Shown here: one piece after another, positions 1 to 39,013 of the stretch
Position numbering within the stretch: position 1 is the stretch's first letter
Layout of the letters: the number at the start of each line of letters is the position of its first letter
Source: Sphingobium sp. CCH11-B1
Lineage (GTDB): Bacteria; Pseudomonadota; Alphaproteobacteria; Sphingomonadales; Sphingomonadaceae
Assembly: GCF_001556865.1 (NCBI RefSeq)
Contig: NZ_LSJY01000127.1
Span: 1-39,013, forward strand
Reading direction: 5' to 3'
Length of the DNA stretch: 39,013 bases
Notes under the pieces: generated by a model
The model's input: only the letters and a program-made list of their open reading frames with translations
Told to the model about the DNA's origin: nothing
Database searches by the model: none
Made by a program: the position numbers and the translations under genes

Positions 1-426
1 GGCGGGGAAGGCGGCCTTCACCGCCGCTTCGCCGGCGGCCTTGGACCGGCCATAGGCGGACGGGCTTTCCGGGTCGGCTCCGATGGCGGACACATGGACC
101 AGCGCCGCAACGCCGGCCTCCGCCGCCGCCTTCGCCACATTGGCCGCGCCCTCACGGTGGAAGGCGTCGAAGTCGCCGGCCAGGATGCCGACCAGGTTGA
201 TCACCATGTCGCTGCCATGAATGGCGCGCGCGACGCTTTCGGGCTTGCGGATGTCGGCGGCGACGAACTGGCTCTGGCCCAAAGCGCCGAGCGGTTTCAC
301 CTTGACGGCGGTGGCGAGGTCGCGTTGCGCGATGCGCACCCGCGCGCCGCGCGCCATCAGCGTCTGGGCGACCTGCCGGCCGAGAAAGCCGCCGCCGCCG
401 AAGATGGTTACGAGACTGTCCTTCAT
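1..426 (-). CDS. NAD(P)H-binding protein, complex I NDUFA9-subunit-like (3' end outside window)
   Basis: The first 142 residues of an atypical short-chain dehydrogenase are visible. A Rossmann glycine-rich loop (TIFGGGGFLG) lies near residue 10, and a YxxxK-type motif (SAYGRSK) lies near residue 130. The protein begins MKDSLVTIFGG at 426; no better start is seen upstream. In alphaproteobacteria this layout belongs to the NAD(P)H-binding family related to the 39-kDa NDUFA9 subunit of complex I, which binds NADPH and has an assembly or structural role rather than a clear catalytic one. The family call rests on the N-terminal half only. A nucleoside-diphosphate-sugar epimerase-like enzyme is the alternative. 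Confidence 0.8.
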   Translation of the reverse strand, partial: MKDSLVTIFGGGGFLGRQVAQTLMARGARVRIAQRDLATAVKVKPLGALGQSQFVAADIRKPESVARAIHGSDMVINLVGILAGDFDAFHREGAANVAKAAAEAGVAALVHVSAIGADPESPSAYGRSKAAGEAAVKAAFPA

Positions 427-532
427 CACGCGGACCCCATGTCTTTCCAATGGTTGTAAATGACTCCGGTTCAACCCCTTGCAACAGCCGCCGCGCGCTG
501 ACAACTGCCGCGCGCAACGGGCATTCCCTTTT

Positions 533-1111
533 TTAGCCCAGCCAGCCCTGAAGACCGGCCAGCATCCACAGGCCCAGCAGCAGGAAGAGCAGGGCGGCGC
601 CGACCTGAAGCGCGCGCATGGGTACTTTCTTCGCAAGCGCCTCACCGAACAGTACTGCGGGCACATTGGCGATCATCATGCCGAGCGTGGTGCCCATCGT
701 GACGGCGAACAGATTGTCAAAACGCGCGCCGAGCGCAACTGTCGCCACCTGCGTCTTGTCGCCCATCTCGACCAGGAAGAAGGCGACCAGCGTCGTGACG
801 AACACGCCGGCCTTCGAAGGTGCCTTGAGCGGGGCGTCGGCGTCGATCTTGTCGGGGATCAGGGTCCAGCCGGCCATCAGGATGAAGGAGGCGGCGACGG
901 CGTAGCGGAACCAGGGCTGGGTCAGCACCCCGGCGATCGAATGGCCGACCAGTGCGGCGAGGAAATGATTGGCGACGGTCGCGCCGAAAATACCGAGGAT
1001 GATCGGCACAGGCTTGCGGAAGCGCGTGGCGAGCAGCATCGCCAGCAACTGCGTCTTGTCGCCCATTTCGGCGAGCGCCACCAGCGCGGCGGATGTCAGG
1101 AAGGCGTCCAT
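533..1111 (-). CDS. TMEM165/GDT1 family (UPF0016) membrane transporter, likely Mn2+ exporter
   Basis: A 192-residue membrane protein made of two homologous halves. Each half carries the family signature E-x-G-D-K-T: EMGDKT near residue 15 and EMGDKT near residue 115. About six hydrophobic segments are visible. GDT1/UPF0016 proteins are cation/proton antiporters for Mn2+ or Ca2+; bacterial members act in manganese efflux. The gene is preceded by a yybP-ykoY manganese riboswitch (1192-1316), which independently supports a manganese role. The start at 1111 follows a GGAA sequence about 8 bases upstream. That sequence abuts a 12-bp hairpin, so translation may be gated by the riboswitch. The gene is divergent from the DUF1801 gene at 1358. 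Confidence 0.93.
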   Translation of the reverse strand: MDAFLTSAALVALAEMGDKTQLLAMLLATRFRKPVPIILGIFGATVANHFLAALVGHSIAGVLTQPWFRYAVAASFILMAGWTLIPDKIDADAPLKAPSKAGVFVTTLVAFFLVEMGDKTQVATVALGARFDNLFAVTMGTTLGMMIANVPAVLFGEALAKKVPMRALQVGAALLFLLLGLWMLAGLQGWLG

Positions 1112-1124
1112 TCAAGCGTTCCGG

Positions 1125-1174
1125 GGCCGGGCGGAGACGATCGACACAATGCCATCACCGTCCTCCGCCCGGCC
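1125..1174 (-). promoter_or_regulatory. Hairpin between riboswitch aptamer and GDT1 start (expression platform)
   Basis: A perfect 12-bp inverted repeat (arms 1163-1174 and 1125-1136) encloses a 26-base loop; three more base pairs can form inside with one bulged base. On the minus-strand transcript its 3' arm ends 13 bases before the GDT1 start and abuts the GGAA Shine-Dalgarno candidate. No U-tract follows, so translational control is more likely than termination. This is an inference from position and structure. Confidence 0.6.
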
Positions 1175-1191
1175 AGGGCAACAGGACGCCG

Positions 1192-1316
1192 ATGCCATTG
1201 GTCTCGCCCGATGCGGCCCGCCCGTTCGGCGGCGCATCCCATATGCCACGGCCTCTCGGCCAAATATGTTGACATATGGCCCGTCCGACTTCGGACGGCT
1301 GGCTACTCCCCAGATG
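1192..1316 (-). ncRNA. yybP-ykoY manganese riboswitch aptamer
   Basis: On the minus strand the leader of the GDT1 gene contains the near-invariant 5' element CTGGGGAGTAGCC (1313-1301). It is followed by a perfect hairpin (1281-1298), the conserved loop sequence GTCAACATA (1273-1265 region), a second long hairpin closed by GATGCG/CGCATC (1210-1215 with 1233-1238), and the 3' element GCGAGACCAATGG. The order and sequence of these blocks match the yybP-ykoY class, which binds Mn2+ and commonly precedes manganese exporters including UPF0016 proteins. The boundaries are approximate. A covariance-model search (Rfam RF00080) would settle it. Confidence 0.87.
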
Positions 1317-1326
1317 ACGCGCTAGC

Positions 1327-1354
1327 CTTTAAGTCAGGCGGAAGGAGATGGCAA
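1327..1354 (-). promoter_or_regulatory. Candidate promoter for riboswitch-GDT1 transcript
   Basis: TTGCCA (1354-1349) and TTAAAG (1332-1327) are separated by 16 bases on the minus strand. This would start transcription near 1320, just before the aptamer. It overlaps the ribosome-binding site of the divergent DUF1801 gene. The match to a sigma-70 consensus is moderate only. Confidence 0.35.
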
Positions 1355-1357
1355 GCC

Positions 1358-1771
1358 ATGGGCCAGGCGAACAAGACGGGCGAAACGGACGCGTCGGTCG
1401 AGGCTTTTCTGAAGCAGGTCGAGCCGCCCGAGCGGCAATCCGATGCGCGCGAGGTGGTGACGCTGATGAACCGGCTGTCCGGGGAACCGGCGCGCATGTG
1501 GGGCGGCAGCATCATCGGCTTCGGCCGCTACCATTATCGTTACGACAGCGGCCGGGAAGGCGACATGTGCCGCATCGGCTTCGCGCCGCGCAAGGCGGAG
1601 CAGGTCTTCTACCTTGCGGGCCTTGACGAGACGGATTTCTCCGCGCTGGGCAAGCACCGGCGGGGCAAGGGCTGTCTCTATGTCAAGCGACTGTCCGGCA
1701 TCGACATGGCGGTATTTGAGCGGCTGATCGTCAAGAGCCTCGACCATATGGACCGGACCTATCCCCGATGA
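1358..1771 (+). CDS. DUF1801 domain-containing protein
   Basis: A 137-residue cytoplasmic protein of the DUF1801 (YdhG-like) fold. The body runs from SVEAFLKQVEPPER through MWGGSIIGFG (near residue 50), then a C-terminal part with KAEQVFYLAGL and KGCLYVKRL. The WGxxIIGFGxYHYRY block is typical of the group. The family's biochemical role is not established. The start at 1358 is chosen because GAAGGAG lies about 10 bases upstream; the nearer ATG at 1348 is in another frame. The stop overlaps the amidase start as ATGA, so the two genes are probably co-translated. Confidence 0.88.
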   Translation: MGQANKTGETDASVEAFLKQVEPPERQSDAREVVTLMNRLSGEPARMWGGSIIGFGRYHYRYDSGREGDMCRIGFAPRKAEQVFYLAGLDETDFSALGKHRRGKGCLYVKRLSGIDMAVFERLIVKSLDHMDRTYPR

Positions 1772-3339
1772 AGCTGCCGTTCGCGATCGCCGCTGCCCTG
1801 ATGTTCGCCCCGGTGGCGCAGGCGGGGATAGAGGATCAGGGCATAGCGTCGCTGTCCGCCGATCTGGCGAGCGGGCGCACCAGCAGTGAGAAGGCGGTCC
1901 GCGCTTACCTCAAGCGAATCGCGGCGATGGACCGGAAGGGGCCACGGCTGAACAGCATCATCAAGCTCAATCCCGATGCGGTAACGCAAGCACGGGCGCT
2001 CGACCAGGAACGGCGGGCGGGTCGATTGCGCGGGTCGCTGCATGGCGTGCCGATCCTGCTCAAGGACAATATCGAGGCGGCGGGGATGCCGACCACAGCG
2101 GGATCGCTGGCGCTGGCGCGCAACGATCCGGGGCGCGATTCGCCGGTTGCGGCGGCGCTGAAGGCGAAGGGCGCGATCATCCTGGGCAAGACGAACCTGA
2201 GCGAATGGGCGAATTTCCGTTCCGAACGGTCGATGAGCGGGTGGAGCGCGGTGGGCGGCCTCACGCGCAATCCCTATGCGCTTGATCGCACCACCTGCGG
2301 ATCGTCGAGCGGATCGGGTGCCGCGGTGGCGGCGGGCTTCGCGCCGGCGGCGATCGGCAGCGAGACCAACGGATCGATCATCTGTCCATCCTCGATGATG
2401 GGGCTGGTGGGATTGAAGCCGACGATCGGGCTTGTCCCCCGCACCCATATCGTTCCTATCAGCCATAGCCAGGACACGGCCGGACCGATGGCGCGCAGCG
2501 TGCGTGACGTGGCGATGTTATTGTCCGCGCTGATCGCCAGCGATCCTGCTGATCCGGCCACCGCCGATGCCATGGCCCATGCAGGCGACTATGCCGCCGC
2601 GCTCAATCCCACGAGGATCAAGGGAATGCGGATCGGTGTGTTGCGCGGCGGCGCGCAACCGGAGTTGCTGGCCCGATATGAGGCGGCTTTGGCGGTGCTT
2701 AAGGAACTGGGCGCAACGCTGGTGGAGGTAAAGAAGCCGGCGATGGAGGGGATGTCGGACGCGAGCTACCAAGTGCTGCAATATGAATTCAAGGCGGACA
2801 TGAACACCTATCTCGCCTCGACCCGGCCCGATCAGGTGACGACGCGCACGCTCGGCGACCTCATCGCCTTCGATAGCGCACGGGCGGACAAGGAGATGCC
2901 GCTGTTCGGGCAGGACATCTTCACCGCGTCGCAGGCCAAGGCGGGACTCGACGATCCGGCTTATAGGGCGGCACGGGAGAAGTCGTTGCGGTTGGCGGGT
3001 CGGGAGGGGATCGATGCGATGCTGGCGGACAATCGCGTCGCGCTGCTGGTGACAATCAGCTACGGACCCGCCTGGCTGTCGGATACCGTGTGGGGCGACC
3101 AATATGAGGGGCCCGGCGGATCGACCGGGCCGGCAGCGATCGCCGGATACCCGCATCTCACCGTGCCAATGGGCCTGGTGCGCGGATTGCCGGTGGGGCT
3201 GAGCTTCATCGCAGGTGCCTATGCCGAGCAGCGGCTGCTCGATGCCGGCTACGCCTATGAGCAGGCGGCGGGGCTGCGCTTGCGGCCCGATTTTCGCAGC
3301 ACGGTGGACGAAGGGCCGGCGCTGGAGGGCGCGCGCTGA
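1768..3339 (+). CDS. Secreted amidase (amidase signature family)
   Basis: A 523-residue enzyme with a signal peptide (MKLPFAIAAALMFAPVAQA) and the full amidase-signature core. The Ser-cisSer-Lys triad can be placed at Lys99 (PILLKDNIEA), Ser179 (CGSSSGSG) and Ser203 (TNGSI). The family hydrolyses C-N bonds of amides through an acyl-enzyme. Export suggests action on periplasmic or external amides or peptides; the substrate is unknown. Around the nucleophile the usual TGGSIR-type sequence reads TNGSII, a divergence that may affect the oxyanion or substrate pocket. The start overlaps the DUF1801 stop (ATGA). The gene converges on the secreted protein that ends one base away at 3341. Confidence 0.92.
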   Translation: MKLPFAIAAALMFAPVAQAGIEDQGIASLSADLASGRTSSEKAVRAYLKRIAAMDRKGPRLNSIIKLNPDAVTQARALDQERRAGRLRGSLHGVPILLKDNIEAAGMPTTAGSLALARNDPGRDSPVAAALKAKGAIILGKTNLSEWANFRSERSMSGWSAVGGLTRNPYALDRTTCGSSSGSGAAVAAGFAPAAIGSETNGSIICPSSMMGLVGLKPTIGLVPRTHIVPISHSQDTAGPMARSVRDVAMLLSALIASDPADPATADAMAHAGDYAAALNPTRIKGMRIGVLRGGAQPELLARYEAALAVLKELGATLVEVKKPAMEGMSDASYQVLQYEFKADMNTYLASTRPDQVTTRTLGDLIAFDSARADKEMPLFGQDIFTASQAKAGLDDPAYRAAREKSLRLAGREGIDAMLADNRVALLVTISYGPAWLSDTVWGDQYEGPGGSTGPAAIAGYPHLTVPMGLVRGLPVGLSFIAGAYAEQRLLDAGYAYEQAAGLRLRPDFRSTVDEGPALEGAR

Positions 3340-3340
3340 C

Positions 3341-3733
3341 TCAGGGTTCGCCGCGGCTCTGGTCCATCCGCCGTTCGGCGAACCATTGTTCCAGCATCTT
3401 GGCGGTGCAGCCGGTAAAGCCGTTGCTGCCGATTGCCGAGCAGCTGTTGGGCAGAGTCTGGCGCTGCACCTGCTCCATCGTCGCGACCTGGCTGCCCCAG
3501 CCGGGGCCGCCAGCGACAGCAGGCTTTTCGCGCAGTTTCTTGGGGATGCGGTAGCGTTCCGATTCGGGGCGGCGGGCGCACACCACGATTTCGTCGCCCT
3601 CGCCCTGCGGGCAGGGGTCGTCGCCATAGACGGTGAGGTTCTGGATGCGCTCGGGCGGTGGCGCGGGCTGGGCAAGCGCCGGCGCGGGCACGAGCAGTGC
3701 GACAAGGGGGAGGAGGTGCAAACGGCGCATCAT
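3341..3733 (-). CDS. Secreted four-cysteine protein, paralogue A (unknown function)
   Basis: A 130-residue protein with a signal peptide ending near ALAQ. The mature part has four cysteines at 41, 52, 98 and 109 and the motif CPQGEGDEIVVCARRPESERYRIP. The second cysteine pair sits in NSCSAIGSNGFTGC. The neighbouring gene (3814-4365) has the same motif and spacing, and a third copy lies at 16474-16929. Even spacing of the cysteines suggests two disulfides in the periplasm. I know no function. RBS-like AAGGAA precedes the start. The gene lies 80 bases downstream of paralogue B on the same strand and may be the last of the dsbB-coq7 run. Confidence 0.8.
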   Translation of the reverse strand: MMRRLHLLPLVALLVPAPALAQPAPPPERIQNLTVYGDDPCPQGEGDEIVVCARRPESERYRIPKKLREKPAVAGGPGWGSQVATMEQVQRQTLPNSCSAIGSNGFTGCTAKMLEQWFAERRMDQSRGEP

Positions 3734-3813
3734 ATCTATTCCTTATACGCCCCTTTTATGCCGGACCTCTTCGTGCCCGTTCCTCCATGGACGGCATGGC
3801 CCGCCCCAAGCCG

Positions 3814-4365
3814 TCAGGGCTGCGCGGGCTGAGCAGGCTGTGCGGACTGCTGCTGGGCGGCCTCTTCCTCGGCCTTTACCCGCGCCTCGATCGCCTTGCT
3901 GTCGGCATCGATGGTGGACAGCCGCCGGGCACGCTCGGCAGCCACCAGATCCTTCCAGCTGGCATTGTCATCCTGCTGCCGTTCCGCCTTGGCGAGGCGG
4001 GCGAGCTGGGCGAAGCAGCCGGTCGCGCCGCCCGCCCCCACCGGCGAACAGCTTTCCGTCCCGGAGCGGCCGACATATTCCATCGATCGGACCCGTTCGC
4101 CCCAAGCCTGATTGCTGGGCTTGTTGGGATCGCCACGCAGCGGCTCGGGAATGCGATAGCGTTCCTCTTCGCCCTTGCGCGCGCAGACCACGATGTCGCC
4201 GCCCTGGCTTTGCGGGCAGGCATCGTCGCCGTAAACGATGACTATGTTGACCTTCTCGCTGCCGGGATCGGTGGCGGCGGTCGGTGCCGTCGCCTGCTGC
4301 GCCAGAACGGGGGCCGATGCGCCCGCCATCAGCGCGGCGGCGGCGATCATGAGCGTCTTGGTCAT
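3814..4365 (-). CDS. Secreted four-cysteine protein, paralogue B (unknown function)
   Basis: A 183-residue protein starting MTKTLMIAAAALMAG, with signal peptide cleavage expected after PVLAQ. Cysteines are at 50, 61, 106 and 117 (spacings 11, 45, 11, against 11, 46, 11 in paralogue A). The shared core is VYGDDACPQSQGGDIVVCAR, then ERYRIPEPLR, then ESCSPVGAGGATGC. A helical, Lys/Glu-rich tail (about residues 120-175) ends in repeated QPA units and is absent from paralogue A. The start at 4365 is preferred over upstream ATGs because AAAAGGACGG lies just before it and a signal peptide follows. coq7 ends 13 bases upstream, so the gene probably shares the dsbB-coq7 transcript. Confidence 0.82.
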   Translation of the reverse strand: MTKTLMIAAAALMAGASAPVLAQQATAPTAATDPGSEKVNIVIVYGDDACPQSQGGDIVVCARKGEEERYRIPEPLRGDPNKPSNQAWGERVRSMEYVGRSGTESCSPVGAGGATGCFAQLARLAKAERQQDDNASWKDLVAAERARRLSTIDADSKAIEARVKAEEEAAQQQSAQPAQPAQP

Positions 4366-4378
4366 CGGTCCGTCCTTT

Positions 4379-4933
4379 TCAGATGCGCTTCGACAGCGCG
4401 ATGGCGGCGCGGCACCCCAGCCGGATCGCGCCCGAAAGCAGGGGGTAGGCGGGCGCCTGTTCCGCGCCATGGGCAATGGCGGCGTCGCGATGCTCCACTT
4501 CCTCCGCCTGGAAATCCGTGATCGCGGCGGAGAGTTCCGGATCGCCGTCGCCGAGCTGATCCAGCTGATGCGAATAATGACGATCGATTTCGGTTTCGAT
4601 CGCCGCGGTGCAGGCCATCGCGGCCTTTGGCCCCATTGCGGCGGTCACCGCGCCGAGCGCGAAGCCGGCGGCGGACCAGATCGGGGACAGGAGGGTCGGG
4701 CGGCCGCCCCGCCGCGCGATCATGGCGTCGAATGCAGCGCGATGGCGTTCCTCCTGCGCGGCCATGCCGGCGATGATGCGCGCATAGGGATGGCGATCCC
4801 CCATTACGGCGAGCTGGCCGGCATAGATGCGCGTCGCGCCATATTCGCCTGCCTGATCCACGCGCAGCATGGCGGCGTGGTCGGCGGCGCTGACCGTGCG
4901 GGTCGGGCGGGGAAAATCGCGGGTCGCGCTCAT
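4379..4933 (-). CDS. coq7: Demethoxyubiquinone hydroxylase (Coq7 family)
   Basis: A 184-residue di-iron hydroxylase that carries out the C6 hydroxylation of 2-methoxy-demethoxyubiquinone late in ubiquinone synthesis. The carboxylate-bridged iron ligands are visible in the usual order: Glu30 (DQAGEYGA), Glu61/His64 (EERH), a Glu in ETEIDRHY (113 or 115), and Glu145/His148 (EEVEH). The start at 4933 overlaps the dsbB stop as ATGA and has GGAGGAAAG upstream. The coupling to dsbB fits shared use of quinone: DsbB reduces the quinone that Coq7 helps make. Confidence 0.93.
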   Translation of the reverse strand: MSATRDFPRPTRTVSAADHAAMLRVDQAGEYGATRIYAGQLAVMGDRHPYARIIAGMAAQEERHRAAFDAMIARRGGRPTLLSPIWSAAGFALGAVTAAMGPKAAMACTAAIETEIDRHYSHQLDQLGDGDPELSAAITDFQAEEVEHRDAAIAHGAEQAPAYPLLSGAIRLGCRAAIALSKRI

Positions 4934-5412
4934 GCTTTCCTCCACTTCAGAAGCAGAACCAAGATGGCGAGCGCGGCGGCCCCGGACAAGAGGCCGTTAT
5001 AGCCCGCGAGCGAGATGCCGAAGAGATCCCACGGCGCGACGTCGCAACGCGTGAGCGGACTGGCCATGATCTGGTTCAGCATGTCCGCCCCGCTGCCGCC
5101 GGTCGGCATGGTCGAACAAGTGGTGAGCCCTTCCCACCAGCCATATTCGACGCCCGCATGGAACAGGCCGATGAGCCCGCTGATGCCGACGGCGAGGCCC
5201 GCAAAGCCGGTGAACAGGGCGCTCAAGCAGGCGCGGCCGCGCAGCAGATATGCAAGCAGCGCCAGCGGGATCGCGGCCATATGCGGGTAACGTTGCCACC
5301 AGCACATTTCGCACGGATGCAGGCCGCCCAGATATTGGGAGGCATAGGCGCCGCCCAGCAGCGCCAGCGGCGTCAAGAGCGCAAGCGCGCGGGCGAGGGA
5401 AAGGCTCTTCAT
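4930..5412 (-). CDS. dsbB: Disulfide bond formation protein B
   Basis: A 160-residue inner-membrane protein with four hydrophobic helices. The quinone-proximal pair is Cys34-Cys37 (HPCEMCWWQR), and the periplasmic-loop pair is Cys99 (TTCST) and Cys123 (TRCDV). DsbB reoxidises DsbA by passing electrons to ubiquinone. No dsbA is present in the window. The last codons overlap coq7 by four bases. Two predicted periplasmic four-cysteine proteins are encoded just downstream, which may be clients of the pathway (inference). Confidence 0.93.
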   Translation of the reverse strand: MKSLSLARALALLTPLALLGGAYASQYLGGLHPCEMCWWQRYPHMAAIPLALLAYLLRGRACLSALFTGFAGLAVGISGLIGLFHAGVEYGWWEGLTTCSTMPTGGSGADMLNQIMASPLTRCDVAPWDLFGISLAGYNGLLSGAAALAILVLLLKWRKA

Positions 5413-5461
5413 GCCGGATGCTTAGAGCCTTCCGATCCTTTCGTCATGCTGAACTTGCCTG

Positions 5462-5494
5462 CGTCCCGCCCGGCCTTGCGCCGGGATCGGGACG
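5462..5494. repeat. REP-like palindrome between ctpA and dsbB
   Basis: Seven-base arms CGTCCCG (5462-5468) and CGGGACG (5488-5494) enclose six-base arms CCCGGC/GCCGGG (5469-5474, 5480-5485) with a five-base loop and a two-base bulge. It follows a TTTCGTCATGCTGAAC sequence typical of sphingomonad intergenic repeats. No T-tract is present, so it looks more like a REP element or mRNA-stabilising hairpin than a terminator. Confidence 0.5.
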
Positions 5495-5511
5495 TGGAAG
5501 CGGAGGGCAAG

Positions 5512-6864
5512 TTATTTGCCGCCCGTCTTTCGCGGGGCCGGCGTCGCCTGCGCCAGCGCCGCGCCGGGCGTGCTCGCCAGGCGGGAGATGGTCTTGAGCG
5601 CATAGTCGAGCTGGAAGTCCTCGATCCCCTTCTTCTTCAAATCCTCGGCCGACATGGTGAAGCGCGGATCGTCCTTCGCATCCTCCTCCAACGCCTTGTC
5701 GTCGGTCTTGATCTCGTTGATGAGGTGACGGCGCAGGTCGCTTTCGCGGAATTTCGGCCGATCCTTGTAATCGGGATCGCTGAGCTGGGGCACGCGGATG
5801 TCGGGCTGGATGCCGCCTTCCTGCACGCTGCGGCCCGATGGCGTGAAGTAGCGGGCGGTGGTGAGCTTCAATGCGGTGGTGTTGCTGAGCGGCAGCATGG
5901 TCTGGACCGATCCCTTGCCGAAGCTGCGTTCGCCCATCACCAGCGCGCGGTGCTGGTCCTGCAGCGCCCCAGCCACGATTTCGGAGGCGGAGGCGGACCC
6001 CGCATCGACCAGCACGATGACCGGCAGCCCCTTCGCGTCGTCGCCGGGCTTGGCATAATAGCGTTCGACATCGCCCTTGTTGCGGCCGCGCTGCGACACG
6101 ATCTCGCCGCGTTCCAGGAAGGCGTCGCTGACGCTCACCGCCTCGTCCAGAAGGCCGCCGGGGTTGGAGCGCAGGTCGAGCACATAGCCGGTGGGCTTGT
6201 GGCCCAGGCTCTTGTCGATGCTGCGGATCGCCTGGCGCACGTCCGCCCCGGTGTTGGCCGAGAAGCTGACGATATTGATGACGCCGATGCCGTTCTTCAC
6301 CTCCCACTTCACGGGCTTGAGCTGAATGATCTCGCGCGTGAGGGTGAGGTCGATGGGCTTGTCGCGCCCCGCACGGACGATGGTGAGCTTGATGGAGGTG
6401 CCGGGCGCCCCGCGCATCTTGTCCACCGCCTCGTCCAGCGTGCCGCCATAGATGAGCTGGCCGTCGATATGGGTGATGAAGTCACCCGCCTTGATCCCCG
6501 CGCGCCAGGCGGGGGTATCCTGCGTCGGGGCGATCACCTTGACCGCGCCATCCTCCTGCGTGACGGAGAGGCCAAGGCCGCCATAGCTGCCCTCCGTCTG
6601 GGTGCGCAAATTCTGGAAATCGCGCGCGTCGAGGAAGCTCGAATGCGGGTCGAGGCTGGCGAGCATGCCGTCGATCGCGCCCTTGATCAGCTTTTCGTCA
6701 TCGACCTTTTCCACATAGTCGCTGCGGACCTTCTGGAACACGTCCATGAATTCATCGAGCGCCTTGTAGCTCGACGCCTCCCCATCGGCGAGCGCCGCGG
6801 TGGTGGCCGGGATGAGCGCAAGCGCCCCGAGCGCCAGCGCGCCCTGGAGGAAGGTGGATTTCAT
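5512..6864 (-). CDS. ctpA: Carboxy-terminal processing protease, S41 family
   Basis: A 450-residue periplasmic Ser/Lys protease. In order: signal peptide (residues 1-26), an N-terminal helical region, a PDZ domain (about 90-165, with YGGLGLSV), the S41 core, and a Pro/Ala-rich tail. The catalytic Ser292 lies in GSASASEIVAGAL and Lys317 in GERSFGKGS, 25 residues apart as in characterised CtpA enzymes. Such proteases trim C-termini or clear periplasmic proteins and often act on cell-wall hydrolase regulation. The start at 6864 has AGGAAAG close upstream. ATGs at 6885 and 6918 are possible but would add a charged extension before the signal peptide. The gene directly follows the EnvC-like gene, a common alphaproteobacterial order. 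Confidence 0.93.
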   Translation of the reverse strand: MKSTFLQGALALGALALIPATTAALADGEASSYKALDEFMDVFQKVRSDYVEKVDDEKLIKGAIDGMLASLDPHSSFLDARDFQNLRTQTEGSYGGLGLSVTQEDGAVKVIAPTQDTPAWRAGIKAGDFITHIDGQLIYGGTLDEAVDKMRGAPGTSIKLTIVRAGRDKPIDLTLTREIIQLKPVKWEVKNGIGVINIVSFSANTGADVRQAIRSIDKSLGHKPTGYVLDLRSNPGGLLDEAVSVSDAFLERGEIVSQRGRNKGDVERYYAKPGDDAKGLPVIVLVDAGSASASEIVAGALQDQHRALVMGERSFGKGSVQTMLPLSNTTALKLTTARYFTPSGRSVQEGGIQPDIRVPQLSDPDYKDRPKFRESDLRRHLINEIKTDDKALEEDAKDDPRFTMSAEDLKKKGIEDFQLDYALKTISRLASTPGAALAQATPAPRKTGGK

Positions 6865-6967
6865 GGCTTTCCTGGGAATCTGCATCAATGGCTCAATATA
6901 GGGCGATTCGCGGCGCAACGCAAAAGCCCGCTTCGACCAATGTCGTTCATCGACGATGAGCGTCGGG

Positions 6968-8203
6968 TTAACCGAGCCCCACCAGCGGCACGATGTCCAC
7001 CGGGCGGCCGTTACGGCGGAGTTCCACGGTGATGTTGGGGCGTTCCGCGCCGGTGACGCCGACCGGATCGCCCTGCCGCACGCTCTCGCCGACCTGCGCC
7101 GTCACGCGATGAAGGCCGGTGATGAGCGTGGTCCAGCCCTGGCCATGGTCGATGATGAGGATCTGCCCATAATCGCGATAGGGACCGGCGAAGGCGACGC
7201 GCCCTGCGGTGGGCGCGATCGCCTGTGCGCCCGGTTGCGTCACCAGCGTCAGGCCGCGCGATCGCACGCCCCCGTCATTCACCTCGCCCATGCCGGTGAC
7301 GAGCTGGCCGATGACCGGCAGGCGGTAGGGCGGGGGACCGGCGGCATAGCTCTCCCGCTCTGGCGCGGGCGCGGCGGCGCGGTCGGGGCGCGCGGGGCGC
7401 AGCAGCGGACCCGATAGCGCGGCGAGCCGATCGCGCAGGTCGCCTGCCTGTTCCAGCCGGTCCATCAGGTCGACGATGTCGCGCGCCTTTTCGCCCAGCG
7501 CCAGGGCGCGCTCGCTTTCGAGGCCGGCATTGGCGCGATAGTCGCGCGCGGCGACGCGCTTCTGCGCCTCCAGCGCGGCGAGCGCGTCCTGCCTGGCCTT
7601 GCGGTCGGACTGCGCCTGCGTCAGCGCGTCGGCGGCCTGTTGCGCGGTGGCGCGCAGCGCCCGGCTGCGGTCGAGTTCGGCGCGCAGGCCGGCGGTACGC
7701 TGTTCGATCACGGGCAGCACCTGGCCCAGCACTGCGCGCATATGGACGGCGTCCGCGATCGATCCGGGCTGCACCAAGGCCAGCGCGGGCGGGCGGCGGG
7801 CCATCAGCTGCAGCGCCGCGGCGAGGCGCACCACCGGTTCCTGCCGGGCGGCGAGGCGGGTGGCCTGGGCGCGTTGCATCCGGGCGATGATGGCGATGCG
7901 GGCGCGGGCGGCCTGGATGTCGGCTTCGGCCTGCTGGATGCGGGCGGCGAGCGCGGCGGCGCGACGGCGGGCCTGTTCGGCCTCGTCGCGGGCCAGGCCG
8001 GCCTGCTGTTCCAGCCGCGCCGAGCGGTCGCGCGCCTCGTCCGACTGGCGGCGGGCGGCCTTCAGCGCCTGCTGCTCCTGCGCCAGCGTGGTGCCGGCGG
8101 TGCCGGACAGGATGATCGCGCCGTCATCGGCGGCGGGCAGGCGCGTGGACCCAAGGGCGACGAGGCCCGTCAGTCCGCTCATGATGAGGAAAGTCCGCTT
8201 CAC
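6968..8203 (-). CDS. EnvC-like murein hydrolase activator with degenerate M23/LytM domain
   Basis: A protein of about 411 residues: signal peptide, a long Arg/Ala/Glu-rich coiled coil (roughly 40-265), a proline-rich linker, then a C-terminal LytM domain. The zinc ligands expected of an active M23 peptidase appear replaced. The first His/Asp region reads NDGGVRSRGLTL, and the usual LHFE block reads NITVELR. Loss of metal ligands is characteristic of EnvC-type proteins, which activate amidases at the division site rather than cut peptidoglycan. The start is uncertain: GTG 8203 and TTG 8209 both follow a GGGGA sequence, and ATG 8182 is possible. Order envC-ctpA is conserved in the group. Confidence 0.87.
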   Translation of the reverse strand: MKRTFLIMSGLTGLVALGSTRLPAADDGAIILSGTAGTTLAQEQQALKAARRQSDEARDRSARLEQQAGLARDEAEQARRRAAALAARIQQAEADIQAARARIAIIARMQRAQATRLAARQEPVVRLAAALQLMARRPPALALVQPGSIADAVHMRAVLGQVLPVIEQRTAGLRAELDRSRALRATAQQAADALTQAQSDRKARQDALAALEAQKRVAARDYRANAGLESERALALGEKARDIVDLMDRLEQAGDLRDRLAALSGPLLRPARPDRAAAPAPERESYAAGPPPYRLPVIGQLVTGMGEVNDGGVRSRGLTLVTQPGAQAIAPTAGRVAFAGPYRDYGQILIIDHGQGWTTLITGLHRVTAQVGESVRQGDPVGVTGAERPNITVELRRNGRPVDIVPLVGLG

Positions 8204-8256
8204 CCTCAAAAAATCCCCGCTCTGGCGATCTGACTAGGGGTAAAGCGCTGGTTGCG

Positions 8257-8679
8257 CTAGCCTTCGCGATGATAGGGGTGGCCGGCCAGGATCGAGCAGG
8301 CGCGCCAAAGCTGTTCGGCGAGCATTGCGCGGGCCATCATGTGCGGCCAGGTCATCGCGCCGAAGGCGATCAGCAGGTCCGCATTGGCGCGTTCCGCGTC
8401 GTCGAACCCGTCGGCCGCGCCGATCAGGAAGCGGCATTCGCGCGTCCCCGCGTCGCGCCAGCCCTCGATCCGCCGGGCGAAGTCCATGGAGGAAAGCTGC
8501 CGGCCCTTTTCGTCCAGCATGACGGTGATTGTGCCGGGCTGGACCGGGGGCAGCTTGCCGCCGCGATCCGGCATTTCGGTGATCCGATGCGGCATCGTCA
8601 GCCGCTTCACATAGCGGTCGACCAGTTCGGCTTCGGGCGAGCGCCCGATCTTGCCGCGCGCGATGATGTGCAGGAGCAA
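8257..8679 (-). CDS. rlmH: 23S rRNA (pseudouridine1915-N3)-methyltransferase RlmH
   Basis: A 140-residue SPOUT-class methyltransferase that methylates pseudouridine 1915 in helix 69 of 23S rRNA. The diagnostic C-terminal knot sequence is present: FLIGAADG near residue 84, and PHMMARAMLAEQLWRA followed by GHPYHREG at the end. The start is TTG at 8679, supported by GGAG six bases upstream and by alignment of MLLHIIARGK with the family N-terminus. It sits in a nadD-rsfS-rlmH run, the usual order. Confidence 0.94.
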   Translation of the reverse strand: MLLHIIARGKIGRSPEAELVDRYVKRLTMPHRITEMPDRGGKLPPVQPGTITVMLDEKGRQLSSMDFARRIEGWRDAGTRECRFLIGAADGFDDAERANADLLIAFGAMTWPHMMARAMLAEQLWRACSILAGHPYHREG

Positions 8680-8687
8680 ACCCTACT

Positions 8688-8728
8688 CCGTTCGTGCTGA
8701 GCAGGGGCGCAGCCCCGTATCGAAGCGT
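8688..8728. repeat. REP-like intergenic element between rsfS and rlmH
   Basis: The 120-base gap between rsfS and rlmH contains CCGTTCGTGCTGAGC, then a small hairpin (GGGGC 8704-8708, GCCCC 8712-8716), then TCGAAGCG. The opening resembles the sequence at 5445-5456 in the other REP-like element. It looks like a decayed copy of a repeat common in sphingomonad genomes. The family assignment is from memory. Confidence 0.4.
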
Positions 8729-8799
8729 CCGCGCAGTCCCGCGATAAGCTGCTTCGCCTTTGCTTGGCAGCTATTCGGGATGGACGGACTTGAAGGACG

Positions 8800-9189
8800 T
8801 CAGGCGTTGCCCGCCACCGGCGCGTCGACAAAGCCCCACATGCGTTCGAGATTGTAGAAGCTGCGCACTTCGGGCTTGAACAGGTGGACGATCACGTCGC
8901 CCGCGTCGATCAGCACCCAGTCGGCGACCGGAAGACCTTCGACCCGCGCGGAGCGGCCGGTTTCCTTCTTGATCTTCTCCGCCAGATGCTGGGCCATGGC
9001 GGCGACCTGGCGCGAGGAGCGGCCGCTCGCGATCACCATATGATCGGCGATGCTGCTCTTGCCTTCAAGCGGGATGGAGACGGTTTCCTGCGCCTGGTCG
9101 TCGTCGAGCGACTGCATGACAAGGGCGTGCAGGGCGGCCACGGATTCGGCGTCGGATGCCGTATCGTTGGCGGGGGCGGGGTTAGACAA
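8800..9189 (-). CDS. rsfS: Ribosome silencing factor RsfS
   Basis: A 129-residue protein of the RsfS/Iojap family, which binds ribosomal protein L14 and blocks subunit joining under nutrient limitation. The family core is clear: IADHMVIASGRSSRQVAAMA, then VEGLPVADWVLIDAGDVIVHLF, then VRSFYNLERMWG. The start is TTG at 9189, with TTGGAG six bases upstream. It lies 12 bases after nadD on the same strand. Confidence 0.94.
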   Translation of the reverse strand: MSNPAPANDTASDAESVAALHALVMQSLDDDQAQETVSIPLEGKSSIADHMVIASGRSSRQVAAMAQHLAEKIKKETGRSARVEGLPVADWVLIDAGDVIVHLFKPEVRSFYNLERMWGFVDAPVAGNA

Positions 9190-9201
9190 ATATACTCCAA
9201 T

Positions 9202-9831
9202 CTAGATGACATACCGGCGCGTGAGCGGGTCGCGCACACGCGTTGCTTCATATTCGCGATGCCAGAGGGGGTCCGCCTGCCGCAGCAGGGTCGCCGATCT
9301 TGGATCAGGGCGAAAGCGCAATAGCACGAGCGCCGGCACTCTCCAATTCGTCCAGTCTGCACTCTGGCGCGCGGGCCGGACGAAGCGCCGCAGCCAGCTC
9401 ATGGCCACAGAGCCACGGGCACCCGCATCATAACCCGGGCGGGCGATTACCGCAATGGGCATCTGCCGCGCGATGCCGCGCCAGTCGCGCCATTGGCTGA
9501 ACTGCGCCAGATTGTCCGCGCCCATCAGCCAGATGAAGCGGTGGCGCGGGTAGCGGCGGGTGAGGGACTTGATCGCATCCACCGTGTAGCGGGTGCCCAG
9601 ATGGCGCTCGATCGCGGTGGGGCGAATCGGCGCGCGGCGGGCGACGGCGCGGGCGCGGGCGAGGCGGGCGGGGAGCGGGGCCATGCCCTTGGCGGGCTTC
9701 AGCGGATTGCCGGGGGAAACCAGCCACCACACCTCGTCCAGCCCGAGCGCCTTCGCCGCGAAAAGGGAGATGGCGCGATGTCCGCCATGCGCCGGGTTGA
9801 AGGAGCCGCCGAGCAGGCCGATGCGTGTCAT
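9202..9831 (-). CDS. nadD: Nicotinate-nucleotide adenylyltransferase
   Basis: A 209-residue nucleotidyltransferase that converts nicotinate mononucleotide and ATP to deamido-NAD. The N-terminal GGSFNPAHGGH is the ATP-binding GxFxPxHxGH motif. WWLVSPGNPLKP and WLMGADNLAQFSQW are characteristic of NadD. The C-terminal DPRSATLLRQ replaces the commoner ISSTxIR-type motif. It heads the minus-strand run nadD-rsfS-rlmH. The region upstream holds an inverted repeat at 9913-9942. Confidence 0.94.
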   Translation of the reverse strand: MTRIGLLGGSFNPAHGGHRAISLFAAKALGLDEVWWLVSPGNPLKPAKGMAPLPARLARARAVARRAPIRPTAIERHLGTRYTVDAIKSLTRRYPRHRFIWLMGADNLAQFSQWRDWRGIARQMPIAVIARPGYDAGARGSVAMSWLRRFVRPARQSADWTNWRVPALVLLRFRPDPRSATLLRQADPLWHREYEATRVRDPLTRRYVI

Positions 9832-9912
9832 GCCGCTTTCATGGCAGGATGGACGCCCGGCGGCAACGCGCTGGGGCCGGAATAGGAAATGCCGCCCTTA
9901 ACTTCGCATATG

Positions 9913-9942
9913 TCCCGCAAAATTGCGCATAAAATTGCGGGA
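9913..9942. promoter_or_regulatory. Inverted repeat upstream of nadD
   Basis: Eight-base perfect arms TCCCGCAA (9913-9920) and TTGCGGGA (9935-9942) flank an AT-rich 14-base spacer. It lies 82-111 bases upstream of the nadD start in a 197-base gap that otherwise shows no gene. It could be an operator or a transcript hairpin. No regulator can be named from sequence. Confidence 0.35.
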
Positions 9943-10028
9943 GTTGGACATTTCGTTACGCGGTGTCCGGTTGCAAGGATGCGTCTGTCCTGCCCGAACG
10001 CGTCCCGATAGGACAGCGACAGGCGCGG

Positions 10029-10196
10029 TCAGCCGCCGCCCAAGGCCGTGCGGCGACGCCGCTGATAGGGGATGCGGTCGAGCTTCGCCATCAGGTCGGC
10101 GAAGGGGTTGTCGATCGTCGGCCGCGGGTCCGGCGGCTGCGCTTCCACGACCGGCCGCTGCCGCAGCGGCCGGCGCAGGCTGATGGCCTTCCACAT
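10029..10196 (-). CDS. Small hypothetical protein (55 aa)
   Basis: A 55-residue basic, proline-rich ORF beginning MWKAISLRRPLRQRP, with a conserved-looking middle (IDNPFADLMAKLDRIPYQRRRR). GGAG lies seven bases before the start at 10196. A longer version from 10268 is possible but has no RBS. It shows no signal peptide or known domain. It lies between rmuC and nadD on the same strand. It may be spurious; the RBS and the low-complexity-free middle favour a gene. Confidence 0.4.
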   Translation of the reverse strand: MWKAISLRRPLRQRPVVEAQPPDPRPTIDNPFADLMAKLDRIPYQRRRRTALGGG

Positions 10197-10302
10197 GTCA
10201 TTCTCCGATCCGATGGCCGGCAGACGGGGGTTGTCTTTGCCGGCCTTTGCCAGAGATACGCGGGGCATGGCCGGATGTTCCGGCCGCCGTCAGGCATGGG
10301 CG

Positions 10303-11751
10303 TCATTCAGCGGCCGGCAGGGCCCTGGCCTCGTCCGACTGAGAGTCGCGCGCGATCACGTCGAGCGGCTCCATCGCCTCGATCTCCTTGCCGCCGGTCT
10401 CGATGTCGAGGTCGCGGAACTTGCGGCCGGTGGACAGGACGCGGGTTTCGAAGCTGCCGATGAAGCTGTTATAGTTGGCGACCGCGCTGTTGAGCCCGGA
10501 GCCGAGCCGTTTGAGATGGGTCGCGGCAACCGAAAGGCGCTCGTAAAGTTCCTTGCCAAGCTGGCCGACCTGCTGCGCCTGTTCCTGCATCCGCGCTTGC
10601 CGCCAATGCCCTGCCAGCGTCCGGGCGAGCGGCAGGAAGGTCGCGGGGCCACAGATGATGACGCGGTTGCGCGCCGCGCGCTCCCAAAGATCCATGTCGG
10701 CTTCGAGCGCGGCGGTGACGAAATTGTCGCCGGGCACGTACATGATCACGAAGTCAGGGGCCTTGGTGAATTGCTCCCAATAGGCCTTGCGCCCCAGCGC
10801 GTCGGCGTGGGTGCGCACCGCACGGGCATGGTCGGCCAGATAACGCTCGCGGATCGCCGGATCGACCGAATCGACGGCGTTGAGATATGCTTCCAGCGAG
10901 CATTTGACATCGACCACCAGCTGCTGGTCGCCGGGCAGTCGGATGACGAAGTCGGGGCGCAACCGGCCTTCCTCGACCGCGACCGACACTTCCTCCTGAA
11001 AATCGACGAAGGGGGAGAGGCCGGCGGTTTCGATGAGGTTCTTGAACTGCTGTTCGCCCCAGCGGCCCCGCGTCTTGGGCGCGGCGCGCAACGCATTGAC
11101 AAGCTTGGCGGTTTCCTCCCGCACCTGCCCCTGACCGGCATGAACCGCCGCGATCGCCTCGCGCAGTTCGGCATAGCTGCCGACGCGATCCTTCTCGACG
11201 CGGGCCAGCCCTTCCTCATAGCGTTTGAGCGTGGTTTCGACGGGGCTGAGCAGCGATTTGAGCTGCGCTTCGCTTTTTTCGTTCGCCTGCGCGAACCGTT
11301 GGTCGGCGCGGGTGAGAAATTGGGTCTGTGCCGATTCCAGCAGGCGTCCGCCAATCTCGCTGAATTGGGCGGACAATTGCTCTTTCGCGTCCCTCAAAGC
11401 GGCGATCTGCGCCTCGAACGCCTGGGTGCGCGCCTGGATGTCGGACTGGAGCGCGGCGAGATCGCGCAGCGCCGCTTCCCGCTCGGCGCGGACATGATCG
11501 ATGTGACGGGCAGCATCGGCCTGCGCCGATTCGAGGCGGGCGTTCTGCGCCGTCGCCTGCGCGACGCGTTCCTGTTCCACCGCCAGTTCCGCGATGGCCA
11601 CGTTGCGCTGCGTCGTCGCGGTGTCGAGGCGGTTCGCCAGGTCTGCCTTCTCCGCCAGCAATGATGCGGACGCCTTGCCCCGCAGCAGCCAGCCGGCGGC
11701 AAGGCCCGTCAGCAGGGCGATGACGATGAAGAGGGCGGCGAGGCTGTCCAT
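10303..11751 (-). CDS. rmuC: DNA recombination protein RmuC
   Basis: A 482-residue protein. One N-terminal membrane anchor (LAALFIVIALLTGLAAGWLL) is followed by a long coiled coil (about 35-190). The RmuC nuclease-like domain includes RWGEQQFKNLIETAG, LVVDVKCSLEAYLNAVD and FVIMYVPGDNF. RmuC limits DNA inversions between short repeats in E. coli; the mechanism is thought to be nucleolytic. The start at 11751 gives the membrane anchor directly and follows AAGG; an upstream ATG at 11820 would add a basic extension. Confidence 0.92.
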   Translation of the reverse strand: MDSLAALFIVIALLTGLAAGWLLRGKASASLLAEKADLANRLDTATTQRNVAIAELAVEQERVAQATAQNARLESAQADAARHIDHVRAEREAALRDLAALQSDIQARTQAFEAQIAALRDAKEQLSAQFSEIGGRLLESAQTQFLTRADQRFAQANEKSEAQLKSLLSPVETTLKRYEEGLARVEKDRVGSYAELREAIAAVHAGQGQVREETAKLVNALRAAPKTRGRWGEQQFKNLIETAGLSPFVDFQEEVSVAVEEGRLRPDFVIRLPGDQQLVVDVKCSLEAYLNAVDSVDPAIRERYLADHARAVRTHADALGRKAYWEQFTKAPDFVIMYVPGDNFVTAALEADMDLWERAARNRVIICGPATFLPLARTLAGHWRQARMQEQAQQVGQLGKELYERLSVAATHLKRLGSGLNSAVANYNSFIGSFETRVLSTGRKFRDLDIETGGKEIEAMEPLDVIARDSQSDEARALPAAE

Positions 11752-11826
11752 GCGAGACCTTTCGGGAACGAAACAGGAACCTAGACGCGCCCGGCCCCTG
11801 CCGCAAGTCCCGCGGCGCAAGTCCTG

Positions 11827-12999
11827 TCAGGTGACGGCGGTGCGGAAGGCAGAGAGCCGGTCGATCGCGCGGTCCAGCGTGTCGTCGGACTTGGAGAAGC
11901 AGAGGCGCACCAGATGCGTCACCGGATCGGCCGGATAGAAGACGGAGAAGGGGATGGCGGCGACCCCGGCCTCCCCGATGATCCGTTCGCAGAAGGCGAC
12001 ATCGTCCATGGCGATGCCGGAGGCGGGCAGATCGATGGAAAGGAACCAGGTCGCGGCACTGGGCTGGACGGCGTAGCCGGCGGCGGACAGGCCAGCGGCG
12101 AGCCGATCCCGCGACGCCTGGCATCCGGCGCGCTGGTCGGCGAACCAGGCGTCGGGAAAAGCCAGCCCTTCCGCCACCGCCCATTGCAGCGCGGGCGGCG
12201 TGGTGAAGGTCAGGAACTGGTGCGCGCGGGCGAGCAGCGCGGCGAGCGGCGGAGCGGCGCACATCCAGCCGACCTTCCATCCGGTGACGGCGAAAATCTT
12301 GCCCGCCGACCCGATCTTGACCGTGCGCTCGCGCATGCCGGGAAAGCCGATCAGGGGGCGATGGAGGACGCCGTCATAGGTCAGTTGTTCCCACACCTCG
12401 TCGCAGATGGCGACAAGGTCGTGCGCGACGCAGAGATCGGCGAGCAACGCCAGTTCTTCGCGCCGGATGACGGTGCCGGCAGGGTTGACCGGATTGTTCA
12501 TCAGCAGGAAGCGGGTGCGCGGCGTGATCGCCGCCTCAAGCGTCGCTTTCGTGATGCGCCAGTCGGGCGGGGTCAGCCGCACCACCTTCGCCACGCCGCC
12601 CGCGCGTTGCACCAGCGGCAGATAGGCGTCGTAGAGCGGCGCGAGCAGCAGCACCTCGTCTCCCGGCCGCACCAGCGCCAGCAGGCTGGCGGCGATCGCT
12701 TCGGTCGCGCCCGACGTGACGATGACCTCCTGCGCGGCAAGGTCGAGCCCCTGATGACGCGCATAATGGGCGGCCACGGCGGCGCGCAGTTCGGGCAGGC
12801 CGGCCATCGGCGGATACTGGCTGGAGCGATTGAGCATCGCATCGGCCGCCGCCGCCAGAATCTCGCGGGGGCCGGGGCCTTCGGGAAAGCCTTGCCCCAG
12901 ATTGATCGCGCCTGTGTCCCGCGCCCGGGCCGACATATGTTCGAAGATGGTGGTGGGCATGTCCCGATAGACGGGATGGCCGTGCGCGGCATGGGTCAT
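11827..12999 (-). CDS. Class I/II pyridoxal-phosphate aminotransferase
   Basis: A 390-residue fold-type I aminotransferase. The Schiff-base lysine lies in GSAGKIFAVTGWKVGW (near residue 235). Other family blocks are NLGQGFPEG, VIVTSGATEAIAA, MNNPVNPAGTV and AICDEVWEQLTY. The INLGQGFPEG start and GKIFAVTGWKVGW resemble the kynurenine/methionine-oxo-acid aminotransferase (KAT/YbdL) subgroup. The exact amino donor cannot be told from sequence. A second Met at residue 14 is an alternative start. Confidence 0.9.
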   Translation of the reverse strand: MTHAAHGHPVYRDMPTTIFEHMSARARDTGAINLGQGFPEGPGPREILAAAADAMLNRSSQYPPMAGLPELRAAVAAHYARHQGLDLAAQEVIVTSGATEAIAASLLALVRPGDEVLLLAPLYDAYLPLVQRAGGVAKVVRLTPPDWRITKATLEAAITPRTRFLLMNNPVNPAGTVIRREELALLADLCVAHDLVAICDEVWEQLTYDGVLHRPLIGFPGMRERTVKIGSAGKIFAVTGWKVGWMCAAPPLAALLARAHQFLTFTTPPALQWAVAEGLAFPDAWFADQRAGCQASRDRLAAGLSAAGYAVQPSAATWFLSIDLPASGIAMDDVAFCERIIGEAGVAAIPFSVFYPADPVTHLVRLCFSKSDDTLDRAIDRLSAFRTAVT

Positions 13000-13110
13000 G
13001 CGCGCAGCATAGCGGCTGACGATGCGGCGTCCACCGGCAGGCGCAGTCCGGCCTGGGTCCGAACCGGCCGCAATAGGACAATATTAAGCTTGACGACGTA
13101 AGAGAAGCCC

Positions 13111-14889
13111 ATGCCCCGGCCCGTTCTCCGCCATCCTGCTGTCCAGAAGACCCTGCTGATCGGCGGAGTCTATTTCATCGCGGCGAGCGCCGCGCTGATG
13201 GTGTCGCGATTCGAAGGCGGGCTGGCCTTTATCTGGGCGGCCAACGCCCTGCTGATGGCGGAATTGCTGACGTCGCGTACCGAGCACTGGCTGCGCGCCG
13301 TGATCGCCTGCGCAATCGCAAGCGCGGCCGCCACGACGCTGTTCGGCATGGGGCCGCTGGCCGCCGTGCCGATGGCCGCGATCAACATGATCGAAGCGCT
13401 GATCGTTGCGACCCTGTGCCGTCTTTTCGTGCCCGACAACCGGGTCACGGGATCGATTCGTCCGCTGCTGGTCTTCATCCTGGCTTTGTGCGGCGTGGCG
13501 GACGTGGTGACCGGCCTGCTGGCCGCGACCGTCGCGTCGCAACTGACGCCGGTGCCGTTCGGCCCGTCCTTCCTGCAATGGTACACCGGCCATGCGTTGG
13601 GCGGCCTGACCTTCACGCCCATTCTGATGATGCTGTTGCAGGGCGATCTGCGGCGCTGGTTGCGGCAGCAGTCGCCCCGCGCCACGGTGGAAGCGGCCCT
13701 GCTGCTGGCGCTCTTTGCCTTGGCGTGCGTGCATGTCTTCTATGTGGCGCGCTATCCGATGCTGTTTGCGCCGTTGCTGCCGCTGGTGCTGATTGCTTTT
13801 CGCGTGGGGCCCCTGGGCGCGGCCGCATCGGTCATCATCCTGGCCATCATCGGGGGCGTGGCGACATTGTCGGGCGTCGGGCCGCTGACCCTGATCGCGG
13901 GGACCACCGGGCAGCGGGTGCAGTTCCTGCAATTCTACATCGCCATCAGTTTCCTGCTGTGCATGCCGGTCGCGGCCGAACTGAACGCGCGGCGGCGGCT
14001 GTTTGCCATGCTACAGGAAAGCGAGGCGCGGTTCCGCGCCATTGCCGAGCATAGCGGCGACGTCGTGCTGAACATCGATGCGGCCGGGCATATCCAATAT
14101 GCATCGCCCAGCGCCCATGAACAGATCGGCTGCGCGCCGGACCTGCTGGTAGGCCAACCGGCGGCGGACCTGGTCCACCCGGAAGATCGCGCCGGCGTGA
14201 TCGCGGCGCACCATCGCGCGATCGGCCAGCCGGGCAGCGCGCACAAGGTCGAGTTCCGGCCGCGCTTGCCCGAAGGCGATTTCCAGTGGTGCGAAATGGT
14301 GACGCGGGCCGTGGTCAACGAGCGCGGCGATCCGGACGGGGTTGTCAGCATCATTCGGGATATATCGCGGCACAAGGCGCGCCAACATGCGCTGCAACAG
14401 GTCGCCGCCCGCGATTCGCTGACTGGCGCGGACAGCCGGCGCGCCTTCCTGGAAAAGCTGGACCGGGAGATGGAGCGGATCGGACAAGGCATTCGGTCAA
14501 GCCTGCTGCTGATCGATATCGACCATTTCAAGACGGTGAACGATCGCCATGGCCATGGCGCGGGCGACCAGGTGCTGAGCGTCTTCGTCGAGCGGCTGCG
14601 ATCGGGCCTGCGCGGCGGGGACAGCGTGGGGCGGCTGGGCGGCGAGGAGTTCGCCGTGCTGCTGACCGACAGCGATGTCGAGCGCGCCGCGTTACTGTGT
14701 GAGCGGCTGCGCGCCATCGTGGCGGAACCCATGCCGGTGGGGGAAAACGAATCGATCCGTATCACCTTCAGCGCGGGACTGGTGGCGCTGGCCCCCGGAT
14801 CCGACCGTTCCGCCATGCTGGAGGCGGCCGACAAGGCGCTCTATCGCGCGAAGCATAGCGGCCGCAACTGCCTGCGCCTCGCGGCCTGA
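13111..14889 (+). CDS. MASE1-PAS-GGDEF diguanylate cyclase
   Basis: A 592-residue membrane sensor. Residues 10-295 form a MASE1-type region of about eight membrane segments (IWAANALLMAELL early on). A PAS domain spans about 305-420 (EARFRAIAEHSGDVVLNID, ending in IIRDISRHK). The GGDEF domain spans about 430-592, with the active-site GGEEF at 510-514 and the inhibitory I-site RGGD at 501-504, five residues upstream. It should make c-di-GMP from two GTP, with product feedback. No EAL domain is present. A PilZ protein is encoded 7 kb away. Confidence 0.94.
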   Translation: MPRPVLRHPAVQKTLLIGGVYFIAASAALMVSRFEGGLAFIWAANALLMAELLTSRTEHWLRAVIACAIASAAATTLFGMGPLAAVPMAAINMIEALIVATLCRLFVPDNRVTGSIRPLLVFILALCGVADVVTGLLAATVASQLTPVPFGPSFLQWYTGHALGGLTFTPILMMLLQGDLRRWLRQQSPRATVEAALLLALFALACVHVFYVARYPMLFAPLLPLVLIAFRVGPLGAAASVIILAIIGGVATLSGVGPLTLIAGTTGQRVQFLQFYIAISFLLCMPVAAELNARRRLFAMLQESEARFRAIAEHSGDVVLNIDAAGHIQYASPSAHEQIGCAPDLLVGQPAADLVHPEDRAGVIAAHHRAIGQPGSAHKVEFRPRLPEGDFQWCEMVTRAVVNERGDPDGVVSIIRDISRHKARQHALQQVAARDSLTGADSRRAFLEKLDREMERIGQGIRSSLLLIDIDHFKTVNDRHGHGAGDQVLSVFVERLRSGLRGGDSVGRLGGEEFAVLLTDSDVERAALLCERLRAIVAEPMPVGENESIRITFSAGLVALAPGSDRSAMLEAADKALYRAKHSGRNCLRLAA

Positions 14890-14937
14890 AGGCGGCAGGC
14901 ACAGTCGGCGGCTGTCGTCCCGTCAAAAAAGACGGAT

Positions 14938-14955
14938 GATATGTTGTAACTTCAT
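14938..14955 (+). promoter_or_regulatory. Zur-box-like operator upstream of merC-like gene
   Basis: GATATGTTGTAACTTCAT lies 28-45 bases before the MerC-domain start. It is a partial palindrome and closely resembles alphaproteobacterial Zur boxes of the ATGTTATAACAT type as I recall them. MerC-domain proteins are often linked to zinc or Fur-family regulation. The site is inferred from one copy. Confidence 0.4.
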
Positions 14956-14982
14956 GCTTGCTGGCCTATGTAGCGCCGACCC

Positions 14983-15360
14983 ATGAGAATGACGCTTCGC
15001 CATGTCCTGATATCCGGACGGATCGATCGCTTCGCGATCGCGCTGTCGGGACTGTGCGTCGCGCATTGTTTCGTCACCGCCGTCGTCCTGGGCCTGCTGG
15101 CGTCGGCGGGCGGGCTGTTTGAAAGCCCGATCTTCCACGAGGCAGGATTGGTGATCGCGATCCTGCTGGGCGCGGTGGCGCTGGGCCATGGCGCGATCGT
15201 CCATGGCTTCATGATGCCAGCCGCCATCGGATCGCTGGGACTGGGCGTGATGGCAGGTGCGCTGACGATGGACCATGGCATGCAGGAAAGCCTGTACACG
15301 CTGATCGGCGTCGGCATCCTGGCGCTGGGCCACGACCTTAATCACCGCGCCGGGCGATAG
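14983..15360 (+). CDS. MerC domain-containing membrane protein
   Basis: A 125-residue inner-membrane protein with four hydrophobic segments. The MerC signature DRFAIALSGLCVAHCF is near the N-terminus with a conserved Cys/His-Cys. A later DHGMQESL and GHDLNHR contribute histidines. MerC proteins were named for mercury uptake, but chromosomal copies outside mer operons are more likely to handle other thiophilic metals such as zinc. No merA, merT or merP is present here. A Zur-box-like site lies just upstream. Confidence 0.88.
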   Translation: MRMTLRHVLISGRIDRFAIALSGLCVAHCFVTAVVLGLLASAGGLFESPIFHEAGLVIAILLGAVALGHGAIVHGFMMPAAIGSLGLGVMAGALTMDHGMQESLYTLIGVGILALGHDLNHRAGR

Positions 15361-15367
15361 CCGCCGC

Positions 15368-16357
15368 TTACAGCCCTTTGTGGTCGAGCCTGTGCTCGCC
15401 CTTGACCCAGCGCACCGTGCCGGTGCTGGCGCGCATCACCACGCTGTGCGTCGTCAACCGACCGCCGGGCAGGCGCTTGACCCCGTCGAGCAGCGATCCG
15501 TCGGTCACGCCGGTCGCCGCGAAGATGCAGTCGCCCCTCGCCAGATCCTTAAGGTCATAGATGCGGTCCAGATCGGTGATGCCCCATTTGCGCGCGCGGG
15601 CGCGCTCGTCATCGTTGCGGAACAGCAGCCGGCCCTTGAACTGGCCACCGACGCAGCGCAGCGCCGCGCAGGCAAGCACACCTTCGGGCGCGCCGCCCGA
15701 TCCCATATAGATGTCGATCGTGGTTTCCGGATTGGTGGTGGCGATCACGCCGGCGACATCGCCGTCCGGGATGAGCATGATGCCGCAACCGATGGCGCGC
15801 AGCTCGCCGATCAGCTTTTCATGGCGTGGCCGGTCCAGCACGCAGACGATGATGTCCTGCGGATCGACGCCCTTCGCCTTCGCCACTGCCGCCACATTGT
15901 CGCGCACGGACCGGTTGAGATCGATCGTGCCGTCGGGATAGCCGGGGCCGATGGCGAGCTTTTCCATATAGACGTCGGGCGCGTTCAGCAGTCCGCCTTC
16001 CTCGGCGATGGCAAGAACCGCGAGCGCGTTGGGACCGGCCTTTGCCGTGATGGTCGTGCCTTCCAGAGGATCGAGCGCGATGTCGATCCTCGGCCCGGTT
16101 CCGATCGCACTGCCCACCTTCTCCCCGATATAGAGCATCGGCGCCTCGTCCCGCTCGCCCTCGCCGATGACCACGGTGCCGTCCATATAGAGATCGTTGA
16201 AGGCAAGGCGCATCGCCTCCACAGCGGCGGCATCGGCGGCTTTTTCATCGCCGCGTCCCACCAGCTTCGATGCGGCGATGGCAGCGGCTTCGGTCACGCG
16301 CACCATCTCCAGCACCAGAACGCGATCAAGCGTCGAATCGGCCTGCATCATCTTCAT
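15368..16357 (-). CDS. glpX: Class II fructose-1,6-bisphosphatase
   Basis: A 329-residue GlpX-type enzyme that hydrolyses fructose-1,6-bisphosphate in gluconeogenesis. Diagnostic blocks are VVIGEGERDEAPMLYIGE, DIALDPLEGTT (metal site), and YMGSGGAPEGVLAC. The start MKMMQADSTLDRV at 16357 matches the family N-terminus; the open frame continues to 16447 but that part is unlike the family. In many alphaproteobacteria glpX directly follows hom. Here a plus-strand gene lies between them, so glpX must have its own promoter in 16358-16473. Confidence 0.95.
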   Translation of the reverse strand: MKMMQADSTLDRVLVLEMVRVTEAAAIAASKLVGRGDEKAADAAAVEAMRLAFNDLYMDGTVVIGEGERDEAPMLYIGEKVGSAIGTGPRIDIALDPLEGTTITAKAGPNALAVLAIAEEGGLLNAPDVYMEKLAIGPGYPDGTIDLNRSVRDNVAAVAKAKGVDPQDIIVCVLDRPRHEKLIGELRAIGCGIMLIPDGDVAGVIATTNPETTIDIYMGSGGAPEGVLACAALRCVGGQFKGRLLFRNDDERARARKWGITDLDRIYDLKDLARGDCIFAATGVTDGSLLDGVKRLPGGRLTTHSVVMRASTGTVRWVKGEHRLDHKGL

Positions 16358-16473
16358 CCCGGTCTGTATCCTTGCGGCGCTGGCGATAGGGGCTCCGACC
16401 CCGCTTGTCGAGCGAGCCAGAGCCTGGGCCCAGGACAGGCAGGTCATGAGATTCGGTCATAATGGAGCCATGA

Positions 16474-16929
16474 TTGGCTGCTGTTCTGGCTGCCATGCGG
16501 TTCGTCCTTCCGATCGTCGCTGTCCTTCTCATCGTCTCCGCCGCGCAGGCCGAGGAGCCGGAGGATCCGCTTATGGCGGCCTATCGCGACAAGACGCGGG
16601 TGGTGCGTCCCTGCGACCGGAGCGGCGACGCCATCGTCGTGTGCGGAAGCCGGGCGGAGCGGAACGCGAAGCAGCGGCTGCCTTTGCCCAGAGAGCCGGA
16701 GGAGGGCGCGCGCATGCGGGGCGATCCGCCGCGTGCCTCCGCCGCGCCGGTGCGGCAGGGGGCGTGCGGCGTGGTCGGTGGGCAGGGCGCAGGCTGCACC
16801 GGCGGGCTGCCCGTCTTTCAGGTGATCGGCGCGATGGCGAAGGCGGCCGCTGCTCTCGTCGATCCCGACGCCGACCTGGAACCGCCGCCGCCGCTGCCCG
16901 ATCGGTTCAGGGGCGCGACGCCCCGCTGA
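16474..16929 (+). CDS. Secreted four-cysteine protein, paralogue C (unknown function)
   Basis: A 151-residue protein with a signal peptide ending near SAAQA. Cysteines are at 47, 57, 98 and 108 (spacings 10, 41, 10). The core CDRSGDAIVVCGSRAERNAKQRLPLP matches the CPQ-GDxIVVCAR-ExERYRIP core of the two proteins at 3341-4365, and ACGVVGGQGAGC matches their C-terminal pair. The tail is proline-rich. TTG at 16474 is preferred since GGAG lies six bases upstream; ATG at 16495 lacks an RBS but also yields a signal peptide. The gene is divergent from glpX and converges on hom with an eight-base gap. Confidence 0.78.
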   Translation: MAAVLAAMRFVLPIVAVLLIVSAAQAEEPEDPLMAAYRDKTRVVRPCDRSGDAIVVCGSRAERNAKQRLPLPREPEEGARMRGDPPRASAAPVRQGACGVVGGQGAGCTGGLPVFQVIGAMAKAAAALVDPDADLEPPPPLPDRFRGATPR

Positions 16930-16937
16930 GTATCCGC

Positions 16938-18242
16938 TCAGTCGAGGATGTGCATCACCATCGGCGCGTCGAGCAGGCTGTCGGAGCCGGCGAGCCGTTC
17001 CAGCGTCTCGCGCACGCAACGCTCCTCGCCCGCATGGGTGACGATGGCGACCAGCACGCCGTCCGCCTGGTTGGCGCCGCGCTGGATCATCGATTCGATC
17101 GAGACGCCGGCGTCGCGGGTGGCCGCGGCGATCTCCGCCAGAACACCGGGGCGATCCTGTACCTTGAAGCGGAGATAGGCGCGGCCGATGCGCGCGCCGG
17201 CGTCGGCCGTGTGCTGCGGGCTGAGCGCCGCGACCGGCATGGCGAAGGCGTCGCCATATTCGTCACGCGCCACGTCGATCAGGTCGGCGACCACGGCCGA
17301 TGCGGTGGGGCCTTCCCCCGCGCCGCGCCCCTGGAAGAAGAGGCGGCCGACGAAATTCCCCTCCGCCACCACGGCGTTGAGCGAACCGTCCACATGGGCG
17401 AGGGGATGGTCGAGCGGGACCAGCATCGGATGGACCCGCTGAAAAAGGCCTTCAGGCCCGTTCTGCGCCATGCCGACGAGACGGATGCGAAAGCCCAATG
17501 CCGCCGCCTCCGCGATATCGGCGGCGATGACGTGGCGTATGCCGGTGGTGGCGACCGCACCGAAATCCAGTTCGGTGCCGAAGGCGAGGCTGGCGAGGAT
17601 GGTCAGCTTGTGCGCGGCGTCCACGCCGTCGATATCGAAGCTGGGGTCGGCCTCCGCATAGCCCAGATCCTGCGCTTCCTTCAGCACCTCGTGGAAATCG
17701 CGGCCTTCCTTTTCCATGGTGGTCAGGATGTAATTGCAGGTGCCGTTGAGGATGCCGTATACGCGCGCAATCTCGTTCGCGGCAGCGCCTTCGCGCATCC
17801 CCTTGATGACGGGGATGCCGCCAGCGACCGCCGCTTCATATTTGAGCGCGATGCCACCCTGTTCGGCGAGGCGCGCAAGGTCCAGGCCGTGATGCGCCAG
17901 CATCGCCTTGTTCGCAGTGACGAAGGGTTTGCCGGCGGCAAGGCACTGGCGGGCGAGGGTGAGGGCCGGGCCGTCCGATCCGCCGATCAGTTCCACCACG
18001 ACATCGACATCGTCCCGCGCGGCCAGCGTCGTCATGTCGTCCACCCATTCGTAGCGGGAAAGATCGACGCCGCGATCCTTGTTCCGGTCGCGCGCGGAGA
18101 TGGCGACCACCTGGATCGGGCAGCCGGCGCGGCGCGCGATCAGGTCGCCGTTGGTTTCCAGCAGGCGAATGACCCCGCCGCCGACCGTGCCGAGGCCGAC
18201 AAGCGCGACGCGCAGCGGGGCATGGCGGTGGAGATTGGTCAT
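16938..18242 (-). CDS. hom: Homoserine dehydrogenase
   Basis: A 434-residue enzyme that reduces aspartate semialdehyde to homoserine for Thr and Met synthesis. The N-terminal Rossmann motif is VALVGLGTVGGGV. The catalytic core holds GILNGTCNYILTTM and AEADPSFDIDGVDAAHKLTILASLAFG. A C-terminal ACT domain (about 350-430, LRFKVQDRPGVLAEIAAATRDAGVSI in part) implies feedback by an amino acid, usually threonine. The start at 18242 has AGGGAAAG about nine bases upstream; the frame is open further but overlaps the next gene. Confidence 0.95.
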   Translation of the reverse strand: MTNLHRHAPLRVALVGLGTVGGGVIRLLETNGDLIARRAGCPIQVVAISARDRNKDRGVDLSRYEWVDDMTTLAARDDVDVVVELIGGSDGPALTLARQCLAAGKPFVTANKAMLAHHGLDLARLAEQGGIALKYEAAVAGGIPVIKGMREGAAANEIARVYGILNGTCNYILTTMEKEGRDFHEVLKEAQDLGYAEADPSFDIDGVDAAHKLTILASLAFGTELDFGAVATTGIRHVIAADIAEAAALGFRIRLVGMAQNGPEGLFQRVHPMLVPLDHPLAHVDGSLNAVVAEGNFVGRLFFQGRGAGEGPTASAVVADLIDVARDEYGDAFAMPVAALSPQHTADAGARIGRAYLRFKVQDRPGVLAEIAAATRDAGVSIESMIQRGANQADGVLVAIVTHAGEERCVRETLERLAGSDSLLDAPMVMHILD

Positions 18243-18315
18243 GGCGATGTCTTTCCCTGATTTGCCGACGCCGCGCTGATAGCGGCCCGAACCGGCCTGT
18301 CCAAGGAAAAGCGCG

Positions 18316-19191
18316 TCACTCCTTCGTGCGCGTGCGACCGCAGGGACCAAGCGCGTCGACCACCAGGGCATAGTCGGCGCGCGCGGCATCGGCATCCGCC
18401 GGGGCGAGGGCGCGGACCGACGCAGGGGGCAATGCGGGCGGCAGTGCGCAGGCGAGCCGGTACCAGAGCAGGGTGCCGGGTTCGGGCGCGCGGGCAGCTT
18501 CGTCCACGATTTCGCCGAGCGCCACCGCCCAGCGCGGCGGCTGGCCGGGGCGGCGGAGGATCGACAGGGAGACCGGATCGCCATTTTCGGTGCGCAGGAA
18601 TATCTGTGTCTCGCCCTCGCCCGCGATCGTGCCGGCGACATGGAATGCATCGCCAAGGCCAAGGATACGGGGCGGGGCGTTCGGGGCGACCAGCGCGGCA
18701 AGGACGGCCTTTACCCGGGAAAGCTCCTCCGCTGTGGCCGGGATCTGCGCGTCGGGCGCGATGAGCTGGATTTCGCCGGGGCGCGTACCGGGGCGGGCAA
18801 AGACGATCATCTGCGCCTTCTTAAATTTGGGTGTCCTGCCCCGTGCGTCGAGAGGGGCATCGTACAGGTAGGTGACGGTCGGCGCGATGCCCGATTCACC
18901 GCGAATCAAACCGGTCACTTCCGCCTCGATGAACAGTCTTTTTCGCCCCGACCGGACTGTCCCGGCCTGATCTGGCTTCAGCGGGATGATGTTGCGGATT
19001 CGCACATTGGCAACCAGCGGCGCACCGTCGGCAAGGTCGACGATGTCGGCGTAGGACAATCCCGCGACAGGGCGTTCTGGTGACGCTACCACAGGTAAAT
19101 TTTGCCCAAAGGCAGAGAAAACCGCGGAATATGCGGCGGAAATTAGGCAGGCCGCGCCCAGTTTCAAGAGGCGTATGGAGGATTTCGTCAC
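18316..19191 (-). CDS. Secreted hypothetical protein
   Basis: A 291-residue protein beginning with GTG at 19191 (AGGA about nine bases upstream). It has an N-terminal signal-like hydrophobic stretch (LGAACLISAAYSAVFSAFG). The rest is soluble and beta-rich in appearance, with no motif I can assign. Proteins of this style occur in sphingomonads as conserved hypotheticals. It lies 73 bases upstream of hom on the same strand and is divergent from tonB, with a 250-base gap between. The gap contains an inverted repeat ACGCAAA/TTTGCGT (19262-19268, 19288-19294) of unknown meaning. Confidence 0.7.
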   Translation of the reverse strand: MTKSSIRLLKLGAACLISAAYSAVFSAFGQNLPVVASPERPVAGLSYADIVDLADGAPLVANVRIRNIIPLKPDQAGTVRSGRKRLFIEAEVTGLIRGESGIAPTVTYLYDAPLDARGRTPKFKKAQMIVFARPGTRPGEIQLIAPDAQIPATAEELSRVKAVLAALVAPNAPPRILGLGDAFHVAGTIAGEGETQIFLRTENGDPVSLSILRRPGQPPRWAVALGEIVDEAARAPEPGTLLWYRLACALPPALPPASVRALAPADADAARADYALVVDALGPCGRTRTKE

Positions 19192-19441
19192 GCAGTTCGT
19201 CCTATGGTTTCAGCCCGTGGCAAGGATGTCACAGGCAAGTCATTCCAATGTGAAATGGTAAACGCAAATGAGGAAATCGATAAAGCGTTTGCGTGCCACG
19301 ATGCGCCGCGATAGGAGTTCGGGCGGTAGCAAATGAACGGATAGGGGCCAAAGGTGATCGGGATTCCCCGGTCGGCTGGGGTCGTTTTTGGCTGATTTGT
19401 ATAAACCACTGGTAAGTTGAATTAAGGAGTGTCGTTGCCGA

Positions 19442-20029
19442 ATGGCCTATGCTGACCACTCGCAAGGATCGAGTCGCACGATATCGATCGTCATCGTCGC
19501 CCTGATTCACGCTGTTCTCGGCTATGCCTTCGTCACCGGTCTTGGCATGAAATATGTCAAAAAGGCGGCGGAACAGCTGAACGTGATCGACGTGAAAGAG
19601 GAACCGCCGCCACCCGACGAGGAGCCGCCGCCGCCGCCGCCAGACCAACCGGTCGGGACGCCGCCGCCGGTGTTCAACCCGGTTCCGGTCGCTGCGCCGC
19701 CGCCGCCGCCGGCTCCGCCCCCGCCGCCCGTCGCCGCCACCCGCGCCTCGCCGCGCGGCGCGCCGGGAAGCTGGCTCAGCGATGCCGACTATCCGAGCCG
19801 CGCGCAGCGCGAAGAGCGTTCGGGTACCGCCGGATTCCGCCTGGAAATCGGCGCGGACGGTCGGGTGACCAACTGCACCATCACCTCTTCGACCGGCCAT
19901 GCCGACCTCGACGAGGCGACCTGCCGCCTGCTGCCGCGCCGTGCGCGCTTCAAGCCGGCGACGGGCAGCGATGGGCAGCCGATGGCCGACACCTATAATG
20001 GCCGCATCACCTGGCGCCTGCCGGAATAA
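19442..20029 (+). CDS. tonB: Energy transducer TonB
   Basis: A 195-residue protein with a single N-terminal membrane anchor (ISIVIVALIHAVLGYAFV; conserved His). A proline-rich periplasmic spacer follows (about 55-100, runs of PPPP and acidic PDEE). The C-terminal TonB domain includes YPSRAQREERSGTAGFRLEIG and ends RITWRLPE. It passes energy from the ExbB-ExbD motor to outer-membrane receptors. AAGGAG lies 12 bases upstream of the start. It leads the tonB-exbB-exbD-exbD cluster. Confidence 0.95.
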   Translation: MAYADHSQGSSRTISIVIVALIHAVLGYAFVTGLGMKYVKKAAEQLNVIDVKEEPPPPDEEPPPPPPDQPVGTPPPVFNPVPVAAPPPPPAPPPPPVAATRASPRGAPGSWLSDADYPSRAQREERSGTAGFRLEIGADGRVTNCTITSSTGHADLDEATCRLLPRRARFKPATGSDGQPMADTYNGRITWRLPE

Positions 20030-20037
20030 TCGAAATC

Positions 20038-20063
20038 GGGCGGGCGCGCGCCGGACGCCGCCC
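20038..20063 (+). repeat. Short GC hairpin between tonB and exbB
   Basis: GGGCGG (20038-20043) pairs with CCGCCC (20058-20063) in the 71-base gap after tonB. The stem is only six base pairs and has no T-tract. It could stabilise or attenuate the transcript. Weak evidence. Confidence 0.25.
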
Positions 20064-20100
20064 CGTCTAGCTTGATCTCATTGAGAGGGAAGTCTTGAAC

Positions 20101-20856
20101 ATGTTGATGTATCTCGCAGCTGCGGCTCCCAAGCCGGAAAACCCCTATGGCCTTATGGAAGCGCTGGAGCAGGGCGGCACGATCGCCTGGACCGTCTTCA
20201 TCATCCTGTGCGCCATGTCGGTCGGTACCTTCTACATCCTGTTCACCAAGCTGATCGAACAGCAGAAGGTGATCAGTCAGGGCAAGAAGGTCCGCGCGAC
20301 CTTCTGGCGCGCCGGTTCGCTGAAGGAAGCGTCCGCCAAGCTGGAAAAGAACTCGGCCTACAAGCAGATCGTCGACGACGGCATCAAGGCCCAGGAAGAG
20401 CATGGCAAGCTGAAGGATCCGGTCGAAGCGCATGACTGGCTGCACGGCTCGCTGGCGCGCTCGGAAGCCGCGATCAACTCGTCGCTGAACGGCGGCCTGG
20501 CGTTCCTCGCCACCGTGGGTTCGACCTCGCCGTTCATCGGTCTGTTCGGTACGGTTATCGGCATCTACCGCGCGCTCATCAAGATCGGCGCTGCCGGTCA
20601 GGCATCGATCGACGCCGTCGCCGGCCCGGTCGGTGAAGCTCTGATCATGACCGCGCTCGGTCTGGCGGTCGCCGTTCCCGCGGTGCTTGCCTACAACTTC
20701 CTGCAGCGCCGCAACAAGGCGATCTCGGAGCAGCTGAACGGCTTCACCGTCGACCTGCTGGCCTATCTGGTTTCGGACGGCGCCGTGAAGCCGACCGTTG
20801 CCCCGGCCGTCGCCGTGCCGGCCGCCAAGCCGGCCGCTGCGCCGACCAAGGCCTGA
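20101..20856 (+). CDS. exbB: MotA/TolQ/ExbB proton channel family protein
   Basis: A 251-residue inner-membrane subunit of the TonB motor. Three membrane helices are visible: TIAWTVFIILCAMSVGTFYIL, then a pair in FLATVGSTSPFIGLFGTVIGIY and ALIMTALGLAVAVPAVLAYNFL, with the conserved Thr and Pro residues. The C-terminus is Ala/Pro/Lys-rich. GAGAGGGA precedes the start. ATG 20101 is chosen; TTG 20095 is two codons earlier and sits too close to that RBS. It is followed by a 143-base gap with a strong hairpin before exbD1. Confidence 0.94.
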   Translation: MLMYLAAAAPKPENPYGLMEALEQGGTIAWTVFIILCAMSVGTFYILFTKLIEQQKVISQGKKVRATFWRAGSLKEASAKLEKNSAYKQIVDDGIKAQEEHGKLKDPVEAHDWLHGSLARSEAAINSSLNGGLAFLATVGSTSPFIGLFGTVIGIYRALIKIGAAGQASIDAVAGPVGEALIMTALGLAVAVPAVLAYNFLQRRNKAISEQLNGFTVDLLAYLVSDGAVKPTVAPAVAVPAAKPAAAPTKA

Positions 20857-20882
20857 TCGGTCTCAGGACGCCGGTTGCGGGA

Positions 20883-20907
20883 CCGGGCGGCGGCTGCGAC
20901 CGCCCGG
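20883..20907 (+). repeat. Hairpin between exbB and exbD1
   Basis: Perfect eight-base arms CCGGGCGG (20883-20890) and CCGCCCGG (20900-20907) with a nine-base loop. No T-tract follows. The likely role is transcript processing or stabilisation of the exbB part of the message, which would raise ExbB over ExbD. This is inferred from position only. Confidence 0.45.
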
Positions 20908-20999
20908 CTCCCCGACCGACTAAGGCCCCCGCACCCTTTCGGCCTGGCGCCACCAGGTCATGACGGGGCGCCAACGACACCAAGGTTAGGATAGTATCA

Positions 21000-21488
21000 A
21001 TGGCAATGAGTGTTGGCTCCGACGGCGGTGACGACAAGCCGATGTCCGACATCAACACGACGCCGCTCGTCGACGTCATGCTGGTGTTGCTCATCATCTT
21101 TCTCATCGCGGTCCCGGTCGTCGTCCAGACGGTCGATCTGCAGCTTCCCAAGGTGGCGTTCGAGCCGACCACGACGAAGCCGGAAAATGTGTCCCTCTCG
21201 GTCACCACGGCTGCGGACGGCAGCTGCGCGGTGTTCTGGGGCATGACCCCGGTCAATTCGAGCGACTTGCTCGACCGCGCCGTCGCCAAGCTCGAAGCGG
21301 ACATCAAGAAGGCGGGTGGCGTCGAAAATCTGACGCCGGAAGACCTGCCCGAAGTGCATATCCGCGGCGACATCAACACCCCCTATCGGTGCATCGGCGG
21401 CACCATCTACACGATGCAGCGCGCCGGTTTCCCGAAGGTGGGCTTCATTTCCGAGCCGGAACCCGGTTCGGGCACCGTCCGCCTCTGA
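21000..21488 (+). CDS. exbD: Biopolymer transporter ExbD (first copy)
   Basis: A 162-residue protein with one N-terminal membrane helix preceded by DINTTPLVDVMLVLLIIF, carrying the conserved Asp that conducts protons. The periplasmic domain is longer than in the second copy and contains two cysteines (DGSCAVFWG and PYRCIGGTIY) that could form a disulfide. AGGA lies before the start. Like the next gene it begins MAMS, showing that the two are duplicates. Confidence 0.93.
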   Translation: MAMSVGSDGGDDKPMSDINTTPLVDVMLVLLIIFLIAVPVVVQTVDLQLPKVAFEPTTTKPENVSLSVTTAADGSCAVFWGMTPVNSSDLLDRAVAKLEADIKKAGGVENLTPEDLPEVHIRGDINTPYRCIGGTIYTMQRAGFPKVGFISEPEPGSGTVRL

Positions 21489-21513
21489 TCGGCCCGCATA
21501 AGGAGTATCCGCA

Positions 21514-21936
21514 ATGGCTATGAGCGCCGGCCGCGATGACGGCGAACCGATGGTGGAAATGAACACGACGCCGTTGATCGACGTCATGCTCGTTCTCCTC
21601 ATCATGTTCATCATCACCATTCCGATCCAGACCCACGCGGTGAAGATCGACTTGCCGCAGAACGCGCCGCCTACGGACAGCGTGATCGACCCGGTCAAGA
21701 ACAAGGTCGCGATCGACGCCGGTGGCGTCATCACCTGGAACGGATCGCCGATCGACCTGCTGACCCTGCGTCAGTATCTGCAGCAGTCGCTGCGCCTGCC
21801 AGTCGAGCCGGAACTCCAGTTCCAGCCCAACGCCGCGACCCGTTATGTGGTCGTTGACGAGGTGCTGGCAGAGGTCAAGCGCGCAGGCGTGACCAAGCTG
21901 GGTTTCGTCGGCAATGAACAATATGGCAATTTCTGA
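21514..21936 (+). CDS. Biopolymer transporter ExbD (second copy)
   Basis: A 140-residue ExbD. The membrane helix follows EMNTTPLIDVMLVLLIMFIITI with the conserved proton-carrying Asp. The periplasmic domain ends LGFVGNEQYGNF and lacks the cysteines of the first copy. AAGGAG lies upstream. It is the last gene of the TonB cluster; a terminator follows at 22027. Confidence 0.93.
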   Translation: MAMSAGRDDGEPMVEMNTTPLIDVMLVLLIMFIITIPIQTHAVKIDLPQNAPPTDSVIDPVKNKVAIDAGGVITWNGSPIDLLTLRQYLQQSLRLPVEPELQFQPNAATRYVVVDEVLAEVKRAGVTKLGFVGNEQYGNF

Positions 21937-22026
21937 CCGCTGACGCCCGGCGTGCCCAGCCGACGCCAAGACTTCCCGCTTGTCAGGCGGGGTCGCCGGA
22001 CCAGGTGGCAGAAGCCAGATTGCAAG

Positions 22027-22051
22027 GGGTCGCCTTCGGGCGGCCCTTTTT
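22027..22051 (+). terminator. Rho-independent terminator after exbD2
   Basis: GGGTCGCC (22027-22034) and GGCGGCCC (22039-22046) form an eight-base-pair stem with one G-U pair and a TTCG tetraloop, followed by TTTTT (22047-22051). It lies 90 bases after the second exbD and closes the tonB cluster. Confidence 0.88.
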
Positions 22052-22147
22052 GTTGCGCGCCCGGAATGTGGGCGACGCTAGCCGCATTGACCAGTTGTTA
22101 ACTGCGATCGGCGAAAATGCGGCTCCAACATGACGCGATGACGGGCC

Positions 22148-22465
22148 ATGGGTGAACAAGCGCAAAATCATGACCGCCAGGGTCGCACGGCCGAGCGTCG
22201 GCGCGTGCGGATCACAGTCAAAGTGCGCCGGCCAGGCGAAACCTGGTTTTCCAGTCATATCGCCGATGTCTCCGTCAATGGCTTTCGCTTGCAGAGCTTC
22301 ATGAAGCTGAACCGGGGCGACGACATCTGGATCATGCTGCCCGGCTTCGAGGGCCGTCGGGCCCGAGTCACCTGGACCCGCGCGCATGAGTCGGGCTGCG
22401 CCTTCGAACGGCCGCTGCATCCAGCGATCCTCGACCATGTCGTGAAGATCGGCCTGAACGGCTGA
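22148..22465 (+). CDS. PilZ domain protein (c-di-GMP receptor)
   Basis: A 105-residue single-domain protein. Both halves of the c-di-GMP-binding signature are present: RRRVR (R17-x3-R21) and DVSVNG (D40-x-S42-x2-G45). PilZ-only proteins relay c-di-GMP levels to partners in motility, polysaccharide or cell-cycle control; the partner is unknown. No strong RBS is seen. A small palindrome, CAGTT-3-AACTG (22092-22104), lies 44 bases upstream. Confidence 0.9.
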   Translation: MGEQAQNHDRQGRTAERRRVRITVKVRRPGETWFSSHIADVSVNGFRLQSFMKLNRGDDIWIMLPGFEGRRARVTWTRAHESGCAFERPLHPAILDHVVKIGLNG

Positions 22466-22555
22466 CCATCTGCGGGCTGGTGGCGACGAAGCGCCCGGTG
22501 CCTCGCGTCGGGACGTCAGGACTGGTTGCGCGGAAAAGCCGCAAGCCTTACCCCG

Positions 22556-24356
22556 TCAGGCGGCGGGCATATCCTGGAACTGGAGGCTGGCGAGCCGGGC
22601 ATAGAGGCCGCTCCGCGCGACCAGCGCGTTATGGTCGCCTTCCTCGACGATGCGGCCTTCATCCATGACGATGATGCGGTCGGCGGCGCGGACCGTGGCG
22701 AGCCGGTGGGCGATGACGATGGTGGAGCGTCCCCGCACCAGCCGGGCCAGCGCGTCCTGCACCAGTCGTTCCGATTCGGCGTCGAGCGCAGACGTGGCCT
22801 CGTCCAGCAGCAGCAGCGGGGCGTCCCGCAGCAAGGCGCGGGCGATGGACAGGCGCTGCCGCTGCCCGCCTGAAAGGCGCGCGCCGCCCTCCCCCAGATA
22901 GGTGTCGAGTCCCTGCGGGAGGGCGCGCAGGAAGGAGTCCGCGTTTGCGGCGCGGGCGGCGTCCCAGACCTGATCGTCCGTGGCGTCCCACCGGCCGTAG
23001 CGCAGATTGTCCCGCGCCGAGGCGGCAAAGATCACGCTGTCCTGCGGGACCATGGCCATCATCGCGCGCAAGTCGGCGGGGTCCGCCTCCGGAAGCGGAA
23101 CGCCGTTCAGGCTGACGACGCCGCTGTCGGGATCGTAGAAGCGCTGCGCGAGCTGGATCAGCGTCGATTTACCCGCTCCGGACGGCCCGACGATAGCGAC
23201 GGTTTCGCCAGGGTTCACGGCAAAGGACAGGCCGTGCAGCGCCGGCTGGTCGGGGCGGGTCGGATAGTGGAAATGGACATTGTCGAACCGCAGCAGCGCG
23301 CCGCGATCGCCGGCCGGGATTGGCCGGGGGCTGGCGGGCGCGAGGATGTCGGGCGTAGCGGTCATCAACTCGTCCAGCCGGCTGGCGGCGCCCGCGCCCC
23401 GCAACAGGTCGCCCCAGCTCTCCGACAGGGAACCGAACGCGCCCGCGACCAGCCCGCCGGTCAGCACGAAGGCGGCGATGCTGCCGCCCGACAAGGAGCC
23501 GGCCGCGACGTCAAGCGCGCCCCGCCACATGACAGCGGTGATCGATCCGAAGACGAGCGCGATCACCACGGCGGTCATCAGCGCGCGCAGCCGGATGCGA
23601 GCGCGGGCGGTGGCGAAACCGCGCTCCACCGTCGCGTCGAAGCGTCCTGCTTCCCGCTTTTCCTGCCCGAAAGCCTGCACGATCTTCATCGCGCCCAGCA
23701 CTTCGCTAGTGACGGTCCCGACATCGGCCAGCCGGTCCTGGCTGGCACGGGAGAGGCCGCGTACGCGGCGGCCAAGGCCGATGAGAACGACGAGGATGAC
23801 CGGGATGCCAAGCAGCAGCAGCGCCGCGAGCTTGGGCGCCAGTACGAAAAGATAGATGAGCCCGCCTATCCCCGTGACGAGGTTGCGCAGCGCGACCGAC
23901 ACGGTCGAGCCGACAACCTGCTCCACAATGGCGGTGTCCGCGGTCATGCGGGACGCAATTTCGGACGGGCGGTTTTCCTCGAAGAAGCGGGGCGCTTGGC
24001 GCAGGAGATTGGCCTGCGTCGCGCTGCGGATGTCTGCGACGACGCGCTCGCCCAGCCAGGACACGAAATAGAAGCGCAGCGCGCTGGCGATCGCCAGCAC
24101 GACCACGATCATCAGCAGATATTCGAACCAGCGGTTGATGTCTCCGCCGCCCATGAAGCCGCGATCGATCACCAGTCGGAAACCGCTGGGAATGCCCAGC
24201 GTCGCTGCCGATGACACGATGAGGGCGGCGAGCGCTGCGGCGATGCGGCCGGGATAGTGGCGGAGATGTGTATAAGAGACACCGCCACAACATGCCCAGG
24301 CTGCCCAGTGCGGGACGGTCCTTCAAGGGCGGCTGGCTTTGCGGATCGTCCTGCAT
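22556..24356 (-). CDS. ABC exporter (permease-ATPase); frame broken by adapter remnant at 24261-24281
   Basis: A type I ABC half-transporter of the MsbA/ABCB class. The ATPase part has Walker A (GPSGAGKST), Q-loop (MVPQDS), signature LSGGQRQR and Walker B (LLLLDEATSALD). The membrane part keeps five or six helices. The N-terminal piece, starting MQDDPQSQPPLKDRP at 24356, and the main frame (readable from 24259 downward as HYPGRIAAALAAL) are in different frames, separated by 22 bases that are mostly Nextera adapter. The real gene is almost certainly intact, at roughly 600 residues; the few true codons at the join are missing. Substrate unknown: lipid, peptide or drug. Confidence 0.88.
24261..24281. 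other. Illumina Nextera (Tn5 mosaic-end) adapter remnant
   Basis: The plus strand reads CGG followed by AGATGTGTATAAGAGACA. That is 18 of the 19 bases of the synthetic Tn5 mosaic end plus the three preceding bases of the read-2 transposase adapter. The minus-strand translation gives CLLYTSP, a known hallmark of this contamination. The mosaic end is a man-made hybrid of IS50 ends, so it does not occur in wild genomes. It is an assembly artefact, not a mobile element. Confidence 0.95.
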
Positions 24357-24411
24357 GGAAGGCCGCTTAGCAGGGTGCCGCCCCTCCCTCAATGCCTGCA
24401 CCCGGTGGGGC

Positions 24412-25704
24412 TCAGGCGTCGGGCGCGACCGCGTCCGCCCAGCGCATCACCTGCTTTGCGTCGCCCTTGCCGGTAAGGGCATAGGCCATGTCGCCCCTTT
24501 CCCAATAGGCGGTCGTTTCTCCCGCGCGACGGGCCACCAGCGGCGTGCCCTCAGCCGGCGTTTCGGCGCGATCGGCAAACAGGGACAGCGCCTCTCCCTG
24601 GGGCGTGAGGAGGCTCATCGCGACGGCGGGGCTGCCGGGCGACGGGACAAGCTGGACGTCGGTGACGCGCCAGCCCGTTGGCAGCGCCGGCAGGACGATG
24701 CCGGCCGACCTCTCGATTTCCTTGGGATCGAAACGGGCGCTTTCCACCTGCGAGGGCATTGCCTGCCGCAACAGGCCAGCGCGGCGGGACGCGGCCGCTT
24801 CGTCCAGGAAGCTGCTGGCCTGCGCGCTTTGCGGGAATTCGCCCAGTTCGCCGCGCGCGATCCAGCCGGTGGCGACCAGCAAGGCGATGGCGGCGGCGCG
24901 GCCCAGATGCCGCCAGAGCCGGCCATCCTCATTGTCGTTGGCGACAGGCTGGCTGGTATCACGGCGACGGCCCACCAGCGTGCCCTTCGTCCCGTCCTTC
25001 ATCAGGCGGAAGTCGATATGCGGCCAGCGTTGCCGCCAGCGACGCGCCACGAGTCGTTCACCCGGGCGGGCGGCATCGTCCAGCAGCACCACGCCATCGG
25101 GCGACAGGCGTGAAAAAAGGCTGTCGGCCGCGCCCCGCACCAGCGGATGCACGCTCCAGGGCGGACCGTCGATGATAATGAGGTCGATCTGCTCCGGCAA
25201 GTTATCGACGGCATACCAGCGACCGGGCCAGTCCGGGCTTTCCTGCGTCAGCGGGGCGTGGCGGATGTCGACGTCCAGCCCGTGATCCGCCAGCCACCGG
25301 CGCGTGGCGTCGACAAAACCGCCATGCTGGTCGAAGCTGTGCAGCCGCCCGCCGCCATGGCGTTGCAGTGCGCGGGCTGCGACCAGCGATGATGCGCCCG
25401 CCCCCAGTTCGACCACATGAGCCGGGCGAAGCCGCACGATTTCGCGGACGATGTGGCGCAGGAATCCGACATCGGCCTTCCAGCTGCCAAGGTGCGGCAG
25501 CGCGTCGTGGGGCAGGCCGAGTTCGTCCAGCAGGGCGCGCTTGTCGGCCGGGCGGCCGCCCGACAGGCTGGCGAGCAGCCAGGGCCAGCCGATCGCGCCG
25601 AAGCCGATCCTCCACGCGGTGTCGGACAGGCGACGGGACAGGTCGCCCGTTGCCTCATGGGCTTCGCTGAGCGGGAGAAAGCCGGTAAGCTCGCGGGATG
25701 TCAC
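24412..25704 (-). CDS. Class I SAM methyltransferase fused to membrane anti-sigma-like domain
   Basis: A 430-residue protein in two parts. Residues 1-245 are a class I SAM-dependent methyltransferase with motif I VVELGAGAS (97-105), an acidic loop near 125, and DLIIIDGPP (174-182). After a short linker (PVANDNEDG) comes one membrane helix (269-285). The exported C-terminal region (about 290-430) contains GWRVTDVQLVPSPG, LSLFADRAETPAEG and AYWERGDMAYALTG. This tail resembles, from memory, the periplasmic part of sphingomonad transmembrane anti-sigma factors. The usual N-terminal anti-sigma domain is absent, and no ECF sigma gene is near. Methyl acceptor unknown. Confidence 0.8.
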   Translation of the reverse strand: MTSRELTGFLPLSEAHEATGDLSRRLSDTAWRIGFGAIGWPWLLASLSGGRPADKRALLDELGLPHDALPHLGSWKADVGFLRHIVREIVRLRPAHVVELGAGASSLVAARALQRHGGGRLHSFDQHGGFVDATRRWLADHGLDVDIRHAPLTQESPDWPGRWYAVDNLPEQIDLIIIDGPPWSVHPLVRGAADSLFSRLSPDGVVLLDDAARPGERLVARRWRQRWPHIDFRLMKDGTKGTLVGRRRDTSQPVANDNEDGRLWRHLGRAAAIALLVATGWIARGELGEFPQSAQASSFLDEAAASRRAGLLRQAMPSQVESARFDPKEIERSAGIVLPALPTGWRVTDVQLVPSPGSPAVAMSLLTPQGEALSLFADRAETPAEGTPLVARRAGETTAYWERGDMAYALTGKGDAKQVMRWADAVAPDA

Positions 25705-25804
25705 TGGAAAAGACGCTCCTTGTCGATGGCGGGGCTATGCGACCGGCCCCGTTCACGCATATGTCGGCCCTTCATATGGTCAATTGTTGACGCAGGGAAC
25801 GCCG

Positions 25805-26782
25805 ATGACCCGTATAATTTCCGCGACCGTCGAACGCTGGCCAGTCGCAGGCAGCTTCATCATCAGTCGCGGCGCGAAGACACATGTCGACGTGGTGGTG
25901 TGCATGGTGGGCGACGGCGCGCATCAGGGGCGGGGCGAGGGGACCGCCATTTATTATGAAGGCGAAAGCGCGCAAGGGTGCGTCGCCGCCCTCAAAAGCT
26001 ATGCCGGGCCGCTGGAACGGGACGCGCTGCTGACCCATATGCCGCGCGGCGCGGCGCGCAACGCGCTGGATTGCGCCCTGTGGGATCTGGAAGCCAATCG
26101 GCAGGGCGTGCCGGTGTGGCAACTGGCCGGCCTCCGCAAGCCCGCACCGCTGCCGACCGCCTTCACCATCAGCCTGGGCGATCCGGCCCAGATGGAGGCG
26201 GATGCGCGGGCGGCGGAAGGGCGGGGCTTCACCCTGCTCAAATGCAAGCTGACCGGGGAGGGCGACCGGGACCGGATCGCGGCGGTGCGCGCGGGCGCGC
26301 CGGACGTGCGGCTGATCGTGGATGCCAATGAAAGCTGGCACGACCGCGACATCGCGGAGGCGGCGGCGGAACTGGCGCCACTGGGGGTCGAGATGGTGGA
26401 GCAGCCAATCCTGCATGGACGGGAAGAGCGGTTGGCGGGGGTCAAGGCGACGCTGCCGCTGTGCGCCGACGAAAGCTGTCATACGCGCGCCGATCTCGAT
26501 CGCCTGGGCGATTTCGACGCGGTGAACATCAAGCTGGACAAGGCGGGCGGGCTGACGGAGGCGCTGGCGCTGGCGCGCGCGGCGCGGGATCGGGGGTTTG
26601 GCATCATGGTCGGCTGCATGCTGGGCACGTCGCTCGGCATCGCGCCCGCCGCGCTGGCGGCGCAGGACGCGGACTGGATCGACCTGGACGGCGCGCTGTT
26701 GCTGGCGGACGACAGGCCGGGTGGCCTTGCGATGGCGGGCGGCTTGTTGCAGCCGGGTACGCTGTGGGGGACGGGTCAGTAA
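25805..26782 (+). CDS. Dipeptide (L-Ala-D/L-Glu type) epimerase, enolase superfamily
   Basis: A 325-residue enolase-superfamily enzyme. The acid-base lysines and metal ligands are in place: KCK (146-148), Asp173 (IVDANE), Glu199 (VEQP), Asp222 (CADES) and Lys243 (NIKLDKAGG). This pattern is that of dipeptide epimerases, which recycle murein peptides by inverting the second residue. The start at 25805 follows AGGGA by seven bases. The last seven bases overlap the convergent gene at 26776. Confidence 0.9.
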   Translation: MTRIISATVERWPVAGSFIISRGAKTHVDVVVCMVGDGAHQGRGEGTAIYYEGESAQGCVAALKSYAGPLERDALLTHMPRGAARNALDCALWDLEANRQGVPVWQLAGLRKPAPLPTAFTISLGDPAQMEADARAAEGRGFTLLKCKLTGEGDRDRIAAVRAGAPDVRLIVDANESWHDRDIAEAAAELAPLGVEMVEQPILHGREERLAGVKATLPLCADESCHTRADLDRLGDFDAVNIKLDKAGGLTEALALARAARDRGFGIMVGCMLGTSLGIAPAALAAQDADWIDLDGALLLADDRPGGLAMAGGLLQPGTLWGTGQ

Positions 26783-27168
26783 CCCAGCGTCAGGCCGAGC
26801 GCATAATATTGGGGTCCGGCATTGGCCTTCCCATGCAACATGGGCAGCACCGGCAGGGCGAGCGTGGCATAGGGGCGCGTGTTGTCGCCGCTGAAGCGCA
26901 CGCCCGCGCCGATGGTGGCCGACAGCGGGATGCTGTAGGCGGCCTCGATCCGGCCGTAAAGCTTGGTGTCGCCATCGCGCAGATAGACGCCGGCGCCGGG
27001 CGTCAGGCTGAATCCCGCCAGCCCCAGCCGGTAACCCGCGCCGACCTCGGTGCCCCAATGGCCGTCGGCGCGACCATAATTGACTTCCGCGCCCAATCCT
27101 TCGGCTTCAGCGGTGGCGGGGATGAGAGCGAAAAGCGCAGCGGCAAGAGCGAGGGAGGCGCGGGTCAT
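26776..27168 (-). CDS. Small outer-membrane beta-barrel-like protein
   Basis: A 130-residue exported protein. The signal peptide is MTRASLALAAALFALIPATAEA. The mature part alternates short hydrophobic strands and glycines (GLGAEVNYG, GTEVGAGYRLGLAGFSL) and ends in an aromatic residue (GLTLGY), as outer-membrane barrels do. No enzymatic motif is visible. The start at 27168 is the one directly before the signal peptide. Function unknown. Confidence 0.72.
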   Translation of the reverse strand: MTRASLALAAALFALIPATAEAEGLGAEVNYGRADGHWGTEVGAGYRLGLAGFSLTPGAGVYLRDGDTKLYGRIEAAYSIPLSATIGAGVRFSGDNTRPYATLALPVLPMLHGKANAGPQYYALGLTLGY

Positions 27169-27244
27169 GGCACCAGCCGCTAACCGATGACGGCTGCCGC
27201 GCAATCCCGACCGGGATGAGCGGAATCGTCCATGCGGTGAGCCG

Positions 27245-28411
27245 TCACTCGGGCTCGGAAACCGAACGCACCGGCATGACTTCGGCATAGGGCATGATCA
27301 TCCGTCCGTCCGGCGCGGCGGTGAAGCTGGTCTGGGTGGGATAGGCAAACTCGATCCCCTCGGAATTGAACCGCTTCCAGATGGCGAGGCCGATGCGGTG
27401 GCGCATGACGAAATAGTCGTGATGGTCGGGGTCTGGCACATCGAAGTTCAGCTGATAGTCGAGGCTGCTGGCGCCGAAGGCGACGATGCCGCAATTGACG
27501 AAGATCAGCCCTTCCGCCTCCACCACCTGCCGCAGCATGTCGGGGATCGCCTCGGCCTTTTCCTCCGGGGTCTGATAGATGATGCCGATGGCGTAGGTGA
27601 CGCGGCGCTGGACCAGCGTCTGGAGGCTGGTGATTTCCTTCTGCAGCAGATTGGCGTTGGAAATGACCTTCTTCTCGCCGCTCATCGCGCGCAGGCGTGT
27701 GCTCTTGAGGCCGATCTTCTCCACCCGGGCCGTGGTCTGGTCGTAAGTGATGACCTCGCCGCGACGGAACGGCTTGTCGAAGATGATCGACAGGGCGGCG
27801 AACAGGTCGGAAAAGATGCCCTGCGCGGCAAGGCCGATCGCGATACCGCCAATGCCAAGGCCCGCGACCAGACCGGTGACGTTCACGCCCAGATTGTCGA
27901 GCACGACGATCGCGGCGATGGCGAACAGCGCGAAGCTGACGAGCACGCGGATGAGGCCCATGGCGTTGGCCAGCGTTTCGCCCCCGCCATCCTCCGCCAG
28001 CGTCTTGCGCTCGATGAGGCCCAGGATGATCTCCCGCGCCCAGAGGGCGGCCTGCAGCACAGCGGCGATGGTGAAGAGGAACGCGACAGTGCGGGAAAGC
28101 GACGGTGGCGCGTCGGCATAGCCCACGACCAGCCGGGCCGCGACCATCACCATGAAATAATGGGTGGTCCGCGCCGCCGCGCGGCTCAGCACCTGGGCAT
28201 AGCCGAGCGGATCGCCCCGCGCGCCGCGATGCCGCTTGCCCAGTTCGCGCAGGGCCGCGAGCGCGAGATAGATGAGGACGCCCGCTCCGATCGCGATCAG
28301 TATCGAAAGATAATGGACCTGGAACCAGCCGATGGTCGAGTCCCACATTTCGCGCAGGTTGGGCGCTTCGACTTTGATCGCGGGAAGGGCTGGGTCTTTC
28401 TTGTCGGCCAT
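27245..28411 (-). CDS. Mechanosensitive ion channel family protein (MscS type)
   Basis: A 388-residue membrane protein with about five helices. The pore-lining TM3 is glycine/alanine-rich (GLVAGLGIGGIAIGLAAQ), followed by the MscS beta-domain (RRGEVITYDQTTARVEKIGLKSTRLR). The C-terminal domain carries IPDMLRQVVEAEGL. Such channels open on membrane tension to release solutes. It is larger than E. coli MscS owing to extra N-terminal helices. AGGTC lies near the start. Confidence 0.92.
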   Translation of the reverse strand: MADKKDPALPAIKVEAPNLREMWDSTIGWFQVHYLSILIAIGAGVLIYLALAALRELGKRHRGARGDPLGYAQVLSRAAARTTHYFMVMVAARLVVGYADAPPSLSRTVAFLFTIAAVLQAALWAREIILGLIERKTLAEDGGGETLANAMGLIRVLVSFALFAIAAIVVLDNLGVNVTGLVAGLGIGGIAIGLAAQGIFSDLFAALSIIFDKPFRRGEVITYDQTTARVEKIGLKSTRLRAMSGEKKVISNANLLQKEITSLQTLVQRRVTYAIGIIYQTPEEKAEAIPDMLRQVVEAEGLIFVNCGIVAFGASSLDYQLNFDVPDPDHHDYFVMRHRIGLAIWKRFNSEGIEFAYPTQTSFTAAPDGRMIMPYAEVMPVRSVSEPE

Positions 28412-28432
28412 GGATCGACCTATTGGACCAGA

Positions 28433-29440
28433 TCAGGCCGCGACCGCAAGCGGCACGCAACCGGCGAGGGCATCGAGAAAGGCGATGAGGCCCCGTTCCT
28501 CGCGCGAGAGATATCGGGTGCGGCGCGGCAGGCGCAGCCCTGCGCGCCATTCGTCCTGCCCGTCATGGCAAAGCGCGATGAGGGCCGGGTGGACGTAGCT
28601 TTTGCGACTGATCGCGGGCGTGTTGCCCAGCGCCTGCGCCACCGGCTCCAGCAGTTGCTTGAGCGTGACGTGCCCTTCGACCAGCGTTTCGAAGGCGATG
28701 GTGGTCGCTCCCCAGGTGCGGAAATGCTTGGCGGTGAAGGGGCCTCCCATCGCTTGCGCGATATAGGCGTTGACGTCGCTGGAGGTGATGGGGCGGGGAT
28801 CGCCATCCTCGTCCAGATATTGGAACAGATGCTGGCCGGGCAGATCCTGCACCTGCCGCACGAAGCGAAGCAGGCGCGCGTCGGTGATCGTCTGCTGCTG
28901 TTCCTTGCCCGACTTGGCGCGAAAGCGGAGCGTCAGCGATCGACCGTTGAGGTCGATATGGCGGCGGCGCAGCGTTGTCGCGCCGAAGCTCTTGTTGGTG
29001 GTGGCATAATGTTCGTTGCCCACGCGCAGCTTGGCGAGATCGAGCAGGCGCACCACGGCGGCAATGGTGCGATCCTTGCGCAGGCCGCGCTTCGACAGGT
29101 CGCTTTCCAGGCGTGCGCGCAGCTTTGGCAGGGCGCGGCCGAAATCGGGGCAGCCGGCATATTTTTCCGCCTCCCGCGCGGCGCGGAAATCGGGATGGTA
29201 GCGATATTGGCGGCGGTTGCGGTCGTCATAGCCCACGGCCTGGATATGGCCCCAGGGCGAAGGACAGAACCAGCAGTCATGATAGGCCGGGGGCAGGGCG
29301 ATGCGGTTCAGCCGGTCTATCTCGTCCCGATCGGTGATGCGCGCGCCGTCCGGGCCATAATAGGCCCAGCCGCGCTTGAGGGCGCGTCGCGTGATGCCGG
29401 GGATGCTGTGGTCCGCATGGGTGACGGTCTGTTGGGGCAT
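28433..29440 (-). CDS. DNA topoisomerase IB (bacterial, poxvirus-like)
   Basis: A 335-residue type IB topoisomerase that relaxes supercoils through a 3'-phosphotyrosine link. Catalytic residues can be placed at Arg139 (KLRVGNEHY), Lys176 (RAKSGK), His239/Arg241 (KHFRTWGAT) and Tyr282 (SRKSYVHP). The N-terminal domain has WAYYGPDGARITD and CPSPWGHIQAVG. The start at 29440 has GAAGGA six bases upstream; upstream ATGs at 29455 and 29476 lack this. Confidence 0.95.
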   Translation of the reverse strand: MPQQTVTHADHSIPGITRRALKRGWAYYGPDGARITDRDEIDRLNRIALPPAYHDCWFCPSPWGHIQAVGYDDRNRRQYRYHPDFRAAREAEKYAGCPDFGRALPKLRARLESDLSKRGLRKDRTIAAVVRLLDLAKLRVGNEHYATTNKSFGATTLRRRHIDLNGRSLTLRFRAKSGKEQQQTITDARLLRFVRQVQDLPGQHLFQYLDEDGDPRPITSSDVNAYIAQAMGGPFTAKHFRTWGATTIAFETLVEGHVTLKQLLEPVAQALGNTPAISRKSYVHPALIALCHDGQDEWRAGLRLPRRTRYLSREERGLIAFLDALAGCVPLAVAA

Positions 29441-29546
29441 GTCTGTCCTTCTCATGCCCGAAAACCCGCCGTTCATCGCTTCGTTCCGAAACCTTGGCGC
29501 GGGCTTGGCCGTTACAGGGCCTTCCGCCTAACCCAGGAGAGTTGCC

Positions 29547-30101
29547 ATGCCGTCCATCGAGAAAAGCCGTGTCCTGATCCTTGCCACCGACGGTTTCGAG
29601 CAGTCCGAACTGTTCGAGCCGCGCGCCAAGCTGATCGAGGCGGGTGCGGCCGTCACGCTCGCGTCACCGGGCACGGATCCCATTCAGGGCATGGAACATG
29701 ATGTGAAGGGCGACACCATCACGCCCGACATCACCTTGGATCAGGTGGATATAAAGCAGTATGACGGCCTGCTGCTGCCCGGCGGGGTGGCCAATCCGGA
29801 CAGTCTGCGCACCGACGACAAGGCCGTCGAGATCGTGCGCAACTTTACCCTGTCAGGCAAGCCGGTCGCGGCGATCTGCCATGGCCCCTGGCTGCTGGTA
29901 GAGGCCGATGTGGTGGACGGGCGGACGGTCACGTCCTGGCCCTCCGTCCGCACCGATCTTGCCAATGCGGGCGCGAGCGTCGTGGACCGGGAGGTCGTGG
30001 TCGACGGCAATCTCATCACCAGCCGCAAGCCGGAGGATATTCCTGCCTTCGTCGACGCGTTCAGGACAGCTCTGGCCGACGTAGCCACGGCGGACGCCTG
30101 A
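29547..30101 (+). CDS. DJ-1/PfpI family protein (type 1 glutamine amidotransferase-like)
   Basis: A 184-residue protein of the DJ-1/PfpI superfamily. The nucleophile elbow is AAICHGPWLL with its cysteine near residue 110, and an N-terminal acidic residue lies in DGFEQSELFEP. The HGPW form is typical of the PfpI/YhbO group, reported as proteases, chaperones or glyoxal-handling deglycases. AGGAGAG precedes the start. Its 3' end overlaps the convergent gene (30061-30774) by 41 bases. Confidence 0.9.
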   Translation: MPSIEKSRVLILATDGFEQSELFEPRAKLIEAGAAVTLASPGTDPIQGMEHDVKGDTITPDITLDQVDIKQYDGLLLPGGVANPDSLRTDDKAVEIVRNFTLSGKPVAAICHGPWLLVEADVVDGRTVTSWPSVRTDLANAGASVVDREVVVDGNLITSRKPEDIPAFVDAFRTALADVATADA

Positions 30102-30774
30102 CCCAGAGGCGCGCGTCGCCGTCCGGGCGCCAGGGCGTCGGGCGGCGACGCAGCGTGGAGAGATGCGCGAGCGCGAGCGTCGCGCAGACAAGGCCTGCCG
30201 GCCAGGCAAGGGGCAGGGTGGCCGGAGCCAGCAGCGGCGCCATCATCGCCGCGCCCAAACCCGCCGTCGCAAGGCCGAGCGCGCGCGGATCGCCATCGGG
30301 ACCGCGCAGCCAGAAGAGGCAGGCGAATATGCCGGTCGAAAAGGCAAGCGCATGAGCGGCGATCCCGCCGGAAATGGGGGTGAAGCCGGCAATGGCGGCG
30401 ATCAGCAATGCGGCGATGGCGGGGCGCGACAACTTGCCGAGCATATGGGTGCTCAAGGGGTAGATCAGCAATTCACTTGCCAGCGCCGCTGACAGGATTT
30501 CCTCCACCCGCGCGCTATCACCCGCGATCAGGGCGACGCTCGCGAGTGCCGCCCATCGGGTCAGGCGGAGCGGGGCCATGCGGATGTGGCTGACCCACGA
30601 CAGCGCGCCGCGTGGCGCGCGCCGGCGGTCGGCAAGGCGAAGGTCAAAGCCGCCCAGAAAGAACAGCGCGCTGATCAGGACCGGCGACAGGTCGGGCGCG
30701 ATCAGCAGGGCGCCAAGCAGAAGGCCCAGCAGCAGGCCATGGGCAAGGCCCAGCGCGCGCATCTCCCCCTTCAT
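30061..30774 (-). CDS. Polytopic membrane protein in O-ligase operon (unknown function)
   Basis: A 237-residue protein with about seven or eight hydrophobic segments (LGLAHGLLLGLLLGALLIAP first), ending in a basic tail. It matches no family I can name. Its start overlaps the O-ligase stop as ATGA (30771-30774), so it is the third gene of an overlapping set and probably acts in the same surface-glycan system. The last 41 bases run antisense to the end of the PfpI gene. Confidence 0.75.
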   Translation of the reverse strand: MKGEMRALGLAHGLLLGLLLGALLIAPDLSPVLISALFFLGGFDLRLADRRRAPRGALSWVSHIRMAPLRLTRWAALASVALIAGDSARVEEILSAALASELLIYPLSTHMLGKLSRPAIAALLIAAIAGFTPISGGIAAHALAFSTGIFACLFWLRGPDGDPRALGLATAGLGAAMMAPLLAPATLPLAWPAGLVCATLALAHLSTLRRRPTPWRPDGDARLWVRRPPWLRRPELS

Positions 30775-32135
30775 GCCGGCAGTCCGTTCCGCGCGGTCAG
30801 GGCAGCGGCGAGCTGTTCCCGCGCCGCCGCCTTGCGCCGGCGCGTGAGATAGGTGTCGAGGCCGATCTGCAGCGCCAGCATCATGAAGATGAAGGGCTGA
30901 TAGGCGATGCCGACGAACAGCGATCCGATCATATAGACGACATGCCCTTGCTGGAGCGCCAGGGCGTAGGGCGCGATCCAGGCTTCGTCCGGCTTGTCCG
31001 ACCGCCGCCAGGCGCGGCGGATCATTTCGGTGCGGATGAAGCAGATGCCGTGGATCAGCGCCCAGATGAAGAAGCCGAAATAGCCCTGTTCCCCCAGCAT
31101 TTCGAAATAGGCGCTGTGATAGGCGCGACCCCGGTCGGTGACGATGCGCCGCTCGATCCGCGCGCCGCCCGAATCGACGATGGTTTCCTGCGTGAAATAG
31201 CTGAAGCTGTTCTGGAGATAATTGTCGAAGCCGCCACCGCCCGGGTGCGTTTTCACATAGTCGAGCGTCCACATCCACACCGCGACGCGAGTGGAGGCGC
31301 TTTCGTCGCCCTGATGGTTTTCGATCGTCTGCATCCGCTGCGTAAAGCTGGCGGGCAGGAAGGGGACAGACACGAGCGCGCCCAGCAGAAGGAGCGGCCC
31401 ATAGACGAACTTGCGCTTCGACCGCAGCAGCATCATGCCCGCCAGGATGACGAGGCAGACGAGGCCGGTGCGCGCTTCGGTGCCGATGGGCATCAGCATG
31501 CAGGCGAAACAGAGGCACCAGGCAAAGCCCTTCACGCGCCAGTCGGGCGGGAAGATGGTGCCATGCTTCGTCAGCCACAGGATCAGCGGAATCAGCGAGA
31601 TCGCGACGCAGGAAATGATGCTGCCTTCGTACAGGCCGCTGTTATTTTCCACCATCAGGTTGAGCACGCCGTAACCGCCGCCCGACAGCGCCGTCTTCAT
31701 GCCGCCATTGATGATGATGGTGCTGGCGCACAGGATCATGAAGAGGGTGAGCGCCTCGATCCGCAGGCGGGTGCGCAGCACCAGCGGCAGGAAGATGCCC
31801 GCGATGATCGCTTTCCACACCCAGTTCCATTTGGTGAGCGCCTCGACCGGGAAATCGGCGTGGAGCGTCGTGTAGCCGCACCAGGCGACAAGCACGAGCA
31901 TCAGGCCCTGACGGACAGAGAATCGGCAGTCCTTCTTGTCGTCCACCAGCAGCCACGACCCCACCATCAGTGCGAAGGCAATGGCCGAGATCGGGATGGA
32001 ATTGAGCAGGACATAGGACAGCCGCTGCGGCGAGACGATGTCGATATAGGCGTAGAGCGCGACCAGCAGGAACGGCCGGCGCAGCCCCATGAGGCCGAAC
32101 AGCCCGAGGAAGGCGAGGAAGAAGAGGTCACGCAT
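30771..32135 (-). CDS. Putative O-glycosylation ligase, exosortase A-associated
   Basis: A 454-residue polytopic protein (about 11-12 helices) of the Wzy/O-antigen-ligase superfamily, exosortase-A-linked branch (TIGR03097/DUF5935 type). Supporting blocks are SPQRLSYVLLNSIP near the start, NNSGLYEG and TEARTGLVCL in the middle, and HSAYFEMLGEQGYFGFFIW, the conserved His-containing loop of ligases. It would transfer lipid-linked glycan to surface protein or polymer. GGAGGAGAA precedes the start. It overlaps the small gene upstream by eight bases and the gene downstream by four. Confidence 0.9.
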   Translation of the reverse strand: MRDLFFLAFLGLFGLMGLRRPFLLVALYAYIDIVSPQRLSYVLLNSIPISAIAFALMVGSWLLVDDKKDCRFSVRQGLMLVLVAWCGYTTLHADFPVEALTKWNWVWKAIIAGIFLPLVLRTRLRIEALTLFMILCASTIIINGGMKTALSGGGYGVLNLMVENNSGLYEGSIISCVAISLIPLILWLTKHGTIFPPDWRVKGFAWCLCFACMLMPIGTEARTGLVCLVILAGMMLLRSKRKFVYGPLLLLGALVSVPFLPASFTQRMQTIENHQGDESASTRVAVWMWTLDYVKTHPGGGGFDNYLQNSFSYFTQETIVDSGGARIERRIVTDRGRAYHSAYFEMLGEQGYFGFFIWALIHGICFIRTEMIRRAWRRSDKPDEAWIAPYALALQQGHVVYMIGSLFVGIAYQPFIFMMLALQIGLDTYLTRRRKAAAREQLAAALTARNGLPA

Positions 32136-32268
32136 CGGCGTTCTCCTCCGGCTTCGACTGCGATTCGCCGGGCGCTGGATCGCGGTCCAGGTCGGCACGC
32201 GGCAGCAATTTCCACGCGGCGATCAGGATGACGCCATGGCTGATGAGGAGGGAAAGGGCGTCGATCAT
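32128..32268 (-). CDS. Small membrane peptide (46 aa) upstream of O-ligase
   Basis: The 46-residue ORF starts MIDALSLLISHGVILIAAWKLLP, one membrane helix, and continues with a charged tail ending SKPEENADA. Its stop lies eight bases inside the O-ligase gene, so translation would be coupled, and its last codons carry the ligase RBS. No Shine-Dalgarno sequence precedes its own ATG. Instead an 11-codon ORF (32300-32265), with AGGAGG before it, ends at an ATGA overlap with this start. The arrangement suggests a coupled leader, small protein and ligase. Confidence 0.55.
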   Translation of the reverse strand: MIDALSLLISHGVILIAAWKLLPRADLDRDPAPGESQSKPEENADA

Positions 32269-32359
32269 CGGGTGGAGGGGAATCCGCTGTGCACGGTCAT
32301 CCTCCTAACCGGACAGAGTTTATGGGCCGTTAAACCTTTTCCGGCAGACAAAGCGGGCC

Positions 32360-33586
32360 ATGACTCGCATTCTCCACGTGCTGGACCACAGCCTGCCGCT
32401 GCACAGCGGCTACACCTTCCGGACCCGGGCGATCCTGCGCGCGCAGATGGCCCAGGGATGGGACGTGCGCGGCATCACCGGCTATCGCCACGTTGCGAAC
32501 GGCCCGCTGGAGGAGGTGGTGGACGGCATCCGTTTCCACCGCACGCCCGGTCGGTCGGCGGAAGGCAATGCCCTGATTCGCGAATGGCGAGATATTTCCG
32601 CCCATGCCGACGCGATCGACGCGCTGGTGCGCCAATGGCGGCCAGACGTCATCCACGCCCACTCGCCGGTCCTGAACGCGATGGCCGCGCAAAAGGTGGC
32701 GAAGCGGCACGGCCTGCCGATGATCTACGAAATCCGCGCCTTCTGGGAGGATGCAGCGGTCGGCAACGGGACAGGGACGGAAGGAAGCCCGCGCTATTGG
32801 CTGACGCGCCAGCTGGAAACCCATGCGGTGCGCCAGGCCGATGCGGTGGCCGTCATTTGCGACGGGCTGCGCAGCGACCTGATCGCGCGCGGCATCGATC
32901 CGGCCAAGATCATCGTGTCGCCCAACGGCGTCGATCTCGACCAGTTCGGCGATCCCGTGCCGCGCGACCCTGCGCTGACGGCGAAGCTGGGGCTGGAGGG
33001 CGCCGATGTCGTCGGCTTCATCGGCAGCTTCTATGATTATGAAGGGCTGGACGACCTGATCGCCGCCCTGCCGCGACTCGTACGGGCACGGCCGCGCGCG
33101 AAGCTGCTGCTGGTGGGCGGCGGCCCCATGGAGCAGGCCCTGCGCGATCAGGCGATGGCTTCGCCTTTTGCCGATCATATCGTCTTCGTCGGCCGGGTGC
33201 CGCACGACCAGGTCGAACATTATTATGCGCAGGTCGACGTGCTGGCCTATCCGCGCAAGGCGATGCGACTCACGGAGCTGGTGACACCGCTCAAACCGCT
33301 GGAGGCGATGGCGCAGGGGCGGCTGGTGGCTGCATCCGCCGTGGGCGGGCATCGCGAGCTGATCGAGGAGGGGGTGACCGGCGCCTTGTTCGCGCCGGAC
33401 GATCCCAAGGCGCTCGCCGCGGCGCTGGCCGGGCTGTTCGCCGACCGGGCGATATGGGACGAACGCCGCGCGGTGGCCCGGCGCTTCGTCGAGCGCGAGC
33501 GTAACTGGTCGTCAAACATTCTGCGTTACGAACCCGTTTACCAGCGTCTGCTGGCCCGCGGATCGGCCGCGCGGCGGGCGGCCTGA
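32360..33586 (+). CDS. Glycosyltransferase family 4, exosortase A-associated (TIGR04063 type)
   Basis: A 408-residue GT-B glycosyltransferase. The N-terminus MTRILHVLDHSLPLHSGYTFRT is the hallmark of the PEP-CTERM/exosortase A-associated group. The C-terminal donor domain has VGFIGSFYDYEGLDDLI and TPLKPLEAMAQGRLV. It should add a sugar in assembly of the glycan tied to the exosortase system. It is divergent from the O-ligase operon and shares its short promoter region. No exosortase or PEP-CTERM protein is in the window. Confidence 0.92.
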   Translation: MTRILHVLDHSLPLHSGYTFRTRAILRAQMAQGWDVRGITGYRHVANGPLEEVVDGIRFHRTPGRSAEGNALIREWRDISAHADAIDALVRQWRPDVIHAHSPVLNAMAAQKVAKRHGLPMIYEIRAFWEDAAVGNGTGTEGSPRYWLTRQLETHAVRQADAVAVICDGLRSDLIARGIDPAKIIVSPNGVDLDQFGDPVPRDPALTAKLGLEGADVVGFIGSFYDYEGLDDLIAALPRLVRARPRAKLLLVGGGPMEQALRDQAMASPFADHIVFVGRVPHDQVEHYYAQVDVLAYPRKAMRLTELVTPLKPLEAMAQGRLVAASAVGGHRELIEEGVTGALFAPDDPKALAAALAGLFADRAIWDERRAVARRFVERERNWSSNILRYEPVYQRLLARGSAARRAA

Positions 33587-33603
33587 AGGGGTGATCGACG
33601 GAC

Positions 33604-34545
33604 ATGAACGGGTTGGACCGGGGCAGGAAGACAGCGGAGCGTCGGCGCGGCCGTGTCGCCGCCTTCGCCGCGCTCGCCACGGCGCTCGCCATGCTGTGGA
33701 TGCCGGTCGGCCTCATCGAAACGGTGGTGGCGTCGAGCGGGGTCAGCGAAGCGGTGCCGGCTGCGGCGCCGCCGCTGGGGATGACGGCGCGGCTGACGCT
33801 GGCGGCCTTTGTCGGCCTGATGGCGGCCGGGGTGACGGAATGGATGGCGCGCGCGCCCGTCGGCGCAGCGCATGAGGAAGAGGAAGAAGCGCGCGTTCAC
33901 CGCGCCAAGGGAGCAAAGACGATGGGTTTCGCATTTTCCAAGCTGACCGCCCTGGCGCGGGGGCGCGCCGCGCCTGTCGCCAATCATGACGCGCCGTCGC
34001 TGCGCCGGGCCGACGCGCATCCGGACGCGCCGCCACGCCCGCCGATCTTTGCCAGCCGCGATTTTGACGGGCTGGAGATTTTCGCCCGGCCGGACAGCGC
34101 TCGCGCGTCGGGCTCGACGGTTCGCGATGGTGCTGCCGAAGCGGCCGACCAGCCTGCCGCCGGCCCCGCCTTCCTGCGCCCCATCCCCGCCTTTGCTGCG
34201 CCTGCCGCACCGGGCGTGGAAGAAGCCGACATGGTCCCCGAACCGATCCTGGACGAGGCGCAGCCATGGATGCCGCACGAGTCCGCGCCTGCGGACGCGC
34301 CGCTCCCTCCACTGCCCTTGCGGATGCCGACCCATGATCTGTCGGTCCGGGAATTGACCGAGCGGCTGGAGCGGGGCCTTGCCCAGCGATCCCGCCCCCT
34401 GGCTCCGTCGGCGCGCGAAAGCGGCGTGATCGCGGACATGCCCCCGGCCCGCCGGGTGCCGGTGCGCGACCGGGTCGCGCCCGACACCGACGAAGCGCTG
34501 CGGGCCGCGCTGGGCGCGCTGCGCTCGATGGCCGGTCGCCGCTGA
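33604..34545 (+). CDS. Membrane protein with long disordered tail (unknown)
   Basis: A 313-residue protein. Two hydrophobic segments (about 17-40 and 61-82) lie near the N-terminus. The remainder is Ala/Pro/Arg-rich and predicted disordered, with an acidic run EEEEE near 90 and a final RAALGALRSMAGRR. No catalytic motif is visible. It starts 18 bases after the glycosyltransferase gene and may be co-transcribed, so a role in envelope biology is possible. Confidence 0.75.
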   Translation: MNGLDRGRKTAERRRGRVAAFAALATALAMLWMPVGLIETVVASSGVSEAVPAAAPPLGMTARLTLAAFVGLMAAGVTEWMARAPVGAAHEEEEEARVHRAKGAKTMGFAFSKLTALARGRAAPVANHDAPSLRRADAHPDAPPRPPIFASRDFDGLEIFARPDSARASGSTVRDGAAEAADQPAAGPAFLRPIPAFAAPAAPGVEEADMVPEPILDEAQPWMPHESAPADAPLPPLPLRMPTHDLSVRELTERLERGLAQRSRPLAPSARESGVIADMPPARRVPVRDRVAPDTDEALRAALGALRSMAGRR

Positions 34546-34549
34546 TCCT

Positions 34550-34873
34550 TCACCAGTCCTGAATGGTAAGGGCTGACAGGTCCAGCGTGACGCCTTGCGC
34601 GTCCGGCTGACTTCGGTCGACGCTTATGTCCGCGACGAAATGGCCGGACAGGCTCCATTCCGCCTCGCCGATATCCTGCGCGAAGGCAGCGGCGCGGCCG
34701 TCGAACAGCGCGCTGGCCCAGGGGCGGCTCGACGCCTGTTCGACCGTGGCCGGGCCAGCCGCTCGCGCGATCAGCTGATCGAGCAGGCGCGGCAACGGGT
34801 CGGCCCGCTCTTTTCCTATTCCTTTGTTTCGGATGATTTTTGTCGCCGCAAAGGCATGAACGGCGCTTGTCAT
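34550..34873 (-). CDS. Conserved hypothetical protein
   Basis: A 107-residue soluble protein. The middle (ASSRPWASALFDGRAAAFAQ) and the C-terminal half (AEWSLSGHFVADISVD, ending LTIQDW) look structured. I recognise no family. Its start overlaps the stop of the small upstream gene (34870-35052) as ATGA, so the two are translated together. They are divergent from the S24 repressor gene. Confidence 0.68.
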   Translation of the reverse strand: MTSAVHAFAATKIIRNKGIGKERADPLPRLLDQLIARAAGPATVEQASSRPWASALFDGRAAAFAQDIGEAEWSLSGHFVADISVDRSQPDAQGVTLDLSALTIQDW

Positions 34874-35052
34874 TGGCCCATGCTCCTGCGATATGTGTTC
34901 ATGAAATGTTCTATACGTCTTTTCACGCGGTCACCCGGCTGACGGCCCAGGCGCAGGTCAAAGACCAGGCGTGGGTCGCGCGCGCATTCGCGGCCGAAAC
35001 GCGTGGGTGGCATGCGGAACTCCCGCAAGAATCGCTCGATGGCGGTCAGCAT
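34870..35052 (-). CDS. Small HTH-like protein (60 aa)
   Basis: A 60-residue basic protein, MLTAIERFLREFRMPPTRFG at the start. The central TRFGRECARDPRLVFDLRLGRQP has the look of a short lambda-repressor-type helix-turn-helix. AAGGAGAAGG precedes the start by 7-10 bases. It is the first gene of a two-gene set divergent from the S24 regulator and overlaps the next gene by four bases. The DNA-binding reading is an inference. Confidence 0.65.
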   Translation of the reverse strand: MLTAIERFLREFRMPPTRFGRECARDPRLVFDLRLGRQPGDRVKRRIEHFMNTYRRSMGQ

Positions 35053-35097
35053 ATGCGCCCTTCTCCTTCGACTGGCCGACTCGCCCGATGCGAATCG

Positions 35098-35150
35098 ATA
35101 GGGTTATTCCTATCTCGATGCCTATTTCCTACTTGTCTAGGAAAATTCCT
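35098..35150. promoter_or_regulatory. Operator-like array between S24 regulator and divergent small genes
   Basis: Three copies of TTCCT(A/G) occur at 35107, 35126 and 35146, spaced 19 and 20 bases. The outer two belong to palindromes: ATAGG-6-CCTAT (35098-35113) and AGGAA-2-TTCCT (35139-35150). The array fills the 115-base divergent promoter region. The spacing near two helical turns suggests cooperative repressor binding, most simply by the adjacent S24 protein. Confidence 0.5.
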
Positions 35151-35167
35151 GCCATTATGGATATGTC

Positions 35168-35836
35168 ATGGATGAATCGCAGCATGCGCGTGTCGCGCTC
35201 GACCGGCTGATTGCCGAACGGGGTGAGAATTACGCTGATCTTTCCCGGCTGATCGGGCGCAACGCCGCCTATATCCAGCAGTTCATCAAGCGCGGGACGC
35301 CGCGCAAGCTGGACGAGGCGGATCGGCGCGTACTGGCGCGCTATTTCGGCGTACCCGAAACGATGCTGGGTGGCGTGGATGAAACCGCGGCGCAGCCCAC
35401 GCGCACGCGCGGCTTGCCGGCGGTGGTGGCGGTCCCGCGGCTGGCGCTGGGTGCGTCGGCGGGTGTCGGATCGCTGGACGATGACGAGCGGGCAGCGGGC
35501 GTGATGGCGTTCGACGCGCGCTGGTTGCGCTACCTGGGGGTGCGGCCGCAGCGCGTGTCGATCATCCGCGTGGACGGCGAGTCGATGGCGCCGACGCTGA
35601 ACGATGGCGACGACATCATGGTCGATCATGACGATGCGGCGGAGCGGCTGCGCGACGGCGTCTATGTGCTGCGCCTGGACGGCGTGCTGATGGTGAAGCG
35701 CGTCGCCCTCGGGCCATTGCGTGGGCAATTCAGCGTAGTGAGCGACAATGCCCATTATCCCGACTGGACGGATATCGATCCGGGCCTGGTCGACATCGTC
35801 GGACGCGTGGTCTGGACCGGGCGGCGCTTGAACTGA
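35168..35836 (+). CDS. S24/LexA-like transcriptional repressor
   Basis: A 222-residue regulator. The N-terminal helix-turn-helix is near 20-45 (YADLSRLIGRNAAYIQQFIKRG). The C-terminal S24 protease-like domain has the Ser139/Lys177 dyad (DGESMAP and LMVKRV). A possible self-cleavage Ala98-Gly99 lies in GASAGVGS. Family members are repressors relieved by RecA-stimulated autocleavage or used in phage and stress control. The gene is divergent from two small genes, with an operator-like array between. Confidence 0.87.
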   Translation: MDESQHARVALDRLIAERGENYADLSRLIGRNAAYIQQFIKRGTPRKLDEADRRVLARYFGVPETMLGGVDETAAQPTRTRGLPAVVAVPRLALGASAGVGSLDDDERAAGVMAFDARWLRYLGVRPQRVSIIRVDGESMAPTLNDGDDIMVDHDDAAERLRDGVYVLRLDGVLMVKRVALGPLRGQFSVVSDNAHYPDWTDIDPGLVDIVGRVVWTGRRLN

Positions 35837-35884
35837 TCGGCTTTCCTCTTCATCTGGAAGGGACGAGGCAGGAGTGCGCAGCGC

Positions 35885-36802
35885 GTGAACGATAATGGTG
35901 CGGTAATCGAGAAGGCGATCCAGTGGCGCGGCGCGCCCATGGCGCTGGCGACCGTGGTGTCGACCTGGGGGTCGGCGCCGCGCCCCCGGGGCAGCCACAT
36001 GATCGTGCACCAGGACGGCCGGTTCGAGGGCAGCATTTCGGGCGGCTGCGTCGAAACGGATGTGCTGCAACGCGCGGCGGAGGTGATCGCCGGCCGGCCT
36101 GCGCATGTCGAAACCTATGGCGTGGCAGATGGCGATGCGTGGCAGGTCGGACTGCCCTGCGGCGGCGAGATCGCGGTGATGGTGCAACCGGTCAGCGAGG
36201 CCGGCTTCCCGCCGGCGCTGTTCGAACGGATCGCGCAGCAAAGCGCGCGCGGCCGTGCCCTGACCCTGGCGACCGATCTTGGCGCGGGCGTCACGCGGGA
36301 ACATGCCGGCGAAGGGGATTTTCTGAACCGCTACGATCCGCCCCGCCGCCTGCTGATCGTGGGCGCGGTGCAGATCGCGCAAAGCCTGGCGCCGCTCGCC
36401 CAGGCGATCGGCGTGACCCCGGTGGTGATCGATCCGCGCGGCCGCTTCCTGACCGAGGAACGGTTTCCGGGCGTGGAACTGGACGATCGCTGGCCGGACG
36501 AGGCAGTGGCGGCCCGCTGTCCCGGCGAATCGACCGCGGTCGTGACGCTCAGCCATGACATCAAGATTGACGATCCCGCGCTGATGGCGGCGCTCCGCGC
36601 GCCCACCGGCTATGTCGCGGCGCTTGGATCGCGCAGGAGCCACGCCGCGCGGCTGGACCGTCTGGCGGCGCAGGGATTTTCCGCCGACGATCTTGCCCGG
36701 ATCGATGGCCCGGCAGGGATGGACATCGGAGCGATCGGCGCGGCCGAAATCGCCCTGTCCATCACGGCGGGCATGGTCGCCGGCTTCAACGCGCGGCGAT
36801 GA
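35885..36802 (+). CDS. XdhC/CoxI family protein
   Basis: A 305-residue protein. The XdhC signatures are present: SAPRPRGSHM, GSISGGCVE and GLPCGGE in the N-terminal part, with conserved cysteines (Cys55 and that in LPCGGE). A C-terminal Rossmann domain (LLIVGAVQIAQSLAPLA to LGSRRSHAARL) follows. XdhC proteins mature the molybdenum cofactor by sulfuration before insertion into xanthine-oxidase-type enzymes. No such enzyme gene is within the window. The start is GTG 35885, with AGGAG about ten bases before. Confidence 0.88.
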   Translation: MNDNGAVIEKAIQWRGAPMALATVVSTWGSAPRPRGSHMIVHQDGRFEGSISGGCVETDVLQRAAEVIAGRPAHVETYGVADGDAWQVGLPCGGEIAVMVQPVSEAGFPPALFERIAQQSARGRALTLATDLGAGVTREHAGEGDFLNRYDPPRRLLIVGAVQIAQSLAPLAQAIGVTPVVIDPRGRFLTEERFPGVELDDRWPDEAVAARCPGESTAVVTLSHDIKIDDPALMAALRAPTGYVAALGSRRSHAARLDRLAAQGFSADDLARIDGPAGMDIGAIGAAEIALSITAGMVAGFNARR

Positions 36803-36807
36803 AGGTC

Positions 36808-36839
36808 CGCCCTCCGCCGCAAGGGACGGGCGGAGGGCG
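36808..36839 (+). terminator. GC-rich hairpin after xdhC-like gene
   Basis: Perfect 11-bp arms (36808-36818 and 36829-36839; CGCCCTCCGCC type) with a ten-base loop begin six bases after the xdhC-like stop. No T-tract follows, so it may be a weak or Rho-assisted terminator. Confidence 0.45.
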
Positions 36840-36900
36840 TATCCTTCGAAGCTGTCGGGCACCCAAGGACCCTCGCCCCCTAGCAAGGCGACTGGAAACA

Positions 36901-36972
36901 GCAATACCCAATATTGAGATTTTCTAAATTTTTCAGTCGTAAAATTAGAATTTGTTGCAATATAATTACAAG
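36901..36972. other. AT-rich segment downstream of ybdD
   Basis: About 70 bases, mostly A/T in a GC-rich genome, lie between the xdhC-like hairpin and the 3' end of ybdD. They contain an imperfect hairpin, TTCTAA(A)TTTT with AAAATTAGAA (36922-36950). It could end the cstA-ybdD transcript or be a relic of transferred DNA. I see no gene in it. Confidence 0.5.
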
Positions 36973-36973
36973 A

Positions 36974-37159
36974 TCAGCAGCAGCGTCCGCTCCCCTTGCC
37001 GCCATAACGGGCTTGTTGCCGGTCGCGGAAAAACTGGGTCCGGTCCATCACTGGCTGTTCGGGATGGTGGGCCGTCATGTGGCGCACATAGGCATCATAA
37101 TCGGGCATGCCAACCATGGATCGCGCCGTCCGACGCAAAATATCAAGCCATTTCATCAT
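36974..37159 (-). CDS. ybdD: YbdD/YjiX family protein
   Basis: A 61-residue protein typical of the CstA-associated YbdD/YjiX family: RSMVGMPDYDAYVRHM, then HHPEQPVMDRTQFFRDRQQARYG, and a Gly-rich Cys-Cys end (GKGSGRCC). In enterobacteria it works with CstA/BtsT transporters in pyruvate uptake. The start overlaps the cstA stop as ATGA (37156-37159). Confidence 0.93.
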   Translation of the reverse strand: MMKWLDILRRTARSMVGMPDYDAYVRHMTAHHPEQPVMDRTQFFRDRQQARYGGKGSGRCC

Positions 37160-39013
37160 GCTATCGCCGCCACATCGTCGGGGATTTCCCGCGCCGTGGC
37201 GTGATCGACGCGACGCGCGGCCAGGCAGGTCCGGACCGTGAAGAAGAGAAGCGACAGCACCACGGCCAGGAACAGCGCGACCAGCGCGGCATCGATCCGG
37301 TCATTGAAGATGATCTGCCGCATCTGCTCCATCGACTTGGCCGGGGCCAATATCTCGCCCCGGTCCGCCGCATCCTCGAATCGGGCGGCGTGCGCAATGA
37401 AGCCGACCTTGGGATCTGTGGAATAGAGCTTGAGCCAGCCCGCCGAAAGCGTGCAGACGAGCAGCCATGCGGCCGGCAGCATCGTCACCCAGGCGAAGCG
37501 GTCCCGCTTCATGCGGAAGAGCACGGCCGTCCCCAGCATCAGCGCGATGGCCGCCAGCATCTGGTTGGAGATGCCGAACACCGGCCAGAGCGTGTTCACC
37601 CCACCCAGCGGATCGGTGACGCCCTCGTAGAGGAAGAAGCCCCACGCCGCGACGGTGAGCGCCGTGGCGACGAAACCGGGCCATTGCCGCGCGCCGTCCT
37701 TGAAGGAGGGCATGGCGAGCGCGATCAGATCCTGCAGCATGAACCGCCCCGCACGCGTGCCGGCGTCCACGGCTGTCAGGATGAACAGCGCCTCGAACAA
37801 TATCGCGAAATGATACCAGAAGGCCTTCATCGTGGGCCCGCCGACGACATGGCTGAAGATTTCCGCCATGGCGACCGCCAGCGTGGGCGCGCCCCCTGCG
37901 CGGGAGATGATGCTATGTTCGCCCACATCCTTCGCGGTCTGGGTTATGAGATCGGGCGAGATCGGGAAGCCCATGGCGGTCACGGCGGCGGACGCGCTGG
38001 CGGCATCCGTCCCGATCATGGCGGCGGGGCTGTTCATCGTGAAATATATGCCCGGGTCCAGGATCGAGGCGCCGACCAGCGCCATGATCGCCACGAACGC
38101 CTCCATCAGCATCGCGCCATAGCCGATGAGCGGCGCATGGGCTTCGCTGGCGATCAGCTTGGGCGTGGTGCCGCTGGAGATGAGCGCGTGGAAGCCCGAT
38201 ACCGCCCCGCAGGCGATGGTGATGAAGAGGAAGGGGAACAGCCCGCCGGCCCAGACCGGGCCATTGCCGTTCACGAAGGGGGTGAGCGCGGGCATCTTCA
38301 AGGGCGGGGCCATGATGACGATGCCGATCGCCAGCGCCGCGATTGCCCCGATCTTGAGAAAAGTCGAGAGATAGTCGCGCGGCGCGAGCAGCAGCCAGAC
38401 GGGCAGGACGGAGGCGACCGCGCCGTAGCCGATCAGGATCCAGCAGAGCTGGACCGGCGTGAAGGTGAAGAGCGGACCCCAGACCGGCGAGGCGGCGACC
38501 GCCTGCCCATAGACGATCGCTGCGATGAGGCCGACGAGGCCGAGCAAGGATACTTCGCCGATGCGCCCGGGCCTGATCCAGCGGGTATAGGCCCCCATCA
38601 ACATGGCGAGCGGCACGGTGGCGGCGACGGTGAACATGCCCCACGGGCTTTCGGCCAGCGCCTTGACCACGATCAGCGCCAGCACCGCGAGGATGATGAC
38701 CATGATCATGAAGGCCCCGAACAGCGCGATGGTGCCGGCGGCCTGCCCCATTTCCATGCGGATGAGTTCGCCCAGCGATTTGCCGTCGCGGCGCATGGAG
38801 ATGAAGAGGACCATGAAATCCTGCACCGCGCCGGCCAGGACGACGCCCGCGATGATCCAGAGCGTGCCGGGGAGGTAGCCCATCTGCGCCGCGAGCACTG
38901 GCCCCACCAGCGGCCCCGCGCCCGCGATCGCCGCGAAATGGTGGCCGAAAAGGACGGTGCGGTCGGTGCCGACATAGTCGAGCCCGTCGGCGCGGCGGAT
39001 GGCCGGGGTGGGC
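37156..39013 (-). CDS. cstA: Carbon starvation protein CstA, pyruvate/peptide transporter (5' end outside window)
   Basis: A large polytopic transporter, 618 codons visible, running off the right edge. The CstA blocks are present: DRTVLFGHHFAAIAGAGPLVGPVLAAQMGY near the cut N-terminus, FISMRRDGKSLGELIRMEMG, FHALISSGTTPKLI, and LWPVFGISNQMLAAIAL. About 16 membrane segments can be counted. CstA/BtsT proteins import pyruvate (and possibly peptides) and are induced under carbon limitation. It is coupled to ybdD downstream by a four-base overlap. Confidence 0.94.
   Translation of the reverse strand, partial: PTPAIRRADGLDYVGTDRTVLFGHHFAAIAGAGPLVGPVLAAQMGYLPGTLWIIAGVVLAGAVQDFMVLFISMRRDGKSLGELIRMEMGQAAGTIALFGAFMIMVIILAVLALIVVKALAESPWGMFTVAATVPLAMLMGAYTRWIRPGRIGEVSLLGLVGLIAAIVYGQAVAASPVWGPLFTFTPVQLCWILIGYGAVASVLPVWLLLAPRDYLSTFLKIGAIAALAIGIVIMAPPLKMPALTPFVNGNGPVWAGGLFPFLFITIACGAVSGFHALISSGTTPKLIASEAHAPLIGYGAMLMEAFVAIMALVGASILDPGIYFTMNSPAAMIGTDAASASAAVTAMGFPISPDLITQTAKDVGEHSIISRAGGAPTLAVAMAEIFSHVVGGPTMKAFWYHFAILFEALFILTAVDAGTRAGRFMLQDLIALAMPSFKDGARQWPGFVATALTVAAWGFFLYEGVTDPLGGVNTLWPVFGISNQMLAAIALMLGTAVLFRMKRDRFAWVTMLPAAWLLVCTLSAGWLKLYSTDPKVGFIAHAARFEDAADRGEILAPAKSMEQMRQIIFNDRIDAALVALFLAVVLSLLFFTVRTCLAARRVDHATAREIPDDVAAIA

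Follow-up and report, generated by a model that had tools for sequence, protein, structure and literature searches.

The window, a stretch of 39,013 nucleotides, carries on its minus strand at 22556-24356 a gene for an MsbA-related ABC exporter (permease plus ATPase), which in the assembly is split at 24264-24281. The ATG at 24356-24354 is likely the start of the exporter, and the aligned relatives also have ATG at this position. Twenty-five exporter residues follow from it before the interruption, and the remainder continues in another frame. This second part was found as a 553-aa frame (22556-24217, minus strand), opening at an internal GTG at 24217 and containing the domains ABC_membrane (PF00664, 2.1e-43) and ABC_tran (PF00005, 5.2e-32). 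Its best NCBIfam match is TIGR02204 (MsbA_rel), with 758.3 bits versus a cut-off of 780.4 for a frame that is without the first 42 residues and starts at profile position 30. A 231-aa frame on the same strand (23706-24401) runs through the interruption and carries GMLWRCLLYTSPPLS.

Beside the exporter, positions 24412-25704 encode a 430-aa protein with Methyltransf_24 at residues 98-210, the rest having no Pfam or NCBIfam match. According to Pfam, 19442-21936 contains consecutive TonB, ExbB, and two ExbD genes, which form an ordinary TonB energising cluster. A bacterial topoisomerase IB gene (PF21338, PF01028) is located at 28433-29476.

At 24261-24281 on the plus strand lies CGGAGATGTGTATAAGAGACA, which matches the Nextera read-2 adapter at 21 of 21 bases of Tn5ME-B, while the read-1 adapter has 18 bases in common with the same positions. 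A section of PMC4248319 prints these adapters as Tn5ME-A, Tn5ME-B, and Tn5MErev and describes the replacement of the wild-type Tn5 ends by mosaic ends in vitro. The read-through adapter letters are printed in a section of PMC3906532, which adds that post-insert sequence can affect de novo assembly. Within the match, 24264-24281 (plus strand) corresponds to 18 of the 19 bases of the Nextera synthetic Tn5 mosaic end, the terminal G being absent, and was assigned as probable adapter carry-over. The complete 19-base mosaic end, aligned with 24264-24282, shows one mismatch, a C for the terminal G on the plus strand. The expected number of exact chance matches to the 21-mer of either adapter is 2.5e-7 (window, both strands, 67% GC). 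Allowing up to three mismatches, the mosaic-end 19-mer appeared in 0 of 100 shuffles, and 24264-24282 is its sole site in the window. The preliminary description had equated the 21 bases with the Nextera adapter, and our search with the adapter sequence bears this out.

The CGG at 24261-24263 (plus strand) fits the read-2 adapter tail as well as the native codons suggested by the relatives. These three bases could be native, and the letters are the same for either origin. Because CGG is also native-like in the relatives, only the 18 bases at 24264-24281 are unambiguous adapter. This adapter is incomplete at both ends, missing the last G on one side and the tail beyond CGG on the other. Among six sequences tried as other adapters in the window, the longest further exact match comprised only 13 bases, belonging to the TruSeq universal adapter. 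It lies at 31863-31875 within an open 475-aa frame, and we set it aside as a further adapter, taking it as a chance match.

To determine the extent of the damage, we used 80 loci of relatives (67-90% identity), of which 36 (L001-L036) were aligned with the window. The 18-mer of 24264-24281 is present in none of the 80 loci. After a conserved TGG and up to a conserved TAT, the window has 28 bases, versus 15 in each of the 36 aligned relatives. The net gain of 13 bases shifts the reading frame of the exporter. In the window, 18-21 bases separate the two halves of the gene, and the native bases missing between them would number approximately 5 if the adapter comprises 18 bases, or approximately 8 if CGG is also adapter.

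Database proteins provided intact counterparts (the best 120 listed among 8000 scored candidates). The best of these, P0001, has 595 aa and is 99% identical to the 553-aa query. It opens with the same 25 residues, followed by 17 more, and from residue 43 of P0001 onward it aligns with the 553-aa frame, running across the site without adapter-coded residues. P0002 from Sphingobium olei, also 595 aa, is 96% identical. Since both proteins are unbroken, intact copies of the exporter exist. A length of 595 aa was found in 103 of the best 120 proteins, and the others range from 573 to 601 aa. A pattern search detected five residues between W and YP in 117 of the 120 listed proteins; in the remaining three (P0020, P0054, and P0103), a substitution close by prevents the pattern from matching, and inspection by eye showed identical spacing.

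These comparisons bear on several statements of the preliminary description. The adapter was said to lie where the exporter changes frame, in agreement with the 25 residues before it and the rest after it in the other frame. The frameshift was called false, which is very probably correct given the 13 additional bases relative to all aligned relatives and the nearly identical intact protein. Any protein starting at 24217 was dismissed as an artefact; this applies to the start, but not to the sequence itself, which matches residues 43-595 of P0001. As read from the DNA, the 553-aa frame is genuine protein sequence, truncated, with a false start at GTG 24217. Only the 231-aa frame containing CLLYTSP is spurious, as the earlier description had suspected. 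CLLYT occurs in none of the best 120 listed database proteins. A search of open-access full text returned no paper on CLLYTSP, a motif that may still be described outside that scope.

Perfect 7-base inverted arms, GTGGCGG and CCGCCAC (24257-24288), stand flush on either side of the 18 bases. Such arms at equal spacing occur at 7 of 38,982 window positions, and they were noticed post hoc. By a simple test, the longest stem in the 36 aligned relatives was below 4 bases in 17, 4-6 in 18, and 8 in one. Arms of 7 bases are therefore not generally common to the aligned relatives, and the hairpin remains an idea. That GC-rich inverted arms are spots where adapter enters a consensus internally instead of at contig ends, a notion drawn post hoc from one site, appears doubtful to us.

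We next consider adapter carry-over in other sequences. An IMG/VR scan with the 21-mer yielded at least 120 viral stretches, and the 120 listed contain 125 matches. Distances were measured from the outer side of the adapter to the contig end, with contig coordinates applied for the 28 of 120 stretches that were shorter than their contigs. For 123 of the 125 matches in these 120 stretches, this distance is at most 100 bases. The two internal matches are L103 2968-2988 (IMGVR_UViG_3300010216_000012, contig 6413-6433), 607 bases from the contig end, and L149 4954-4974 (IMGVR_UViG_2767802081_000001), 4,699 bases from the contig end; both contigs may be fusions. Twelve further bases of the adapter tail are present in 102 of the 125 matches, and the terminal G of the mosaic end in all 125. 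A mosaic end with a different last base was detected in 8 IMG/VR stretches, in each case at no more than 97 bases from the contig end. The form in the window, without the last G, thus represents a rarer variant, and no IMG/VR match combined an internal position with the absence of this G. In 123 of the 125 listed matches the adapter tail faces the contig end, which identifies the AGACAG side as that of the insert. The start of the exporter (24282 and up) is on the AGACAG side in the window, which makes this the tagmentation side, one base short.

Nine of 5,426 complete E. coli genomes matched the 34-base adapter (E up to 10), and in four of these genomes the match covers 80% or more of the adapter. 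Two of these four matches lie within genes. In NZ_CP069692.1 (E. coli H20 strain MIN6), positions 3167112-3167143 in ybjT are 90.6% identical to query bases 1-32, and the annotation of this complete chromosome gives ybjT a frameshift and an internal stop. The other, at 2277747-2277780 of the complete chromosome NZ_CP054388.1, is in a glycosyltransferase gene that has no pseudogene flag. Adapter-like sequence within genes can thus occur even in finished genomes, flagged or unflagged.

The mosaic end is also employed in laboratory transposons, so that the 18 bases might be a trace of Tn5 mutagenesis, such as a mini-Tn5 mutant, that is really present in the DNA of the organism. In E. coli MG-phbCAB-3-5 and MG-phbCAB-3-6, which to judge by their names may be engineered strains, the adapter query matched at 12 and 16 places, and the top match of each strain covers the mosaic end. 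However, a transposon insertion leaves two ends with cargo between them, whereas the window has only one incomplete end (up to three mismatches), there is no cargo between the gene halves, and the net gain is just 13 bases. Moreover, no transposase family was found in the 10 neighbouring frames scanned. A Tn5 insertion is described in a section of PMC4248319 as producing a 9-bp target duplication. At the site, we found neither two inverted ends, nor cargo, nor such a duplication, and a laboratory insertion is accordingly highly improbable. Natural Tn5 ends are similar to the mosaic end, which would allow an IS50/Tn5 end or another natural insertion. The 18 bases are nevertheless those of the mosaic end, which the same source, in the section concerned, presents as the in vitro substitute for the natural ends. 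The same 10 frames, lacking a transposase family, and the 80 relatives' loci, lacking the motif, also speak against a natural insertion, to which we assign a negligible probability. We rejected both a natural Tn5/IS50 end and a mini-Tn5 scar because there is no second end, no cargo, no duplication, and no transposase family in the frames scanned.

A further possibility is a misjoin in which adapter present on both of two unrelated contigs brought them together. Adapter is often seen at contig ends, so that fusions of this kind are possible, and the internal matches in L149 and L103 demonstrate that internal adapter exists elsewhere. On the other hand, one protein spans the site with just three residues of P0001 unaccounted for, and the genes neighbouring the exporter recur in relatives. 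We searched for these neighbours by tblastn (E up to 1e-5) across the 80 loci. The methyltransferase gene was found in 29 of the 80, where it shares the strand of the exporter and lies upstream of it. A PilZ gene was detected in 34 loci and ExbD in 58, the ExbD match corresponding to the second ExbD gene of 19442-21936. In the 30 matches listed for each, PilZ and ExbD are on the opposite side of the exporter from the methyltransferase. Absences of neighbours mean little in these counts, because the loci extend past the match by no more than 3 kb, and some are shortened by contig ends. In five close relatives (L002, L003, L005, L011, and L024), the methyltransferase was not found and an enolase-superfamily gene adjoins the exporter directly, which is an ordinary difference in gene content. 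Given a gene that is continuous across the site and neighbours that recur, we reject a misjoin of distant pieces, which has scarcely any probability left, and the gene order around 24264-24281 gives us no cause for doubt. The join had been described as suspect, with sequence possibly lost or misjoined; the loss stands, at a handful of bases, and the misjoin does not.

We conclude, with a probability of about 97%, that the 18 (at most 21) adapter bases are an assembly artefact that causes a false frameshift in an ordinary Sphingobium-type ABC exporter. The true genome would presumably lack the 18 bases. A library prepared by Tn5 tagmentation would have contained untrimmed Nextera adapter, which may have entered the consensus through the assembler, through a gap closer, or by way of a chimeric library molecule. 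In the process, about 5 native bases, or at most 8, would have given way to 18 (at most 21) adapter bases, lengthening the sequence by 13 bases. The likeliest path is that a contig end at approximately 24282 ran into adapter and that the extended end was subsequently joined to the end of the neighbouring contig on the strength of a very short match. CGG could have favoured this closure, and the inverted arms of 7 bases may have contributed. Alternatively, the sequence may derive from a chimeric library molecule. Two features count against an artefact, the internal position (2 of the 125 listed IMG/VR matches) and the missing last G. The junction at 24261-24263 is abnormal in that the adapter tail ends after CGG, where the relatives suggest a native CGG. 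A clean junction would place a complete mosaic end beside the insert; the window has no such arrangement, and carry-over does not require one.

The site concerns data hygiene only, being very probably a laboratory artefact and not biology. The exporter should not be called a pseudogene, and neither the start at 24217 nor the CLLYTSP frame should be trusted. The source assembly merits screening for adapter (AGATGTGTATAAGAGACAG).

Compared with known cases of Nextera carry-over in assemblies, the window has the same letters, those of Tn5ME-B/Tn5ME-A, and its AGACA side is taken as the insert side in line with 123 of the 125 IMG/VR matches. It differs in that its adapter is internal, without the last G and without a tail beyond CGG, and in that one gene lies on both sides. 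The ybjT gene of strain MIN6 is similar in carrying adapter-like bases inside a gene annotated as frameshifted. However, the match in ybjT covers more of the adapter, with mismatches, and the role of the adapter in that frameshift is putative. The interrupted gene itself belongs to the same family as the MsbA-related exporters (TIGR02204; PF00664 and PF00005) of Sphingobium and its kin, of which 103 of the 120 listed are 595 aa long, whereas the gene in the window is split after residue 25.
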